A stretch of DNA of 64,000 nt, taken from Olivibacter sp. SDN3. Lineage in GTDB: Bacteria > Bacteroidota > Bacteroidia > Sphingobacteriales > Sphingobacteriaceae. Shown one piece after another: positions 1 to 64,000 of this stretch (position 1 is its first letter; each line of letters starts with the position of its first letter). Where the stretch lies: NCBI RefSeq assembly GCF_014334135.1, contig NZ_CP060497.1:3472001-3536000 (forward strand), read 5' to 3'. Made by a program: the position numbers and the translations under genes. The notes beneath the pieces are model-generated. The model saw only the letters and a list, made by a program, of their open reading frames with translations, had not been told where the DNA came from and did no database searches.

Positions 1-4
1 GAAT

Positions 5-2434
5 ATGAAATGTTTTTTGCAAAATGCACAGCTATGGTTATGCTTGCTGCTATTATCGTTTAACGGCTTGGCCCAACAATCGAGGGAAACGGTGCTTTTC
101 AATGATCATTGGAAATTTCATTTGGGTGAGGTTGATCAAGCCGAAGACGTGAATCACCAGGATACAGCTTGGCGTGAATTGCAGTTACCACATGATTGGT
201 CTGTAGAAGCCCCACTCAGTCCTTCTCTCGCTAGCGCCAACGGATATCTACCAGGGGGAATAGGATGGTACCGAAAGACTTTTCCCGTTTCAGAAGACAA
301 GAAAGGTAGACAGCTATACATTTACTTCGGAGGGATATATAATAATAGCGAGGTCTATTTGAATGGTCAACTTTTAGGGAAACGCCCCAATGGTTATGTG
401 TCGTTTAGCTACGATCTTACCCCGTACATCAAATACGGTGCTGATAATGTGATAGCGGTTAAGGTTGATCATCGTAAGTACAACGACTCCAGATGGTATA
501 CGGGGTCGGGTATTTTCCGGGATGTTGTACTAAGTTATACCCATCCGGTACATATCGATCTATGGGGAATAGGTTATGAAACAAAACTTGTGAAGGGTAA
601 CAGCGCGAATCTGGCGATCGCCACAAAAATACGGAACACCGGTACTGAAAAAGCGACGCTTACAGTTATGCAGGAAATAAAAGAAAGGGATAGCGAAAAA
701 CTAATCGTAAAGAAACAGGGGAAAACTACCGTGAACGGAGGGGAAACAACCGAATTAGCATTGGATGTGACTGTTCCCGCAGCGAAATTGTGGTCTGTAG
801 CCGAACCAAACCTGTATACCTTGCGAACGACCGTACAGTTAGATGGGAAAACGATTGATGAGGAATCTACAGCAATAGGTATTCGCACGACCACCTTTGA
901 CGCCGATAAAGGTTTTGCCTTAAATGGCGAATGGATGAAAATGAAGGGCGTGTGCATACACCATGACGCGGGTGTACTGGGTGCGGCAGTACCGCGTGAA
1001 GTATGGGAGAGACGTTTAAAACAGCTTAAAGCGCTGGGATGCAATGCTATTCGTATGAGCCATAACCCGCAGGCAACGGATGTATATGATCTATGCGATG
1101 AGCTGGGTTTATTGGTGATGGACGAAGCCTTCGATGAGTGGCGGAAACCGAAACGCAAATGGGTGGAGGGATGGAACGTGGGGACACCCAGTTATGATGG
1201 TTATGCGGAATACTTCGATGAATGGGGGGAACGGGATTTACGTGATATGGTGTTACGGGATAAACGTCATCCTTCCATTGTTATGTGGAGCATAGGGAAT
1301 GAAGTAGACTATCCCAATGATCCTTATACGCATCCCATTTTGGATAGTGCCCAAATTGGGCAGAAAGTATTCGGTGGTTTCCAGCCGGAAAGACCGCATG
1401 CAGAGGAGCTTGGGGAAATCGCCAAACGCTTGGTAAAAGTGGTTAAAATACATGATCCTTCCAGACCGGTAACAGCGGCATTGGCAGGAGTAGTGATGTC
1501 TAATTTTACGGATTACCCGGGAGTTGTGGATGTGGCCGGATACAATTATACGGAAGACCGTTATGAACAAGATCACAAGGCCTACCCCGAGCGGATTATT
1601 TATGGCAGTGAAAATAGGCATGACATAGCTGCATGGGAAGCCGTGCGTGACAACGAATATATCTTTGGACAATTTCTTTGGACGGGGATTGACTACTTGG
1701 GAGAGTCTGGTAGATGGCCTTCACGTGGCTTTTATTCGGGGCTTATGGATCTGGGCGGTTTCGTGAAACCCCGTGGTTATTTTCGGCAGTCGTTGTGGGC
1801 GTCAGCGCCCATGGCCTATATCGGGACGTACCCCTTGGACGGTGATCGCAAAAGCCTTTCAATGGATGCTTGGCCAGTATGGAATTACAGAGAGGGAGAT
1901 AGTATCCGTGTGGTGTGTTACACCAATTGCTCACAGGCTCAATTGCTTTTGAATGGAAGAGCAATAGGCGAAGTGAAAGCATACGACGATGCTTCGGGGA
2001 TTATTTCCTGGGATATTCCCTATCAAGCTGGTAAACTGGAAGTTATAGGGCTTGAAGGAGGCCAAGAAAGGGCTCGTTATACCATCCATACTTCAGGTAG
2101 ACCTTTTCAATTGAAAGCAAGTGTGGATAAAACGGTCTTTGATAAGGAGAAGCGGGATGTCGCTCATATTACGGTTGAAATAATGGACGAGAATGGGCTG
2201 CCGGTTACGCTTGCCGATGACAATATTCATTGCCGTATGGTAGGTCCGGCAAAATTATTGGGAATGGAAGCCAGTAACAACACCGATATGGGTGATTACC
2301 GAGATAATCAGCAAAGAGCTTATCGCGGGCGACTGCTAGCCTATGTGCAACCCACAGGGGAGCAAGGCGAGGTTCAGATCGAATTTTCTAGTCCATGGCT
2401 GAAACCCGTTACGGTTAAGTTGGAGGTGAAGTGA
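5..2434 (+). CDS. Secreted glycoside hydrolase family 2 (beta-galactosidase-like)
   Basis: An exported GH2 enzyme expected to remove beta-linked terminal sugars, most likely beta-galactose, in the periplasm or at the surface. Residues 1-23 form a signal peptide ending at LAQ. The sugar-binding jelly roll (about 30-180), Ig-like domain (about 185-295) and TIM barrel (about 300-600) follow in the usual order. The acid/base is Glu433 in WSIGNEVDYP and the nucleophile is probably Glu536 in IIYGSEN. The C-terminal part (about 640-809) looks like the DUF4982 and Ig-like modules of Bacteroidota GH2 proteins. Only four bases precede the start, so upstream neighbours are unseen. The family is certain; the substrate is inferred. 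Confidence 0.93.
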   Translation: MKCFLQNAQLWLCLLLLSFNGLAQQSRETVLFNDHWKFHLGEVDQAEDVNHQDTAWRELQLPHDWSVEAPLSPSLASANGYLPGGIGWYRKTFPVSEDKKGRQLYIYFGGIYNNSEVYLNGQLLGKRPNGYVSFSYDLTPYIKYGADNVIAVKVDHRKYNDSRWYTGSGIFRDVVLSYTHPVHIDLWGIGYETKLVKGNSANLAIATKIRNTGTEKATLTVMQEIKERDSEKLIVKKQGKTTVNGGETTELALDVTVPAAKLWSVAEPNLYTLRTTVQLDGKTIDEESTAIGIRTTTFDADKGFALNGEWMKMKGVCIHHDAGVLGAAVPREVWERRLKQLKALGCNAIRMSHNPQATDVYDLCDELGLLVMDEAFDEWRKPKRKWVEGWNVGTPSYDGYAEYFDEWGERDLRDMVLRDKRHPSIVMWSIGNEVDYPNDPYTHPILDSAQIGQKVFGGFQPERPHAEELGEIAKRLVKVVKIHDPSRPVTAALAGVVMSNFTDYPGVVDVAGYNYTEDRYEQDHKAYPERIIYGSENRHDIAAWEAVRDNEYIFGQFLWTGIDYLGESGRWPSRGFYSGLMDLGGFVKPRGYFRQSLWASAPMAYIGTYPLDGDRKSLSMDAWPVWNYREGDSIRVVCYTNCSQAQLLLNGRAIGEVKAYDDASGIISWDIPYQAGKLEVIGLEGGQERARYTIHTSGRPFQLKASVDKTVFDKEKRDVAHITVEIMDENGLPVTLADDNIHCRMVGPAKLLGMEASNNTDMGDYRDNQQRAYRGRLLAYVQPTGEQGEVQIEFSSPWLKPVTVKLEVK

Positions 2435-2513
2435 TACACCTTTTGGAAACGGAGGCAAAGATAGCGTGCAATACGTAGGGAAGCGTTTGGTTATATGACA
2501 ATTTCATCTGTAT

Positions 2514-2541
2514 CAGCTAGACGTAAGTTGCTGGCTAGCTG
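2514..2541 (+). other. Stem-loop downstream of the GH2 gene
   Basis: CAGCTAG at 2514-2520 is the exact inverse of CTAGCTG at 2535-2541, giving a 7 bp stem with a 14 nt loop about 80 bp after the GH2 stop. No T-run follows, so it is at best a weak transcription terminator or an RNA end-protecting hairpin. Confidence 0.3.
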
Positions 2542-2629
2542 CGTAGTGCCTAGACATTTAAGCGTGTTATCCTTCTAAGAGCTGAGCGACAGGGTAGAAT
2601 CCAGTTGTTAGCTTGAGGCAGGAGGGCTC

Positions 2630-2935
2630 TCAGAGTCTGTATCGAAGGCAAACAGCGTTCCATATGGCCTGTGCGAAATCGGTATTGTCTTCGGTTTCGG
2701 CAAAGCACCATCTATTTCCATCAAAAGTTAGCGTTTGTACTATGCCGTCAAGCAATATCCGGATTTCTCGAGTGTCTCGAGTAATGTTCCTGTGGAGTAT
2801 TTGAATCTGATAATCAAGCTTTTTAAAAGTAATCCTCAAGGGCTGCCCTTTATAAGAATAGGTGCTGTCGGTCAAAACGGTATCGTCCATATCATAAATA
2901 TGTGCAAAAATACTATTTGAGAATAATTTAACCAA
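2630..2935 (-). CDS. Small hypothetical protein (101 aa)
   Basis: Function not recognised. The protein is soluble, has mixed composition and no signal peptide or membrane segment. It has alternating charged and hydrophobic stretches (for example LRITFKKLDYQIQIL, then REIRILLDGIVQTLTF) that look like a small beta-rich domain. It ends in WNAVCLRYRL. It stands alone between two plus-strand genes, and a competing plus-strand frame at 2735-2920 is shorter and less protein-like. It could be a real lineage-specific gene; the call rests on composition only. Confidence 0.5.
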   Translation of the reverse strand: MVKLFSNSIFAHIYDMDDTVLTDSTYSYKGQPLRITFKKLDYQIQILHRNITRDTREIRILLDGIVQTLTFDGNRWCFAETEDNTDFAQAIWNAVCLRYRL

Positions 2936-3052
2936 TTTTTTGTGCTATTTTTTTTAGTATTATATGCTTTTTATGATAGCATACGGACGTCTGCTAAGAA
3001 CATTTATGGCAGTTTTTTGTTGAAAGCATATTGCTAATCAAGATCATCGAAA

Positions 3053-4114
3053 ATGAGCCTACTTCAGCAAAGAGTTAAAGTTCTACTTCCTGCTTACTTT
3101 GCGATGGTAATGGCTACGGGCATTGTTTCTATAGCCTGCTTATTGGTTGGGTTTACATGGACGGCTGCTGTGCTTTTCTACCTTAATATCATTTTCCTTA
3201 TCGGCTTATCTACGCTTTTTTTTTACCGGATTATTTGTTATCGGTCTGAAGTAGTGAATGATTTTAAAAGTTACCAGAAAGGCCCGGGTTTCTTCACGAT
3301 TGTCGCGGCGCTTTGCATTGTGGGAAATCAAGTTATGCTATTCTATCAATGGTTAGTATTTGCCACGGCAATTTTGATTCTGGCAGCTATTCTATGGGTT
3401 ATCATTATTTATGGTTTTTTTTTCAATATCACAACAACTGATGATAAAAAGCCTTTGAAAGAAGGTATTAACGGGACTTGGTTGGTGATAATTGTCTCTA
3501 TCCAGGCATTATCGATTTTGATTAATTTTGTTTCTGAGGTTTTCGGAGAGCAGACACATATCTTTTTATTCATTGCTTTGTGTCTTTTCCTTTTGGGGTG
3601 CTTTTTTTACCTCTATATTATCTCGCTCATCATTTATCGTATTTCCTTTTTTTCGTTAAATGCGACCGAACTCGGAGCTCCCTATTGGATTAATATGGGC
3701 GCAACAGCTATTTCTACCTTGGCAGGTTCTATGCTGATACTACGTGCTCAAGCATTTAATTTTCTAGATGAAATTCTGCCTTTTCTAAAAGGGTTTACGC
3801 TTTTCTTTTGGGCGTCGGGCTCTTGGTGGATACCTCTCCTTGTTTTGCTGGGTATCTGGCGTCATGTGATAAAAAAAGTGCCAGTACCCACTTCGGCCAA
3901 AGGGTATGACCCAAGCTATTGGGCTATGGTGTTTCCGCTTGGCATGTACACGGTTTGCACTTTCAGATTAAGTGAAGCGCTGCATATTCCTTTTCTGAAA
4001 ACAATTCCCGATTATTTTGTTTATATCGGAATTTTCGCTTGGCTTGCGGTGATGATCGGATTCATAAAGCAAATGATTTTCGTTTTTGGTGGCAAAACAG
4101 AAATTGCAAACTGA
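3053..4114 (+). CDS. TDT/SLAC1-type anion channel or transporter
   Basis: An integral membrane protein of 353 residues with about ten hydrophobic helices, in the tellurite-resistance/dicarboxylate transporter (TDT; TehA, Mae1, Ssu1, SLAC1) superfamily. The N-terminal PAYFAMVMATGIVSIAC is typical of the first helix of this family, and a late helix carries SYWAMVFPLGMYTVCT. Family members conduct small anions such as nitrate, sulfite, malate or chloride. It lies 116 bp upstream of the molybdoenzyme genes on the same strand, so uptake or export of nitrate or nitrite is an attractive inference. The family is sound; the substrate is not shown by the sequence. Confidence 0.8.
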   Translation: MSLLQQRVKVLLPAYFAMVMATGIVSIACLLVGFTWTAAVLFYLNIIFLIGLSTLFFYRIICYRSEVVNDFKSYQKGPGFFTIVAALCIVGNQVMLFYQWLVFATAILILAAILWVIIIYGFFFNITTTDDKKPLKEGINGTWLVIIVSIQALSILINFVSEVFGEQTHIFLFIALCLFLLGCFFYLYIISLIIYRISFFSLNATELGAPYWINMGATAISTLAGSMLILRAQAFNFLDEILPFLKGFTLFFWASGSWWIPLLVLLGIWRHVIKKVPVPTSAKGYDPSYWAMVFPLGMYTVCTFRLSEALHIPFLKTIPDYFVYIGIFAWLAVMIGFIKQMIFVFGGKTEIAN

Positions 4115-4230
4115 AAATTTGTTGTAATTAACCATAAACGTAAATTGAATATTAATTCAAACAATTATTGTAAAGTATTGTTGGAGTATTTTGAACGATA
4201 CCAGTTTTACAATTTAGCGCCTACCTGATT

Positions 4231-5286
4231 ATGTACAGATTCTTCAACACTTTGAATCGGTTAGCCTTAATCAAAGCGAGTATATTGACCGTTTTGGTGG
4301 TAATATTGGTGCTGATCGGATCTCGGAATCTACAGCATTTTGACCCCGCCTTAATTGCTTATCTAACAGGAACTGTATTCGCCGTTTTCGGAACGGCCTA
4401 CCGCTATTCGGTTTGGATACAGCGGCCGCCAACCAAACTCTACTGGCGTAGAAGCATGCGGTTTCTCTTTAGTGCACATTTTTTTCCCTACCTTTTTCGC
4501 TCTTTACGGCTATTTGTGCGCAATATATTATTTCAACGATTTATTGCTTACCGAAGTAGAACACGTTGGGCAGGGCATTTCATGTTGGCCAGCGGCTGTT
4601 TGTTGGCCTTTGCAATCACCATACCCCTCACTTTCGGATGGATTCATTTCGAATTAAAACCCGGAGATGACCGTACCTATTATGCTATGTTATTTGGATT
4701 TGAAGCAGGTTCTTTCAGTTTGGGATCTCCTTTAGCCTTTATGGCATTTCATTGTTTAGTGTGGTGTTCTGTTTTAGTAACAGTAGGAGCAGTGATCATG
4801 ATGAAAAGAAGGTTTACAAATGGTGGATTAATTGCAACGCAGACCTTTGAAGATGATCTGCTGCCGCTTATTTTGTTAATTGCTATTTCTGTAACCGGTT
4901 TGGGAATTTCTTATGACTATACCTTTTTGGAAGGTAAAACGTACCAGTTTATGGCCGTTACACACGCTATCACGGTTATTTTGTTTTTACTGTGGTTACC
5001 TTTTGGCAAATTTTTTCATATATATCAACGATTTGCCCAATTAGGTGCTAATCTGTATAAGATAGAAGGTACAAGGAGAGGCATGGCGCTCTGTCCACAC
5101 ACAAAAAAGGAATTTGCCTCGCAAACACATGTTAACGATCTTAAAAAAGTAACCAACGAACTTGGTTTTGATTTTAATAAAAAAGATGGCTCCAGTCATT
5201 TGGATTTAAGCCCGGAAGGGAAACGGTCTGCATTAGCAAAAGCACACTTTCAAGCGAGGAAAGAATCTGGACAATTCTTTGGTTAA
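4231..5286 (+). CDS. NarI-like membrane subunit (putative quinol-oxidising cytochrome b)
   Basis: A six-helix membrane protein of 351 residues that begins the tight part of the molybdoenzyme operon (15 bp before the catalytic subunit). Helices lie at about 11-30, 38-62, 112-138, 165-190, 208-228 and 240-263. Candidate haem ligands are His83, His116 and His174, and a His245/His263 pair. The 18-residue spacing of the last pair equals the published distal haem-ligand spacing of NarI. The cytosolic tail (about 275-351) is hydrophilic and carries an isolated Cys288. Such proteins are often annotated vaguely as transporters. I infer electron transfer from quinol to the iron-sulfur subunits; haem binding is not proven. 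Confidence 0.65.
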   Translation: MYRFFNTLNRLALIKASILTVLVVILVLIGSRNLQHFDPALIAYLTGTVFAVFGTAYRYSVWIQRPPTKLYWRRSMRFLFSAHFFPYLFRSLRLFVRNILFQRFIAYRSRTRWAGHFMLASGCLLAFAITIPLTFGWIHFELKPGDDRTYYAMLFGFEAGSFSLGSPLAFMAFHCLVWCSVLVTVGAVIMMKRRFTNGGLIATQTFEDDLLPLILLIAISVTGLGISYDYTFLEGKTYQFMAVTHAITVILFLLWLPFGKFFHIYQRFAQLGANLYKIEGTRRGMALCPHTKKEFASQTHVNDLKKVTNELGFDFNKKDGSSHLDLSPEGKRSALAKAHFQARKESGQFFG

Positions 5287-5301
5287 AAAAGAAAAAGCGA
5301 A

Positions 5302-7521
5302 ATGGCAAAACTTCCAATAGCTGCTGATCAAATCATTGAAAAATATGGCCCCCATAAGGCTTATGCGCCGCAAGCAGGTTTCTACGGAGCTCATGAACCA
5401 GATAAGTTAGTCAAAACCCATTGTTGTTATTGCGGTATGCAATGTGGGATTCAGCTGAAGGTAAAGGACAATAAAGTTGCAGGTTTTGAACCTTGGATGG
5501 AATTCCCTTTTAATGAAGGTCGACTTTGTCCGAAGGGCGTGGAACGTTATCTGCAAAACAATCATCCTGATCGGCTTTTGAATTCTCTACAGCGTGTAGA
5601 AGGTAAAGGCTTTGAGGCGGTTTCTTGGGAACGGGCAATGGATAAAACCATTAACGAGATTAATAGAATTCAGCGCGAATACGGTAGAGACGCTTTTGCG
5701 ATGTTAAGTGGCGTATCACTTACCAATGAGAAGAGTTATATGATCGGGAAATTTGCTCGCGTAGCATTAAAAACAGCCAATCTTGATTATAATGGAAGGT
5801 TGTGCATGGTGAGTGCAGGAGGAGGTAATAAAAAAGCTTTCGGGCTGGATAGATCCTCCAATAGTTGGGCCGATCTCGCGTACGCCGAAATTATTATTGT
5901 TGCAGGAGCTAATATAAGTGAAACATTCCCTACACTGACACACTATATCTGGCGAGCAAGAGATAACGGCGCTAAATTAATCGTGGTAGACCCACGTGTC
6001 ATTCCTTTGGCGCGCACAGCCGATCTGCATTTACCCATTCGGCCTGGAGGGGATTCGGCGCTTTTCGGAGCAATGCTGAAAATCCTTGTTGACAATGATT
6101 GGTTAGATCACGATTTTATTGAAAACCATACTTCAGGCTTTCAGGAAACAATCGATGCGGTAAAAGATTACGATCTCGATTGGGCCGAGGAACATACGGG
6201 AATATCGAAAGACAAAATATTAGAAGCGGCTACCTTGTGGGGAAAAGCTAAAACAAGTTTTCTGCTACACGCGAGAGGTGTTGAGCATCATACCAAAGGT
6301 GTAGACAATGTATTAAGCTGTATCAATTTAGTGCTTGCAACTGGGCGCATAGGAAAACCGTATTGCGGATACGGTACCATCACCGGCCAGGGTAACGGCC
6401 AAGGTGGCAGAGAGCACGGCCATAAATGCGACCAGTTGCCCGGGAATCGCGATATTACCAATCCAGAGCATCGTAAATATATAGCGGAGGTCTGGGGGAT
6501 CGAAGAAAAAGAGATGCCAGGAAAGGGCTTAACAGCCTATGAGCAGATTGAGGCCATTCATAGAGGGGAGATAAAAGGCATGATTTCCATTTGCTTTAAT
6601 CCGCTGGTATCACTACCTAACAATAACTTTGTTCGCCAGGCGCTTGAAAAACTGGAATTTTATATATGTATAGATTCGTTTCTCAGCGAAACGGCGCGCC
6701 ATGCTGATATTATTATGGCCGGGTCTTTACATGAGGAGGAAGAAGGGACTGTGACAACCGCAGAAGGACGGGTAGTGAAGATAAATGCGGCAGTTTCTCC
6801 TCCCGAGAATGCACGAAGAGATGGTGAGATTTTAATGGAGATAGCCAGCAGACTTGGAGCTGGAGATAAATTTAATTTTGCCAATAGTGAAGCGATTTTC
6901 AATGAGCTGAGACTTGCCTCAAAGGGAGGGACTGCCGACTACTACGGCATTACCTATCAAAAAATAGTAGACAACATGGGGGTATTTTGGCCTTGCCCGT
7001 CACTGGATCACCCTGGAACACCACGACTTTGGGAAGATAGAAAATTTAAAACACCTGACGGGAAAGCTCACTTTAACCCGGTTACTTATAGACCGGCAGC
7101 TGAAGTTACTGATAGCGCATATCCAGTGGTATTAACAACCGGTAGGGTGGTTTCGCAATACCTTAGCGGAACATCCACTAGGAGGATAGGCAAGCTTGTA
7201 GACCAATATCCCGAACCATTGCTGGAGATACATCCAAAACTGGCTTTCCAATACGGTATTAAAAATCGGGATTTGATTAAAGTTAAAACAAGGAGGGGGG
7301 AGGCGGAGTTTCCGGCACAGGTGGTAGAAACGATTCGGGAGGATACGGTTTTCATTCCTTATCATTGGGGTGGAAAACATGCTGCCAATCAATTAACCAT
7401 TGGAAGTCTGGATCCAATATCCAAGATTCCAGAATTTAAAGTATGTGCTTGTCAGCTGATCCCTACAGGGAAGATGGTTTCGGAAGATGCTACTGAGGCT
7501 GCCTATCAAAGCCAATTGTAA
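5302..7521 (+). CDS. Molybdopterin oxidoreductase, Nas-like nitrate reductase catalytic subunit
   Basis: The catalytic subunit of a DMSO-reductase-superfamily enzyme (739 aa), resembling assimilatory nitrate reductases. A [4Fe-4S] site is formed by Cys41, Cys44 and Cys48 with Cys76 in RLCPKG; the Lys after it suits electron transfer to the pterin. The likely Mo ligand is Cys168 in [12 protein letters not shown], as in Nas/Nap enzymes. [12 protein letters not shown] near 360 and the C-terminal molydopterin-dinucleotide-binding domain (about 600-720, with [14 protein letters not shown]) complete the family pattern. No Tat signal is present, so it should be cytoplasmic. Nitrate is the most likely substrate by family and by the MoeA/MobA neighbours, but no nitrite reductase gene is in view. 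Confidence 0.82.
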
Positions 7522-7583
7522 AAGAAAAGAGAAACATTAGTGAATAATAAAGGAATTTATGGTAATATTTAAAATGAAATGCT

Positions 7584-8153
7584 ATGCCAGAAACTAATTA
7601 CAACCAGGAAATGGCCTTTTTTGTAGATATGCAACGCTGTATTGGGTGCCACGCCTGCGAAATGGCCTGTGCAGAGTGCGAGACAAATGGTCAGGAAAGT
7701 ATGATACATGTCAACTACGTTGAGCGGGCTGTGAGTGTACAAACCACTGTACAGGTATGCATGCATTGTGAAAACCCTGCGTGTGCCAACGTATGTCCAG
7801 CAGATGCCATTCATCAAGATGATTTTGGTGTGGTGCATACAGCCAATACTTCTAGGTGTATAGGTTGTTCTAATTGTGTATTAGCCTGCCCTTTTGGAGT
7901 ACCTAAAAAAATGGAAGAGGCTGAGTTGATGATGAAGTGTAATATGTGTTATGACAGAACTAGCGCAGGTAAAAAGCCAATGTGTGCGACGGTTTGCCCC
8001 AGCCAGGCCTTATATTACGGTACTAAAGAGGAAATTGAGCGGATGCGACCAAATAGTGTTCCTGTAAATTCCTTCGTTTTTGGCAATCAAGAGGTCAATA
8101 CGAAAGTAAATATTATGATGCCTAAAGGCACCCATCAATTAATCGTGGATTAA
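7584..8153 (+). CDS. Four-cluster [4Fe-4S] ferredoxin subunit (NrfC/DmsB type)
   Basis: The electron-transfer subunit of the molybdoenzyme complex, 189 aa. Four cysteine groups are visible: [35 protein letters not shown] and CNMC...CATVC, which together can hold four [4Fe-4S] clusters. There is no signal peptide, in agreement with a cytoplasmic catalytic subunit. The gene lies 62 bp after the catalytic subunit and 10 bp before the Rieske gene, so all are probably translated from one message. It is expected to pass electrons from the membrane or Rieske subunit to the molybdenum protein. Confidence 0.9.
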
Positions 8154-8163
8154 CTTATTGATC

Positions 8164-8691
8164 ATGTCCGCTAGGGAAGCTAACGATAATTTGGAAAAAA
8201 TACCGAACTGGAAAAGTGATTTTCCTATTGAATCAGATAATGCAACGCATGTAGGCCGGAGGGAGTTCGCTAAATTTTTGGCGCTATTCTCTGGTGCTTT
8301 GGCACTCACCAATGGTGTAATTGTTGTCAGATCGCTTTTGTTTCCGACTAAACCCTTGGTTGGCGAGCACTTTGTATGTAATGAAACGGAGGTGCCTATC
8401 GGGAAAATGTTCCAGTTCGAAATTAAAGGGAGCAAAGTTATTCCCTATATTCTCATTCATCTAGCGGAAAACGAATGGCGCGCCTTTGAGCAAAAGTGTA
8501 CTCATTTGACTTGTGCAGTAAGGTATAGGGAGGATTTACAAAAGATTGAATGTCCATGCCATCATGGCTTCTTTAGCGCTGATACCGGAGAGGTGCTACA
8601 AGGACCACCACCACGACGTCTCCCGCAGCTTGAAGTGGTAGCAAAGGAAGGGAAAATATATGTTAAACAACGTGAACAAGTAAATGGTTGA
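8164..8691 (+). CDS. Membrane-anchored Rieske [2Fe-2S] protein
   Basis: A Rieske protein of 175 aa. The cluster ligands are in CTHLTC and CPCHHGFF; both extra cysteines of the high-potential, disulfide-stabilised type are present. The N-terminus has GRREFAKFLALFSG followed by a hydrophobic helix, a Tat-like signal anchor, so the cluster domain probably sits on the outer face of the membrane. That is opposite to the apparently cytoplasmic ferredoxin and catalytic subunits, which is notable. An in-frame TTG lies at 8158, but ATG 8164 is the more natural start. The next gene starts 3 bp after this stop. Confidence 0.87.
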   Translation: MSAREANDNLEKIPNWKSDFPIESDNATHVGRREFAKFLALFSGALALTNGVIVVRSLLFPTKPLVGEHFVCNETEVPIGKMFQFEIKGSKVIPYILIHLAENEWRAFEQKCTHLTCAVRYREDLQKIECPCHHGFFSADTGEVLQGPPPRRLPQLEVVAKEGKIYVKQREQVNG

Positions 8692-8694
8692 GAA

Positions 8695-8994
8695 ATGAGT
8701 AATTTTAGAGAATCCCAAAACCAAGCACATCCTAATAAAACCAATACGTTGATGGTAGGGATCATACTGCTGCTCGTGCTATTTGTGAGTATACAAATCT
8801 GGTTTTTATTTGGCGCCCTGAACAATGCCCTGCAGGATAATTTCTATTTTGCCTTAACCACCTTTATTGGTTCACTGATACTATCCCTTGCTTCATTTTG
8901 GCTTTTACGCTATTTACCAGACCCTTTAAAAACACGTGAGAAAAGAAAAAAGACGCCAAAGAAAGAAGTTTCAGATGTGAGTGGTGAAACATAA
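8695..8994 (+). CDS. Small two-helix membrane protein of the molybdoenzyme operon
   Basis: A 99-residue protein with two hydrophobic helices (about 19-42 and 52-74) and a basic tail rich in Lys and Arg (REKRKKTPKK). I recognise no catalytic motif. It sits 3 bp after the Rieske gene and 35 bp before moeA, which points to a structural or assembly role in the same membrane complex. It may belong to one of the small DUF families that accompany Rieske genes in Bacteroidota, but I cannot assign it from sequence alone. Confidence 0.75.
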   Translation: MSNFRESQNQAHPNKTNTLMVGIILLLVLFVSIQIWFLFGALNNALQDNFYFALTTFIGSLILSLASFWLLRYLPDPLKTREKRKKTPKKEVSDVSGET

Positions 8995-9029
8995 GAAAAA
9001 TTATTATTTTAGAGATCAATAACCCCCAT

Positions 9030-10211
9030 ATGCGAATGATCTCAGTAAATGAAGCAAGGAAAATACTTTCAGCAAACGTGGAAAGAGCGGAAGCGGTTAC
9101 GATTAATTTGCAGGATAGCCTTGGCGCGGTACTTGCCGAAAATGTATACGCGCCTGTTGACGTGCCTTTTTTCAACAATTCGGCCATGGATGGTTACGCT
9201 GTGGATTTTGTTGAGCATATTAAAAATTGGGAGGTAGTTAAGACCATCCAGGCGGGAGACAGCACAGAAACGATTCTAAAACAGGGACAGGCAGCACGCA
9301 TATTTACTGGAGCTAAAATACCTAATGGCGCCAATACCGTTATTCCACAGGAAATGATTACTGTAGAAAATCAATCGATTAGCTACGACTTGGATAAAAT
9401 AAAAAAAGGTGACCACGTGCGATTGAAAGGTTCGCAATGTCAACAGGGTGATCTTCTCCTCGCGAAGGGGATAAAGTTAAATGCTCCAATGATCGGTTTG
9501 TTAGCTTCGGTGGGGCTGGCAGAAGTAAGCATTTATAAGATTCCTTCCGTAACATACATCGTTACGGGGAATGAATTGAAAGAAGCGGGAACGAAATTGG
9601 AAGCGGGCGAGATTTACAATTCAAATGGTCCTATGTTAAAGGCATTGCTGAGCGAAGTTGGTATACATAATACTTCCGCCCTAATTGCTGCCGATGATCA
9701 ACACAAACTTCAGCAAGTTATAAATAAAGCCCTAAGCGAAGTTGACATTCTTATTTTAAGTGGAGGGATTTCGGTGGGCGACTATGATTTTGTTAAAGTA
9801 TGTATGGAAAATGCAGGTGTTCAGGAGTTATTCTATAAAGTAAAACAGCGTCCGGGCAAGCCTATTTTTGTAGGGAAAAAAGAAAGAAAATGGATTTTTG
9901 CGCTTCCAGGAAACCCTTCATCGGTCTTGAGCTGCTTTAAACAATATGTCAAGCCCTGCCTTGAGTATTTAATGGGAGCTGATGATGTTTGGGCACAGGA
10001 TAAAATATTACCACTGGCAACGGATTTTCGAAAGGTTATGGGACTTACATTTTTCGTAAAGGCATATGAAAATGGCAGTAACGTGGAAATTCTCGACGGC
10101 CAGCAATCCTTTAATCTACAAGCATTCGGCAAAGCGAACTGTTTCATTGAATTGGATGAGAACAAGGAAGTAATCCCCTCTGGAACCGAGGTGAAAATTT
10201 TTAACTTATGA
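9030..10211 (+). CDS. moeA: Molybdopterin molybdenumtransferase MoeA
   Basis: MoeA inserts molybdate into adenylylated molybdopterin, the last common step of cofactor synthesis. The protein has the family length (393 aa) and its hallmark motifs: NSAMDGYAVD near residue 50, GGISVGDYDFVK in the MoCF-binding domain, and PGNPSSVLSCF near 290. It follows the molybdoenzyme subunits and is 10 bp upstream of mobA, so cofactor supply appears co-expressed with the apo-enzyme. The start is probably ATG 9030 (MRMISVNEAR); ATG 9036 is also possible. Confidence 0.94.
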   Translation: MRMISVNEARKILSANVERAEAVTINLQDSLGAVLAENVYAPVDVPFFNNSAMDGYAVDFVEHIKNWEVVKTIQAGDSTETILKQGQAARIFTGAKIPNGANTVIPQEMITVENQSISYDLDKIKKGDHVRLKGSQCQQGDLLLAKGIKLNAPMIGLLASVGLAEVSIYKIPSVTYIVTGNELKEAGTKLEAGEIYNSNGPMLKALLSEVGIHNTSALIAADDQHKLQQVINKALSEVDILILSGGISVGDYDFVKVCMENAGVQELFYKVKQRPGKPIFVGKKERKWIFALPGNPSSVLSCFKQYVKPCLEYLMGADDVWAQDKILPLATDFRKVMGLTFFVKAYENGSNVEILDGQQSFNLQAFGKANCFIELDENKEVIPSGTEVKIFNL

Positions 10212-10221
10212 ACCCATTTCG

Positions 10222-10815
10222 ATGATAGGAGATCAAACCGTAGAGGCTTTTGTATTAGCCGGAGGGAAAAGCACGAGGATGGGAGTGGATAAAGGCTTGG
10301 TTGTTCTTAAAGGTAAACCGATGATATCCTATATTCTCGAGACCCTGCAAAGAGCAAGATTAAATGTTAGTATTGTGGCAAATAACGATGCCTATAAAGA
10401 CTTCGGCCTTCCGGTATATGCTGATGTTGTATTAGAAAAGGGGCCAATGGGAGGATTATTAACAGCAATGCGAAATGCTGCTTCAGAAGTGATTTTACTG
10501 ATAAGTTGCGACATGCCACTTATTTCTCCTGAAGCGATAAACAGTTTACTGTCGTTTCTTGATAAAGAGAAAATTGTTGCCACTGCAATTGAAAATAAAG
10601 TTAACCCCCTGTTTGCCCTTTATCCCCGTAAACTGAAAAGCAACGTTGAAGCATACGTGATTTCCGGTCGATTAAAAATGACGGATTTTATTTTAGACAA
10701 TCCACATCTGTTGTTACTTTCCTTCGCGCAGGAAATGTCATGGTGCTTTAAGAATGTGAATACGCCGATCGATCTCGAAGAAATAATGAATTCCCGGCCT
10801 CTTGAAAACGATTAG
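10222..10815 (+). CDS. mobA: Molybdenum cofactor guanylyltransferase MobA
   Basis: MobA transfers GMP to Mo-molybdopterin to make the dinucleotide cofactor used by DMSO-reductase-family enzymes. The nucleotide-binding signature LAGGKSTRMGVDKG lies near the N-terminus, and the metal-binding ISCDMPLI is near residue 95. At 197 aa the protein has family length. It is the last gene of the operon, 10 bp after moeA. Its presence fits a bis-MGD cofactor in the catalytic subunit at 5302-7521. Confidence 0.92.
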   Translation: MIGDQTVEAFVLAGGKSTRMGVDKGLVVLKGKPMISYILETLQRARLNVSIVANNDAYKDFGLPVYADVVLEKGPMGGLLTAMRNAASEVILLISCDMPLISPEAINSLLSFLDKEKIVATAIENKVNPLFALYPRKLKSNVEAYVISGRLKMTDFILDNPHLLLLSFAQEMSWCFKNVNTPIDLEEIMNSRPLEND

Positions 10816-10950
10816 CTCTTTTGCGCTGCTTTGTTTTGCAATGTTATCCCGATTTTATAAAACTACCTAATAATAATATAATTTTACTTTGCTGCAAACA
10901 AACAGTGTATTAGCTTGTTATCACCATAAGGTTTAGGTTGATTATATGAT

Positions 10951-10990
10951 AAAGGCTCTAGCTTCCCACAAGCAGGGCCTTTGTCTTTGT
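10951..10990 (+). repeat. Hairpin repeat element, copy 1 (possible terminator)
   Basis: AAAGGCTC at 10951-10958 pairs with GGGCCTTT at 10975-10982 (8 bp, one G-T pair), then GTCTTTGTC. A near-identical element is at 31980-32020. The two copies also share an upstream TAAGGTTT-AGGTT-like stretch and the loop end AAGCA. It is 135 bp after mobA and 45 bp before the end of the opposing miaE gene, so it may be a terminator; the shared flank suggests a conserved RNA element. Confidence 0.5.
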
Positions 10991-11026
10991 CGGATAACCT
11001 ATCTCTTGTTGTTTGGTATATTAATA

Positions 11027-11608
11027 TTAGCCATGTATGGATTCAGTTTTGCCATATTGCTGAATGAGCTCTCCTTCGAAAGTAAGCCATTCTTTCCAAC
11101 GTTTTTCGACATCGACATCGACGCTGTATTTCCGGGCAAAATTTAGAAAAGTAGTGTAGTGGTTGGCCTCAGATACCATTAAATCATGATAAAAACTGGC
11201 CAATTCTTCATCTTTAATATTTTGTGACAATACACGAAAGCGCTCACAGCTACGAGCCTCTATCATAGCTGCAAATAGCAGTCGGTCAATGAAAGCAGTA
11301 TTACGGCTTCCATCTTTCTTGGCAAATTTCATTAGTTGGTTGACATAGTCATCCTTGCGTTCGCGACCCAATTTATATCCTCTTTTTTTTATGAGATCGA
11401 TTACCATTTGAAAATGTTGCATTTCTTCAATCGCTATCGCAGTCAGTTCATGTGTCAACTCTTCATATTCCGAGTTATTGGTAATGAGTGATATCGCATT
11501 CGACGCTGCTTTTTGTTCACACCAGGCATGGTCTGTTAATATCTCTTCAATGTTTGATTCGGCAATGTTTGCCCATCGCGGGTCTGTTAGTAATTTTAAT
11601 CCAAGCAT
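11027..11608 (-). CDS. miaE: tRNA-(ms2io6A) hydroxylase, MiaE-like
   Basis: A ferritin-like di-iron protein of 193 aa. MiaE hydroxylates the isopentenyl group of ms2i6A37 in tRNA. The metal-binding helices are visible: Glu in the first helix (SNIEEILTDHAWCE), EEMQHF near residue 81, EARSCERF near 120 and SEANHYTTF near 150. Length and motif order match the family. It stands alone. A TAnnTTTG-type box lies 23 bp upstream of the start on its strand. The substrate is assigned by family only. Confidence 0.85.
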   Translation of the reverse strand: MLGLKLLTDPRWANIAESNIEEILTDHAWCEQKAASNAISLITNNSEYEELTHELTAIAIEEMQHFQMVIDLIKKRGYKLGRERKDDYVNQLMKFAKKDGSRNTAFIDRLLFAAMIEARSCERFRVLSQNIKDEELASFYHDLMVSEANHYTTFLNFARKYSVDVDVEKRWKEWLTFEGELIQQYGKTESIHG

Positions 11609-11630
11609 GAGTGTGTCGGCTTTTGGCTTT

Positions 11631-11638
11631 CAAACTTA
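11631..11638 (-). promoter_or_regulatory. -7 promoter element upstream of miaE
   Basis: On the minus strand the sequence reads TAAGTTTG, a full match to the Bacteroidota -7 consensus TAnnTTTG, 23 bp before the miaE start codon. No clear -33 TTG is seen at the usual distance, so the call is moderate. Confidence 0.45.
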
Positions 11639-11768
11639 GAAAAAATGCTTTATATTATCGAATAGTGATAAAATCAATTTCAAAAGAGTGCTTTTTTGAA
11701 GTATCGATTTTTGGTGCTCAGGTCGGTTTGGTATAGGCACCTGCTCATAGGAGCACAGCCCTGCTCAT

Positions 11769-13052
11769 TTAAGCAAACACTTTGGGCTTGAGTGTATGAC
11801 CCATTTGTTTATTTACCACAACGCAGATCATGGCATCACCCGTTACGTTAACAACAGTTCTGCACATATCAAGGGGTCTATCTACGGCAAAAATAAGTGC
11901 TAAACCAGCAGGGTTGACACCTATAGATTCAAGCACGATTACCAACATTAATATACCCGCACCGGGCACCGGTGCGGCCCCAATAGACGCTAAAGTAGCG
12001 GTGAAAACAATGGTTAACTGGTTGGCCAGCGTCAGCTCATATCCCATTACCTGAGCAATAAACACCGCGGCCACACTCTGATATAAGACAGTGCCATCCA
12101 TATTGATAGTTGCTCCAATAGGTATTACAAAACTGCTTACTTCTTTATCTACACCTAAGCGATCTTCTACACACTCCATAGTAACAGGTAAGGTAGCAGC
12201 GGAAGAACTGGTAGAAAAAGCAACCAACTTGGCCGGGATAATCTTTCTAAAAAATTCGATTGCATTCAATCCGCCCATAAAATAAATGATCATGGAATAA
12301 GCAATATACATTAGCATAGCTAGTCCGATGACAACAGAGAGGCCATACATACCCAAGGCAAGAAATATGTCGGCAGAGGGAGATTCAGCAACTAGAGATG
12401 CCATGAGAGCAAAAACGCCAATAGGTGCTGTTTTCATAATAATATCAACTAGCTTCAAGACGGCCGCATTTGCCCCTTGAAAGAAAGCTACCACCGGAGC
12501 GCTTTTTTCCGGTGAAATCAGTAATAAACTAACCCCGCATAATATGGTGAAGAGAATAATCTGTAGCATGTTGGTATTTGACCCCGCCGCTTCAAAAATG
12601 TTTTCTGGAACAATATCTACCAAAGGCTGTAAAGGCCCCTTAGCTTTGACCGCTTCCGCTTCCCTCACCTTCTCACCCACAGATCCTTCAAAACTGGCGA
12701 GCATTTCATTGCGTGTTTCTGTTGAGATAAAATTTCCGGGACGAACCGTATTTACCACTAGCAAGCCAACGGTTAATGCCAAGAGCGTGGTGGAAATATA
12801 AATAACAAAGGTTCTTGACCCCATTTTAGACAACTGGGCAATGTCTTTTAGATTAGCAAGTCCGGTTATTAAAGAGGTTACGATTAGTGGTATAGCTATT
12901 AATTTAAGCAGATTAATGAAAATGGTGCCGAAAGGTTTTATCCAATTGATAACAAATGTTGTTCCCCAAGAAAACTGAGTCAGAACAATACCTATTATTA
13001 TCCCAAATAATATTCCTAATAATATTTTCAAGTGCAGTGCTATTTTTCTCAT
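11769..13052 (-). CDS. Dicarboxylate/amino acid:cation symporter (DAACS family)
   Basis: A 427-residue inner-membrane transporter of the GltP/DctA (SLC1-like) family, which brings in glutamate, aspartate or C4-dicarboxylates with Na+ or H+. The serine-rich re-entrant loop STSSSAATLPVT lies near residue 280 and the cation/substrate motif ATINMDGT near 310; the C-terminal loop contains ASIGAAPVPGAG. An insert of about 30 charged residues (near 115-145, EVREAEAVKAKG-like) lies before the fourth helix, as is common in bacterial members. It is monocistronic. The exact substrate cannot be read from the sequence. Confidence 0.92.
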   Translation of the reverse strand: MRKIALHLKILLGILFGIIIGIVLTQFSWGTTFVINWIKPFGTIFINLLKLIAIPLIVTSLITGLANLKDIAQLSKMGSRTFVIYISTTLLALTVGLLVVNTVRPGNFISTETRNEMLASFEGSVGEKVREAEAVKAKGPLQPLVDIVPENIFEAAGSNTNMLQIILFTILCGVSLLLISPEKSAPVVAFFQGANAAVLKLVDIIMKTAPIGVFALMASLVAESPSADIFLALGMYGLSVVIGLAMLMYIAYSMIIYFMGGLNAIEFFRKIIPAKLVAFSTSSSAATLPVTMECVEDRLGVDKEVSSFVIPIGATINMDGTVLYQSVAAVFIAQVMGYELTLANQLTIVFTATLASIGAAPVPGAGILMLVIVLESIGVNPAGLALIFAVDRPLDMCRTVVNVTGDAMICVVVNKQMGHTLKPKVFA

Positions 13053-13352
13053 AGGGCATTAATAATTAAGGCTCAATCATTTATTTCTTTAGGGTACAGT
13101 ATAAAAATATAAATATTTTGGAGAAAAATTTTATGAAAGGTAGCATATAGCTAACTGTTTTACACACTTTGCGCATGAAAAAATGTGCTTTTTAACGAAA
13201 GTGTTGTTATTTTTGTGTGAATATTTTCTCGAATTTGTTGTGAAATATTGATTGCTTGTTTTTATATTAGTGGAAAATTGGGTGACCTCTAGCAACGGAT
13301 AAAGCGGCTTTTGAGGATTAGCCTTTTGTTTTACGTCCTTAAATGATTAAGT
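13053..13352. other. Intergenic region between symporter and 67-aa ORF
   Basis: An AT-rich divergent promoter region. I see one full -7 match on the plus strand (13208-13215) and no RNA gene or repeat. Confidence 0.4.
13208..13215 (+). promoter_or_regulatory. -7 promoter element upstream of small ORF
   Basis: TATTTTTG matches TAnnTTTG and lies 137 bp before the 67-aa ORF. The region is AT-rich, so a chance match is possible. Confidence 0.35.
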
Positions 13353-13556
13353 ATGAACGATTTTATAGCAGAACAAATTCGCGAAGCTTTAAAGGATGAC
13401 GATCGTGTAAATGTGCGTATCGTTTCCGGAGATGAAGCAGTTGATGCCGCTCATGCGAACCGTGATCAATTTAAACAAAGCGCAGTGGAACACAGATTGA
13501 TTTCATCAGCACCGAAGAAAAGAAAGACGTTATTGCAATGTCTTTGGCCTTTTTAA
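13353..13556 (+). CDS. Small hypothetical protein (67 aa)
   Basis: A short hydrophilic protein, acidic at the start and basic at the end (KKRKTLLQCLWPF). I do not recognise a family. Codon use is protein-like and the gene overlaps the end of the convergent DUF4260 gene by 4 bp. The phrase VRIVSGDEAVDAAHANRDQF suggests a small helical domain. It may be a genuine orphan peptide; no role can be stated. Confidence 0.5.
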   Translation: MNDFIAEQIREALKDDDRVNVRIVSGDEAVDAAHANRDQFKQSAVEHRLISSAPKKRKTLLQCLWPF

Positions 13557-13915
13557 TTACCTAAGGCACCCCCTATTTGGCCCAAATGGGTATGTTTAAA
13601 ACCAGTGGTATATTTTAAACCATAACCAAAAGCCCTATCCATAGAACTGTGGGCAAATAGAATAATACCTGCTGGAAGAAAATAAGGGATGGTGAAATAA
13701 TAACCTAATAAAGCAATAAATAAAGCGATACCCTTATGGTGACCGATGTTATAAATTATAGCTCCTGTTTTGTTACCGGCAAAATACCCCAGCATGCTAA
13801 TATCGGGTAATAAGAGGAGAGCGAAAAACAACCACCAAGCATACCCAATTGCAACAAATACCAGGAAGCTTAGCGTCAGCATAGTTATCTCTTCGATCTT
13901 TAACGTCAGTTTCAT
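13553..13915 (-). CDS. DUF4260 family membrane protein
   Basis: A 120-residue protein with four hydrophobic helices. Family features of DUF4260 are visible: LLLLPDISMLGYFAG, IYNIGHHKG and AHSSMDRAFGYGLKYTTGF followed by HTHLG. Conserved Asp and His residues at membrane edges might bind a metal, but no function is established for the family. It is a single gene; its stop codon overlaps the end of the small ORF on the other strand. Confidence 0.88.
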   Translation of the reverse strand: MKLTLKIEEITMLTLSFLVFVAIGYAWWLFFALLLLPDISMLGYFAGNKTGAIIYNIGHHKGIALFIALLGYYFTIPYFLPAGIILFAHSSMDRAFGYGLKYTTGFKHTHLGQIGGALGN

Positions 13916-14146
13916 TTTTATTAGTTTTATGTTTCTAATTAAGACCTTTATCCCCTTGGATTGTTACATCATATTATCGATTACGCCTTTATTTACTCAG
14001 ATATTTTCTTGTTGCACCAAGATCAACACCTCGGTTTTTTTCCAGGAGTAGATAGCTTGAAGAATAAAAAATCGATACCTGGAGAAAAAATAACCATGCA
14101 TTTGAATTTGTTTTTATCGGTGCGTATGAATGCTAAGCATTTTATT

Positions 14147-14154
14147 TAAGTTTG
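14147..14154 (+). promoter_or_regulatory. -7 promoter element for the NUDIX gene
   Basis: TAAGTTTG fits TAnnTTTG and ends 37 bp before the NUDIX start. A clear -33 TTG is not visible at standard spacing. Confidence 0.45.
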
Positions 14155-14191
14155 CTGATTTCCAAATCATTTATCACATATCCCAAGAACT

Positions 14192-14611
14192 ATGAACACA
14201 ACAAATACCAATCAATTGCATACGGCAGGACTTGTAGTTTTAAAAGCAGGGAAATTGCTTTTAGCGTTCAGTAATAATAAAAAGGCTTGGTATCTCCCGG
14301 GAGGAAAAGTAGCCGCAGATGAAACAGCCCATGACGCGATCTGTCGAGAGGTAAAAGAAGAGCTCGACGTGGAATTATTGCCTGATCAGTTAAAATTCTA
14401 TTGCCATATTACCGCACCGGCATATGGTGAGAATCCTCATATTATCATGGAACAAGATTGCTTTTTGTATCATTTGACAGAACCGGTAAAAGCCAGCAAC
14501 GAAATCAGTGAAGTTCGTTATTTTGATTTTCAGGCGTATTTAAGGGAACCTGCCCAGGTTCCTGGAGTATTGCAATTATTTGCAAAATTAACTGGAGACG
14601 GACTTATTTAG
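14192..14611 (+). CDS. NUDIX hydrolase
   Basis: A 139-aa NUDIX-fold pyrophosphohydrolase, cleaving nucleoside diphosphates linked to another group X. The NUDIX box runs through GGKVAADETAHDAI and CREVKEELDV, with the usual Gly replaced by Asp in its last part; the REVKEE metal ligands are intact. The protein is small with no extra domain, like MutT or ADP-ribose-type enzymes. The gene stands alone. Its substrate is unknown. Confidence 0.9.
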   Translation: MNTTNTNQLHTAGLVVLKAGKLLLAFSNNKKAWYLPGGKVAADETAHDAICREVKEELDVELLPDQLKFYCHITAPAYGENPHIIMEQDCFLYHLTEPVKASNEISEVRYFDFQAYLREPAQVPGVLQLFAKLTGDGLI

Positions 14612-14694
14612 TTGATCTAAGTAAAATAAATACCGAGAAACCCGACTGGCAACCAAAAAAAGCAATACTTATTAAAAAAGTGCAGGTTAATATA

Positions 14695-15441
14695 TTATAG
14701 CGCCGTTCTAGTTAATCCATAATTCGTCATGGTGAAGTCTTCAGAAAAACCCATTCGTTGGTAAATTCCTCTTCCCATTTCGGAAGCCTGTAAGGTCGCA
14801 TATCGTGCTTTTAGGTCAATAGCTTTGTTCAATAGAAAATACATGATTTCTTCAGCGAATCCTCTTTTTCGCATTTCAGGAATCACTCCGACGCCGTGTA
14901 TTCCAGCGATATCTTCTGTAAGAAACAATATAGCTGTACCAACGGCTTTGTTTGCTGAGCTGAATAAATAATACGCAATGTGTCTATATGTTTTAATCAA
15001 TATTGCTTCTGAAATACAGTAATTAAAGGATTTGGGGTATAAATCTGCCCATATTTTTGCAGTTTTTTCGTCGTCTACGCGCTGAAAATCCAGGCGATGG
15101 GGGTGGTCAAATTTCCTGTTGAGCATAAGAGACATGCCTACTTGGCTTGATTTTCTAATAAATCCATTCGACTCAATCATTTCGTGATTATCCTCACCAT
15201 AGGTATTCCAATAAGAAAGTGAAGGATTCGAGGCCGAAGTTTCTATTATTTTTTTCGCTTCACAGAGTGTTTGTTCCTCAGGCTTCGTTTTAAACCATAG
15301 TCTATTAGGCCATTCGGCATTAGGGGTGTTAGCGTATCCGATGCTAAGATGGTTTTCATAGATCTGCGTTTGTTGAGAATAACCTGCCTTGGTCCAAAGT
15401 GATGTTAAATTCTGGATGTTTGCACTAATGATATCTTTCAT
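14695..15441 (-). CDS. GNAT family N-acetyltransferase
   Basis: A 248-aa acetyltransferase. The C-terminal half carries the acetyl-CoA-binding GNAT core: IAGIHGVGVIPEMRKRGFAEEIM contains the V-x-P-x-x-R-x-x-G-x-A form of motif A, and GIYQRMGF matches motif B. The N-terminal half (about 1-110) is a less conserved extension. It is the last gene of a minus-strand group with a DMT transporter (3 bp upstream) and a Crp-type regulator, suggesting modification plus efflux of a common small molecule. That role is inference. Confidence 0.85.
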   Translation of the reverse strand: MKDIISANIQNLTSLWTKAGYSQQTQIYENHLSIGYANTPNAEWPNRLWFKTKPEEQTLCEAKKIIETSASNPSLSYWNTYGEDNHEMIESNGFIRKSSQVGMSLMLNRKFDHPHRLDFQRVDDEKTAKIWADLYPKSFNYCISEAILIKTYRHIAYYLFSSANKAVGTAILFLTEDIAGIHGVGVIPEMRKRGFAEEIMYFLLNKAIDLKARYATLQASEMGRGIYQRMGFSEDFTMTNYGLTRTAL

Positions 15442-15444
15442 TTT

Positions 15445-15894
15445 CTATTTTGTGTTTATTAGTAGAATGCCTATTACCAAAGCGGTAATTCCAATTAATT
15501 TTTTTAGGGTTATCGGTTCGGCAGGTAGATTTAGCCAACCGAAATGACCCGCTATAAGGGCGAAAATCAGTTGTCCACAGAGACCTAATGCAATCATTTT
15601 TGACACGCCTAATTTCGGAATCGTGTAGTAGTATAAGCTGATGCCAAGAACGCTGAAAAGACCACCGGTAAACCATAAGTACCAGGGGATTTGTTTAGCT
15701 AGATGTAGGCTTGGAACACTACTCATGGTTAGTAGCACGAAAATCGTTGCAAAAACTGCACTACTTATTGAGGTTGTTACTGAAGCCAGTAAGGGGTTTT
15801 TTAGTAAGACACCTAACTGTGTGTTAAAACCGGCCTGTATTGCCAGAAAGACACCTCCCACGAGCGCTAGTATGGAAATTATCTGTTGATTCAT
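15445..15894 (-). CDS. DMT family (DUF606/YdcZ-like) membrane transporter
   Basis: A 149-aa protein with five hydrophobic helices, of the short single-repeat DMT type (DUF606, YdcZ). The first helix has ALVGGVFLAIQAGFNTQLG, typical of this family, and GLCGQLIFALIAGHFGW lies in the fourth. Such half-size proteins work as dimers and transport small metabolites. It lies between the regulator gene (35 bp) and the GNAT gene (3 bp), so the three are probably co-transcribed. Confidence 0.85.
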   Translation of the reverse strand: MNQQIISILALVGGVFLAIQAGFNTQLGVLLKNPLLASVTTSISSAVFATIFVLLTMSSVPSLHLAKQIPWYLWFTGGLFSVLGISLYYYTIPKLGVSKMIALGLCGQLIFALIAGHFGWLNLPAEPITLKKLIGITALVIGILLINTK

Positions 15895-15929
15895 TGAGCA
15901 AAAGTAAAGTACAATAACGACCTACCTCT

Positions 15930-16553
15930 TTACATATGTTGATTGCCGATTTTTTCTTTCAGATCTTTTCTTATTCTACTAAGTTGTGTAGCGGTGATAC
16001 CGAGGTGTGATGCAATATGTTGCAGCGGGATTCTAGTATCTATTCCTGGATGGTCGTTAAGTAGTTTTAGATAGCGGACACTGGCATTTTCCATCACTAG
16101 TGAGACTTCTCGCTGTTCTTTTTCTATGACCCAGTTTTTTTCAAGATAAGCAATATAAAAGTTCTTTAAATCATTGTGCTCATCAATTAATGCTCTATAT
16201 TTCCTGAAGTTAATGTTAATGATGAGGCTCTCTTCAACAGCTTGTAGGGTGAATTGAGAAGCTCGGTTTAAGAGTAACGATACTTTGGAACCCGCGAAAT
16301 GTCCTTCCAGAAAAATGTTTTTATTATAGGTGTTTCCGTTCTCATCACTAAAAAATGCAATAATTGCACCTTTACAGAGGTAATGTATGTTTTTTGCTCT
16401 TTGTCCTTCCCGAAGTAGTATTTCATCTTTTTTTAGTACCTGAAATTGTATAAGGGGTTCGATTAACGACAGTACGTGCTCCTTAATGGGGTAATAGTTA
16501 AAAAGGGTTTTTTTTAACTGAATGACGTATGTTGCTTTTTCCTCTGCTGTCAC
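15930..16553 (-). CDS. Crp/Fnr family transcriptional regulator
   Basis: A 207-aa regulator with an N-terminal cyclic-nucleotide-binding fold (about 20-130, with DEILLREGQRAKNIHYLCKG) and a C-terminal winged helix (about 145-200, with IPLQHIASHLGITATQLSR as recognition unit). No Fnr-type cysteine cluster is present. It heads the DMT/GNAT group and may control it. Bacteroidota have many such paralogues, and their ligands are mostly unknown. Confidence 0.9.
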   Translation of the reverse strand: MTAEEKATYVIQLKKTLFNYYPIKEHVLSLIEPLIQFQVLKKDEILLREGQRAKNIHYLCKGAIIAFFSDENGNTYNKNIFLEGHFAGSKVSLLLNRASQFTLQAVEESLIININFRKYRALIDEHNDLKNFYIAYLEKNWVIEKEQREVSLVMENASVRYLKLLNDHPGIDTRIPLQHIASHLGITATQLSRIRKDLKEKIGNQHM

Positions 16554-16775
16554 TTAAAAAAAAATTTGAATCATCATAACTAGAACCTTAGTGCTTTTTT
16601 GCAATAGAAAGAAAAATTCTCATGATGTGTGCACCATGCGCTAATTTAACAAAAAAAGAAATAAATAAATCTCTTTTAGTTGCCGATTTCGATACTAAGA
16701 TCTGGGTAAAGCGAATAATTTTTTTTCAGATGCTCCATTAGTTGTTTAATGATAATGTCAAAATGGCATGATTTC

Positions 16776-16807
16776 TTGTTGCTGCATACCTTTTGTAGAT
16801 ACATTTG
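16776..16807 (+). promoter_or_regulatory. Promoter of the groES-like gene (-33 TTG, -7 TACATTTG)
   Basis: TTG at 16779-16781 is followed after 18 bp by TACATTTG at 16800-16807, a full TAnnTTTG match, and the start codon comes 25 bp later. Spacing and sequence fit the Bacteroidota primary sigma factor well. Confidence 0.65.
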
Positions 16808-16831
16808 GGTTTTTAGATTTACATTGGATTT

Positions 16832-17209
16832 ATGGCTATTCATTTAACGAAAGACAACAAGTTGAAAAAATTAATAGTTGTTGGTGATCGGGTGCTCATA
16901 AAGCCCGTTATCCCTAACGAACGGACAGACAGTGGGCTCTATCTCCCGCCGGGCGTGCAGGAGAAGGAAAAGGTGCAACAGGGATATATTATTAAAACAG
17001 GGCCTGGTTATGCTATTCCTGTGCCAACAGACGAAGATACCTGGAAACCGCAGGAAGATCAGGTAAAATATATTCCGCTACAGGCCAAAGAAGGTGATTT
17101 GGCTATTTACCTGCTTAACGGATCTACTGAAATAGTGTACGGAGGTGAAAAGTATTTTATCGTGCCTCAGGCTGCCATCTTAATGCTGGAGAGAGAGGAG
17201 GAACTGTAG
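16832..17209 (+). CDS. Orphan GroES-type co-chaperone
   Basis: A 125-aa GroES-fold protein. KKLIVVGDRVLIKPVIP matches the start of Cpn10, and ERTDSGLYLPPG matches the mobile loop that contacts GroEL. The C-terminal strand EKYFIVPQAAILML closes the fold. It is longer than canonical GroES (about 95 aa) because of an insert of about 25 residues around 70-95 (PTDEDTWKPQEDQVKY). No groEL lies next to it, so it is probably a second, specialised copy. It converges with the serine hydrolase gene 20 bp away. Confidence 0.85.
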   Translation: MAIHLTKDNKLKKLIVVGDRVLIKPVIPNERTDSGLYLPPGVQEKEKVQQGYIIKTGPGYAIPVPTDEDTWKPQEDQVKYIPLQAKEGDLAIYLLNGSTEIVYGGEKYFIVPQAAILMLEREEEL

Positions 17210-17229
17210 GGGGGAGATAAATCCCACCG

Positions 17230-18384
17230 TTACTGATCTATTAAATGCCTATACAAACTATCTACACATGCTTTGAGGAAATCGTTTACATCTTCCGTGA
17301 ATGTCGTGGCGCCGCAGCCATTGGTGATTAGTACAAAACCAAATTTTTCCTCTGGTTGAAAAAACATAGCGCTGTATAGGCCATAAGCATTCCCATTATG
17401 GCCTATCAGCTTTTTACCAGGGACCAGTAGTGTCTTTTCGCATAGGGCCAATCCGTATCGTTCTTCAATATTTACATTGGTTTGCATGTTTTTAGTGCTG
17501 TTTGGACTGATGATGCGGATATCGTTATTATAGAGACCTTCATTCATATGCATCATCATGTAAATAGCTAAATCATGGGCAGATATTTTAATTCCACCGG
17601 TAGGGGAAAATATGGGGGTACTGTATCCCATGACATAATTGTTTAAACTTTCCTTAGGCGATCGGTATGCTGCTGGCGCGGGGTCGAACTTGCCTGATGT
17701 TTTGTCAAATTCGTAAAGGGTAACGAAACGGGAACTATCCAGTTCATCCACGTTATACCCACCGTAAATTTTTAATGGATCGAGCAAATGTTGTTTGATA
17801 TAGCGATCCAACCGCTCACCAGATATTTTTTCGAGAATAGCTCCGGCTAAATTAAAGTTTAGATTACAATATTGGTAACCTTCACCAGGTGCATATTCGT
17901 AATAACTTTTGCTGATGTCCAGACTTTTTTGCGGACAAATTACATCAAGCGTGAAATAGCCATTTTGGTCGTTTAGGCTTGACGTGTGCGAAAGGATCAT
18001 ACGTAAGGTGATTTTTATATTGGGATACTTTGGGTTCCTCACCTTGAAACCAATAAGTTCGCCAACGTCATCATCGAGCGACAGCTTTCCTTGCTCAACC
18101 AATTGCATAATGCCAGTGGCTACGAAAGATTTTGATATAGAAGCAATGCGAAAAATATCGTTGTTTCTTAATGGTTGGTTTGTTGCAATGTCTTTTACTC
18201 CGAAAGACGCATTATAGGCAATTTTATTATCTTTTACCACAGCTATAGATAAACCGATGGCTTGGTTTTTTTTCATAATGGTTTGCAGTTCCTCTTCAAG
18301 CGCGGTGTTTTGTGCAAAAGCCTGTATACAAGCTGAAAATAGCAAAAAATAAATAAAAAAAAGTTTTTTCGGAAGTTTGACCAT
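17230..18384 (-). CDS. Exported serine hydrolase (beta-lactamase/PBP fold)
   Basis: A secreted or periplasmic class C beta-lactamase-like hydrolase. Counting from ATG 18384 (MVKLPKKLFF) the first 25 residues form a signal peptide ending in AFAQ. The catalytic Ser82-x-x-Lys85 is in RIASISKSF, the YxN motif is YCN near 175, and IGHNGNAYG provides the HxG element. The open frame extends to 18447, but that start would overlap the upstream DUF1456 gene and lacks the signal peptide at its end. The family includes esterases, D-aminopeptidases and PBPs; the substrate is unknown. Confidence 0.85.
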   Translation of the reverse strand: MVKLPKKLFFIYFLLFSACIQAFAQNTALEEELQTIMKKNQAIGLSIAVVKDNKIAYNASFGVKDIATNQPLRNNDIFRIASISKSFVATGIMQLVEQGKLSLDDDVGELIGFKVRNPKYPNIKITLRMILSHTSSLNDQNGYFTLDVICPQKSLDISKSYYEYAPGEGYQYCNLNFNLAGAILEKISGERLDRYIKQHLLDPLKIYGGYNVDELDSSRFVTLYEFDKTSGKFDPAPAAYRSPKESLNNYVMGYSTPIFSPTGGIKISAHDLAIYMMMHMNEGLYNNDIRIISPNSTKNMQTNVNIEERYGLALCEKTLLVPGKKLIGHNGNAYGLYSAMFFQPEEKFGFVLITNGCGATTFTEDVNDFLKACVDSLYRHLIDQ

Positions 18385-18394
18385 TGGTGAATGT

Positions 18395-18631
18395 CTACTT
18401 ATTGTTCTGCTTCGGTCTAGGCCCACGTTTGTAGATAATAAGCCCATTCAAAAAATTACGTAGTATCTGATCGCCACAAGGTTTGAAATTCGGATGGTCT
18501 TCCTTGCGGAAGATAGCACCTAACTCTGCTTTTGTAACCCTAAAATCTACAAGTGCCAACACCTCGATAATGTCGTCATCGGTAAACTTCATTGCTACAC
18601 GTAATTTTTTCATTATATCATTATTGCTCAT
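18395..18631 (-). CDS. DUF1456 protein, single-repeat form
   Basis: A 78-aa protein with one DUF1456 (YehS) repeat: KLRVAMKFTDDDIIEVLALVD, then RVTKAELGAIFRKEDHP and LRNFLNGLIIYKRG. Typical YehS proteins of about 155 aa have two such repeats, so this is half length. It ends cleanly in a basic tail (PRPKQNNK) and is not obviously truncated. It ends 10 bp before the hydrolase start and is probably co-transcribed with it. Function unknown. Confidence 0.85.
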   Translation of the reverse strand: MSNNDIMKKLRVAMKFTDDDIIEVLALVDFRVTKAELGAIFRKEDHPNFKPCGDQILRNFLNGLIIYKRGPRPKQNNK

Positions 18632-18653
18632 GTTACTAGAGTTAATTGGACTT

Positions 18654-18661
18654 CAAAGATA
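18654..18661 (-). promoter_or_regulatory. -7 promoter element for DUF1456/hydrolase operon
   Basis: The minus strand reads TATCTTTG, a full TAnnTTTG match, 23 bp before the DUF1456 start. No strong -33 TTG is seen. Confidence 0.45.
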
Positions 18662-18684
18662 ACATGAAAATAATAAAATCTGTT

Positions 18685-18732
18685 TAAAATGAAAAACAGC
18701 TTGAGCATATGTTGGCTGTCAAACTGTTTTCC
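18685..18732 (-). terminator. Probable terminator of the GH92 gene
   Basis: On the minus strand GAAAACAG (18731-18724) can pair with CTGTTTTTC (18699-18691), with a short bulge and a loop of about 24 nt, and ATTTT follows. It lies 23 bp beyond the GH92 stop. The stem is AT-rich, so strength is uncertain. Confidence 0.45.
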
Positions 18733-18754
18733 ATGAAATATTTGTGTATGGTTT

Positions 18755-21028
18755 TTACGGTTTTGTTTTTCCCATTTCAAAAGATGGAGGGATGGCATGG
18801 TCTCCGGTGGCCCAAGTTTTATTTGGATGCTTGCCCATCACCAGTTGAAGTTCTCCTCCTTTCATAAGTTCTTCATGGCTAAACCATGATTTATCCCAGT
18901 CGGCACCATTTAACTTTGCCGACTGAATATATTTATTTTCAGGAGAATAGTTCTCACATGTCACCCGGAAGGTTTTTCCATTTCCGAGGTCAAGTGTTGC
19001 TGTTTCAAAGCTAGGGCTGCCTATTACATACATCGGTAGGCCGGGAGTGATAGGATAAAAACCTAATTGCGAGAATACCACGAAGGAGGTAAGTCCTCCA
19101 CCATCTTCGTCTCCAGGTATGCCCATGAGATCGTTCCTGAACCATTGATTCAATAAATTGCGTATACGTTTCTGTGAGCGCCAAGGCTCGCCTGCATAGT
19201 TATAAAGGTACGGTACGTGCATAGCGGGCTCATTCCCCATGGAGAATTGACCAACGTTACCTGTATGATCCGCGTAAATATGATAAAAATCTGGTCTGCC
19301 TTTTCCCAAAGGAGTACTGTACATGTCTTCTAAGGCATCGACGAAAGCCTGTTTTCCCCCAATTAATTGTACAAGATCACCTACGTTATGTGGTACATCA
19401 AAACGGTAAACGTAACCTGTGTTCTCATCATAAGCGTCCCTGCCGCCTATTCCGGGTGGGAAGCGGTAGTCTAAATCAGGCATAAATACACCAAACGTGT
19501 CTTTGGGATGGAAAAATTTTGTTTCCGGGTGTAGTACTTTGCGGTAGTTTAAACTTCTGTCTGCAAAATATGCTGCTTCATCTTTTTTTCCTAAGGCATT
19601 GGCCAGAATGGAGAGACACCATTCGTCATACACCGTACCTAAGGTGACGGCTATAGGCTGTCGCCTTTCCCAGCTATGGACCTCAGGAACTGTCTCTTCT
19701 TCTCCTGGTGCTAACGAAGGGAAATAGCCATGCTCTTTATAAAACTGATCTAAAACCCCCGCGGGTTTTGACGACCAAGGTGCTAAGGTTTTTTCGGTAA
19801 TGGCTGCCTTTGAAACCTGATAAGCTTCGGCCAGATCAAAACCCTCAAGGCCCTTACTATAAGCATCGGCAACCATGGCCACGGCATGGTTGGAATTCAT
19901 CCGTCGGCTATCGCCGGTAACTTCCGGGAAATTAGGCATCCACGCACGGGGCATTTGCCGCGTCATAATAATATAGGAATTGATCATGTGGTTCTCCATT
20001 TCGGGCTCTATGAGTATACGAAGGGGGTGGGTGGCACGGTAGGTATCCCAAATCCAATCATCTGTATAAAAAGGATTACCTTGATCACTATGTACCTTGC
20101 CGTCGTATGCGCTGAAGTATTGTCCGTCTTCAGATATACATATCATCCGCTCATAAGTACGGTATAAAGAAGTGTAAAATACAGTTTTAGCATCTTCGTC
20201 TGCACCTGAAACTTGAATCTTCTGTAAGGTCTTGTTCCACACATCACGCCCATGTGTGGCAACGGCATCTACATCGTATCGCGTAATTTCCCTTTGTAGG
20301 TTTTTCCTGGCCTGCTCTGTACTGATGAATGAAACGCCATAGCGGGCTTTAACCTGTTGCGTATTATCCGGAAATTTGAGTAAAAAGTAGGCATTTTCGC
20401 CAGCAGTCTTTTTTTCTTGAGCAGCTATTTGCTCACCTTGGTGAGTGCCTATCGCCTCTGGCTTCACATCTGTTTCAAAATAGATGTACACTTTGGTGTT
20501 ATTGTCCAGTTGTTGATAGCCACTAACACTACTTCCATCATTTACCAACTCACCGTTCCGTGTGTTAAGTACCAAATAAACCGGTTGTCCGGACTGGTTG
20601 AAAGTAATGTCGTAAATGCCCGACTGATGGGACGGTGCATAAGTTACATGGATGTCTTGATCGTCTAAGTCTACACTGTAGAAATAGGGCTTAATTACCT
20701 CATTGTCATAACCCAATGGAATTACACTTTTAATGTCGCCGGTATTTCCCTGAAAAGGGCTTAAGTTGAAGGCAGAACTGCCGCGGTGGCTCGTTACGAT
20801 TAGTGGTAAACCGCTAAGCACATTACCGGTGAAATTTTCCCTTTCAGGATACACACGTAACATACTATTAGGCAGATGCACCGTAGGATAGGTGGGTACC
20901 AGCATATGGCTGATATTACCAATATATGGGTTTACATAATCAACTGGCTCTTTGGGTGCCTGCGCAGATAAGTGCGTTGCCGTCAATGAAAATAGGGCAA
21001 GAATAAAAAAGAAATTTAGTCGTCTCAT
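18755..21028 (-). CDS. Secreted glycoside hydrolase family 92 (alpha-mannosidase), copy 1
   Basis: A 757-aa exported exo-alpha-mannosidase of GH92, a Ca2+-dependent inverting family that trims mannans and N-glycans. A signal peptide (1-22, ending LSAQ) precedes the GH92 N-terminal domain, starting VDYVNPYIGN. The catalytic domain carries QMPRAWMPNFPEVTG, GNEPAMHVPYLYNYAGEP and GIPGDEDGGG, motifs that hold the general acid and the base region. It is divergent from a second GH92 at 21244; together they may act on different mannose linkages. Confidence 0.92.
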   Translation of the reverse strand: MRRLNFFFILALFSLTATHLSAQAPKEPVDYVNPYIGNISHMLVPTYPTVHLPNSMLRVYPERENFTGNVLSGLPLIVTSHRGSSAFNLSPFQGNTGDIKSVIPLGYDNEVIKPYFYSVDLDDQDIHVTYAPSHQSGIYDITFNQSGQPVYLVLNTRNGELVNDGSSVSGYQQLDNNTKVYIYFETDVKPEAIGTHQGEQIAAQEKKTAGENAYFLLKFPDNTQQVKARYGVSFISTEQARKNLQREITRYDVDAVATHGRDVWNKTLQKIQVSGADEDAKTVFYTSLYRTYERMICISEDGQYFSAYDGKVHSDQGNPFYTDDWIWDTYRATHPLRILIEPEMENHMINSYIIMTRQMPRAWMPNFPEVTGDSRRMNSNHAVAMVADAYSKGLEGFDLAEAYQVSKAAITEKTLAPWSSKPAGVLDQFYKEHGYFPSLAPGEEETVPEVHSWERRQPIAVTLGTVYDEWCLSILANALGKKDEAAYFADRSLNYRKVLHPETKFFHPKDTFGVFMPDLDYRFPPGIGGRDAYDENTGYVYRFDVPHNVGDLVQLIGGKQAFVDALEDMYSTPLGKGRPDFYHIYADHTGNVGQFSMGNEPAMHVPYLYNYAGEPWRSQKRIRNLLNQWFRNDLMGIPGDEDGGGLTSFVVFSQLGFYPITPGLPMYVIGSPSFETATLDLGNGKTFRVTCENYSPENKYIQSAKLNGADWDKSWFSHEELMKGGELQLVMGKHPNKTWATGDHAIPPSFEMGKTKP

Positions 21029-21243
21029 ATTACTTTAAAGGTATACAATCTTCAATCAAAGTTGAAGATACAGATATTCCATTAAAATACCATGGTAAAA
21101 CGTTATAGCAAATCATGAAGATGTGTAACTATATAACCTGCCTTTACACTATTTCGCGAATTTGAATACGATAAACCGATCATTACAATAAGAAATATTA
21201 TATTGCCACGGCCTAGTAGAATCACTATTTATTACATATTTAT

Positions 21244-23529
21244 ATGAAATATACTTTACACAGCCTGCTTTTTGTTTTATGTTTTGTTGCAATATCATAC
21301 GGTCGGGTGCAACAGCGCGATATGGTGAAATATGTTCAAACCCTAGCCGGTACAGCAGCTAGCACAACCTTAGCCGCTCAGCAGCATAGTGAAGCTAGTT
21401 CAGAACAATATGCCAATACCATACCAGCGGTAGCACCTCCTTTTGCCATGACACAATGGACGCCGCAAACGAGAAAAGGCGAAGAGAAATGCGTAGCTCC
21501 CTATTATTATACCGATTCACTTATCAACGGCTTCCGTGCAAGTCATTGGCTCAGTGGTTCTTGCACACAAGATTATGGGAGTTTTTCTGTAATGCCGGTG
21601 AGTGGAAGTTTAGCCGATGCACTGCAAGACGCGCAGAGCCCTTTTTCGCATAAAAAAGAAAGTGCTGGCGCCGAGTACTACGAGGTCATGTTGGATAAAT
21701 ATAATTTGAGGGTGGCAATCAGCGGTACCGCTAGAGCAGGTATAATGCAGGTTGAGGCGTTAGCAGATGATAGTGTTTATTTTTTGATTAATAGTAATAG
21801 TGATGAAGCGCAGGGAAGCTTACAGATTAACGATGATGGCTCGATTAGTGGAAAAAATCCGGTACATCGTATTTATCAAGGGTGGGGTGAGTATGCTGGC
21901 TTTGATGGTTATCTCCACTTACTGGCTGAACAGCGGGTAACGGTATCGGGAGCCTTTGATTCAGGAAAAATTTCTCTTGAAAATCAGTCGTTTGGCGATG
22001 ACAGTAAGGGGGTTTTTATCGGTTTTTATCTTGCAAAAGGGGAACGTGTCTCGCTGAAAATGGGGACTTCCTTCACCGATTCTGCCGGTGCAGAAAAAAA
22101 TCTTGCCGTGGAAATACCTGGTTGGGATATTAGCGCTGTACGTCAAGCTACCGGGCAGGCTTGGGAAGAGACATTAGGACAGGTGCAAATAAAAGCATCG
22201 GATGATAAACAGAAACGTGTTTTTTACACCGGACTTTACCATGCTATGCAGCATCCACGACTTTTTAATGATGTAGACGGTAGGTATCCGGTTTTTGCGA
22301 CTGAAAATCGTTTGGCAACCGATACAGTGGATTACTATGATGACTTTTCTATGTGGGATATTTACCGCGCCCAGATTCCGTTGCTGGAAATTCTAAAACC
22401 TAAATTGGTGCAGAATTTAGTAACATCGCTTATTATGAAAGGAGAAAGTGGCGGATGGTTGCCGATATTTCCTTGTTGGAACAGCTATACGGCGGCGATG
22501 ATAGGCGACCACAGTACTTCTGTAATTGCCTCAGCCTATTTAAAGGGGATCATTAGTCGCGATGCGGAAAAAGCATATGGTCTGATGTATAGAAATGCTT
22601 TTGAGGTAGCCGACTCTGCGGATTACTATGATGGAAAAGGCCGTAGAGCCTTGGATTCTTATTTAACATATCATTATATACCCATGGAGGATAGCGTGCC
22701 AGTGGCTTTTCATAAAAAAGAGCAGGTGAGCAGAACTTTGGAATATGCTTATAACGATTACGCTGTAGCAATGATGGCGCAGCATCTGGGTAAAGTAACC
22801 GATTACCAACAGCTGCTAAAGCGGGCGGGCAATTACAAACGGGTTTTCGATGTACAAGTGGGAATGGTTCGTGGAAGGTACGCCGACGGCTCCTGGTATA
22901 CACCATTTAACCCCGATTTCCGTGAACCATATATTACCGAAGGCTCGCCAAGACAGTATACCTTCTATGTCCCACAGGATATTCCTGGTTTGGCAAAACT
23001 AATGGGTGGCCCTGCAGCACTAGAAAGAAGTCTGGATGAATTATTTGATAATGATAACTATTGGCATGGAAATGAACCAGGGCATCAAATTCCTTTTTTA
23101 TACAACTATACCAAGGCACCTTGGAAAACACAGGAGCGGGTGCACCAGATTTTGGAAGAAGAGTACAGTGATGGTCCCGGTGGTTTAAGTGGGAACGATG
23201 ACGCCGGACAGATGTCGGCTTGGTACATTTTTGCAGCCTTAGGGCTTTATCCGGTAGATCCTGTTTCAGGGAACTATCTGCTAACAACTCCGTTGTACGA
23301 ATCTTATGATATCGATTTAGCAGATAATAAGAAATGGCAGGTAAAGTGTAACCATTCTCCTTCGACCCACCCGTACATCCAGGCTATCGTATTGAACGGA
23401 CAACGTTTGACTAGAAACTTTATCACTTATCAGGAAATCAAACATGGTGGTGTCCTGGAGATTGAATTAGGCAAAAAACCAAGCCAGACTTGGGGCGTAG
23501 ACAAAACTGATCAAGTAAAAGGACTATGA
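21244..23529 (+). CDS. Secreted glycoside hydrolase family 92 (alpha-mannosidase), copy 2
   Basis: A 761-aa GH92 paralogue with signal peptide (1-20), divergent from copy 1 across 215 bp. Its motifs are GESGGWLPIFPCWN, GNEPGHQIPFLYNYTKAP and GLSGNDDAGQMSAWY. The acidic triplet is NDD here and DED in copy 1, and the sequences differ widely, so this is an old duplication or independent acquisition rather than a recent copy. The N-terminal 70 residues are low in conserved features. Substrate linkage cannot be read from sequence. Confidence 0.92.
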   Translation: MKYTLHSLLFVLCFVAISYGRVQQRDMVKYVQTLAGTAASTTLAAQQHSEASSEQYANTIPAVAPPFAMTQWTPQTRKGEEKCVAPYYYTDSLINGFRASHWLSGSCTQDYGSFSVMPVSGSLADALQDAQSPFSHKKESAGAEYYEVMLDKYNLRVAISGTARAGIMQVEALADDSVYFLINSNSDEAQGSLQINDDGSISGKNPVHRIYQGWGEYAGFDGYLHLLAEQRVTVSGAFDSGKISLENQSFGDDSKGVFIGFYLAKGERVSLKMGTSFTDSAGAEKNLAVEIPGWDISAVRQATGQAWEETLGQVQIKASDDKQKRVFYTGLYHAMQHPRLFNDVDGRYPVFATENRLATDTVDYYDDFSMWDIYRAQIPLLEILKPKLVQNLVTSLIMKGESGGWLPIFPCWNSYTAAMIGDHSTSVIASAYLKGIISRDAEKAYGLMYRNAFEVADSADYYDGKGRRALDSYLTYHYIPMEDSVPVAFHKKEQVSRTLEYAYNDYAVAMMAQHLGKVTDYQQLLKRAGNYKRVFDVQVGMVRGRYADGSWYTPFNPDFREPYITEGSPRQYTFYVPQDIPGLAKLMGGPAALERSLDELFDNDNYWHGNEPGHQIPFLYNYTKAPWKTQERVHQILEEEYSDGPGGLSGNDDAGQMSAWYIFAALGLYPVDPVSGNYLLTTPLYESYDIDLADNKKWQVKCNHSPSTHPYIQAIVLNGQRLTRNFITYQEIKHGGVLEIELGKKPSQTWGVDKTDQVKGL

Positions 23530-23595
23530 TGCATTAAGATCAATTTTTTTAAGCTTATATGAAATTTTTGTGACTCTTTATCGTTTAAGCAATCA

Positions 23596-24192
23596 ATGAA
23601 AAACCTTTTAAAATATATTTACTCACTCACTGATTTTTCTGATGAGAGCTGGAAACAGTTACAAGGGGCGTTGACCAAACGGGAATTCAAGAAAAATGAG
23701 CTACTATTGAAAGAAGGTGAAGTATGTAATGCGTTGTTCTATATCGATAAAGGTTATTGCAGAAGCTATTATAGTTTGGATGGTATTGCGAAGAATACTG
23801 GCTTTTATTTTGAGAATGATTTGACCACAAATATCAATAGCTTCGGTAGCGGACAAAAATCAATGTATAACATCATCGCCTGCGAGCCTTTAACAACTAT
23901 TATTTTTAACAAGGAACCATTATTTCAAGCGGCCAAACATGCGCCTGAGATTGAAATCCTTGGAAGACACTGTATCCGTTTGTTTGCTGCCAAACAAGAA
24001 GAATTTGCAAATCTATTTAAACTTTATGCAGCGAAAGATCGATTGGCATATTTAGAAAAGAACCATCCGATGCTATTACAACGGGTGCCGCTTTCACAGT
24101 TGGCATCATTTCTTGGTGTTGCCCGAGAGACGTTGAGTAGAATTAGAAATAGACGTGTAAATCTTAAATTTCGTGACGATTGTCACAGTTGA
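23596..24192 (+). CDS. Crp/Fnr family transcriptional regulator
   Basis: A 198-aa regulator with a cyclic-nucleotide-binding-like domain (about 20-125; KKNELLLKEGEVCNALFYIDKG) and a C-terminal winged helix (about 150-190; VPLSQLASFLGVARETLSRIR). The ligand-binding Arg/Glu set of true Crp is not evident. It begins 66 bp after the GH92 stop and is followed after 50 bp by a VOC gene. A GTGA-N6-TCAC palindrome overlaps its last codons. This suggests local regulation, as inference. Confidence 0.9.
   Translation: MKNLLKYIYSLTDFSDESWKQLQGALTKREFKKNELLLKEGEVCNALFYIDKGYCRSYYSLDGIAKNTGFYFENDLTTNINSFGSGQKSMYNIIACEPLTTIIFNKEPLFQAAKHAPEIEILGRHCIRLFAAKQEEFANLFKLYAAKDRLAYLEKNHPMLLQRVPLSQLASFLGVARETLSRIRNRRVNLKFRDDCHS
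24171..24188. promoter_or_regulatory. Crp-like palindrome upstream of VOC gene
   Basis: GTGAC at 24173-24177 and GTCAC at 24182-24186 form a perfect dyad with the GTGA-N6-TCAC layout bound by classical Crp/Fnr proteins. It lies at the end of the Crp-type gene and 56 bp before the VOC start. Whether this regulator recognises such a site is unknown. Confidence 0.35.
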
Positions 24193-24242
24193 AAACCGAT
24201 AGCAATTATCAATTTTGTATCAATAACTAGAAAGGTTTAGAT

Positions 24243-24659
24243 ATGCAACAACTAAAAAAAATTGATGAGCAAACAAATGTTATTACATGGTTTGAAATTC
24301 CAGTTTTAGATACTGCCAGAGCAAAAAAGTTTTACGAAACTATTTTGGCAGTAACGATGAGTACTCGGGTTTTTCCTGAAACAGATGAGGAACTTACTTT
24401 TTTTCCTTATGACCCTAAAATCATTCAGGCTACTTCGGGGAGAGTGACCGGCGCCTTAGTTAAATCGGCTACCAGTCAACCATCAGCTACGGGCAGCCTG
24501 ATATATATCAATGCAAGTCCAAGTATACAGGTTGTTCTTGATAAGGTAGAACAAGCGGGGGGGCAGATCATTATACCAAAAACCGCAATGAATGCAGGCC
24601 TTATTGCGATTATTACAGATACGGAGGGAAACCGTATAGGACTCCATGCCGAGAGGTAA
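24243..24659 (+). CDS. VOC family protein (glyoxalase/bleomycin-resistance fold)
   Basis: A 138-aa vicinal-oxygen-chelate protein. It has one pair of beta-alpha-beta-beta-beta modules: VITWFEIPVLDTARAKKFYE at the start and IAIITDTEGNRIGLH at the end, typical of the YdcJ/glyoxalase-like group. Metal ligands are not complete in an obvious way (WFEIPV gives a Glu rather than His). It follows a Crp-type regulator and may be controlled by it. The substrate is unknown. Confidence 0.87.
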   Translation: MQQLKKIDEQTNVITWFEIPVLDTARAKKFYETILAVTMSTRVFPETDEELTFFPYDPKIIQATSGRVTGALVKSATSQPSATGSLIYINASPSIQVVLDKVEQAGGQIIIPKTAMNAGLIAIITDTEGNRIGLHAER

Positions 24660-24772
24660 AGCAGAAAAATCGAATAAACAAAGTTCTGTCGACATGATCC
24701 GCATGCGCTGAGAAATGGCATAAAGTGCTTTTTAGGTAGACTTGCATTTCAAATTAACCAAATGCGGCTATT

Positions 24773-24823
24773 GCTAAGCTTAGCGCAGGAGGTTAGTTTT
24801 ATGGTCTGCTACACTTTTTGTAG
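24773..24823. promoter_or_regulatory. Palindromes upstream of hxlR-type gene
   Basis: GCTAAGCTTAGC (24773-24784) is a perfect 12 bp palindrome. CTACA (24809-24813) and TGTAG (24819-24823) form a second dyad with a 5 bp spacer, 31 bp before the HxlR start. HxlR-type regulators bind short dyads near their promoters, so the second is a candidate autoregulatory operator. Confidence 0.35.
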
Positions 24824-24854
24824 TATTGCTGTAGTTTTTTAATATAAATAAGCT

Positions 24855-25181
24855 ATGGCAATTCCAATTCCAGGAACACCCGTTAGAGGGTCTAAATCTG
24901 GACAACCAATTATGGCTCTTTTTGATCTGCTTGGCAGAAGCTGGGCAATGGGAATCATTTGGCATTTAGACCAGGGAGCAAGCACTTTCCGCCAGTTACA
25001 GACATACTGTGAAACTATTTCTCCAACCACTTTGAACAAACGGTTAAAGGAGTTAACTGACGCGTATTTGTTGGAACGCACCCCCAATGGATACGCATTA
25101 ACGGAGCAAGGCAAAGAGCTTTTTCAGTTGATTGATCCACTTGGAAAATGGGCAAAAACATGGGCTCAACATTTTAAATAG
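24855..25181 (+). CDS. HxlR family winged-helix transcriptional regulator
   Basis: A 108-aa HxlR-type regulator. The winged helix is seen in LLGRSWAMGIIWHLDQGAST, FRQLQTYCETISPTTLNKR and LKELTDAYLLERTPNGYALT. One cysteine (Cys56 region, TYCE) lies in the helix where redox-sensing relatives may carry theirs, but that role is speculative. The next gene, a DinB-fold enzyme, starts 10 bp downstream, so it is probably a target. Dyads upstream may be its operator. Confidence 0.9.
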   Translation: MAIPIPGTPVRGSKSGQPIMALFDLLGRSWAMGIIWHLDQGASTFRQLQTYCETISPTTLNKRLKELTDAYLLERTPNGYALTEQGKELFQLIDPLGKWAKTWAQHFK

Positions 25182-25190
25182 TAAGATATC

Positions 25191-25718
25191 ATGAAAGTAA
25201 TAAAAAAGCCGTTACCCAATGAGTTTCCTGCTTATTCACACATCTACATGGATTTATTGGAGGATGACGGAAAAGTATTGGCACATTTGAAGCAAAACCT
25301 TGTAAACATTAAACATTTCATTTATAGTCTGCCGGAAGAGAAATTGTATTACAGATATGCTGAAGGCAAATGGACAATTAAGGAGATTTTAGTTCATATT
25401 ATCGATGATGAACGTATTTTCGCCTATCGTGCATTGCGTTATGCGCGAAACGATCATACACCGCTTCCAGGTTTTGAACAGGATGACTATGCTTATTATT
25501 CAAAAGCTAATGAGCGGAGCTTGGAAAGTATATTTAAAGAATACGAGGCAGTGCGCAGTGCTACCATTACACTTTTTGAACATTTACCTGAAGATGCGTT
25601 GATGAGAGGTGGTGTTTCCACGGGAAATATAAACAAAAGAACGGTTAGAGCGTTGGCGTACCATATCGCAGGTCATGAACTTCGTCATATCAATATTATT
25701 AAAGAGAGATACCTGTAA
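25191..25718 (+). CDS. DinB/DUF664-like four-helix protein
   Basis: A 175-aa DinB superfamily protein, a metal-binding helix bundle; relatives act as bacillithiol or mycothiol S-transferases. The putative metal ligands are His in WTIKEILVHIIDDER and the two His of AYHIAGHELRHINII. It is 10 bp downstream of the HxlR-type gene, suggesting a stress-response pair. The exact reaction is unknown. Confidence 0.88.
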   Translation: MKVIKKPLPNEFPAYSHIYMDLLEDDGKVLAHLKQNLVNIKHFIYSLPEEKLYYRYAEGKWTIKEILVHIIDDERIFAYRALRYARNDHTPLPGFEQDDYAYYSKANERSLESIFKEYEAVRSATITLFEHLPEDALMRGGVSTGNINKRTVRALAYHIAGHELRHINIIKERYL

Positions 25719-26151
25719 CACAAAAGAAATACGAACAACAGTTTATCAGATTTTTGATTTAACTGCAGCAGTTGTTATTCGGTAGACTGTCTATCACTTA
25801 AATAGCAGTTCAAGGTTTAATGAAACAACACCTAAATAATAATATTTTTTGATTGAAACGGATTACCATAGCCATAACACATTCCCAAGAATTGTAAACG
25901 CCGAATGTTCACAGGTTATGTTTCCATTGCAATGATTATCGAAGATTTTGTTTTTAGAAAGCGTTATATTGCGCTTACTTATTATAGTTAATGTTAATTG
26001 CAGTCTGTTTATTGAGCTGTTAAGGCTGTTATGTTACTTTTTTTATTATCGGATTGTTATCAACAGCATTTTCGTATTTTGCATTGAATTGATTTCTTCA
26101 CGAGTAAAGCGTGAATTGAAAAATAACCATCAGTAAATAAAAACTTAAATT
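25719..26151. other. Intergenic region upstream of GH105 gene
   Basis: AT-rich region without a convincing gene. A 62-codon frame at 25948-26136 is hydrophobic by composition and not supported. A TATTTTG-like box near 26075 might be part of the GH105 promoter, but it is one base short of consensus. Confidence 0.3.
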
Positions 26152-27282
26152 ATGAAAGCATCAACGTTAGTAATTGTTCTCTGCGCGATACTTATTTCTG
26201 CTTGTGATTCGGGATCGAATCACGATCTAAGAAACATGCCGGAAGAAGCGGATCCAAAACTTATTGGAGATAAACTAGTAGAGCTTTTTTTAAACACGCC
26301 GAACTCGCAGTACGGTAATCCAAGGCCAGAAAATGCTCCAACGCAGATTACGTATCCTGATGTTTGTACCTGGTTAGGTGCCTTGTGGTTTGCACAAAGC
26401 ACAAAAAATGAAAATTTTACGAAAAGGTTGGAAGAGAGATTTATTCCTCTTATGACAGTAGACAGTACCTTACAGCCTCCAAAAAACCATGTAGACAATA
26501 ATGTATTCGGTGCCGTTCCTTTAGAACTTTACCTTCAAACAGAAAAAACAAACTATCTTGATACTGGGCTTGATTATGCGGATACCCAGTGGGAGGCTCC
26601 GGAAGATGCAACAGAAGAAGAACTAACGTGGGCAGACAAAGGATATTCCTGGCAGACTCGTATCTGGATAGATGATATGTTTATGATCACCGCTATTCAG
26701 GCACAGGCGTATAGGGCAACAGATAATCGAAAATATATAGATCGGGCAGCTGCTGAAATGGTGATGTACCTGGATGAGATACAGCAACCCAACGGCTTGT
26801 TCTACCATTCGCCAGATACTAAATTTTTCTGGGGTAGAGGAAATGGTTGGATGGCCGTCGGCATGGCAGAGCTACTGCGTATATTACCAGATGATAATCC
26901 TAATAGATCGCGAATTCTTGAAGCCTATCTGAAGATGATGGAAACGCTTAAGGAGTTACAGGGGGAGGATGGTATGTGGCATCAGCTGCTTGATGATCCT
27001 GATGCATGGAATGAGACATCGGGATCAGCCATGTTTACTTATTCGATGATTATCGGTGTGAAAAATGGTTGGTTAGACGAAAAAGAATATGCTGAAGTGG
27101 CTCGAAAAGCTTGGCTAACGCTGGTTACCTATATCAACGAAAATAATGAAGTGACAGAAGTTTGTGAAGGGACAAACATTAAAGATGACCGACAATATTA
27201 TCTGGACAGAAAACGGATAGTAGGTGATTTGCACGGGCAAGCGCCCATGATATGGTGTGCTCATGCATTAACTGATTGGTAA
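26152..27282 (+). CDS. GH105 unsaturated rhamnogalacturonyl hydrolase, lipoprotein
   Basis: A 376-aa (alpha/alpha)6-barrel hydrolase of the GH88/GH105 group that removes the unsaturated uronic acid left by rhamnogalacturonan lyases. A lipoprotein signal ends at LISAC (Cys18), so it is membrane-anchored. WIDDMFMITAIQAQ contains the catalytic Asp region, and GRGNGWMAVGMAELL is the family signature. It is 80 bp upstream of an SDR gene that could process a released sugar. Pectin use is thus suggested. Confidence 0.9.
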   Translation: MKASTLVIVLCAILISACDSGSNHDLRNMPEEADPKLIGDKLVELFLNTPNSQYGNPRPENAPTQITYPDVCTWLGALWFAQSTKNENFTKRLEERFIPLMTVDSTLQPPKNHVDNNVFGAVPLELYLQTEKTNYLDTGLDYADTQWEAPEDATEEELTWADKGYSWQTRIWIDDMFMITAIQAQAYRATDNRKYIDRAAAEMVMYLDEIQQPNGLFYHSPDTKFFWGRGNGWMAVGMAELLRILPDDNPNRSRILEAYLKMMETLKELQGEDGMWHQLLDDPDAWNETSGSAMFTYSMIIGVKNGWLDEKEYAEVARKAWLTLVTYINENNEVTEVCEGTNIKDDRQYYLDRKRIVGDLHGQAPMIWCAHALTDW

Positions 27283-27362
27283 AAAATCACGTGTTAAACG
27301 GCTACTTTGGTTCGTACAAGACCGCCTATTGTAGCAACTTAGTTTTTAACGGGAAAAGAGAT

Positions 27363-28106
27363 ATGAAGGTTATGCTAGTAACAGGAGCGAGCCGCGGAAT
27401 TGGTGCCGCTACAGCGATCCTCGCAGCCAAAGCGGGATATCTAGTGGCAGTGAATTATTATCAGAATAAAATAGCGGCAGATAATGTTGTTGCGGCCATA
27501 GCATCCGAAGGAGGAACAGCCGTGGCTATTCAGGCTGACATTTCCAGTGAAAGCGAAATAATAAAGTTGTTTTCGGAAACAGACAGGCTTTTAGGACGTG
27601 TAACTGCCTTAGTTAATAACGCGGGAATACTCGAGCGACAAATGCGGCTGGAAGAAATGGACGCTTTACGATTGAACCGGATATTTGCGGCGAACGTTAC
27701 CGGACAGTTTATTTGCGCCAGGGAAGCGATAAAACGAATGTCGTTTAAATATGGGGGAAAAGGGGGAGCAATTGTGAACGTTTCTTCAATCGCCGCAAAA
27801 ACTGGAGCTCCTAATGAATATGTGGATTATGCTGCTTCAAAAGGTGCGATGGATACATTAACCATCGGCCTGTCAAAAGAAGTAGCCGCTGAAGGGATAC
27901 GGGTAAACGGTGTCCGACCTGCATTTATCCATACAGACATACACGCAAGCGGAGGAGATTCCAAGCGAATTGACAGGATAAAAAATAATATTCCTATGCA
28001 AAGAGGAGGTTTGGCGAGGGAAGTGGCCGAAGCTATTATTTGGCTAGCTTCAGAAAAATCGTCTTATTCAACAGGTTCGTTCATCAATGTGAGTGGTGGC
28101 AGATAG
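27363..28106 (+). CDS. SDR family oxidoreductase
   Basis: A short-chain dehydrogenase of 247 aa from ATG 27363 (MKVMLVTGAS); the open frame extends upstream to 27276, but those 29 residues do not belong to the fold and overlap the GH105 stop. The NAD(P) motif is TGASRGIG, NNAG is at about 85-88, and the catalytic Ser, Tyr and Lys are in VSSIAAKTGAPNEYVDYAASKG. The purine-rich GAAAAGAG before the start may aid initiation. By position it could oxidise or reduce a sugar acid; this is not proven. Confidence 0.9.
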   Translation: MKVMLVTGASRGIGAATAILAAKAGYLVAVNYYQNKIAADNVVAAIASEGGTAVAIQADISSESEIIKLFSETDRLLGRVTALVNNAGILERQMRLEEMDALRLNRIFAANVTGQFICAREAIKRMSFKYGGKGGAIVNVSSIAAKTGAPNEYVDYAASKGAMDTLTIGLSKEVAAEGIRVNGVRPAFIHTDIHASGGDSKRIDRIKNNIPMQRGGLAREVAEAIIWLASEKSSYSTGSFINVSGGR

Positions 28107-28141
28107 AAGGTGCCGAAAATTTCACGAAAAATAATTTCACT

Positions 28142-28696
28142 ATGAAAACCAGTTATATTTCAAGTGTATTAAAGCAATTTGAATATTACAAAATGCTCGG
28201 CGAAAAAGCTATGCAACAGTTGCCCGAAGAAAGGCTGTTCTGGCAATACAATAGAGAAAGTAATAGTATCGCTGTTATTGTAAATCATATAGTGGGTAAT
28301 ATGCTTTCCAGATTTACCGATTTCCTAACTGCCGACGGCGAAAAAAGTTGGCGCAATCGGGATGCTGAATTCGAGGATAAGTTTAAAAACCGCGAGGAAC
28401 TACTGGCCTATTGGGATAGTGGGTGGAGGTGCTTACTGGGTGCAATAAGTAACCTCACGGATGAACAATTGGAGTGTATAGTTTACATTCGTAATGATGG
28501 GCACACGGTTACTGAAGCTATTAATCGCCAGCTCGCGCATTATTGTTATCACATAGGTCAGCTTGTTTATATTGCGAAAATGGCTGTTAATGATCACTGG
28601 GAAAGTTTATCTATTCCTCGCAATAAATCTTTCGATTATAATAGAAGGAAATTTACTCAGAAAAAAGCTAGGCGCCATTTTACTGATGATCTTTAA
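28142..28696 (+). CDS. DUF1572/DinB-fold protein
   Basis: A 184-aa protein of the DinB-like DUF1572 family. Metal-binding His residues are expected in AVIVNHIVGNML, and AHYCYHIGQLVYIAK near 140. ATG 28142 (MKTSYISSVL) is the natural start; the longer frame from 28040 overlaps the SDR gene. It lies 35 bp downstream of the SDR gene and could be co-transcribed. No reaction is known for it. It is the second DinB-fold protein in this region, but is not closely similar to the one at 25191. Confidence 0.87.
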   Translation: MKTSYISSVLKQFEYYKMLGEKAMQQLPEERLFWQYNRESNSIAVIVNHIVGNMLSRFTDFLTADGEKSWRNRDAEFEDKFKNREELLAYWDSGWRCLLGAISNLTDEQLECIVYIRNDGHTVTEAINRQLAHYCYHIGQLVYIAKMAVNDHWESLSIPRNKSFDYNRRKFTQKKARRHFTDDL

Positions 28697-28785
28697 AGCA
28701 GAGTACTAGCTGTGAAATGATAAAAACGAAATCGCAAATACCAGTAACTTCAAGGTTGCTTCGCCGGTATATGCCGTTGCTATAT

Positions 28786-28816
28786 TTTGCATATAAAACC
28801 AATTTAACTAAGTTTG
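28786..28816 (+). promoter_or_regulatory. Promoter of the DUF4180 gene (TTTG-N19-TAAGTTTG)
   Basis: TTTG at 28786-28789 is separated by 19 bp from TAAGTTTG at 28809-28816. Both boxes and the spacing match the Bacteroidota consensus, and the start codon is 33 bp downstream. Confidence 0.65.
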
Positions 28817-28849
28817 ATTGAAATTCGTCAGTTTAACGAGAGAACTAAA

Positions 28850-29215
28850 ATGAACATTGAAAGCCATACGATTAACGGGGAAAAAATTGCAGAAATTATT
28901 TCAACAGATGTTATTATTAATTCTACCGAAGATGGCTTGGACCTTATAGGTAATTTATACTATCAGGGATTTGATAAAGTCATCATTCACGAGAAGAACA
29001 TTACGCCTGATTTTTTTGACCTGAAGAATGGAATGGCTGGCGAAATACTGCAAAAATTTTCGAATTACCGTTTCAAGCTTGCTATTGTTGGTGATTTCAT
29101 GCAATACGTGAGCAAGAGTATCAAAGACTTTATATATGAAAGTAATAAAGTCAAACACATAAATTTCGTGTCATCTACAGCAGAAGCATTAAAGATACTT
29201 TCGGGCAATTTTTAG
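28850..29215 (+). CDS. DUF4180 family protein
   Basis: A 122-aa soluble protein from ATG 28850 (MNIESHTING). DUF4180 features are clear: DGLDLIGNLYYQGFDKVII, then HEKNITPDFFDLKNGMAGEIL and FKLAIVGDF. The longer frame from 28814 would include the -7 box and is rejected. The fold resembles STAS-like small alpha/beta domains, but no function is known. Its end overlaps the end of the opposing phosphotransferase gene by 4 bp. Confidence 0.88.
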   Translation: MNIESHTINGEKIAEIISTDVIINSTEDGLDLIGNLYYQGFDKVIIHEKNITPDFFDLKNGMAGEILQKFSNYRFKLAIVGDFMQYVSKSIKDFIYESNKVKHINFVSSTAEALKILSGNF

Positions 29216-29784
29216 CGCCTTTGTTGCAATACTTCATGTAGTCCTTTTACATCTGCCTGCCATTTTGGTAGCAGATATACCATAATTGTCTCTTCTATAA
29301 TATCCAGAGCAGTAATCGCTGCTGCGGCATAAAAAAATAAGGTCGGGGGCGACGATAGAAAAAAGGTAAGCACTAAAAAAACCGCTTGGAAAATAGCAGC
29401 AATTTTGGCCAGGTAGGTATGAAAACTGGTGGTTTTTTTGTATCGTATAAGTGCAAAAACCAATTGTACGAGATAAAGTATGAACAGTAGTGAAATCCAC
29501 AGATACTCCGCTACAATAAAAGACCAATGCCAGAAGAAAAGACCAACTATCGCCACTAAAATGGTCAGGTCATCGGCAAGGGAGTCGAGTTTCGAGCCCA
29601 TCACACTAACCACTTTATACTTACGCGCAAGATAACCATCAATTGCATCGGTAAAGAAACTGAATGCCAGCAGCCATTTAAATATTTCCCGCTGTTCTGT
29701 GAAGATAAACAATAGCAAAACCGGAGCAACTATTAAACGATAGAAGGTAATACCATTGACTATGTAATAGCTATTGCTCTGCAT
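29212..29784 (-). CDS. CDP-alcohol phosphatidyltransferase family protein
   Basis: A 190-aa integral membrane enzyme with five to six helices. The catalytic motif D-G-x2-A-R-x8-G-x3-D-x3-D is complete: DAIDGYLARKYK, then GSKLDSLADD. Members transfer a phosphatidyl group from CDP-diacylglycerol to an alcohol such as glycerol phosphate, inositol or serine. The class cannot be decided by reading. It stands alone on the minus strand. Confidence 0.92.
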   Translation of the reverse strand: MQSNSYYIVNGITFYRLIVAPVLLLFIFTEQREIFKWLLAFSFFTDAIDGYLARKYKVVSVMGSKLDSLADDLTILVAIVGLFFWHWSFIVAEYLWISLLFILYLVQLVFALIRYKKTTSFHTYLAKIAAIFQAVFLVLTFFLSSPPTLFFYAAAAITALDIIEETIMVYLLPKWQADVKGLHEVLQQRR

Positions 29785-30039
29785 TGATCAAAGCTCGTGA
29801 AAATTAGCCGATAAGTCAAATCGTAATAAGAAACATCGCTTTTTGTCGTTGCAAGATTCAAGTGTATTGATCCAGGAGTATTTTTATCGAAACAATCTGT
29901 CCTAAGTGATAATGGGTGTGTTCGATTATCCCCATTCAAATATATATCTGTTGTAGCAGATGCGTGCTATTAGATAAATATTACGTATTTTTTACCTAAT
30001 AAATTGTAAACCTAAACCGAGAATGATGATTTTTGCGCC

Positions 30040-30831
30040 ATGTCAAATCCGAAAATCCAAGCCATTTTTTTTGATATCGACGGCACACTCTTGGGGCTAA
30101 AAAGCAAGATAATCCCCGATTCTACGATTGAAGCCTTAGGCCTATTAAAAGCAAAAGGAATAAAAATAATTGTATCCACTGGAAGATCATATGAACACGC
30201 GCGGTTTTTGGAACCTCTTGGATTCGATGGTTTTATTACCTTTAATGGAAGCTTTTGTGTCGATAGTGATGGCCAGTCTTTCTTTCGCCACACTATTGAT
30301 GCGGGCGATATAGAAATATTGCAGCACTATTTAGCTACGGAAGAAAATTTTCCGGTAGGCGTAATGACTACGGAGGGTTCTTTCATTAGCCATATTACAG
30401 ACGACGTAACAGCAATTTTTCAGTTGTTAAAACTGGATGTACCGCCACCGCAGCCTTTTACCAAAGCGCTGGGTAATGAAGTGCTTCAGCTCAACCTTTT
30501 TGTGGATGAAGATAAAGAAACACACATTATCAACAATGTCTTGAGAAACTGTGAGTCGAGCCGTTGGTGTCCGGTATTTATCGACGTTAATGCTCGTGGT
30601 ATCAGTAAAAAGATTGGTATGGAACAATTCTTTGCGAGATATAATATATCTGCTACTGCAACAATGGCTTTTGGCGATGGCGGTAACGATATTCAGATGC
30701 TGCATACTGCTGGAGTGGGGGTGGCGATGGCCAATGCTGGCAAAAATGTGAAAGCTGTAGCTGATCATGTGACAGGTACAACGGAGGAAGATGGTATCTG
30801 GAATGCACTAAAAGCGTATGGAATTATCTAA
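30040..30831 (+). CDS. Cof-type HAD-IIB phosphatase
   Basis: A 263-aa haloacid-dehalogenase-type phosphatase acting on sugar phosphates or flavin mononucleotide-like substrates. Motif I is FFDIDGTLLG, motif II is IIVSTGRSYEHA, motif III Lys lies near 190 (SKKIGMEQF), and motif IV is AFGDGGNDIQMLHTAGVGVAMANA. The IIB cap lies between II and III. It is a cytoplasmic, single gene. Confidence 0.93.
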   Translation: MSNPKIQAIFFDIDGTLLGLKSKIIPDSTIEALGLLKAKGIKIIVSTGRSYEHARFLEPLGFDGFITFNGSFCVDSDGQSFFRHTIDAGDIEILQHYLATEENFPVGVMTTEGSFISHITDDVTAIFQLLKLDVPPPQPFTKALGNEVLQLNLFVDEDKETHIINNVLRNCESSRWCPVFIDVNARGISKKIGMEQFFARYNISATATMAFGDGGNDIQMLHTAGVGVAMANAGKNVKAVADHVTGTTEEDGIWNALKAYGII

Positions 30832-31115
30832 GCTTCACGAACTGATAAAGCATACGGCATACGGGCTCTATTGTTTCTAAATATAAGTATAAAGGTCTTC
30901 TGGTCTACGATTTACAATATTTTGCAGCAAAATTGTCGCAATATGATTTCCTTTTTCGTTTACAATTCAGATTCAGGTATTATTCCACCTCAGTGAAGTG
31001 AAAATGTGAAAAAAGGTGTATTATTTTGAGTACTTGTTTTGAATCCAAAAGAAAAACAAATTCGTAATTATGTACATCTGATAAGAGGAATATGCACGTT
31101 TAATTGGTTTGATTT

Positions 31116-31328
31116 ATGCAAAGTTTTTGGATAAAAGTAAGAGATGACATCTATTTTGTCAGTCCTATTAACTTACAGGGAATAAAGGTGTTTAATGTTA
31201 ATATAAGAAATGAAGAAATATCATTTGTGTCTTCAAAAAAAGATATACACTGCTTAACTAAGACGCAGCTTGATGCTGGTCTATTGAAGGAGTTTGCCCG
31301 TAAAATAGCATCTTATATCGTTACCTAA
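31116..31328 (+). CDS. Small hypothetical protein (70 aa)
   Basis: A short soluble protein without a recognised domain (MQSFWIKVRDDIYFV at the start). Hydrophobic and charged residues alternate as in a folded domain, and the region has no better frame on the other strand. It is flanked by a phosphatase and the relic of an HxlR regulator. The role is unknown. Confidence 0.45.
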   Translation: MQSFWIKVRDDIYFVSPINLQGIKVFNVNIRNEEISFVSSKKDIHCLTKTQLDAGLLKEFARKIASYIVT

Positions 31329-31425
31329 TAGAGGCTAGCTCTATATTGTTATAAGCAAGGTATCAACATACGTGGCCTTATTTCTGAAACTACCCTGTTT
31401 TGTCTTGTTTGGTATGAGGGTATTA

Positions 31426-31755
31426 TTATTTCAATAAATAGAAATTTCCGGTGGAGGTTGGTAAGTTCTTTTGCTCCATTGTTTCCTTGTGCCGCGTGCC
31501 CTATTGTTCCAACAGGCCTAAAATCGGTTTCAGTTCTTGTTCACTTGCTGTCAATTCATACTCCACACGCGGTGGTACTTCAGCATATACTGTCCTTTTT
31601 TCCAGTTTGTTTTCTTCCGATTTACGCAGCTGTAATGTTAGCATACGTTCCCTAATATTCGGCATTAATTTCTTCAGTTGCCCGAAACGCAGTTTTCCAT
31701 TAGTTAAATGGCAGCATATAGGTAAAGACCATTGCCCACCGATAAGGTTTGCATA
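31426..31755 (-). pseudogene. HxlR family regulator, degraded
   Basis: Reading the minus strand gives a clear HxlR winged helix: NLIGGQWSLPICCHLTNGKL, RFGQLKKLMPNIRERMLTL and RTVYAEVPPRVEYELT. After ILGLLEQ a TAG stop (31501-31503) stands where relatives have Trp-Gly (LEQWG), and the frame then goes on with GTRHKETMEQK to a stop at 31426. Upstream of HYANLIGG there is an in-frame TAA, and no N-terminus is present. Thus both ends are damaged. It is not listed among ordinary open frames because of the stops. Confidence 0.8.
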
Positions 31756-32256
31756 ATGCGATTACGGAAAGAGTTGAAAAAAGTGCTCAAGATTATATAT
31801 CTTTTATAGACAAATTATAAAAAAATCAATTAGGATTTCAAAAATAATTTCATCAAAACACCCCAATGCCGTGTTTTTTAGGTACTATTCAAGTAATTGA
31901 CGAGATAAAAGATTGAACAAACAAAACAAAATGCTTAAAATAATGTCTACCATGTAAGGTTTTGGTTTTTATAGAAGGCAAAGGCTCTTGTAATGAAAAA
32001 GCAGGGCCTTTGTTGTTAACAGTAATTGCTAATACAAAACAGGAAAGAAAAACAGCAGATTAACTATCAAACGGTTTAACCAAACTAGACCATAAGAATG
32101 GGCAGCGTAGCTTACCTGTTATTTTTTGCTATCGAAATTGCATATCTTTTTTCTTAGAAGGAATAGGATGAAAAAAAGAATTAAACAGGTTATGCCAAAT
32201 ATAGGTACCACCTGTTTAATTAATTTTTAGGTTCAGCTATAAGACAAAAGTCGTTG
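31756..32256. other. Intergenic region with hairpin repeat
   Basis: No gene is supported in this 500 bp. It holds the second copy of the hairpin repeat (31980-32020) preceded by a nine-codon frame (ATG 31931, MLKIMSTM and stop), which could be a leader peptide or chance. Confidence 0.4.
31980..32020 (+). repeat. Hairpin repeat element, copy 2 (possible terminator)
   Basis: AAAGGCTC (31980-31987) pairs with GGGCCTTT (32004-32011); TGTTGTT follows. It matches copy 1 at 10951 in stem, in loop end AAGCA and in the upstream TAAGGTTTTGG. No plus-strand gene ends close by (nearest 31328), so a simple terminator role is less obvious here. Confidence 0.5.
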
Positions 32257-33588
32257 TCACTTTTGAAGCAAGCCGGGATAGAGCAAGCCGTCTGCAGATG
32301 GAAAATTAATACCTAAGAGCTTAGCAATAAGAGGAGCAATATCTTCAAGGCCCATTTGGTTCACGACAACTCCTTTACGGATTCCTTTTCCAAATACGAC
32401 AAAACCGGTTTCAATTTCTTTAAAATTTGGAAAATAGCCATGTGTACCACCTTTCACTGCACTTAGCAATTCGCCGTTTACATCATTACCGAACGTTACG
32501 CCCTGAATAGGGGCTAGGGCGAGGCTTGCGTTCGGATCAGAACCAATGCTGTCAAGCCCGCTGCGGTCCACGATTTGAAACAGTTTACCTAATCCCGACG
32601 GTGTACTATTCAAAATTTCTTTCACCTTTTCTAAAGTCGCCGTATCGTTTTTATCCTTAAGATGTAAAAAAGAGGATCCGCCACTACTATGAAAGAAAGC
32701 TTTCCAATGAGTTTTGTTTTTAGGGTCAATCAAGCCTGATTTTGCGAGTAACACATTTGGATTCAATTGTGTATGAATATCTACAAAGCCATGATCACCG
32801 GTTACGATTATCGTAGTGTTCTCCTTGATCCCGGCTTTTTCAACAGCATCTACGATCGTCTTAATCGCTTGGTCTGCCGATGCCACGGCTGATCGGACTT
32901 GTTCACCGTCACGCCCCTGTTCATGTTCGGCATGATCGACATCTGCGATATGTACCGCTGTGAAGGATGGTTTGTATCTTCTAATTAGATACGCGGTCAT
33001 CCGTGCATTATTGACGTCAGAAGTGAAATAGTCGGCAGCCATTTTACCATTGACATTATCGCGAATTTCTTCATACAAACCCGCTGGATGAGCCTCTTTT
33101 GACATACCTCCTACAACATCTTTTGGCGCGCCCTTTTCCTGAGGTAAAAACCAATACTCAGGGATCCGCCAAGTTATCGGTGCCTTGACCGTTACCGGCC
33201 ACATTACACAAGCTGTGGTTAAACCGGCATCTTTGGCTGCGCTCCATAGGGTTGGTACTTTTAGCGAGTCATATTCCCAATACCAACGTCCGGTAGCTCC
33301 TTCCGGCTCCAGTGGCGTATTGTAATAGATACCGTGTTTTATCGGCTTTACTCCTGTTACAATAGTGGTGTGTGATGGGTAAGTAACTGACGGGAACACT
33401 CCGCGTACGCCATCACTGTAAGCACCTTCTGTCATAGCTTGACGTAAATGTACCATACCCCAGGAAGGATCCTTATAGAATTCAGGACGAAATCCATCTA
33501 CACTGATTACTACAACGTGCGATTGTTGCGCGTGGATGAATAGGTATGACAAAAAGAAAAGGCCTATTGTTATAAAAATGTTTTTCAT
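32257..33588 (-). CDS. Exported alkaline-phosphatase-fold phosphodiesterase (NPP-like)
   Basis: A 443-aa secreted phosphodiesterase or nucleotide pyrophosphatase with a signal peptide ending IHAQ (residue 20). The metal ligands and nucleophile of the NPP family are visible: Asp in VISVDGFRPEF, Thr in SVTYPSHTT, Asp/His in ADVDHAEHE, Asp-His in VTGDHGF and the last His in GTHGYFP. It cleaves phosphodiester bonds in nucleotides or phospholipid head groups. It lies 27 bp after the TonB receptor gene, so phosphate-ester hydrolysis and uptake seem linked. Confidence 0.92.
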   Translation of the reverse strand: MKNIFITIGLFFLSYLFIHAQQSHVVVISVDGFRPEFYKDPSWGMVHLRQAMTEGAYSDGVRGVFPSVTYPSHTTIVTGVKPIKHGIYYNTPLEPEGATGRWYWEYDSLKVPTLWSAAKDAGLTTACVMWPVTVKAPITWRIPEYWFLPQEKGAPKDVVGGMSKEAHPAGLYEEIRDNVNGKMAADYFTSDVNNARMTAYLIRRYKPSFTAVHIADVDHAEHEQGRDGEQVRSAVASADQAIKTIVDAVEKAGIKENTTIIVTGDHGFVDIHTQLNPNVLLAKSGLIDPKNKTHWKAFFHSSGGSSFLHLKDKNDTATLEKVKEILNSTPSGLGKLFQIVDRSGLDSIGSDPNASLALAPIQGVTFGNDVNGELLSAVKGGTHGYFPNFKEIETGFVVFGKGIRKGVVVNQMGLEDIAPLIAKLLGINFPSADGLLYPGLLQK

Positions 33589-33615
33589 TTTCGAACATTT
33601 GTTTATATAAATCTC

Positions 33616-36600
33616 TTAAAAAGCATAGCGCAGCCCCAGTTGAACCTGAAAAGGGTTACCATTCAGGTTAGATACTCCGGTAGGTGCATTGACATTATAT
33701 TCGTATTGGAGGTCTTCCGGATCAAAGCTTCTGATACTATATATATTTTGGTTACCCAAGTTGCGGCCTACTCCCCAATCTTTGTTTAACATATTGGCTA
33801 AATTGAAAATATCTACCGACGCTTCAATGCCGTGAGACCCATAAATGCGAAACATCTTAGCCAAACGTAGGTCGAACACGCCATAGAACCCATTTTCACC
33901 TCCATTGCGTTCAGCGATTTTATCTAAATTGGCATTGATATAATCTTTTACGCTCTGTTCCGCTTCGGGATTGTTCAGAATGGCATTGATCCCTTCACGG
34001 AGATATTCTGGAGTATTCGGATTCCCGGGATCATAAATGTAGGCTAAGTCATTGGACGACACAAAGTCGCCATTCATATTACCAGCTACCGCTAGGGAAT
34101 AACGCGTGCCTGAAATACCGCTGAAGCGTAAGCCCATGGTAATACCCCAGACGCTTGGTGCATTGCCATAAAATACAACTTTGTGCCGGAACTGATTGTC
34201 GGAATAAGTCATGGTACTGAGATCGCGGGGATCATCCCGCACCATCAATGAAAGGGTAGCCGTATTGGCTACATTGCCATTATAAGAGGTGTTGTCACGT
34301 GTGTCGTTCCAAGTATAGGAGACATTGATTTGCCCATCTTTATAGTAGCGATAAGTACCATCTACTACGAATGTATAGGAATTAACCTTACCTTCGCTAT
34401 TCATTTCCAATACGCGCCCTATATTCTCAGTTTTGCGGCTGTTCACCCAATTTGCCGTACCATTAGCAGTTTGGATCGTATTAGCAGGCACATAAACTCC
34501 TCGGTTATCCTCTGCGGCAATCCTAAAATAGGGTTCATCTACCATGTTACGGTCTACATACATATAGTTATTGCGACCCCAGGTACCGTAAGCGCTGAAG
34601 CCAATACGTAAGGTTGGCGTAAAGAAATGGTTGATGGATATATTGGCCTTATAAACGGTGGGGACCTTCACATCTGGGCTATTCGTATTAATGGTTACCA
34701 ATTGTTCTATTTCCGGATTGTTGAGTAAATCGCGCCCTGGTGCGGTGTTCGGGTCATTGCGGTAGCTTGCAAAATCTATAGGTGGCATTAAGCGGGCGTC
34801 GGTAATATCTACGCCTGCAATACGTGAACCATCAAATAACATATTGTTTAACATCGAGTAGGGATTAAGGTTGGAACCAAATATACCGGCACCAAAACGG
34901 ATAATATCTCGACCTTTATCGCCTATGTTCCAGTTAAACTGTACACGTGGCTGAAACTGAAAGGTATTGATTCCATTATCCGTAGCAATACCTAACTCAT
35001 CATATACTACCTGATTAAAATTGGCCTTCCGCAGATAACTTGTGTTATCCAAGCGGATACCCGCTACCACATCCAAACCATATGCCAAGCGGGTCTCCAT
35101 CTGACCGTAAACCCCAGCCGCAAGGTTATTGACTTTTGTATTTTCGTGGTCGGTCATATATACATCGCGTGCATAGCGGTAAGGTGTCATGTTATCAAAA
35201 TTTTCCAGACCCGTAAAATAGAATCGACCATTCATTTCGCTACCGTAGCGGAAGTTCATATCGGTATACATGATATCCGCTCCAAAAGTGTATTTTATCT
35301 TTTCTGTGTTATAGTATAAGTTGTTCACCAGTTGGAATACATTTCCCTTAAACCACTCGGGCGCAAAGCGCTGACCACCCATCTGAATGGAATTGTAAAG
35401 TGTTCGATCGCCATCTACCGATTCTACATTTTCAACAATGACGCGAGGTATACTTTGGTTTTGACCAATGCCGGCTACATTATGCATGACATCCGTGCTT
35501 TCATAAAAATGTTGAATTTTTAGATCGTTCGTAAGCCTAGAGCTCAAAGACGACCGGAGAGAAGCCATTAGGCTGTTATTGACATTCTTTCTGTTGACAT
35601 AAGATTCAAACGCGTTGATTCCTGAGTTATCGCCTTCCTGTTGATCATCCATATCATAGATAAAATTGTTTCGAATGGTCAGTAAGTGCTTAGGGTGAAT
35701 CTGCCAATCGATTCGAGCAAAAGCGGCATCAGTTGCTTTCCTCTTATCAAAAGAACCGAATAGCGCATCGGAATTGAAACCATATTTTTCACGGGCAATG
35801 CGCGTAAATTCATCTAAACTTTCTTGGGTTACCCGATAACGACCGATGTCCTCCTGACTTTGGATGTCGGCTATAAGTAATGGTCTGGCATCTGCCTGAT
35901 GATCCCAAGCAACAAAGAAATGTGCTTTATCCTTAACGATGGGGCCGCCAAGTGCGAAGCCATATTGATAGGTGGAGAATTCCTGTGCGCGTGGTGTTCC
36001 GTTCAGGTTGTAATTGCTCGACAACCAATCGGTACGTGCAAAGGTAAAGGCACTGCCGGAAAACGTGTTCGTACCCGATTTGGTGACCGTTGTAATGCTA
36101 CCTCCGCCGCTTCTACCATAAGTAACGTCATATTCATTTGTTACCACCTTGAATTCCCGTATGGCTTCCATGGATATGGCATAAGCACCCCCACTATTAC
36201 CACCGGCGATAGTACTGCGAGAAGTCATACCATCTACTGTATAATTTGTTGAGGATGCTCGTTGGCCTGCAAGATTGCTGCCACTACTAACTGGAGATAG
36301 ATCAATCAGTGAAGAGAAGTTTCGTCCATTTACCGGAAGTTTGGTTAGTTCGGTGGCTGTCACTGCAGTCGACGCGCCTAATGTTTTAATCGTATTTCTT
36401 AGATCTGACCCTTCAATCACCACCTCCTCTAATTCATTGGAGCTTGCAGCCAGTTCGAAATCTACCACGATTTCATCACCGAAATTAAGCGCAAAGCCGG
36501 TTTTTCGTTGTTCGGTAAAACCGATAGAGTTTGCCGTGACAGTATAGGGAGAACCAAGTGGTAGCTGTTGAAAGGTATAATTACCTTTTTCATTGGTAAC

Positions 36601-36780
36601 GGTAGTTGCCTTGAATCCCGTAGATTCATTTCTTACCGTAATAGAAGCACCTGCTATAGGACCTTCTTTTTCTAGAACCTTACCGGTAATGGTGGCCTCG
36701 GTACCTTGCGACCAGGTATGCATTGATAATAATAAAAGGGAAATTAGGCATGTGAGGAACGGAATAAATTTTGATTTCAT
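33616..36780 (-). CDS. Oar-like TonB-dependent receptor
   Basis: A 1054-aa outer-membrane receptor. A signal peptide (1-25) is followed by a carboxypeptidase-regulatory-like beta-sandwich (about 28-110; ITGKVLEKEGPIAGASITV), the plug domain (about 115-240; NYTVDGMTS and AIREFKVVTNEYD) and a 22-strand barrel ending in Phe. There is no SusD partner and no TonB-box-coupled regulator, so it is of the Oar type rather than SusC. It is cotranscribed with the phosphodiesterase downstream. Its ligand is probably a released phosphorylated or phosphate-rich compound; that is inferred from context. Confidence 0.93.
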   Translation of the reverse strand: MKSKFIPFLTCLISLLLLSMHTWSQGTEATITGKVLEKEGPIAGASITVRNESTGFKATTVTNEKGNYTFQQLPLGSPYTVTANSIGFTEQRKTGFALNFGDEIVVDFELAASSNELEEVVIEGSDLRNTIKTLGASTAVTATELTKLPVNGRNFSSLIDLSPVSSGSNLAGQRASSTNYTVDGMTSRSTIAGGNSGGAYAISMEAIREFKVVTNEYDVTYGRSGGGSITTVTKSGTNTFSGSAFTFARTDWLSSNYNLNGTPRAQEFSTYQYGFALGGPIVKDKAHFFVAWDHQADARPLLIADIQSQEDIGRYRVTQESLDEFTRIAREKYGFNSDALFGSFDKRKATDAAFARIDWQIHPKHLLTIRNNFIYDMDDQQEGDNSGINAFESYVNRKNVNNSLMASLRSSLSSRLTNDLKIQHFYESTDVMHNVAGIGQNQSIPRVIVENVESVDGDRTLYNSIQMGGQRFAPEWFKGNVFQLVNNLYYNTEKIKYTFGADIMYTDMNFRYGSEMNGRFYFTGLENFDNMTPYRYARDVYMTDHENTKVNNLAAGVYGQMETRLAYGLDVVAGIRLDNTSYLRKANFNQVVYDELGIATDNGINTFQFQPRVQFNWNIGDKGRDIIRFGAGIFGSNLNPYSMLNNMLFDGSRIAGVDITDARLMPPIDFASYRNDPNTAPGRDLLNNPEIEQLVTINTNSPDVKVPTVYKANISINHFFTPTLRIGFSAYGTWGRNNYMYVDRNMVDEPYFRIAAEDNRGVYVPANTIQTANGTANWVNSRKTENIGRVLEMNSEGKVNSYTFVVDGTYRYYKDGQINVSYTWNDTRDNTSYNGNVANTATLSLMVRDDPRDLSTMTYSDNQFRHKVVFYGNAPSVWGITMGLRFSGISGTRYSLAVAGNMNGDFVSSNDLAYIYDPGNPNTPEYLREGINAILNNPEAEQSVKDYINANLDKIAERNGGENGFYGVFDLRLAKMFRIYGSHGIEASVDIFNLANMLNKDWGVGRNLGNQNIYSIRSFDPEDLQYEYNVNAPTGVSNLNGNPFQVQLGLRYAF

Positions 36781-37296
36781 TTGTTGTTTTATCGTTTAAC
36801 GTACTATTTGTGGATTAAAGGAAAAATTAAAATGATGATGGATGGGTAATATCATATAGCTACAACTTTCGTGTTGGCCTCAAAAGTAGTACGCTCATAT
36901 TGCGAGTTCGTTAAGAAAAGATTAACCTTGTATTTATTGTTGATCTGACACCTTTTGATGTTCTTTAAAATGGTTGGTTAGCAAAAGTTTTGATTTAATA
37001 AATTACGATGTCATGAAATATCGATTTATTGTCACGTAGACGTGTTTTTTAGCAAAAACATCTTCCTGGTTGTTATATTTAGGATCATTTTGTTAATCTT
37101 TAAGAAGATTTCGAAGTAATTGGAAGAATTACTCCCTTGTCGTTGTAAGATGCTAAAAGCACAAAAGCTAATTACCTAATTACGAGCAACAAATTTTGAT
37201 TGTATCTAGCAGAAATTTAAAGGCATTACCACTTTGTGATGGTATTCGGGGTTTGGAAATCGGGTGCGAACGTTTACTAACTGTCTTAAGGAGTTT
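36781..37296. other. Intergenic region upstream of TonB receptor
   Basis: No gene is seen. It contains the receptor promoter and, at 37033-37044, a short inverted repeat (CACG-TAGA-CGTG) followed by six T, too weak to call a terminator with confidence. Confidence 0.35.
36881..36888 (-). promoter_or_regulatory. -7 promoter element for TonB receptor operon
   Basis: The minus strand reads TACTTTTG, a full TAnnTTTG match, about 100 bp before the receptor start. A long 5' leader would result; no -33 TTG is evident. Confidence 0.45.
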
Positions 37297-38382
37297 TTAT
37301 TCTGGAATTTTGTAAGCCACTGCATTCATATTAACACCGGCCCCAACAGAGGCAAAAACGATTGTGCTCCCTTTCCTGAGCGTCTGGTGCTCAAAACGCC
37401 CTTTGAACATGAGGTCGTAAAGTGTAGGTAATGTGGCAACCGAACTATTGCCAAGCCATGATATGGTCATAGGCATAATGCCTTTTGGAGATTCTTTAAT
37501 GCCATATAGTTCAAATAAATCGCGTAGGATAGCTTCATCCATTTTTTCGTTTGCCTGGTGTATAAGTACTTTGTCAATATCCCTAATAGACAGTTTGGCT
37601 TTATCAAGGCATTCCTTTATTACTTCAGGAACCGTTTTCAAAACGTTTTCATATAGCTTCCTGCCGTTCATTTTAAGGAACAGGGTGTCGTTTTCGAAAT
37701 TTGGATTATAAGATCTGTCCATGCGTAAAAGATAGGCGAGATCTCCAGCATAGGATCTTACATTATGTGACAGGATACCAGTCGGTTCTTTACTCTTACC
37801 AGCCTCTACGATAACCGCCCCAGCTCCATCAGAATAGATCATACTATCACGGTCATGCGGATCGCAGATGCGCGATAAGGTTTCGGTGCCAATCACCATA
37901 ATACGTTTTGCTGTACCATAGCGTATATAATAATCTGCTTGGATAAGTCCTTGCAGCCAACCGGCACAGCCAAAGGGAAGGTCATAGGTAATGGTAGCTG
38001 GATTGTTAATGTTTAGGTGATGTTTCACTCTTGACGCAAGAGTCGGGACAAACTCACTTCGGCGATTTTTCTCACTAATATCTCCAAAATTATGTGCAAC
38101 AATAATGTAGTCGAGTGTTTCCATGTCAACTTGAGATGATAGGAGGGCGTCTTTAGCGGCAAAATAAGCAATATCAGACGCAACCAAATCATCTGTAACA
38201 TATCGCCGTTCTTGTATACCGGTAATAGTCTGGAACTGTTTGATGATCTCTTCATTCATCTTCTTTAAGCGAATGCCATGCTCGTCATAAAAAGAGTGCG
38301 CTAGAAAATCTTCATTTAATATGCGGCGTGTTGGAATGTAACTGCCACTTGCTGTAATAACAGAATATGTTTGCTGATCCAT
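37297..38382 (-). CDS. Orphan 3-oxoacyl-ACP synthase III-like protein
   Basis: A 361-aa thiolase-fold condensing enzyme. The catalytic triad is complete: Cys139 in FGCAGW, His275 in IHQANE and Asn312 in LGNSSVAT. It is longer than housekeeping FabH (about 320 aa) and has no fatty-acid genes beside it. Relatives include synthases for polyketide or olefin precursors and BioZ-like enzymes. It would condense acyl-CoA with a malonyl or other carrier. The gene is monocistronic, so its pathway cannot be inferred. Confidence 0.9.
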   Translation of the reverse strand: MDQQTYSVITASGSYIPTRRILNEDFLAHSFYDEHGIRLKKMNEEIIKQFQTITGIQERRYVTDDLVASDIAYFAAKDALLSSQVDMETLDYIIVAHNFGDISEKNRRSEFVPTLASRVKHHLNINNPATITYDLPFGCAGWLQGLIQADYYIRYGTAKRIMVIGTETLSRICDPHDRDSMIYSDGAGAVIVEAGKSKEPTGILSHNVRSYAGDLAYLLRMDRSYNPNFENDTLFLKMNGRKLYENVLKTVPEVIKECLDKAKLSIRDIDKVLIHQANEKMDEAILRDLFELYGIKESPKGIMPMTISWLGNSSVATLPTLYDLMFKGRFEHQTLRKGSTIVFASVGAGVNMNAVAYKIPE

Positions 38383-38645
38383 GATGTTTCTTTTTTTTAA
38401 CTTACCCGTTCCCCAGCAGTTTCAACAAGATGTATTACATGTTGTCTCCCTATTTCATCAGAACAGCTTTTACCTGTAAAATTATGTATTTACAGGATAT
38501 ATAACGAAGGATCAAAATAATTTGTTATGTCAAATGTAAAGTTAGGCTTGTTTTATTTGCCTGTAAGGGTAATCATGGAGCCAACCCTCTCTAGTGAGGT
38601 GACCGAGACAACAGCATACAACTTTGGTAAATGTGAAAACCAAAT

Positions 38646-39524
38646 TTATAGATTGCGTACCGCTTGATTAAGCTGTTTCCGATAGGCCATCGGGCTATAA
38701 CTGTATCGACTTTTAAATTGCCTGTTAAAGTTAGATAAGTTGTTAAACCCACACTCCATGGAAATTTCCAATATATTGAGCTTATCTTCTATCAACAATT
38801 TGCAGGCATGACTAAGCCTCACTTCGTTCACAAATTTAGTAAACGATCGTCTCGCGCGAAGAGCAAAATATCTTGAAAATGAGTTTTCAGCCATATTAGC
38901 AATATTTGCAACCTCTTTAAGGCTGATGTTTTTTTTGAAATTGTTGAAAACAAATGTCAAAACGTTGTCCATCCTTTCCGATTCCTTTTCATTGCAACCT
39001 TTGACTTCGGCTTTTGAAATATACTTATACTCATCGGTTTCCGCCAGAATATTCAGCATTTCAAGTAGTTTGAGCCATCGGGCAAAGTCGCTGAGCTCCA
39101 CTAGTTCATGCATTCTTTTGTTCAGTTCTTCATTGGTGCCGCCGTATATTTCCAATCCTCTTAGGGATTTGTTGAGCAGTGTTTTGATTTTATGTGTTTC
39201 TGGCAGGGAAAGAAAACTGTCTCCAAAGGAAGCAATTGTAAAATGTACAACGATAGATTTGGCTCTTAGATAGGGGGTGGCAGCGTAGTATTCCATGTCA
39301 TTTCGGTATACATGCGGCAGGTTAGGGCCAATTAAAGCCATATCACCTGGTTTAAAATCCGAAATATCATCCCCTATGAGCCGTTGCCCGGTGCTTTCGG
39401 TCACCAGCACCAGTTCATATTCAGGATGAAAATGCCAAGGTGTAGGGTAAAAATCGTAATCAAAATGCCTTACAGCAAAAGATTCGCCCGCACTTTTTGG
39501 TAAGTAGTCAATTACAGGTTTCAT
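38646..39524 (-). CDS. AraC family transcriptional regulator
   Basis: A 292-aa regulator with an N-terminal cupin (about 1-110; PTPWHFHPEYELVLV) and a C-terminal double helix-turn-helix (about 190-290; SLKEVANIANMAENSFSRYF and ILEISMECGFNNLSNFNRQFK). It is divergent from the dioxygenase/oxidoreductase pair 262 bp away, so it may control it in response to a sugar or related ligand. The ligand is unknown. Confidence 0.92.
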   Translation of the reverse strand: MKPVIDYLPKSAGESFAVRHFDYDFYPTPWHFHPEYELVLVTESTGQRLIGDDISDFKPGDMALIGPNLPHVYRNDMEYYAATPYLRAKSIVVHFTIASFGDSFLSLPETHKIKTLLNKSLRGLEIYGGTNEELNKRMHELVELSDFARWLKLLEMLNILAETDEYKYISKAEVKGCNEKESERMDNVLTFVFNNFKKNISLKEVANIANMAENSFSRYFALRARRSFTKFVNEVRLSHACKLLIEDKLNILEISMECGFNNLSNFNRQFKSRYSYSPMAYRKQLNQAVRNL

Positions 39525-39786
39525 TTATAGTTAATTTACACTTTATGCTTTTATATCCTTTTTAACTTATACTAAAGTTAAGGTAATTTTCATCATATTT
39601 TGGAATCTTAAGAATAAAATTGTGTTTAACTATCATTAGGACATTTTTTATGAGTCTTTGTATGAAAAGTATCTGTTGTTTTCCAAATGGAAATGATGTT
39701 AGAAAAGTACCATGATTTATCATTAAAAATGTATAAAGATGGCAAAAAGGTTTGTAACTTTATTTTTCTAACAAATTATAAGCGAG

Positions 39787-40626
39787 ATGCAAAAATTGTC
39801 TGTAGAGGAAGTTCATACTTACAATAAGGACGGATACCTCGTAGTTAAAAATTTCTGTAGTAAAGAAGTCATAGAGAAGTTATATGCAACAGCCTTGCAG
39901 GACGATGCTATGCATAAGAATGCGCTCGATCTCAATGATACATCAGGTAAAAAAACAAAATTATCCTTGTGGTTCTCTCCTGGAGATGATGTCTTTGGTT
40001 ATTTAACACGAAGTGAACGAATCGTTCATTCGGTCGCACAGCTGCTTGATAGCGATGCCGCTGTTTGTCATTTCCATTCGAAATTGATGCAAAAAGAACC
40101 TTATGTCGGTGGAGCTTGGGAGTGGCATCAGGATTATGGATATTGGTATAAAAACCAATTTATGTTTCCCGACCAACTTATGAGCGTAATGGTTGCTTTA
40201 ACCCCCGCAAATAAAGCAAACGGCTGTTTACAGGTAATTAAAGGGTCTCACAAAATGGGAAGAGTAAATCATGGTTTTGCAGGTGAGCAGGTTGGCGCTG
40301 ATATGGTAATGGTTAGTAATGCATTAAAATCGATGAAATTGGTTCATGTGGAATTAGCAGCAGGCGATGCGCTTTTTTTCCATAGCAATCTATTGCATCG
40401 TTCCGAAGCTAACCTTTCTGATAAACCGAGATGGTCAATAATATCCTGTTATTCTTCGCAATCTAATCTGGCATACAACGAAAAATCGAGTTCTTGGCAC
40501 ACGCCAGTTGACGTTGTACCCGATGATGCCATTTTAAATTGGGAAAGCAAGCCGCTTTCGGAAGCAGATTTTTTAAAGAAAGAAAATGATCCAGCCTTAA
40601 AAGAGACGGGGTGGGAGGAAAGATAA
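39787..40626 (+). CDS. Phytanoyl-CoA dioxygenase family protein
   Basis: A 279-aa Fe(II)/2-oxoglutarate-dependent oxygenase. The iron ligands are His114 and Asp116 in EWHQDYGYW and His204 in NLLHRSEAN; Arg215 in DKPRWS may bind 2-oxoglutarate. It is 7 bp upstream of a Gfo/Idh/MocA oxidoreductase and divergent from an AraC gene. In Bacteroidota such pairs are thought to act in breakdown of uncommon sugars or amino sugars; the substrate is not known. Confidence 0.9.
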   Translation: MQKLSVEEVHTYNKDGYLVVKNFCSKEVIEKLYATALQDDAMHKNALDLNDTSGKKTKLSLWFSPGDDVFGYLTRSERIVHSVAQLLDSDAAVCHFHSKLMQKEPYVGGAWEWHQDYGYWYKNQFMFPDQLMSVMVALTPANKANGCLQVIKGSHKMGRVNHGFAGEQVGADMVMVSNALKSMKLVHVELAAGDALFFHSNLLHRSEANLSDKPRWSIISCYSSQSNLAYNEKSSSWHTPVDVVPDDAILNWESKPLSEADFLKKENDPALKETGWEER

Positions 40627-40633
40627 ATTGAAC

Positions 40634-41821
40634 ATGAAAATAGCAATGTTAGGTTCGGGTTTTATAGCCCGTTTTTATGCAGAATCATTACATGCGCAAC
40701 GCAGAAGAGACATGATCTGTACCGTTTACTCGCGAACGACCGATAATGCCAAGCGATTTGCGGAAGACTACGGCTTAGCTTATTATACAGATAACATAGA
40801 CGAAGCAATCAATCATCCTGAGGTTGAAGCCGTGATTATTGCCTTGGCCAACAGTGCGCACGAAGAGGCTGTTGCAGCGTGTGCAAAGGCAAAGAGACAT
40901 GTACTGTGTACCAAACCACTAGGTAGAACTGCAGCCGAAGCCAAACGTATGTTGGAGATGGTGGAACAGGCAGGAATATTTGCTGGTTATCTGGAAGATT
41001 TGTGTTACACTCCAAAATTTTTGAAATCGTTGACGAGTGTAAAAAAGGGAGCTTTGGGCAAAATATTATGGACAAAATCAAGAGAGGCACACTCAGGTCC
41101 ACATAGCGCTTGGTTCTGGGATAAAAAGGAATCTGGGGGTGGGGCAATCATAGATCTCGCCTGCCATTGCGTAGAAATTGGGAGAAATTTTATTGGTAAG
41201 GATATAAGACCGTTAGAGGTGATGTGTTGGGCAGACACCCAAGTTCATCCTATTGAAGCAGAAGATAATGCTATCGGGCTAGTGAAATATGAAAATGGGT
41301 CAATAGCGCAATTTGAGGTAAGCTGGACGTTCAAGGCCGGGATGGATTTACGTGATGAAATAATGGGCACCGAAGGTTCTATATCAATCAATAATTTTTT
41401 GCGCACCGGCTTTGAAATGTTCACAACGCGCAATAGCGATGGTTACGTTGCCGAAAAAGTCGAGGTAAACCAAGGTTGGGTATTTCCAGTTGGCGATGAA
41501 GCGCACGAACTAGGGTACCCGAATATGTTTACAGATATGTTTGATGCCATCGAGAAAGGAATTGAAGCTCAAGAAACCTTTTACGACGGCTATATAGTAA
41601 ATGCCATTATCGACGCCGCCCTTCTGTCTGCTAAAACAAAGCGATGGGAAAAAGTTGAAATAGATTACTGGAGAGGAACGGATATAGCGAGTAATAACCG
41701 CCAGGTTACCTCGTTTGATGACGAATATTATTTAATAAAAGAGGAGATATTACCGAATGGGGATAAAAAGCGACTTTTAAAACATAAAAACTCGGGAGCA
41801 GTTGTGCAACGTGTCAACTGA
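40634..41821 (+). CDS. Gfo/Idh/MocA family oxidoreductase
   Basis: A 395-aa NAD(P)-dependent sugar or cyclitol dehydrogenase. The Rossmann motif IAMLGSGFIARFYAESL opens the protein, CTKPLGRTAAEAKRML contains the conserved Lys-Pro, and the C-terminal alpha/beta domain includes GGGAIIDLACHCVEIGR with the family His. ATG 40634 is preferred over the TTG at 40628. It follows the dioxygenase gene by 7 bp and likely works in the same pathway. Confidence 0.91.
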   Translation: MKIAMLGSGFIARFYAESLHAQRRRDMICTVYSRTTDNAKRFAEDYGLAYYTDNIDEAINHPEVEAVIIALANSAHEEAVAACAKAKRHVLCTKPLGRTAAEAKRMLEMVEQAGIFAGYLEDLCYTPKFLKSLTSVKKGALGKILWTKSREAHSGPHSAWFWDKKESGGGAIIDLACHCVEIGRNFIGKDIRPLEVMCWADTQVHPIEAEDNAIGLVKYENGSIAQFEVSWTFKAGMDLRDEIMGTEGSISINNFLRTGFEMFTTRNSDGYVAEKVEVNQGWVFPVGDEAHELGYPNMFTDMFDAIEKGIEAQETFYDGYIVNAIIDAALLSAKTKRWEKVEIDYWRGTDIASNNRQVTSFDDEYYLIKEEILPNGDKKRLLKHKNSGAVVQRVN

Positions 41822-41831
41822 TTAATAAATA

Positions 41832-42177
41832 ATGGAGAACGGAGAGGTTACCACATTCTTGTCACACTACAGCAAAAAAGTTTTTAATAGCGCATTAATG
41901 TTATGGGAAATTCTTTTTGAAAATTTACCTCATATCAAAGAAGAGCTTGATACTTCAGCCGGCATAATCTTGTACCATCATACCTTCAATGAAAGGGCTC
42001 AAGCTTGGCTTTTATCGGGGGGTAGACCTGCCAGATCCCAAGCAGCTATTAAAAGGAAGTGGCAAAATATTCCGTTACCTCGAGATAAAAGCACCAGAAG
42101 ATATCAATTCCAATGCGCTAAGCACCATATTAAAAGAAGCCTATGAAGCGTACAAAACAAGAAAACTAATTGATTGA
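41832..42177 (+). pseudogene. DUF1801 protein, frameshifted
   Basis: The first frame (41832 on) reads EVTTFLSHYSKKVFNSA to ILYHHTFNE, the N-terminal half of a DUF1801 protein. Then the second frame (41989 on) reads GLKLGFYRGVDLPDPKQLL, GSGKIFRYLEIK and ends in YKTRKLID, the second half. The join falls in the run AATGAAAGGG (about 41988-41997), where a loss of two A or gain of one base explains the shift. Full length would be about 115 aa. It lies 11 bp after the oxidoreductase gene. Genuine damage or a sequencing slip are both possible. Confidence 0.75.
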
Positions 42178-42198
42178 GATACTATCCGTGTACAAAAT

Positions 42199-42579
42199 TT
42201 ATATATCGGTAGTTTCCCATTTTCCGAGTTGCTTTGCAATGTCAATAAGTTTTTGCCCGTGTTCCGTCATCTGCCCCTCTCTGATCAACCTTTCGGCACG
42301 CGCTATATTTGGTCGGCTCCATTTGCTTCTTTTGGGGTTTCGCGGCGAAAAAGTAAGATAGTAACTTTCTGAATCCCGTTTTTTACACAAACTGTCTATC
42401 CAACCAAAACACAAGGCCTCCTCCGTAGCTTCAATTAAATTAACGCTGGGTACATTACTTTTTTTATGATACAATATTAACCATACGGATTTTTCCGTTT
42501 GGCTGTTCTGTTTCAACCACTGTCGCCATGCTGCTCTAGTCTTAGCATAAATGGCCTGTTTTCCATCTTTTGTTTCCAT
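42199..42579 (-). CDS. YdeI/OmdA family protein, short
   Basis: A 126-aa YdeI-type protein (OmpD-associated family, once called bacteriocin-protection protein). The conserved core is VWLILYHKKSN, EALCFGWIDSLCKK and YLTFSPRNPKRSKWS. Usual members are about 190 aa and end with an OmdA tail that is absent here; the frame stops after GKWETTDI. It is 12 bp downstream of a VOC gene and ends only 21 bp from the DUF1801 pseudogene, which may mean local erosion. Function unclear. Confidence 0.85.
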   Translation of the reverse strand: METKDGKQAIYAKTRAAWRQWLKQNSQTEKSVWLILYHKKSNVPSVNLIEATEEALCFGWIDSLCKKRDSESYYLTFSPRNPKRSKWSRPNIARAERLIREGQMTEHGQKLIDIAKQLGKWETTDI

Positions 42580-42590
42580 AGTTTTTTCTC

Positions 42591-43010
42591 TTACAGGTTC
42601 TTTTGATGCAAAATATCGAGGTAATGCTTATTGGTCATGATACCTAATATATTACCAAATGGATCAACTACTGAGGCAGTGACAAATTCTCCTTTACCAC
42701 CACTATGGTCAGTAATGGGTTGATGCTCTTTTGCTCCCATCGTAATCAGCTTTTCGAGAGTCGACGCTAAGTCGTCAACATGCCAGTACGCAATGGCGCC
42801 TCCGGTGCCTGTTGTTCCCTCAGGGGCGTATCTACTGTCAATAATACCAAGTTCATGCTGGTAATCACCAACACGAAATTCTGAATAACCTGGAACGTTA
42901 AAATAAGGTGCTATTCCCAGAAATTTGCTATACCAATTTTTTGCTGCTTCATGATCACTTGCATAAAAGTTTACCGTTGATAATCCCCGTAATACATTCG
43001 ATTTGGTCAT
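42591..43010 (-). CDS. VOC family protein
   Basis: A 139-aa glyoxalase-fold protein. It starts LRGLSTVNFYASDHEAAKNW with the first module, and the second module has AIAYWHVDDLASTLEKL and ASVVDPFGNILGIM. A role as a small-molecule-binding or isomerising enzyme is usual. It is unlike the VOC protein at 24243 in sequence. A -7 element lies 28 bp upstream. It leads a two-gene unit with the YdeI gene. Confidence 0.89.
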   Translation of the reverse strand: MTKSNVLRGLSTVNFYASDHEAAKNWYSKFLGIAPYFNVPGYSEFRVGDYQHELGIIDSRYAPEGTTGTGGAIAYWHVDDLASTLEKLITMGAKEHQPITDHSGGKGEFVTASVVDPFGNILGIMTNKHYLDILHQKNL

Positions 43011-43037
43011 TTCTATCTGTTTTAATTTGTTATACTA

Positions 43038-43045
43038 CAAATGTA
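43038..43045 (-). promoter_or_regulatory. -7 promoter element for VOC/YdeI unit
   Basis: The minus strand reads TACATTTG, a full TAnnTTTG match, 28 bp before the VOC start. A TTG upstream lies at 14 or 25 bp spacing, neither ideal. Confidence 0.5.
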
Positions 43046-43213
43046 AAACAGCGCTATGACAACCCTATGTCAATGGTCTGAAAAATATTTTTTATTGTTT
43101 AATACGTGATTTTCTTTGCTTTGAAATAAAACTAATCCAGTGTTTGAATACAGGGCTAATTATCAAATTAATAAAAGAAATTTGCTAAACCAGAGCGAAT
43201 CTTTCTTCCTATA

Positions 43214-43813
43214 TCATTCTGCAAAAGCGTGTGCTATTGTAGCTCTGTGCTGTATTTCTTTCTCCTGAAATTCAGCGGTTTGCTTATAGGTGTCAAAAGT
43301 GAAGAATATCTCTCCCGGGTCTGGGGAGTCTTCATCGAAAAATAATTTAAAGCTGCTCGTAGAAGCCTTATTGAGATCAATAGGCTTCTTATTTGATAAA
43401 AAAGTTAAAGGTTCAATAGGCTCTGTTTTCATTTTATCGATACCTTCAATTTGCCACAATTTGGCTAATGCTGATACGAAACGGTCACTCTCCGCGCCTA
43501 ATTTTTTAAATTTTATTGTCCCCTTTTTAAACCCCTCTTCATTATTTACCGATCCATCATTATTAACGCCAGCAGGAATATTTTTATTAACTTCAATAAT
43601 GACGCCAACTGTGTCATCTTGATATAGGCCTTTTGCCACATAAGAGATGGAGGTATCACCTTCCGTTTTATCTACCAGATTAAGGAAAAAGGAAGCCGGA
43701 TTTTCCATAGAGAATAGCTCTTTTGTGGTTGTAGTGCCCTCACCTGAGTTTGAGTTGTTGCTGCAGGATGATATTAGGATAACAGCCAGCAGTATTGCGA
43801 TTGTGCGGTTCAT
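43214..43813 (-). CDS. Hypothetical lipoprotein (199 aa)
   Basis: A probable surface or periplasmic lipoprotein. From ATG 43813 (MNRTIAILLAV) the signal ends at LISSC (Cys17), a clear lipobox; the longer frame to 43879 adds residues that would hide the signal. The mature part contains no known motif but has a repeated beta-strand look (TSISYVAKGLYQDDTVGVIIEV). It stands alone. Function unknown. Confidence 0.8.
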   Translation of the reverse strand: MNRTIAILLAVILISSCSNNSNSGEGTTTTKELFSMENPASFFLNLVDKTEGDTSISYVAKGLYQDDTVGVIIEVNKNIPAGVNNDGSVNNEEGFKKGTIKFKKLGAESDRFVSALAKLWQIEGIDKMKTEPIEPLTFLSNKKPIDLNKASTSSFKLFFDEDSPDPGEIFFTFDTYKQTAEFQEKEIQHRATIAHAFAE

Positions 43814-44241
43814 TTTTTTGTTTTTATTTGTTATACAATGGATGTAAAGAATTAACAGCCACTTTGTAAAGTTGTTCACAACAATTGGCGATTTTTCCGA
43901 TATGCGACGAATAAGACGAATAAAATTATAATTCTTAACGGAAGTGACTGGATTGTTGATGATTTTTTAATTGCTGATGGCAAAACGCCTAAATATGTGT
44001 TTATAAAAGGCCTGGTTACCTGATACAAACAAAAACACTATCTTAGTCTGTCGATAAATTATGAATGATATCGATTATTTGACAAGATGGTCGAAAGGGA
44101 AACTACTAATTATATGATAACCTTATTAAGCTTTGATGTCAATGATCATAGCAAAAATAACTGTCTGGTGCGGTTGTGCATGGTATAACATCTGATGAAT
44201 TATTGATCCCATTTGGCCATTGATAGAAAGCATCTAATCTT
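43814..44241. other. Intergenic region, divergent promoters
   Basis: AT-rich space between two divergent genes. I find no full -7 consensus, RNA gene, repeat or supported ORF in it. Confidence 0.35.
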
Positions 44242-45450
44242 ATGCAAAAAGATATATCTGTAACAAGAGCTGTAATACCCATAAAAAGAGTTGCGTCTGT
44301 AGATGTATTTCGCGGTTTTGTAATGCTCTTGATGATGGCTGAAGTTCTTGATTTTCCGGCAGTGTCAAAAGCATTGCCCAATAGTGCCTTATGGCAGCTC
44401 TTAGCGTTTAATCAGAGCCACGTACCCTGGCAGTGGCTGAGTTTGCACGACATGATCCAGCCGGCTTTCACATTTCTCGTAGGAGTGGTACTCCCGTTTT
44501 CCATTGCCAGCAGGAAAAGTAAAGGGGCTACACTCCGAGCGCTGTTAAGGCATACCGTTAAAAGATCGTTGATCTTAATATTGCTTGGCATATTTCTACG
44601 ATCTATCTATTCAGAACGAACCAATTTTACATTTGAGGATACGCTCACACAAATAGGGCTCGGATATACCTTTTTGGTAATTCTGGCATTTTACTCGCTT
44701 AGAATTCAGGTAGGGGCATTGGTTTTTATTTTAATAGGGTATTGGTTGGCCTTTGCATCTTATCCACTGCCTGATGCAAATTTCGATTACGCAACGGTGG
44801 GGGTACCTGCAAACTGGCATTATAATATGGATGGATTTGCGGCCCATTGGAACAAAAACACCAACCTCGCTTGGGCTTTTGACCGTTGGTTCTTAAATCT
44901 TTTTCCACGAGATGAACCATTTCTTTTCAATAGCGGAGGGTATGCCACACTGAGTTTTATTCCAACGTTAGGAACGATGATGTTAGGTCTGTTTGCTGGA
45001 AAAATCTTAAGATCTACTGATGGACCGCAAAGAAAAATGAGGTTTTTTATAATAATAGGGATGTGTTTGATAGCCTTCGGAATATTACTTCACTTTACAG
45101 GTATCAACCCTATTGTTAAACGTATTTGGACTCCTGCGTGGACTGTTTTTAGTGGTGGCATCTGTTTTTTAATGTTAGCCTTATTCTATTGGATAATAGA
45201 TATATCAGGCAAACAGCAATGGGCCTTTATTTTTACGGTAATAGGGGTGAACTCTATTGCAGCGTATGTTATCGCAGACGGGGGGATCAAAACATTTATA
45301 CACCGATCGCTTTACACTCATTTTGGCCAAAATTTCGATCTGATACTCGGCACTCCTTATACTACTTTATTGTCTGGAAGCTTAGTGCTGATTGTTGAAT
45401 GGTTGATTTTATATTGGTTGTTTAAAAAGAAAATATTTATTAAGATCTAA
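44242..45450 (+). CDS. DUF5009/HGSNAT-like membrane acyltransferase
   Basis: A 402-aa protein with about ten membrane helices. The opening [17 protein letters not shown] is typical of heparan-alpha-glucosaminide N-acetyltransferase-like (DUF5009, YeiB-related) proteins, and [16 protein letters not shown] holds the conserved His-Asp pair. Such proteins move acyl groups across the membrane onto glycans. It precedes a GH43 gene by about 130 bp, so it may act in the same glycan pathway; this is inference. Confidence 0.85.
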
Positions 45451-45580
45451 ACGGTCTACCAGTGGGCGCTCTTAGTGTTTTTGAACTATTACAAAGCTAT
45501 AGGCCAAGTGCTTGGCGTATGATCGAGCATTTCAAAGGTTAGCTTTGTTGACGTTAAGTATAGCGTTAAAATGGAAAAAA

Positions 45581-46498
45581 ATGAACTTAGAGGTACATAA
45601 TATAGTGGGCAATCCTATTATTCGGCATAAATACTCTTGCGATCCTACCGCCCTTGTATATAATAATACCGTATACCTATACACCGGTCACGATGAAGCG
45701 CCGCCGGGTACAGAAGATTATGTAATGAACGATTGGCTTTGTTTTTCTTCGAAGGATATGACGGATTGGATGGAACACCCTTCACCACTGAGAGCAAGAG
45801 ATTTTAGTTGGGCAAGTGGAGATGCTTATGCTACAAAAGTTATTCAGAGAGATGGAATATTTTACTGGTATGTGGCAGTAACTCATGCGTCTGTTGATGG
45901 GAAAGCAATAGGCGTGGCGGTTTCTGAGAATCCCACTGGCCCGTTCAACGATGTACGGGGGAGTGCACTTATTACACACGATATGCTGCCTTTCAATAGC
46001 AATGAAAAAGCAAACTTAGATCCAGGGATTTTAATAGATGATGACGGACAGGCTTTTATTTTTTGGGGTAACGGTACATGTTATTATGCAAAATTAAAAG
46101 ACAATATGATGGAACTCGATAGTGACATCAAAAAAATAAACTTACCCGGTTTTGAAGAGGGGATACATATTCATAAACGTGGCGAATGGTATTACCTGTC
46201 GTACGGTTTTGGAATGCCCGAAAAAGTGGCATATGCGATGAGTAAGAGTATTAGTGGTCCGTGGGAATTCCGTGGGATTTTAAATGAGCTTGCTGGCAAC
46301 TGTCAAACGAATAGGCCATGTATAATTGAATTTAATGGCAGATCTTATTTTATTTATCACAATGGGGCCTTGAAAAATGGCGGTAGTCATCGAAGATCAG
46401 TTTGTATTGATTACCTATATTATAATGCAGATGGCACGATGAAACGTGTCTTGATGACATCAGAAGGTGTGGCGACAATAGCATGTCCGAAGGAATAG
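45581..46498 (+). CDS. Glycoside hydrolase family 43, no signal peptide
   Basis: A 305-aa five-bladed propeller hydrolase (GH43: beta-xylosidase, alpha-L-arabinofuranosidase or arabinanase). The general base is Asp21 in YSCDPTALVYNN, the pKa modulator is in NLDPGILIDDDG, and the acid Glu in GFEEGIHIHKRGEWYYLSYG. ATG 45581 (MNLEVHNIVG) is favoured; the frame is open from 45512 but the added residues do not form a signal. With no signal peptide it should be cytoplasmic, acting on imported oligosaccharides. Confidence 0.9.
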   Translation: MNLEVHNIVGNPIIRHKYSCDPTALVYNNTVYLYTGHDEAPPGTEDYVMNDWLCFSSKDMTDWMEHPSPLRARDFSWASGDAYATKVIQRDGIFYWYVAVTHASVDGKAIGVAVSENPTGPFNDVRGSALITHDMLPFNSNEKANLDPGILIDDDGQAFIFWGNGTCYYAKLKDNMMELDSDIKKINLPGFEEGIHIHKRGEWYYLSYGFGMPEKVAYAMSKSISGPWEFRGILNELAGNCQTNRPCIIEFNGRSYFIYHNGALKNGGSHRRSVCIDYLYYNADGTMKRVLMTSEGVATIACPKE

Positions 46499-46548
46499 AT
46501 GTGTTGATTTTGGTAAATATCAATAAATAAATATAAAGCAAAACCATT

Positions 46549-47285
46549 ATGAACACGCCATCTACTAACAATTATTTTAAACAGATATCTTTATATATTC
46601 TATTATTAACCTGTACAACTGCGTTTGCTCAGAAGGAACCTCTTAGGGATGAAATATATACATACAAGCAAGCATCACTCGATGGTACAGGTAAGGTATA
46701 CCACGGTAGGGAAATAGCGCGGGTAATGAGTTTTGAAGGGAAAGATTGGCTCGAACGTGCTAGTAGGTCGCAGGAAGAAAACACAGACCTCGCCATTTCT
46801 AATCTACCAATAACAAAAAACAGTGTGGTTGCAGACATCGGGGCGGGGTCGGGCTATTATACTTTTCGTATAGCAGACAAGGTGCCGACCGGAACGGTCT
46901 ATGCCGTGGAGATACAAGACAATGCGGTAGCTTATCTAAAAGAACGAAGCAAGAAGCTTAACCTTAATCATGTAAATGTCGTAAAGGGAGATGAAAAATC
47001 TCCAAATCTACCAGATAATACTATTGATATAGCCATTATGGTCGATGTATACCATGAGCTCCTGTATCCGCACGAAATGTTACAGGCTATCAGACGATCG
47101 CTAAAACCTAATGGTAAGTTGTTATTGATTGAGTATAGGGCAGAAGATCCTCAGGTGGCCATAAAAAACTGCATAAAATGAGTGTGAAGCAAGTAGATAA
47201 AGAGTTGATCGCTAATGGTTTTCACCGGATAAAGAACGGACAGTTTATGAATATCCAGCATTTTTTAGTTTACCAAAAACATTAA
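46549..47285 (+). pseudogene. Exported class I SAM methyltransferase with -1 frameshift
   Basis: Frame one (46549-47181) encodes a signal peptide (ending AFAQ) and a Rossmann methyltransferase: VVADIGAGSGYYTFRIADKV is motif I, NTIDIAIMVDVYHEL is motif IV. It stops soon after AEDPQVAIKN. In the -1 frame the family's ending continues: KMSVKQVDKELIANGFHRI and MNIQHFLVYQK to a stop at 47285. The shift falls on ATA AAA AAC, that is A AAA AAC, a classical slippery heptamer. So either one A is lost (mutation or sequencing) or the gene uses -1 frameshifting. Homologues occur as exported proteins of unclear function. Confidence 0.75.
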
Positions 47286-47680
47286 ATATAATAACGATGT
47301 ATTTACGGTAACCTTTTATTGCCCCGTTTGCGTAAATTGTTATTGTCCAATTAGGCCGTTGGCGCATCATCGTGCCATGCTCACGGTTGATTGCATCTTA
47401 ATTTTTCAAAGGCAGCTCAACAATCACGTGTCTTAGTTCAATAATATTGATTTTGAAGGAGATATTGGCTGGATTACAGAGAGCCATGATATGCTGTTTT
47501 TTTGCATTATGTGAGGGCTGTTTCAGGAGGAAAAATCGTTAACCGATTTTTACCTATTCGGAGTATTATCTTATTCGATTTTAATATATTAGCAAATCGA
47601 TATGAACAAATAAATTCAAGCAAGTTGAGTTAAATAAGTTTTAGATATAATAATTAGTATAGATTATAAACCAACAAAGA
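47286..47680. other. Intergenic region upstream of GH32
   Basis: No gene, RNA or repeat is recognised in these 395 bp, which should contain the GH32 promoter. Confidence 0.3.
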
Positions 47681-49336
47681 ATGAGCATATTAAGAACTAT
47701 CCTATTAGTGCTAATGACATGGTCTTGTAGCTTTTCAACCTTTGCGCAGGAAATATCAATAAAAGTCAATAAGCGATTTCTAAACCTTCCCGTATCGCAG
47801 TCGCAGGATAGAGGAAATATGAAGTTTATTGTAGGAGATGAGGAGGAACGTACATTTAAAATCCGACTGGCCTCCGAAGAACCTGATTATTGGGTCTTTG
47901 CTGATGTGTCTGCGTTGAAGGGTAAAACAATAAAAGTCTACTATGATGGCAACTCTTCCGGCCTAGCTAAAATTTATCAAGAGGATAAAATAAACGGGCA
48001 GGAGTCTCTGTATCAGGAAGCAAATCGTCCGCAATACCATTTTACTACCAAAAGAGGCTGGATTAATGATCCGAATGGAATGATCTATTCTGAAGGAGAA
48101 TATCATCTTTTTTATCAGCATAACCCGTATGAAAGAGAATGGGAAAACATGAGCTGGGGGCATGCCGTAAGCACAGATATGGTTCACTGGCAGGAATTGC
48201 CAACGGCTTTATATCCAGACAGTATGGGCACCATGTTTTCGGGTTCAACAGTTACAGACTACAACAATACGGCTGGTTTCAATAAGGGGAGTACACCTGC
48301 CATGATAGCTTTTTATACAGTGGATAGTCCTGAAAAGCAAGTGCAGTGTATGGCTTATAGCCTTGACAAAGGTCGTACGTGGACAAAGTATAATAAGAAT
48401 CCGCTCATAGATTCAAAAGATAAATGGGGTACAAAGGATACACGTGATCCCAGAGTTTTTTGGTACCGCCCCGGCAATCATTGGGTCATGGTGCTCAATG
48501 AGCGTGACGGGCATTCGATCTACACCTCACAAAATATGAAGGAATGGAAATACGAGAGTCATATTACTGGCTTTTGGGAATGTCCAGATTTATTCGAATT
48601 ATCCGTTGATGGTGATCCTGCTGATACCAAATGGGTAATGTACGGTGCTTCAGGCACCTATATGTTAGGTGCTTTTGACGGAAAAACCTTTATACCCGAA
48701 GCAGGGAAATTTCAGTATACTACTGGAGCTTTGTACGCAGCACAAACATTTGCCAATATGCCTGAAACTGATCCAAGACGTATCCAGATCGGATGGGGGA
48801 GAATTGATCAACCGGCTATGCCATTTAATGGCATGATGTTACTACCTACCGAGCTTACCCTTCGTAAAACTAAAAATGGTCCAAGGTTATTCAGTCAGCC
48901 TATAGAAGAAACGAGTACATTATTTGAAAAAGTACAACAGTGGTCGTCTCTCACTTCCAATGATGCTAATGAGAAATTAAAAGTATGCTATGACGCCGAA
49001 GGCCTGCGTATCAAGACAACAATAAAACTTTCGCACGCAACAAGTGCGGGTCTTAAATTATTTGGTCAGCAAATAATTGATTATGATTTGAATAACAATA
49101 CCATTAATGGTGTTTTTTACTCTCCCGAAGATATGACTAGTATGGAGCTTTCTGCTGATATCTATATAGATAAAACGTCTATCGAAGTATTTATAGACGG
49201 TGGCGTATATTCATATGCTATGGAGCGTAAACCCACTGCTAATAATGCAGAAGGACTCCAGTTTTGGGGAAACAGTATAGAAGTAACTGATCTCCAGTTA
49301 TATTCGGTTAAATCTATTTGGAATTCAGAGCCTTAA
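47681..49336 (+). CDS. Secreted glycoside hydrolase family 32 (fructanase/levanase)
   Basis: A 551-aa exported fructosidase. Signal peptide 1-22 (ending FAQ). The GH32 set is complete: WINDPNG at 127-133 with nucleophile Asp130, RDP at 255-257, and Glu300-Cys301 in WECPDLFEL holding the acid/base. The propeller (about 115-430) is followed by a C-terminal beta-sandwich. An extra N-terminal domain of about 90 residues precedes it. It should release fructose from levan, inulin or sucrose. Confidence 0.94.
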   Translation: MSILRTILLVLMTWSCSFSTFAQEISIKVNKRFLNLPVSQSQDRGNMKFIVGDEEERTFKIRLASEEPDYWVFADVSALKGKTIKVYYDGNSSGLAKIYQEDKINGQESLYQEANRPQYHFTTKRGWINDPNGMIYSEGEYHLFYQHNPYEREWENMSWGHAVSTDMVHWQELPTALYPDSMGTMFSGSTVTDYNNTAGFNKGSTPAMIAFYTVDSPEKQVQCMAYSLDKGRTWTKYNKNPLIDSKDKWGTKDTRDPRVFWYRPGNHWVMVLNERDGHSIYTSQNMKEWKYESHITGFWECPDLFELSVDGDPADTKWVMYGASGTYMLGAFDGKTFIPEAGKFQYTTGALYAAQTFANMPETDPRRIQIGWGRIDQPAMPFNGMMLLPTELTLRKTKNGPRLFSQPIEETSTLFEKVQQWSSLTSNDANEKLKVCYDAEGLRIKTTIKLSHATSAGLKLFGQQIIDYDLNNNTINGVFYSPEDMTSMELSADIYIDKTSIEVFIDGGVYSYAMERKPTANNAEGLQFWGNSIEVTDLQLYSVKSIWNSEP

Positions 49337-49501
49337 AAACGTCAAGTGTTTCAATTTTGGCTAGGCTGTCATAACGTTAACTTCTTTTTTAATAAGGCTT
49401 AGTAAAGTTATGTCGGAACTTTATTGAAGCCGTTGTTCCTGCTTATTCGGCAAGCTTTAATCAAGCGGTTGTTTAGAAGCCCCTTTCGTATATGCTCCAT
49501 G

Positions 49502-50764
49502 CTATTCTTGATCAAAGACAATTCGGCCTAGAATCATCCAGGCTCCTACACTGCCGTCAATATCCGTAGCTGAAGTTGCTACAACGGTACTATCGTTCCA
49601 CATCGAAATTGCATTCCACTTAGCTTCGCCGTCCAATGGTAAGGAAAAAGGTTGGGAGGCGTTTCCGAAATTCCGTCCGTTTTTATCGCCAATAGCCACC
49701 TCCATTGTAGATTTCTCCCAATCATCTCCACGACCTCTGGTGGTTTGGTAAGATAAAAGCACTTCTCCCGAAGGTAATCGAGTAAGATATGGCGCGCCGG
49801 CATACACCTCGTCTGGCAATGAATCTTGGAGAGCATATTCCCGCAAAGGGGAGTCGCCGGTAACAGGTGTATTCCAATTGTCGTTAATCGATGAGCGGAC
49901 AATATAAGGTTTAAACTGTCCTACTTTATTATCCTCTATAGCCATTAAAATTTCATTATCCGTTAGTATTGGCACGGGCATTCCATCACGGCGATTCGCT
50001 CGGAAGCTAACTGTTCTGGGTTCACTTTCCCACGTTTTCCCGTTATCCGCCGAAGCAAGAACAGAAATTTCTTGTTCATCTGATGTCGTATACGGGCCTT
50101 CATTGGCAAAATAGACCTGTAAAATGCCATTAGGCAGTTGTAAAAGTGCAGGTTCCCAGCATCCGTCGGTAAAACGTAACCCAGCGTTAAAAACAACCTG
50201 AGCTTCGCTCCAGGTATTGCCTTGGTCTTCACTTCTTGAAATAGCAATGGCGAAAGGCGCCACGCCGTCTTTACTAGGCCTGTAATTGCAGGCTGCTACC
50301 CAGTCACCATTTTGCAACTCAATGATTTCGGGATTGGCAATATTTATTTTGACGGAATTTCCAAGTGAATCTTCACTAATATGCCCGTGGAATACCACGT
50401 TTGGAGCATCCCACGTTTTTCCATCATCAGCGCTCTGAATCATTTCCATATTACCTTGTGCCTCATAGACGGCAACAACTTTGCCGTCATGAAACCGCTT
50501 TAATCGTGGGTATCCTGCGTATGGCAAGTCACGTCCATCCCTCGGAGCAAGCTTTTGCAAACTGCTTTCATCCCATTCTATACGAAATGGCATACTTGCC
50601 GATTCGCTCGTTTCTTTTAATCGACTGTCAGGTGACGACTTACAGCTTAAAGTACAGCACGTACCGACTACTAAAAAAAAATGAATCAACCTATTTTCCT
50701 TAAGGTTATGCTTATGTTTTGTGTGAGACAAGGACGTTTTATACATAATTTTTGCTATTAGCAT
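49502..50764 (-). CDS. Asp-box propeller lipoprotein (sialidase/GH93-like)
   Basis: A predicted six-bladed propeller enzyme with Asp boxes: SADDGKTW, SEDQGNTW and SADNGKTW. The N-terminus has a lipoprotein signal (VGTCCTLSCKSSPDS); ATG 50746 (MYKTSLSH) may be the real start. The fold is shared by exo-sialidases (GH33) and exo-arabinanases (GH93); the Arg triad of sialidases is not clearly placed, so GH93-like activity is an equal option. It converges with the GH32 gene. Confidence 0.82.
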   Translation of the reverse strand: MLIAKIMYKTSLSHTKHKHNLKENRLIHFFLVVGTCCTLSCKSSPDSRLKETSESASMPFRIEWDESSLQKLAPRDGRDLPYAGYPRLKRFHDGKVVAVYEAQGNMEMIQSADDGKTWDAPNVVFHGHISEDSLGNSVKINIANPEIIELQNGDWVAACNYRPSKDGVAPFAIAISRSEDQGNTWSEAQVVFNAGLRFTDGCWEPALLQLPNGILQVYFANEGPYTTSDEQEISVLASADNGKTWESEPRTVSFRANRRDGMPVPILTDNEILMAIEDNKVGQFKPYIVRSSINDNWNTPVTGDSPLREYALQDSLPDEVYAGAPYLTRLPSGEVLLSYQTTRGRGDDWEKSTMEVAIGDKNGRNFGNASQPFSLPLDGEAKWNAISMWNDSTVVATSATDIDGSVGAWMILGRIVFDQE

Positions 50765-51300
50765 ATAATTGCTGAGAAGGTTTTCTGCCGATTAACGCTG
50801 TTGTTCACTTGTTTGAAATCATAAATCGAACATTCAAGTTTATAGTGACTCGAAACAAGTAATAAAAGACACTTCCGATCCATCAGGTTCTCTAATGACG
50901 TCTAAAATCATTCTGCTCCTTATCTATCAGGTCTAAACAATTGGTTTCCGTTTTTCAGCCTTTATTAATGCAAATGAAAGATATTATCTCTACATTTTAA
51001 TATAGATATCGTTTCAATATTTCCTTAATTTGTCTAATAAAAAGATTATCAGCATTACACGATCACTTTTCAACCCGTTTATTAAGGAGTTGATAGCGCC
51101 AGATAACGCAGACATTTACGGTAGAAAATGGCTATGGCATAAGTGAATACAAAAGGACTTGACTCAGGCAAGATTAATTGCCTTTATATGTATTTCTGTT
51201 AACTTGTCGGTTCAAGGTTAAATGCACCTTCAAGTGAAGAGGATAAAATCGAACTTTGCAGAAGAATTATCTAAGCCGAAGTTTATAAGATTCGATAGTT
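50765..51300. other. Intergenic region between Asp-box lipoprotein and HPF genes
   Basis: AT-rich. A frame near 51035-51149 reads KELIAPDNADIYGRKWLWHK before a stop; without a good start it could be a short relic or chance. I see no repeat or RNA gene. Confidence 0.3.
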
Positions 51301-51621
51301 TTACGAATAATTTTTTAGCTTTTCGGTGCGGTTTTTCAAGAGTTGAGTAAGCTTATCGGTAGCTTGTTTGAACGCTAAGTCAATATCGTCTGCTGTTGAC
51401 GTCACCGCTTCAGGATCGAGGCCCTTTATCCGAACTTCTATGGTACAGCGCTTATCTTTGCTTCCTTGTTTATCACTGTTTTCGTCAGCTAAAAAAACCT
51501 CTAATCGTGTGATGAACTCTTCAAAACGAGACAAAGAGTTACCAAGGGTATCTTTAATCTTCAAACTGAAGTTTTCACTTACGTTAATATTTTTATCGGA
51601 ATTGACTTGTATCGTTACCAT
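51301..51621 (-). CDS. HPF/RaiA family ribosome-hibernation-like factor
   Basis: A 106-aa protein of the HPF/RaiA/YfiA group, which bind the 30S decoding site and silence ribosomes at low growth. The beta-alpha-beta fold can be followed: MVTIQVNSDKNINV, CTIEVRIKGLDPEAVTS, and DIDLAFKQATDKLTQLLK at the second helix. It is of the short form and stands alone. It may be a second copy to a housekeeping HPF. Confidence 0.85.
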   Translation of the reverse strand: MVTIQVNSDKNINVSENFSLKIKDTLGNSLSRFEEFITRLEVFLADENSDKQGSKDKRCTIEVRIKGLDPEAVTSTADDIDLAFKQATDKLTQLLKNRTEKLKNYS

Positions 51622-51762
51622 ACGCTTTTTTCTACTAACAGGTTAATCGTTTTATTGTTTTAACTAATAGCCGTGCGCCATTATAACTTTCTCCATATCT
51701 GAATACCAAATGGCGTATATGCTGTTTTATCCGATGATAGGACAAAAAGTAGAAGGAGAGGT

Positions 51763-52197
51763 TTACGATAGCAAAAGGCTTTTCAATAACGAAAGAAAGC
51801 GGTCATTAGATGTATAGAGGTAATTATAGTTTATTATGAAATAAGTGACATTGTTAAAGCCATGTCTAACCCTCAACGGTTTCCAAAAAGCTCCAAAGTT
51901 TTTAACAGAGGCTGTGGTGTATAAATTATCGAACCCGTAATACAATTCTTCTATTGAACCTAAAGGTATGGTCTCACATTCATCTCCGTCCAATAAAATT
52001 TCTTTTTCGGTAAGTATGATATCTCCACTATGTTTCGATAATGGAGGAGCAAAGGAGAAATGCCTAATTGTAAACCTTTCATCATAATGCATATGTTGAA
52101 TCTCATAATCATGTATCCATAATGCACTGCTTTTGAATAGTAATTTTCGTTTCATCACGCTCTCTTTTATGCTAGAATAGTGTTCGTTTTGAGCCAT
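51763..52197 (-). CDS. Conserved-looking hypothetical protein (130-144 aa)
   Basis: A soluble protein with a beta-rich pattern: GDIILTEKEILLDGDECETI, PLGSIEELYYGFDNLY, then FGAFWKPLRVRH. The arrangement resembles small PH-like domains, but I do not recognise a family. ATG 52155 (MKRKLLFKSS) is a likely alternative start since the first 14 residues are not conserved-looking. It is transcribed alone. Confidence 0.6.
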   Translation of the reverse strand: MAQNEHYSSIKESVMKRKLLFKSSALWIHDYEIQHMHYDERFTIRHFSFAPPLSKHSGDIILTEKEILLDGDECETIPLGSIEELYYGFDNLYTTASVKNFGAFWKPLRVRHGFNNVTYFIINYNYLYTSNDRFLSLLKSLLLS

Positions 52198-52655
52198 TCA
52201 AGGTAAGGAAAAGATCTTTAATATTTATTATTGTCTTGGAATACTCAAGAGATTTTTACAAATCACATCGTTCAAGCTGTCTAGCCGAAACAGATAACTT
52301 GTACCCATTTTGATTGGATAAAATTCCTATGTAAACGTATCGCTTTAACCCGAAATTTAAAGGCAACGCTTATTTTATCACTGTTTTTTCTTTCACAAAA
52401 TATGAAAAGTCTATCTTTACAGCACATGAAGCAAAATAGCTACACATATTTTTTATTGGATATAGTCTAAGGCCTATAATAGGCCGTTCTTAGTATCGTA
52501 AGAATTACGATACATCTTCGATGCAATTAACTTTTTATTTTTAAGATAAACTTACAAGCCTTTTATTGTTTTTATAACACTGTCGGGCATTGTCGTCGGT
52601 CTTATCTGTTGCGGTAGATATTGGCGCAGGCCTGATAATTAATCAGCGAATTGAT
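52198..52655. other. Intergenic region with two adjacent palindromes
   Basis: No gene is supported. It holds two perfect inverted repeats at 52471-52485 and 52493-52513 (listed separately), about 140 bp upstream of the GNAT start. Confidence 0.4.
52471..52513. repeat. Tandem perfect inverted repeats (candidate operators or RNA hairpins)
   Basis: GGCCTA-TAA-TAGGCC (52471-52485) is followed after 7 bp by GTATCGTAA-GAA-TTACGATAC (52493-52513), a flawless 9 bp stem with a 3 bp centre. CTAA and TTAG extend the first stem on the outside (52467-52470 and 52490-52493). Either may be a protein-binding site for control of the divergent genes. Confidence 0.5.
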
Positions 52656-53183
52656 ATGAATAATATAATCATTAGAAAGGAACAAATCAAAGACTATCGT
52701 GAAATTTATGAAGTAAACAAATTGGCGTTTAATCAGAACGATGAAGCAAAATTAGTAGATGCTTTGAGAAGAAACAAGCAAGCGTTCATTCCTGAGCTTT
52801 CATTAGTAGCTATAACTGACCAGAAAATCGTTGGACATAGCATGTTTACCGAAATCCAAATTGTCAATAATCGTAAACAGCAATTCAAAAGTCTAGCCTT
52901 GGCACCTGTAGCTGTAAAACCCGATTTTCAGAATAAAGGCATAGGTAGCATGCTAATCAGGCACGGCTTCGAAGTTGCTAAACAACTGGGATATAAATCA
53001 GTAATCGTTTTGGGGCACCAACATTATTATCCTAAATTTGGGTTTCTTCCCGCAAAAAAGAGGCATATCAAAGCACCTTTTGATGTCCCAGAAAATGTAT
53101 TTATGGCTGTTGAACTAGAAAAGGATGGATTAAAAGGTATTTCAGGAACAGTGCGTTATCCCCCGGAGTTTGAGTCGGTATAA
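52656..53183 (+). CDS. GNAT family N-acetyltransferase (YhbS-like)
   Basis: A 175-aa acetyltransferase from ATG 52656 (MNNIIIRKEQ); the frame is open from 52590 but those residues are not fold-like. Motif A is LAPVAVKPDFQNKGIGSML with the Q/R-x-x-G-x-G loop, and HYYPKFGF marks the later strand, as in YhbS-like proteins. It probably acetylates a small molecule or protein. No operon partners. Confidence 0.88.
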   Translation: MNNIIIRKEQIKDYREIYEVNKLAFNQNDEAKLVDALRRNKQAFIPELSLVAITDQKIVGHSMFTEIQIVNNRKQQFKSLALAPVAVKPDFQNKGIGSMLIRHGFEVAKQLGYKSVIVLGHQHYYPKFGFLPAKKRHIKAPFDVPENVFMAVELEKDGLKGISGTVRYPPEFESV

Positions 53184-53253
53184 AATGAATAATAATCTAC
53201 TACGAAAAATGCTTTGAAGTCAGGCGAATGTCGTTTTTCCATTGCGTGTTAGG

Positions 53254-53280
53254 TTTGTATTGCTTTATGTGTTATTTTTG
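53254..53280 (+). promoter_or_regulatory. Promoter of the tetR-type gene (TTTG, TATTTTTG)
   Basis: TTTG (53254-53257) and TATTTTTG (53273-53280) are spaced by 15 bp, slightly short, and precede the TetR start by 35 bp. An imperfect palindrome directly downstream would place an operator over the start of transcription. Confidence 0.5.
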
Positions 53281-53283
53281 CTG

Positions 53284-53308
53284 ACAGTGTTATTTTTTAT
53301 TATACTGT
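53284..53308. promoter_or_regulatory. Candidate TetR operator
   Basis: ACAGT (53284-53288) and ACTGT (53304-53308) frame an imperfect 25 bp palindrome between the -7 box and the start codon of the tetR-type gene. This is the usual place for an autoregulatory operator. Confidence 0.4.
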
Positions 53309-53315
53309 AATCAAA

Positions 53316-53915
53316 ATGGGGATTTCTGAACGTAAACAGCGGCAAATGGAAGAGGTGAGGGCGACTATCTTGAAACAATCGTGGCAGATTGTAAAAGATG
53401 AAGGTTGGCAATCACTTTCCATTCGCAAAATAGCGGATGCCATAGAATACAGTACGCCTGTTGTATATAGGCATTTCGAAAGCAAAGATGCGATCTTGGA
53501 GGAATTTTCTCGCGAAGGTTATGCCCTTCTGGCGGATAAACTATGTTGCGCAAAGGCCGATCATTCTAGTCCAGACCAGCAATTGCTAGCGATGTCATAT
53601 GCCTATTGGGAATTTGCAAAACAGCATCCAAAGCATTATCAAATTATGTATGGCTTAGGTATCCCAACATGCGAGATGGTTCAAGAAATTGATGAAATCA
53701 AACAGGTAAGTGATATTTTAAATGAATCCATTGCGGCAGCAATCAAATTAAGCAAAAATCCTGACGTGGATATACACCTCAAGCGGACGACATTTTGGTC
53801 TATTCTTCATGGTCTAGTCGCTATTTCGGCAATATCTGCCCCGGGGTGCCCGGAGAAAGCTCTTCTGACGCTAGAGGATGCAACAAAAGGATTCATTAAG
53901 GCGCTAATGAACTAA
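53316..53915 (+). CDS. TetR/AcrR family transcriptional regulator
   Basis: A 199-aa TetR-type repressor. The DNA-binding domain is at 8-60: RATILKQSWQIVKDEGWQ, LSIRKIADAIEYSTPVVYRH and FESKDAILEEF. The C-terminal ligand-binding part includes the TetR_C WHG-like helix region. It lies 47 bp upstream of a nitroreductase gene on the same strand, and probably regulates itself and that gene. Confidence 0.92.
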   Translation: MGISERKQRQMEEVRATILKQSWQIVKDEGWQSLSIRKIADAIEYSTPVVYRHFESKDAILEEFSREGYALLADKLCCAKADHSSPDQQLLAMSYAYWEFAKQHPKHYQIMYGLGIPTCEMVQEIDEIKQVSDILNESIAAAIKLSKNPDVDIHLKRTTFWSILHGLVAISAISAPGCPEKALLTLEDATKGFIKALMN

Positions 53916-53962
53916 ATCGGAAAATAAATATCAATAATAGGTTTATTTGAATTGAAATACAT

Positions 53963-54595
53963 ATGCAACTATTAGAAGCACTAAATTGGCGATATGCCAC
54001 GAAAAAGATGAACGGGCAGCCCGTTCCACAGGAAAAAGTAGATAAAATACTGGAAGCAGCATACCTTGCACCGACCTCGTCGGGTTTGCAGCCATTCAAG
54101 ATCATCATTGTTACGGATCCTGAAATGAAAAGTAAAATAAAGGAAATTGCGAACGGGCAGAGCCAGATTACAGACGGGTCGCATATACTGATATTTGCTG
54201 CGTGGGATAACTATACCGAAGAGCGGATAATCAAGATTCGTCGACTATTGGAGACCGAAAGAGGGCTTCCCGAAGGAGCGTTTGCTGGTTATTATGATCA
54301 ACTAGCTTCAATTTATACGGTACGGCCCGCCGCACAGAACTTTGAACACGCAGCGCGTCAAGCTTATATTGCTTTTGGCCTCGCCATTGCTGCCGCGGCA
54401 GAACTGGAGGTAGATGCCACTCCTATGGAGGGTTTCGACAACACCGCTTTGGATGAATTGCTTCAATTGCCTCAACAGGGACTCAAAAGTGTTACCATCC
54501 TGCCGTTAGGTTACCGTGATGTGGAGAACGATTGGTTGGTAAATCAGAAAAAGGTGCGTACACCCAAAGAAGAGTTCTTTTTGAATATTGCTTAA
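53963..54595 (+). CDS. NAD(P)H-dependent nitroreductase family oxidoreductase
   Basis: A 210-aa FMN-dependent enzyme of the NfsB/NfnB type, reducing nitro compounds or quinones. LNWRYATKKMNGQPVP and LAPTSSGLQPFKIIIV are the FMN-binding start, and GLAIAAAAELEVDATPMEGFD and ILPLGYRDVENDWL complete the family signature. It follows the TetR gene by 47 bp and is followed by a strong terminator, so the two make one transcription unit. Confidence 0.93.
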   Translation: MQLLEALNWRYATKKMNGQPVPQEKVDKILEAAYLAPTSSGLQPFKIIIVTDPEMKSKIKEIANGQSQITDGSHILIFAAWDNYTEERIIKIRRLLETERGLPEGAFAGYYDQLASIYTVRPAAQNFEHAARQAYIAFGLAIAAAAELEVDATPMEGFDNTALDELLQLPQQGLKSVTILPLGYRDVENDWLVNQKKVRTPKEEFFLNIA

Positions 54596-54615
54596 TAAAT
54601 TTTACATTGTACTTT

Positions 54616-54660
54616 AATGGCCTTTAGGTGAACACGTAGCCTAAAGGCCATTTTCTTTGT
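54616..54660 (+). terminator. Rho-independent terminator of the nitroreductase gene
   Basis: A perfect 13 bp stem: AATGGCCTTTAGG (54616-54628) with CCTAAAGGCCATT (54640-54652), 11 nt loop, followed by TTCTTTGT. It lies 20 bp after the stop codon. On the minus strand it lacks a strong tail. Confidence 0.8.
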
Positions 54661-54802
54661 AAGATCGTATTAAAAGATTTTACTGATTACCCGCACGTTT
54701 TCACATGCCGCTTGGTTAAAAACGCCTACATCACTAGATCTTTGTATATACAAAACATCTACAAGATGAGTATATACTGGGGTGTTAATGAAAAGGAATA
54801 AT

Positions 54803-54810
54803 TAAATTTG
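54803..54810 (+). promoter_or_regulatory. -7 promoter element for TPR-HTH regulator
   Basis: TAAATTTG matches TAnnTTTG and lies 75 bp before ATG 54886. No TTG is seen at the right distance upstream. Confidence 0.4.
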
Positions 54811-54885
54811 CATAATTTTTTTTACAGGTACGAAAGCTTTTTAAGATTTTTGATACTTCCATTATGTCGGTATAGGTTAACGTGT

Positions 54886-56700
54886 ATGAAGAATAGGATA
54901 AGCATAGTATATTTAATGTTGTTACTGCTGAACGCCATGTATGTTTCGGCACAACATATAAGTGATCAAACTGCGTATACGCTTGAAAGGATAGAAAAAC
55001 TATTGCTGAAGAACCAATCCCTAGATGCACTGGATAGTCTTGAAAACGCCATCGCCGTACAACAAAAGTGTTCCGATGATCTAGCTTATCTCTATGCGTA
55101 CCAAAGTGGTATTTACATCTCATTAGACAGTCTTCTTTTGAGTAAAAGGGCTTTAGACCTAAGTATGGAAAACGCGGCTAAGGCAAAGAGCAATGAAGCC
55201 AAGGCAGTCGCTTATCGTGCCAAAGCCTTTCTCAACAACTATCTCAATTCACCTGACGAAGTGGTAAAAGACGCCATTCAGGGACTGAAATATCTTGGTG
55301 AAAGCAATAAGGATCTGATTACAAAATACTTTCTGAACTACCTGCTATATAGCGCCTACAGCAAATGGAACGACGAGAAAAAAATGGAAAATTACATCCG
55401 TCAGTGTGAAAAATATGCTGTTCTTGCCAAAAACGATAATCTATTGGCCAATGTCAACAATGGGCTTTCAAGTATGTTTTTAGCTAGATATAGAGCGGCC
55501 AAGAAAAGGGATGACATAGATAGCAGTTTCCATTACCTCGAAAAATCATTTGCCATTCATACTCAAAGTCCAGAGAACGTAAGCGCAACGACTTTCGTGA
55601 TCACCTGTATCAATTTAGCCAATTATTTTCTGGAATTTTCCGATAATAATCTCTTGGAACGGAAGAAAAAGGCCTTTTTCTATCTTGCTCATGCCGAAGA
55701 AGAACTCAAGAACAATAGTGTAAATGCCGATAAATGGGTAAGTATTTTTGGTATAAAAAGTGATTTTGCATTAAAGGAAAATAATATACCGCTCGCTGAG
55801 CAATATTTATTGCAAGGGTTAACACTTATCCAGCAAAATAACAATACATTTTTTAAACAAGAATATACCGTCTATAAACATCTCGCTGATATCGCTGTAA
55901 AAAAAGGCGACCTTCAGTCTGCCCTCAATTATCAACGTAAGGCTGAGAACTCCCTCAAACAAACCTTCGATCAGCTACAGATATTTAATGCCCAGAAACT
56001 CGAAATACAATACGAAACCGAGAAGAAAAACCAGCAACTAAAGTTATTAAACGAGAGGGCGGAGCTGAGAAAACAACAGACATATCTGTATGGGGGAATT
56101 GCTTTGGCACTGGTAATAGGGCTAGGATTCATGTTTCTTTCCTATCATTTTAAATTGAGATATTCCATAGAGCGAGAGAAAAAACTTGCGCAGGAAAAAG
56201 AAGACGCAGAGCGCAGTGCAGCTATGCAGATGCAACTTGAAAAAGAAGAGCAGGCACGTTTAAAGGCAGAGCAGGAGCTTCTCGAACTCCAACGGCAACA
56301 ACTCCAAAAAGAGGCGTTGGCCAATTCATTGATCATCGAACACAAAAATGATATGTTTAAGCAGATCCAAACGAAATTAAAAGAAGGTGATGCCAGAAAC
56401 ATCCAAAAACTTCTAAAAGAAGAAATGTTGATGAACACTGATTTTGAAGATATCCGATGGCAAATACAGCAATTGCACCCGAATTTTTTTCATCAACTGA
56501 GCGAAAAGGCTGTACAGAAACTTACACCTCTCGATTTAAAATATTGTGCTTACATCCATTTACAAATGTCTACGAAACAAATTGCCCAAGTACTACATGT
56601 GGAAGCGCAGAGTGTAAGAATGTTTAAATATCGCCTCAAGCAGAAATTTGGATTATCTAAGGAAAGTAACCTGGAAATATTCCTGCAAGACCCTCGTTAA
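54886..56700 (+). CDS. TPR/transmembrane/HTH regulator
   Basis: A 604-aa Bacteroidota-type sensory protein from ATG 54886 (MKNRISIVYL). A signal peptide is followed by a periplasmic TPR-like helical array (about 30-400), one membrane helix (YGGIALALVIGLGFMFLSYH), a coiled coil rich in Glu, Gln and Lys, and a C-terminal HTH of LuxR type (LTPLDLKYCAYIHLQMST, KQIAQVLHVEAQSVRMFKYR). The membrane helix would keep the HTH in the cytoplasm. Its 3' end overlaps the opposing TlpA gene by 44 bp. The signal it senses is unknown. Confidence 0.88.
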   Translation: MKNRISIVYLMLLLLNAMYVSAQHISDQTAYTLERIEKLLLKNQSLDALDSLENAIAVQQKCSDDLAYLYAYQSGIYISLDSLLLSKRALDLSMENAAKAKSNEAKAVAYRAKAFLNNYLNSPDEVVKDAIQGLKYLGESNKDLITKYFLNYLLYSAYSKWNDEKKMENYIRQCEKYAVLAKNDNLLANVNNGLSSMFLARYRAAKKRDDIDSSFHYLEKSFAIHTQSPENVSATTFVITCINLANYFLEFSDNNLLERKKKAFFYLAHAEEELKNNSVNADKWVSIFGIKSDFALKENNIPLAEQYLLQGLTLIQQNNNTFFKQEYTVYKHLADIAVKKGDLQSALNYQRKAENSLKQTFDQLQIFNAQKLEIQYETEKKNQQLKLLNERAELRKQQTYLYGGIALALVIGLGFMFLSYHFKLRYSIEREKKLAQEKEDAERSAAMQMQLEKEEQARLKAEQELLELQRQQLQKEALANSLIIEHKNDMFKQIQTKLKEGDARNIQKLLKEEMLMNTDFEDIRWQIQQLHPNFFHQLSEKAVQKLTPLDLKYCAYIHLQMSTKQIAQVLHVEAQSVRMFKYRLKQKFGLSKESNLEIFLQDPR

Positions 56701-58600
56701 CTTGATCCCTTAGCAGATCAACCATCAATGAAATTTTCTTTAACTCTTCATCCGGTGAACCAGAATAGCCTATAGCTTTGAAGCGAATTTGCCCACTTTG
56801 ATCAATAACAAATTTGGTTGGAATGCCATTTACCTCAAAAGCGGTAACAATGTCAAATTTGCCTTTCTGTCCTTCAGTATCCATCAGTACGTTAAAAGTA
56901 TAACTATGGTCGGTAATAAATCTACGCACAGCTGCATCTCGTTCTTTGATGCGCTCCCAGGTGTTGATGAAGAGAAACTCAACGTCTTCGTCTTCTCGAT
57001 ATTTGTTTACAGCCATTTGCATTGCAGGAAAAGACTGTTTGCAGGGACCGCACCAAGTTGCCCAGAAATCAACAACAACGATTTTACCTTTTAATGATTC
57101 CAGTGATACCAGCTCTCCAGCAAGATTGACCAATGAGAATAATGGAGCATCTTGCTGTATCATTTGTTCCCGTAATTCTTTTCGGGCAGCAACGAGGTAC
57201 TTTTCGTGAAGCTCGTCCAGGTGCGCTGCCCAAGAGCTGCTGTCTGCTCCGGCTTGTTTTAGATATACCTCCTTGAAATAATTAACTAACTCTTCATTAC
57301 TTTTCCCTGCTATAATGGCTTTTTCCGCAAAATCTGGAATCTGGTCAAACTTACCTGTCTTATAAAGGTACATGACATAACGTTCATTGCCTTCGGTGTC
57401 TACCAAACCACCGTCCATAGCTTGTTCTTGATAACGTAAAGCGTCAGCATATTCACCTTGATGGTAACGTATAAGTGCATAAGTGTCGGCACAAACCTTA
57501 AGATTACGTGCCGCCCGATTTTTTTGTTGTTCGGTGCTCGCTGTATTTCCCGATTCTTTGTCGGCAATGATTCTTTCAAGAAGTTGTATAGATTGTGCCG
57601 ACAGCCGCTCAGCAAAGGCTATATCTTCATTTTTTTCCGCTAATGGCCAAGCAATAGCATTATATAGCATCGCTCGTTCGTCTAGATAACTTATGCGTTC
57701 TGCATATTTTTCGAAATCTTCAAGTTCTCCTGCTTTATATGCTGAGTGAGCGAGATCGGCATGTATATAATCCTGAGTTTTTCCTTTTCGGGTTTCAGAG
57801 AACCTGTCATCCATAAGCTCTTGATACAGTGCTTCTTTATCTGTAAATTGTTCTGCTTTATGCAACGTATCCTCTTTCTTCCTATAAGCAGTATTACCAT
57901 ATGGGAAGCGTTCGAGCGTTAACATTTCTATTTCGTTGGCCTTTGTTTCATCTTCCAGGACATATTCGTAAGCCGTGAATACCTGCATTAGCTCCTTCTC
58001 TTTTGCCGTACTATCCGCCATAATGGTTTTTTTTGCGTCATCCACTAGAGTTTTAGCTTCTCGCTTGCGATTAAGATCTCGCAAAGCTTGTGCCTTGTTC
58101 ATTGTAAAAGATAGTCGGTTTTTTGGGTATGCTATAATTTCTTCGTCAATAAGCTCCAGCCCCTTTTTTACGTTTTGAGGTATACCAAGCAAAAAGTCAC
58201 CCAAATCGGTGGTGTAAAGCATCCCTTCAATTCCAGTTGCATAAGGCACGCTCACATCTCCTTCATGTATGGGAGCGTAAGCACCCCTACGCTTATCATT
58301 GGTATCTTCAATAGAAATCACAAAAAAACTAGTGGCTTCGGATACCACAAAGCCTCCTGTGATTTTTCCGTTTTCCTGATTCGTTGTAAGTTGCTCCTGT
58401 TTTCTGTTTTCTGGATCTTCAAAATAGCAAAGTAACACGCGTTGTATCTCGATACTGTCTGGTAACTGATATTCAAAACTAACACTGTCACCAACCTGTG
58501 GTTTTTCAGGTGAAATTTTAACTTCCGACAAGTATTGTGCGCTGATATTGTGCACTTGGAAAAATAATAGCGATAGGGCGAGGAGGAGTTGCGATTTCAT
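56657..58600 (-). CDS. TlpA-type thioredoxin protein with N-terminal extension
   Basis: A 647-aa exported thioredoxin-like protein from ATG 58600 (MKSQLLLALS); the signal ends at ISAQ. The long N-terminal part contains a beta-sandwich start (EVKISPEKPQVGDSVSFEYQ) and helical repeats. The C-terminal thioredoxin domain has the active site VVVDFWATWCGPCKQSF and the cis-Pro in NGIPTKFVID. It reduces or exchanges disulfides in the periplasm. The last 44 bp overlap the regulator gene on the other strand, so the two may interfere. Confidence 0.9.
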   Translation of the reverse strand: MKSQLLLALSLLFFQVHNISAQYLSEVKISPEKPQVGDSVSFEYQLPDSIEIQRVLLCYFEDPENRKQEQLTTNQENGKITGGFVVSEATSFFVISIEDTNDKRRGAYAPIHEGDVSVPYATGIEGMLYTTDLGDFLLGIPQNVKKGLELIDEEIIAYPKNRLSFTMNKAQALRDLNRKREAKTLVDDAKKTIMADSTAKEKELMQVFTAYEYVLEDETKANEIEMLTLERFPYGNTAYRKKEDTLHKAEQFTDKEALYQELMDDRFSETRKGKTQDYIHADLAHSAYKAGELEDFEKYAERISYLDERAMLYNAIAWPLAEKNEDIAFAERLSAQSIQLLERIIADKESGNTASTEQQKNRAARNLKVCADTYALIRYHQGEYADALRYQEQAMDGGLVDTEGNERYVMYLYKTGKFDQIPDFAEKAIIAGKSNEELVNYFKEVYLKQAGADSSSWAAHLDELHEKYLVAARKELREQMIQQDAPLFSLVNLAGELVSLESLKGKIVVVDFWATWCGPCKQSFPAMQMAVNKYREDEDVEFLFINTWERIKERDAAVRRFITDHSYTFNVLMDTEGQKGKFDIVTAFEVNGIPTKFVIDQSGQIRFKAIGYSGSPDEELKKISLMVDLLRDQVNEGLAGIFPGYFP

Positions 58601-58773
58601 AATTTTTATTTTATAATATTTCAACTAAACGGTAGGATATAAAACTAACAATTTGCATAAGTACAAAGTTTAAAATTTTTTAACAGGTATATATTTGTTT
58701 ATCGGTTTGCTAAAAAAATAGAAATAATTCTCCTTAATTTGTTTAGTTTTATGCTATATCTCATTCAATAGCT

Positions 58774-59151
58774 ATGGAAGGAAGTTTTGAAATCATTGCT
58801 AAGATCGCGATCGTTCTTATTGCGCTTGAACACGTGTACATCTTATGGATAGAAATGTTTGCTTGGGAAACTGCCGGTAAAAAAACCTTCAGGAGTTTAC
58901 CTGATCATATTTTTAAACCTACAAAAGGGTTGGCCGCCAATCAAGGCCTATACAATGGGTTTCTTGCTGCGGGACTAATATGGTCAATATTTATCGCTGA
59001 TGCTCAATGGCAACGCAACGTAGCTGTCTTTTTTTTAAGCTGTATAGTAATAGCTGGTATATACGGTGCTGTTACGGCATCGAAAGACATATTTTTCAAG
59101 CAGGGTCTACCAGCCGCTGTCACGTTAGTCTTGGTGCTGTTTACTAGCTAA
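58774..59151 (+). CDS. DUF1304 family membrane protein
   Basis: A 125-aa protein with four helices, of the DUF1304 family. ALEHVYILWIEMFAWETAGKKTF and LAANQGLYNGFLAAGLIWS are typical conserved blocks. Function is unknown; some members sit near quinone or stress genes. It stands alone here. Confidence 0.93.
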   Translation: MEGSFEIIAKIAIVLIALEHVYILWIEMFAWETAGKKTFRSLPDHIFKPTKGLAANQGLYNGFLAAGLIWSIFIADAQWQRNVAVFFLSCIVIAGIYGAVTASKDIFFKQGLPAAVTLVLVLFTS

Positions 59152-59457
59152 TTTCTACTTCCACGTTCTGAAAATTTGTTTATTCTTTATCTATAATGAA
59201 TCTTTTTGAATAGTGAAAAGAATTGTGTTTATAAATACATAAATTTTTTCATAATAAAAGACTTTCAATTAGCATGCTAATTGAATTCCTTATTGCTGTT
59301 TTTAGAAAATGAATCATTCATATTAATAGCTAATGAATTGCCGATTTGGTTTGAAATTATTAAAAACCATAAATTTAGTGGCACCATCTATTATGTAATA
59401 TCTAACCGGCATAGTAAGATATTAAAATGACAATTACTCGATTTTAGCCCCAGATGA
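59152..59457. other. Intergenic region between DUF1304 and GNAT genes
   Basis: AT-rich, with no consensus promoter, RNA gene or repeat that I can support. Confidence 0.3.
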
Positions 59458-60327
59458 ATGATAACACATGGAGGTATGAATATAAGTACATTAGAACATA
59501 TTGAACCAACAGCAATCGTAAGTACTTTTAACTCGGCTTTCTCTGATTATTTTGTTCCATTGCGATTAACCTTAGAGCAGCTGGAAACAAAAATTAAAGC
59601 AGACAAAATTGCATTAAATTATTCGGTCGGAGTATTCGATCATGGGGAACTAGTTGCTTTTATTTTACATGGTAGGGATTTTCTTGACGGCAGACAGACC
59701 GTATATAACGGTGGGACAGGAGTTATTCCAGATAAAAGAGGAATGGGTTTGGTAAAACAGATGTATAACTTTTTGTTTCCAAAACTTAAGGAAAATAGGG
59801 TTGAAGTTTTGTATTTAGAAGTTATTTCAAAAAATACACAAGCCATTAAATCGTACGAAAGATCAGGTTTTAAGATTGTTAGAAAATTGGCATGCTATAG
59901 AGGCGAAATTAAGCATCTAAATATAGCAACGCGCTCCGATGTAGAAATTAAAGAATTGAACGTGTATAACTGGGAGCTGATGAAATCATTCTGGGACTTT
60001 ACGCCTACTTGGCAAAATGCTGCGCATGTGCTTGAAGGTATGAAGGAGGAGAATATATCAATTGGTGCATATATCCACAGTTGTTTAGTGGCCTATGTAA
60101 TTTATAATCCAAGTTCCAAAAGAATTCAACAGATTGCTGTTGACAAAAAGTATAGGCGGAAAAATATCGGCACATACTTAATAAAGAGGCTAACCGAACA
60201 AGACGAGCGGTTAATGTCAATTATTAACGTCGAAAAAACCTCTGTCCCGATACATCTCTTTCTTTCTAAAATTGGTTTAGAACATTTTCTAGATCAATAT
60301 GAAATGAAATTGGATTTTTATAAATGA
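59458..60327 (+). CDS. Tandem GNAT family acetyltransferase
   Basis: A 289-aa protein with two GNAT folds. The first has NGGTGVIPDKRGMGLVKQMY and AIKSYERSGFKIVR; the second has IQQIAVDKKYRRKNIGTYL with motif A. ATG 59458 or ATG 59476 could be the start; a GGAGG at 59470-59474 is placed better for a site slightly downstream and does not decide it. Two-domain GNATs often have one silent half. Its substrate is unknown. Confidence 0.88.
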   Translation: MITHGGMNISTLEHIEPTAIVSTFNSAFSDYFVPLRLTLEQLETKIKADKIALNYSVGVFDHGELVAFILHGRDFLDGRQTVYNGGTGVIPDKRGMGLVKQMYNFLFPKLKENRVEVLYLEVISKNTQAIKSYERSGFKIVRKLACYRGEIKHLNIATRSDVEIKELNVYNWELMKSFWDFTPTWQNAAHVLEGMKEENISIGAYIHSCLVAYVIYNPSSKRIQQIAVDKKYRRKNIGTYLIKRLTEQDERLMSIINVEKTSVPIHLFLSKIGLEHFLDQYEMKLDFYK

Positions 60328-60490
60328 TTCAATCCGAAAATCAATTGATCTTTTCACGTTAATGCATAAATGCTGTTAGCTATTATTATCCGACATCATG
60401 ATTTCTTTTAACATAAGACGAAAAAAATGATGGATCAAGAAAACTGGAGGAAGAAAATATTTTGTTAAAAAAACGAATGAGCAAAAGCTA

Positions 60491-60519
60491 TTGGAAAAAT
60501 TTCAAAACTATTACCTTTG
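60491..60519 (+). promoter_or_regulatory. Promoter of moaE (TTG-N18-TACCTTTG)
   Basis: TTG at 60491-60493 and TACCTTTG at 60512-60519 are spaced by 18 bp and fit the Bacteroidota consensus. The start codon is 23 bp downstream. Confidence 0.7.
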
Positions 60520-60542
60520 GCCTTACTTAAGATCATCGAAAA

Positions 60543-60953
60543 ATGAAGCAGATATTTCAACAAGGGGCTATCATTCCATCTTTTATAACAGACAGTTTAG
60601 CCAAACATGCCGCCAAAACTAGTATCGGCGCCCATAGCATTTTTCTCGATCAGGTTCGTGTCGAAAAAACTGGGGCAGTCGAAACAGCAGCCATCGAATA
60701 CAAAGCCAATGAAGAGGTAGCCTTAGAAAAGATGCATGCTATTCGGGAAGAAACTTTTGCTAAATTTAAGCTTACCTGCATGCATGTCCACCATAGCCTT
60801 GGCGTAGTCTATCCCGGTGAAATAACGCTATTCGTTTTCACTTCTTCTGCTCATCGAAGAGATGCCATCGATGCATGTAATGAACTGGTGGAAAGGATAA
60901 AAAATGAGCTCCCCATCTCCAGTAAGGAGCTGACCGTAGCATCGAACAGTTGA
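60543..60953 (+). CDS. moaE: Molybdopterin synthase catalytic subunit MoaE
   Basis: A 136-aa MoaE-type protein. IGAHSIFLDQVRVEKTGA, HVHHSLGVVYPGE and TSSAHRRDAIDACNELVERIK match the family blocks, and the Lys of ERIK and of PISSKEL correspond to the two catalytic Lys residues. MoaE with MoaD adds sulfur to precursor Z to form molybdopterin. It lies alone, 50 kb from moeA/mobA, with a good promoter. No moaD is seen beside it. Confidence 0.9.
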   Translation: MKQIFQQGAIIPSFITDSLAKHAAKTSIGAHSIFLDQVRVEKTGAVETAAIEYKANEEVALEKMHAIREETFAKFKLTCMHVHHSLGVVYPGEITLFVFTSSAHRRDAIDACNELVERIKNELPISSKELTVASNS

Positions 60954-60968
60954 GTAGTGCATTATCCT

Positions 60969-61020
60969 GGCATTAACCGCTATACAGATGACAATGAGGT
61001 GTCTTTTCATCTGTAATGCC
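60969..61020 (+). other. Bipartite stem-loop after moaE
   Basis: GGCATTA (60969-60975) pairs with TAATGCC (61014-61020), and CAGATGA (60985-60991) with TCATCTG (61007-61013): two perfect 7 bp stems stacked on the 3' side with a 9 nt bulge on the other. It lies between convergent moaE and a lipoprotein gene. No T-run follows on either strand, so it may be an RNA end structure or weak two-way terminator. Confidence 0.5.
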
Positions 61021-61052
61021 TGGACAAAAGATGCAATTTGTCAACAATATTG

Positions 61053-61430
61053 CTAATTTGTTTTCATAAGATCCCGTGAGCAATAAGTGTCTATTGGCTG
61101 TGGCATAGGAGCAACTTGGAGGCAAGGGACTACCGCTTGGCAGGTAGTGAAATCGCCGGATACGTCAAGGTAAAAGGAAATTGAAGAACCCGTATTTATT
61201 TCATCCGGGCAATTGGATATGCCAATGATATTGGGGTACTCCTGCTGGTTAATAGTGCGGGTGCCGCCAATATTGGCATTGGTAACCCGTACGATAGCTG
61301 TACTTGGACAGTATTTTGCCACAACTTCTCCTCTGTAAAGCCTGTTGCTATTTAAATCGTCCTTTTTACAAGCTAAAATTAACAGATTAAAAAGACAGCA
61401 AGCGGCAATAACACGTTTTGTGATATTCAT
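61053..61430 (-). CDS. Small hypothetical lipoprotein (125 aa)
   Basis: From ATG 61430 (MNITKRVIAA) the N-terminus is a lipoprotein signal ending LILAC (Cys20), followed by KKDDLNSN. The mature part has five further cysteines (CPSTA, NCPDE, TTC, PCLQ, YCSRD), odd for a cytoplasmic protein and suggesting disulfides. No family is recognised. It is alone on the minus strand, tail to tail with moaE. Confidence 0.72.
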   Translation of the reverse strand: MNITKRVIAACCLFNLLILACKKDDLNSNRLYRGEVVAKYCPSTAIVRVTNANIGGTRTINQQEYPNIIGISNCPDEINTGSSISFYLDVSGDFTTCQAVVPCLQVAPMPQPIDTYCSRDLMKTN

Positions 61431-61606
61431 AATTGGTAAAGATTGGTTAATTAATTTATAAGACTGGGAAAAGAACAAAAACGCTACATATTTTATAGCT
61501 TATTTCAAGCTATCAGTACGTCACTTATTAATAATGTAATGCCATTTTCAAAAAAAGACAAGTACTTGCTATGCCGTCAAGTAAATAGTTTTTTTAGATA
61601 GACTAT

Positions 61607-62545
61607 TTATTTATCATGTGGCCCTTTAAATGCCAACGCTTCTTTATCCCAGTTGGCCGTATCGACCGTTGCGTCATAAGTGGATTGCAAAAACTGCATG
61701 AGCGTTTCTTCCGGGGCAGATGATTGCCTAACAGATTCATAAGGTAGTAAAAATTCTCCCATTTCTTTGCTGTAAAAAGCCTCTTTAGGCTTGACGGATT
61801 GTTGGCCATATTCCTCAGGTGTCGGATAGCAATAGGCATAGAAAGCCGGATGTGGAAAAGCATCATTCCCTGGCCAGAAACCTGCACTGGAGACCTCATG
61901 TGAGTATGCTTCCTGCATAATCTCTGGAGGTATATTAGGTACTCCCCCTTGGTGTTTAGGAGCTTCTCTACCCGAGAATCGGGTAACAGCCAGGTCGAAG
62001 GCTCCCCAGAATAAGTGAACGGGGCTGCATTTGCCTGCAAAGCGAGATCTGAACCTATTGAAAACGGTATCGATTCTTACAAAAGCTGTCCATAAGTTGT
62101 GTACCTGTTTTTTGTCATAAGACTTGTGGATTTCATCCTCATCAAAGGGTATGGCAGGGTTAACCTCATTAGGTTTTTTATAGATTTTAACTAGAATGTC
62201 CATCGATTTTAACTTTTCAAAAAGCTCGTCATAAAAAGAGGCAACGGTGCGTGCGTGTAATTCAACTTTATTGATTTCTCCTGTACTTGAGCTGATGATA
62301 AGCTGGTGATCAATAAAATCAAAATCAATCTGGAAAATACCGTTTTTATAGGGTATGCTACTGGTTGTTAATCCACGTGACGATATGTACAAAGACACAT
62401 GCCACGAGTGATTTAACCAAGGCATATTCCGGAGTCTAATTTTTCCAACTATTTGAGTCCATAACTGAAGGGTTTCCACACTGGCTTTCAGTTCCTCAAA
62501 TTTCAGTTCCGGCCATAATTGGAAGTTTAATGAATCTGTTCTCAT
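61607..62545 (-). CDS. DUF5996 family protein
   Basis: A 312-aa soluble protein with the DUF5996 pattern: LQLWTQIVGKIRLRNMPWLNHSW, then FFWGAFDLAVTRFSG-like text (LFWGAFDLAVTRFSGREAP) and AYSHEVSSAGFWPG. The family has no assigned function. Length and motif order are complete. It is monocistronic. Confidence 0.9.
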   Translation of the reverse strand: MRTDSLNFQLWPELKFEELKASVETLQLWTQIVGKIRLRNMPWLNHSWHVSLYISSRGLTTSSIPYKNGIFQIDFDFIDHQLIISSSTGEINKVELHARTVASFYDELFEKLKSMDILVKIYKKPNEVNPAIPFDEDEIHKSYDKKQVHNLWTAFVRIDTVFNRFRSRFAGKCSPVHLFWGAFDLAVTRFSGREAPKHQGGVPNIPPEIMQEAYSHEVSSAGFWPGNDAFPHPAFYAYCYPTPEEYGQQSVKPKEAFYSKEMGEFLLPYESVRQSSAPEETLMQFLQSTYDATVDTANWDKEALAFKGPHDK

Positions 62546-62743
62546 GATATACGTTTTAAACTAAGTTAGTAATTAGGTATAACTGCGCTATTTATTTTCA
62601 ACTATCCCTAATTGAAAAGATAACATTTCTGATTTACAATGGTTTATCATGTGATGATATTTTTTGTTATGATCTTTAATATGCCCAGTTCTGTCGCTTT
62701 TTTTTGCTAATTTTCGTTCAGGATATTAATATTAAATTCCTCT

Positions 62744-63083
62744 ATGGAATTGTTTAATCCTTTTTCTATTTATATGGAATATTTATCAATCAGAGGTAGC
62801 AAGTATTTTTACGAAGACATGAACAGGCATCATCAAGAAGTGATACTCTTAATCCACGGCCATCCGTTTGACGACACTATGTGGGATTATCAGTTGGACG
62901 CTCTTAAAGATTACCGACTTATTTTACCCGACCCTAGAGGCTATGGGAAAACAGTGAGGGATGCGGGAAAAAATATTCATAGAGGAGCAGGCATTGGATT
63001 ATGCAGATTTCTATTTTATAGCATTGCAGAACTTGCGTCCTATATTCGCACGGTGCTCTTTATTCTTAAACCATTTCGTATAA
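62744..63083 (+). pseudogene. Alpha/beta hydrolase, frameshifted and truncated
   Basis: The first frame gives the N-terminal part of an alpha/beta hydrolase: VILLIHGHPFDDTMW (oxyanion HG), then ILPDPRGYGKTV. At about 62954-62962 the homology moves to the +1 frame, which reads FIEEQALDYADF and ALQNLRPIFA, as in related hydrolases, and then is lost before the nucleophile-elbow motif. The catalytic Ser and the rest are absent. So both a frameshift and a large deletion are present. The beta-helix gene begins 35 bp after its end. Confidence 0.75.
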
Positions 63084-63117
63084 TTGTCTTTTGTCGGGAT
63101 AGCTAATATTTTATCAT

Positions 63118-64000
63118 ATGAGGCAGATTGTACCAGTATTGTTTTGGTTAGTCTTTTTTTGCATCTGTAGTAAAACTATTTTTGCAGATAACTACTATGT
63201 AAACGCGTACTATGGGGATGATTTGGCAGATGGAAAAAGTAAGGCGACGGCGTGGCGCAGTTTGGCGCGTGCAAGTCAGCACAGGTATCATCCCGGCGAC
63301 TCATTGTTGCTACATGCTGCACAAATACATGAAGGTATATTAAAGGTTAAGGGAAGTGGAATAAAAAGTAAAACTATCACCCTATCCCGTTATGGTTCGG
63401 GTGATAATCCATTGTTACAAGGTAATGGCCAAGCATCTGCGACCTTACATTTACAGAATGTAGATGGCTGGGAAATAAAAAGCATTAAAGTTTCTAATTA
63501 TGGGGCGGCGCGAGCTGCTGGCAGGACCGGAATTTGGTGGGAATTGAAAGACTACGGGGAGGCAAGCTACGCACGAATCGACAGTGTTGAGGTTTGCGAT
63601 GTAAATGGAAGCTTGGTGAAGAAAGAAGGCGGCGGAGCGGGCATCATATTTAGTAATAGTGGCGAGGTAAAACCATCGCGTTTCTTGGAGATTGTTATTA
63701 CCAATAATACGATTAAACGTACGGAGCGAAACGGCATACTGATTAATGGAAACTGGAGTAGAGACGCTTGGTTCCCTAATAAAAATGTACTGGTAAGTAA
63801 TAACCACCTCGAAGGGGTGCCGGGTGATGGTATCGTTCCTATCGGTTGCGATGGGGCACTTATTGAATATAATGTTATGCGAGATTGTCCGCGATTATTG
63901 CCTGACACAGAAGCGGCAGCAGGAATATGGCCATGGAGTTGCGACAATACAATTATCCAATATAATGAAGTGAGCGATCACAAAGCGCCTTGGGATGCAC
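63118..64000 (+). CDS. Secreted right-handed beta-helix protein (partial)
   Basis: An open frame from ATG 63118 to the end of the window (294 codons, no stop). The N-terminus MRQIVPVLFWLVFF leads a signal peptide ending IFA. The body has YVNAYYGDDLADGKSKATAWRSL-like text at the start, as in pectate-lyase-like and chondroitinase-B-type proteins, and then repeated short strands (LEIVITNNTIKRTERNGILI; VLVSNNHLEGVPGDGI; NTIIQYNEVSDH) of a parallel beta-helix. It is probably a polysaccharide lyase or glycan-binding protein; the catalytic part may lie beyond the window. Confidence 0.85.
   Translation, partial: MRQIVPVLFWLVFFCICSKTIFADNYYVNAYYGDDLADGKSKATAWRSLARASQHRYHPGDSLLLHAAQIHEGILKVKGSGIKSKTITLSRYGSGDNPLLQGNGQASATLHLQNVDGWEIKSIKVSNYGAARAAGRTGIWWELKDYGEASYARIDSVEVCDVNGSLVKKEGGGAGIIFSNSGEVKPSRFLEIVITNNTIKRTERNGILINGNWSRDAWFPNKNVLVSNNHLEGVPGDGIVPIGCDGALIEYNVMRDCPRLLPDTEAAAGIWPWSCDNTIIQYNEVSDHKAPWDA

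Follow-up and report, generated by a model that had tools for sequence, protein, structure and literature searches.

The window, a 64,000-nucleotide stretch of Olivibacter sp. SDN3 DNA, contains a five-gene core that probably encodes a membrane-bound menaquinol:nitrate oxidoreductase, in which a catalytic subunit from the NasC branch would reduce nitrate in the cytoplasm. The products of this unit are a NarI-like cytochrome, a NasC-clade molybdenum subunit, a four-cluster ferredoxin, a Tat-exported Rieske protein and a two-helix DUF6755-like protein. The original prediction of a quinol-linked nitrate (or related) reductase is supported in part, by a Nap/Nas-like active site, a NarI-like fold and genomic company pointing to nitrate respiration. 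Given that active site and the gene counts in the genomes that carry the core, a menaquinol-linked, cytoplasm-facing nitrate reductase is the most likely reading, and the unit most likely feeds denitrification or ammonification rather than simply assimilation.

Gene order and distribution

All eight frames that had been described as an operon were recovered on the + strand at the predicted positions (Table 1). When the gene order was searched across Bacteroidota, the order and strand of the core were constant in 79 of the 80 loci fetched, the 80th being truncated by the start of its contig, and this conservation is far above chance. The same order and strand recur in the three Deinococcus plasmids that we opened, where the core is followed by a gene annotated as a nitrate/nitrite or MFS transporter. 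A strain of Flavobacterium johnsoniae also carries the unit (L031). The predicted flanking genes, a TDT/SLAC1-type channel before the core and MoeA and MobA after it, hold for this locus but are optional rather than constant parts: MoeA lies near the core in 42, MobA in 47 and TDT in 6 of the 80 loci. Neighbor counts, including those for NarK, SUMT and NirK below, are lower bounds, since frames without overlap were picked greedily over no more than 8 kb, with the family test made on one representative per cluster. Because a genome search by DUF6755 reached only 4 of 247 genomes, an alignment of the NarI-like protein was used instead and matched 9 of 392.

Table 1. Genes of the eight-gene locus, in window coordinates
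Feature	Position	Strand	Basis
TDT/SLAC1-type channel, 353 aa	3053..4114	+	PF03595, E 5.9e-44
NarI-like cytochrome b subunit, 351 aa	4231..5286	+	Z to NarI chains; conserved His
Catalytic Mo subunit, NasC clade, 739 aa	5302..7521	+	families, tree, active-site residues
DmsB/FdhB-type ferredoxin, four [4Fe-4S] motifs	7584..8153	+	Fer4 types; conserved Cys
Rieske protein, Tat motif and N-terminal anchor helix	8164..8691 (TTG 8158)	+	Rieske family; motifs; model
Two-helix DUF6755-like membrane protein, 99 aa	8695..8994	+	relative in 80/80 loci
MoeA, molybdenum insertion	9030..10211	+	family match
MobA-like NTP transferase, molybdenum cofactor guanylylation	10222..10815	+	family match

The catalytic subunit

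As predicted, the catalytic subunit is Nas-like and lacks a Tat signal: its nearest NCBIfam model is NasC, at 841.6 bits (below the equivalog cut-off of 1100), and an RRxF motif occurs in the first 45 residues of 0 of 81 proteins. NapA models scored far below their cut-offs, and in a search of the organism's own genome with the narG model, this gene reached 26.6 bits (cut-off 1084). Cys168, at the place of the Mo ligand, aligns with the Cys of NapA and NasC and is conserved in 81 of 81 proteins. The pair C168-M169, together with a Thr at the place of FdhH Arg333, is the same in NapA and in Paenibacillus NasC; judged by these residues, the active site is of the Nap/Nas type. In a tree that leaves out loci L005, L007 and L011, the unit's catalytic subunits cluster together (18 rows, 100/100), next to the NasC-type enzymes and separate from the fused Nas enzymes of Bacteroidota. 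Since the solved chains that match best in sequence are formate dehydrogenases, this identity was also considered; it was rejected because Met169 and Thr replace FdhH His141 and Arg333.

Sequence cannot give the substrate with certainty, and promiscuity can occur in this enzyme superfamily. A unit that acts on another oxyanion, as in selenate or chlorate reduction, or that runs in reverse, as in nitrite oxidation, is nevertheless highly improbable given the Nap/Nas-type residues and the accompanying NarK-like, NirK and NirB genes described below.

The membrane and iron-sulfur subunits

Six membrane helices are predicted for the membrane subunit, whose C-terminal tail is conserved. His245 and His263, which had been singled out for their spacing of 18, are each kept in 79 of 80 proteins, and His116 and His174 in 80 and 77. 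Its sequence similarity to NarI is marginal (hhalign probability 52; Nitrate_red_gam Pfam match of 17 bits, cut-off 22.9). A weak structural model (pLDDT 69, pTM 0.46) gave Z scores of 8.8–9.9 with NarI chains, 7.8 with b6f and at most 7.4 with unrelated rows, values that may mean little for helical bundles when below about 13. In Foldseek, where all E-values were above 0.001, a first model drew many receptor chains, and EtfD and NarI came top in a second comparison. As modeled, the subunit resembles NarI in fold, and we propose it as the subunit of quinol oxidation. Loop 64–109 carries on average 8.1 K+R and 1.3 D+E, a charge balance that would place it inside, and by loop charges the C-terminal tail should lie on the cytoplasmic side as well. 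This tail contains CxxC...CxxC in Deinococcus; since the Bacteroidota proteins, compared by eye, keep just one of these Cys, we do not claim a metal site there.

The ferredoxin, predicted to hold four clusters, has 17 invariant Cys in 81 of 81 proteins, sufficient for four [4Fe-4S] clusters. The extra two-helix protein is also present as described and scores 26 bits against DUF6755 (PF20540; gathering cut-off 27), while two Deinococcus proteins from the same place score 42.9 and 44.3 bits.

The Rieske frame starts at the TTG, with an ATG further in. Numbered from the TTG, its cluster residues (C114xH116/C132xxH135) and disulfide pair (C119/C134) are invariant in 81 of 81 proteins, and so are R34, R35 and F37 of the predicted Tat-like motif; the structural model contains an anchor helix at 34–61. 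With its CxH...CxxH ligands, a second pair of Cys and an anchor of the Tat type, the protein matches quinol-type Rieske proteins, although its fold by itself does not separate it from dioxygenase ferredoxins. Its top match in both sequence and fold is the Chlorobaculum Rieske domain, and AioB is also among the matches. In keeping with the original prediction, the Tat motif and anchor helix point outward, so the domain should lie on the outer face.

Among the five core proteins, the Rieske protein alone has a Tat motif, and the window's genome encodes TatC. The large subunit of arsenite oxidase rides out through Tat with AioB, and the NasC-like subunit and ferredoxin might similarly be exported on the Rieske protein and reduce nitrate in the periplasm, with the Rieske protein linking quinol to the ferredoxin. 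A partial precedent is the haloarchaeal pNar operon, which the accessible portions of PMC2483277 and PMC7754194 describe as encoding an outward Rieske protein (narB), a cytochrome b (narC) and narGH; the latter source also places pNarG facing outward and states that NarC is not a NarI homologue. An outward Rieske protein and a cytochrome b are common to both systems, whereas our catalytic subunit lacks a Tat motif and our cytochrome is NarI-like. We judge export of this kind quite improbable: a periplasmic nitrate site would leave no use for the NarK-like genes found in 70 of the 80 loci, the loop charges put the NarI-like tail on the cytoplasmic side, and no NarJ/TorD-type chaperone gene is among the eight.

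Nitrogen genes in carrier genomes

Membership of the NasC clade also fits an assimilatory nitrate reductase that has quinol, not NADH or ferredoxin, as its electron donor and supplies nitrogen via NirBD, as does SUMT (siroheme), found near the unit in 29 of the 80 loci. No Nas/Nap/Nar-type enzyme other than the unit was found in the window's genome, where PF00384 has two further matches, one in an FdhF/YdeP-type protein and one in a fusion protein resembling QrcB/QrcC. A single locus away from the unit encodes NirBD, an FNT channel and SUMT, and NirK, NrfA, NarG and NapA have no match over cut-off in this genome, so the enzyme there could serve assimilation via NirBD.

The wider set of carriers argues against that role. 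Among 40 carrier genomes, which are related to one another and were selected by us, matches over cut-off were found for NapA in 0, NarG in 2, NirK in 24, NirB in 28 and full-length NrfA in 15 (reduced from 17 by dropping partial hits in G394, which has an internal stop, and G410). Neither NapA nor NarG exceeds its cut-off in 38 of them, and NirK or full-length NrfA is present in 29. A separate, fused frame of the Nas type, 1162–1199 aa long and recognized from two model matches plus the listed frame length (some matches cross a stop), is present in 27 of the 40, all of these among the 28 with NirB, and shares a contig with nirB in 21 of the 27. NirB is missing from 12 carriers, of which 9 have NirK or NrfA and 3 lack any NIR_SIR domain; in G392, G404 and G413, NirB, NirK and full-length NrfA are all below cut-off or absent. 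NirK falls inside the fetched flank of 5 of the 80 loci, and its frequency among carriers (24/40) compares with 36 of 243 genomes in a phylum sample, kinship being ignored (the 243 are the 247-genome sample minus carriers G000, G021, G170 and G202, three of which have NirK). With these counts, assimilation seems a rather unlikely role for the unit as a whole. Its catalytic part comes from the nitrogen-uptake branch, and for that reason the unit may be an overlooked enzyme of nitrate respiration.

Nitrate and nitrite transport

The TDT protein matches PF03595 (SLAC1) at 151 bits against a gathering cut-off of 27.9; a PDB sequence search gave no match up to E 1. In five of the six loci with TDT immediately upstream of the core, no NarK was found in the fetched stretch, so that TDT is present in 5 of 10 NarK-less loci versus 1 of 70 loci with NarK (Fisher p 5.9e-5, kinship ignored). 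Four of the NarK-less loci (L011, L045, L062 and L076) lie on cut contigs, and L011 is among the five with TDT. The most distant TDT protein (41 percent) is that of L057, a locus that also stands apart in the catalytic tree. In the organism's own genome, the 101 kb covered by the window, L087 and L088 gave no NarK match. We propose that TDT is a nitrate/nitrite channel replacing NarK here, which, if true, would assign a testable physiological role to a bacterial channel of this type. Upstream of the loci, an FNR-type box was found in 0 of 79 (1.3 expected by shuffling), with none above the window's TDT gene and none in two scanned stretches of the nirB locus.

Proposed electron path

In the mechanism that we favor, the NarI-like subunit would oxidize menaquinol near the outer face and pass electrons inward across b hemes, the outer probably bound by H174/H245 and the inner by H116/H263. 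From there they would travel through the four ferredoxin [4Fe-4S] clusters and the [4Fe-4S] cluster of the NasC-like subunit to Mo-bisMGD, where nitrate, the presumed substrate, would be reduced in the cytoplasm. Proton release on the outside and proton uptake on the inside would make a redox loop like that of NarGHI, and NarK, or the TDT channel in this locus, would carry nitrate in and nitrite out; in the window's organism, nitrite would probably go onward to NirBD and ammonium. The DUF6755-like protein would be part of the membrane portion, and the Rieske domain would sit outside beside the quinol site, most likely taking or giving single electrons. It may act there as the electron entry point originally suggested, as an exit, or as a branch of quinol oxidation. 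We infer that the five subunits form a complex with this topology.

A more unusual reading, which we regard as unlikely, is a bc1-like split, with one menaquinol electron going through the b hemes and iron-sulfur chain to nitrate inside and the other via the Rieske protein to a periplasmic cytochrome c. If true, the unit would be a bifurcating hybrid of NarI-type and bc-type quinol oxidase in organisms whose complex III is the alternative form and not bc1. The cytochrome c electron could then reach NirK or an oxidase, so that the unit would serve two steps of denitrification at once. The eight genes include no member of a c-type cytochrome family and no bc1-type cytochrome b or c1. The cluster and disulfide motifs are like those of bc1/b6f Rieske proteins; in bc1, Ser and Tyr raise the potential of the cluster, whereas here Gly137 and Phe139 occupy their places in 81 of 81 proteins.

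Relation to known systems

The gene set differs, as predicted, from NarGHI, NapABC and classical Nas. In the proposed mechanism, the unit would work like NarGHI, with a Mo enzyme facing the cytoplasm, a four-cluster ferredoxin, a quinol oxidase of NarI-like fold and NarK nearby. The Mo ligand of NarG is Asp, whereas the unit's catalytic subunit is of the NasC clade with a Cys ligand; its ferredoxin has four Cys at all four sites, its cytochrome has an extra N-terminal helix and the conserved C-terminal tail, Rieske and DUF6755-like subunits are added, and NarJ is not among the eight genes. It differs from NapABC in lacking RRxF and c-type cytochrome partners. With NasC/NasA, it shares group and active-site residues; unlike them, it has no NasB in the operon and no single-ferredoxin donor but a ferredoxin, cytochrome and Rieske protein for the quinol pool, and it coexists with the separate fused Nas-type frame in most carriers. 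AioAB likewise pairs a Mo enzyme with a Rieske partner, and we know of no NarI-like or four-cluster subunit in it. AioA has no amino-acid Mo ligand according to the accessible part of PMC7331816, whereas Cys168 is invariant here. According to that same part, four-cluster and anchor subunits are not found with any member of the Nas/AioA/NapA clade; this unit is an exception.

In the open PubMed Central literature, we found no earlier description of the gene set; subscription papers lie mostly outside that collection and may contain one. The portions available of PMC10100899, PMC9697520 and PMC8808070 do not describe it, and that of PMC12769810 mentions a Rieske protein solely as one of the criteria by which sequences were selected. 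If the unit is the carriers' nitrate reductase, surveys restricted to narG and napA undercount nitrate respiration in Bacteroidota and Deinococcus. The unit also gives DUF6755 a context. In existing annotation, its genes carry labels such as "MFS transporter", given to the cytochrome, and "molybdopterin oxidoreductase family protein".

A conserved five-gene unit with a Nas-like catalytic subunit

The original prediction described an eight-gene molybdoenzyme operon, and the genes are present at the stated place, all on the forward strand (Table). By family search they encode, in order, a SLAC1/TDT channel, a protein weakly similar to NarI, a molybdopterin oxidoreductase, a four-cluster ferredoxin, a Rieske protein, a two-helix protein near DUF6755, MoeA and a MobA-like protein. 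We refer to the second through sixth of these as the unit. Scanning the catalytic protein against genome contigs gave 184 relatives, of which we used the best 80, all Bacteroidota by name. A search for the gene order across Bacteroidota, proposed with the original prediction, found the five genes co-oriented and in identical order in 79 of these 80; the exception (L062) is truncated at the contig start. Identity to the window proteins was 53–84% for the NarI-like protein, 76–89% for the NasC-like catalytic subunit, 74–93% for the ferredoxin, 52–74% for the Rieske protein and 42–79% for the two-helix protein. The other members of the operon are less constant neighbors: MoeA lay near the unit in 42 of the 80, MobA in 47 and TDT in 6.

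The catalytic subunit had been described as Nas-like, and this holds: NasC is its best NCBIfam model, though under the cut-off (841.6 bits against 1100), followed by formate dehydrogenase (589.5 bits, cut-off 666), and its neighbors in a tree are Nas proteins. Alignment with E. coli NapA, FdhH and Nas proteins shows Cys168 (the Mo ligand) followed by Met169, and a Thr at the place of FdhH Arg333, both features shared with NapA and Paenibacillus NasC. Among the 31 proteins in the tree, the unit's 18 enzymes fall on one side of a branch (100/100), with five Nas proteins from Paenibacillus, Actinomycetota and Deinococcus gobiensis as neighbors (three annotated as adjoining nirB, two from unannotated records) and with the fused Nas proteins of Hymenobacter and Spirosoma apart from them, although deeper placements are unsure given the long branches.

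Table. Coordinates of the features discussed
Feature	Location	Strand	Remark
Eight-gene set	window 3053-10815	+	
MiaE-like tRNA hydroxylase	window 11027-11608	-	directly 3' of the operon
QrcB/QrcC-like protein	L003:799-3756		1.76 Mb, Olivibacter genome
NirB, NirD, FNT channel, SUMT and Crp/Fnr-type regulator	L087:6922-12880		5.65 Mb, Olivibacter genome
Crp/Fnr-type regulator	L087:6922-7617		Cys-rich N-terminus by eye
NarI-like gene in two frames	L044:6847-7900		Flavobacteriaceae contig; frameshift or sequencing error
Fused Nas-type frame (example)	G429:C1:262095-265589		
Deinococcus NarI-like gene	L089:8926-10038; L090:8926-10038		C-terminal CxxC...CxxC zinc-ribbon-like tail
Small extra Deinococcus gene	L089:8736-8933; L090:8721-8933; L091:8736-8933		65–70 residues; overlaps the NarI-like start

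Predicted links to the quinol pool

The NarI-like protein was modeled with modest confidence (pLDDT 69, pTM 0.46). Among solved chains its model best matched EtfD (Z 10.3, rmsd 4.0, 197 residues aligned), then NarI chains (Z 8.8–9.9, rmsd 4.6–6.3, 158–189 aligned), matches that are suggestive only for a helical bundle; b6f cytochrome b scored Z 7.8 and unrelated proteins 7.4 or less. His245 and His263, singled out in the original prediction, are each conserved in 79 of the best 80 sequences, as are H116 (80/80) and H174 (77/80, with Lys in the other three). These four residues may form two heme pairs, and loop charges would put H116 and H263 close to the inner side of the membrane, with H174 and H245 towards the outer side. 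NarI ligates its hemes through a His pair from one helix and a second pair, spaced 18 residues, from another. The second pair is kept in the NarI-like protein but the first is not, which suggests that the ligand of the outer heme would be shifted relative to NarI.

The Rieske protein is Tat-anchored in appearance, as had been proposed: its cluster ligands, second Cys pair and Tat motif are invariant (81/81), and a helix (residues 34–61) precedes the Rieske domain in its model (pLDDT 84). The best fold match was the Chlorobaculum Rieske domain (Z 15.3), with dioxygenase ferredoxins tying at 14.9, and sequence matches were headed by b6f and bc1 Rieske proteins. Gly137 and Phe139 occupy the places of potential-raising residues in bc1; a putative lower potential would match menaquinone.

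We found no earlier description of the five-gene unit in the open-access (PubMed Central) literature. According to PMC7331816, canonical four-cluster or anchor subunits do not accompany members of the Nas/AioA/NapA clade, and NasA/NasC are purely assimilatory (for function, likewise PMC10100899). Among nitrate reductases, the nearest precedent that we found for a Rieske partner is haloarchaeal pNar, whose NarB is lost from NarGH during purification (PMC2483277, PMC7754194) and whose NarC is stated there to be non-homologous to NarI (PMC7754194). In ForCE, a formate dehydrogenase related to FdsA connects to menaquinone through another partner (PMC8808070). Judged from sequence, the unit is likely a quinol-linked nitrate reductase; what appears to be new is a combination of known modules that would couple an enzyme of the Nas branch to the quinol pool.

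Nitrogen genes and transporters in carriers

We surveyed 40 genomes carrying the unit, namely that of Olivibacter and 39 of the 80. NirK was over the family model's own cut-off in 24, NirB in 28 and NrfA in 17 (15 full-length), so that 29 had NirK or full-length NrfA; NarG was over cut-off in two (G404, G406) and NapA in none of the 40. All but one of the 28 NirB carriers, the exception being Olivibacter itself, also had a fused Nas-type open frame of 1162–1199 residues that matched both the NapA model and the reductase portion of the NirB model. In 21 of these 27 genomes it shares a contig with nirB. It resembles the fused "nitrate reductase" of Hymenobacter and Spirosoma plasmids, which adjoins NarK-type transporters and cobA, and in Hymenobacter also nirD. 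Nine of the 12 carriers without NirB had NirK or full-length NrfA. A NIR_SIR domain was absent from three of these 12 (G393, G404, G409) and present in nine, in frames of 570–759 residues, the usual size of sulfite reductase; a ferredoxin-type nitrite reductase may lie behind them. From this gene company, most carriers would have the unit either as a second nitrate reductase in addition to a Nas-type enzyme or, together with a dissimilatory nitrite reductase, as the sole nitrate reductase found. Flavobacterium denitrificans, for example, has the unit, NirK, NirB and the fused frame, with NapA and NarG not over cut-off, and Salinimicrobium sediminilitoris has NirK and NrfA without NirB or a NIR_SIR domain. 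Many Flavobacterium species are known to reduce nitrate to nitrite (PMC9697520). NirK lies a few kb off the unit in five stretches (L016, L022, L023, L037, L039), near genes that by eye resemble SCO1 and SUMF1; the one NirK examined (L022) bears a CxxCH-containing tail.

NarK-like genes occur in 70 of the 80 stretches, and two representatives matched NarK/NarU models with scores under the cut-offs. TDT lies directly upstream of the unit in 5 of 10 loci without NarK versus 1 of 70 with it (Fisher p 5.9e-5, ignoring kinship); four of the loci lacking NarK lie on truncated contigs. The window also has TDT there, and a search of 101 kb of the Olivibacter genome (the window, L087 and L088) gave no NarK match. 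The simplest reading is that TDT stands in for NarK.

In the single-contig, 6.1-Mb Olivibacter genome, PF00384 occurs in three places: the catalytic gene of the unit, an FdhF/YdeP-type protein (858.7 bits) and a molybdopterin-like plus ferredoxin fusion whose halves match QrcB and QrcC and whose start is of the Tat-variant-molybdopterin type, resembling alternative complex III ActB. The group at 5.65 Mb resembles E. coli nirBDC-cysG and looks like an oxygen-regulated nitrite-to-ammonium set. Since this NirBD set is present and NirK, NrfA, NarG and NapA are all under cut-offs in this genome, nitrate would end as ammonium, a gene content compatible with respiration and assimilation alike.

Patchy distribution

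Among plasmid records, four had a NarI-like match, all Deinococcus, and the three examined carry the five genes of the unit, with the cytochrome annotated as "MFS transporter" and the last gene as "DUF6755 family protein". In an even draw of 392 genomes from the phylum, nine, Olivibacter included, had the NarI-like gene, and it was absent from all 11 relatives of the same family among those listed. In the catalytic tree the neighbors of the window protein come from Saprospiraceae, Cyclobacterium and Galbibacter/Salinimicrobium; Flavobacterium is placed elsewhere. The plasmids, the patchy occurrence and the tree placement together suggest horizontal transfer of the unit. The small extra gene of Deinococcus (Table) had no Pfam match in the one copy tested. 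The tail of the NarI-like protein is conserved in Bacteroidota, yet the zinc-ribbon-like Cys residues of Deinococcus are mostly gone.
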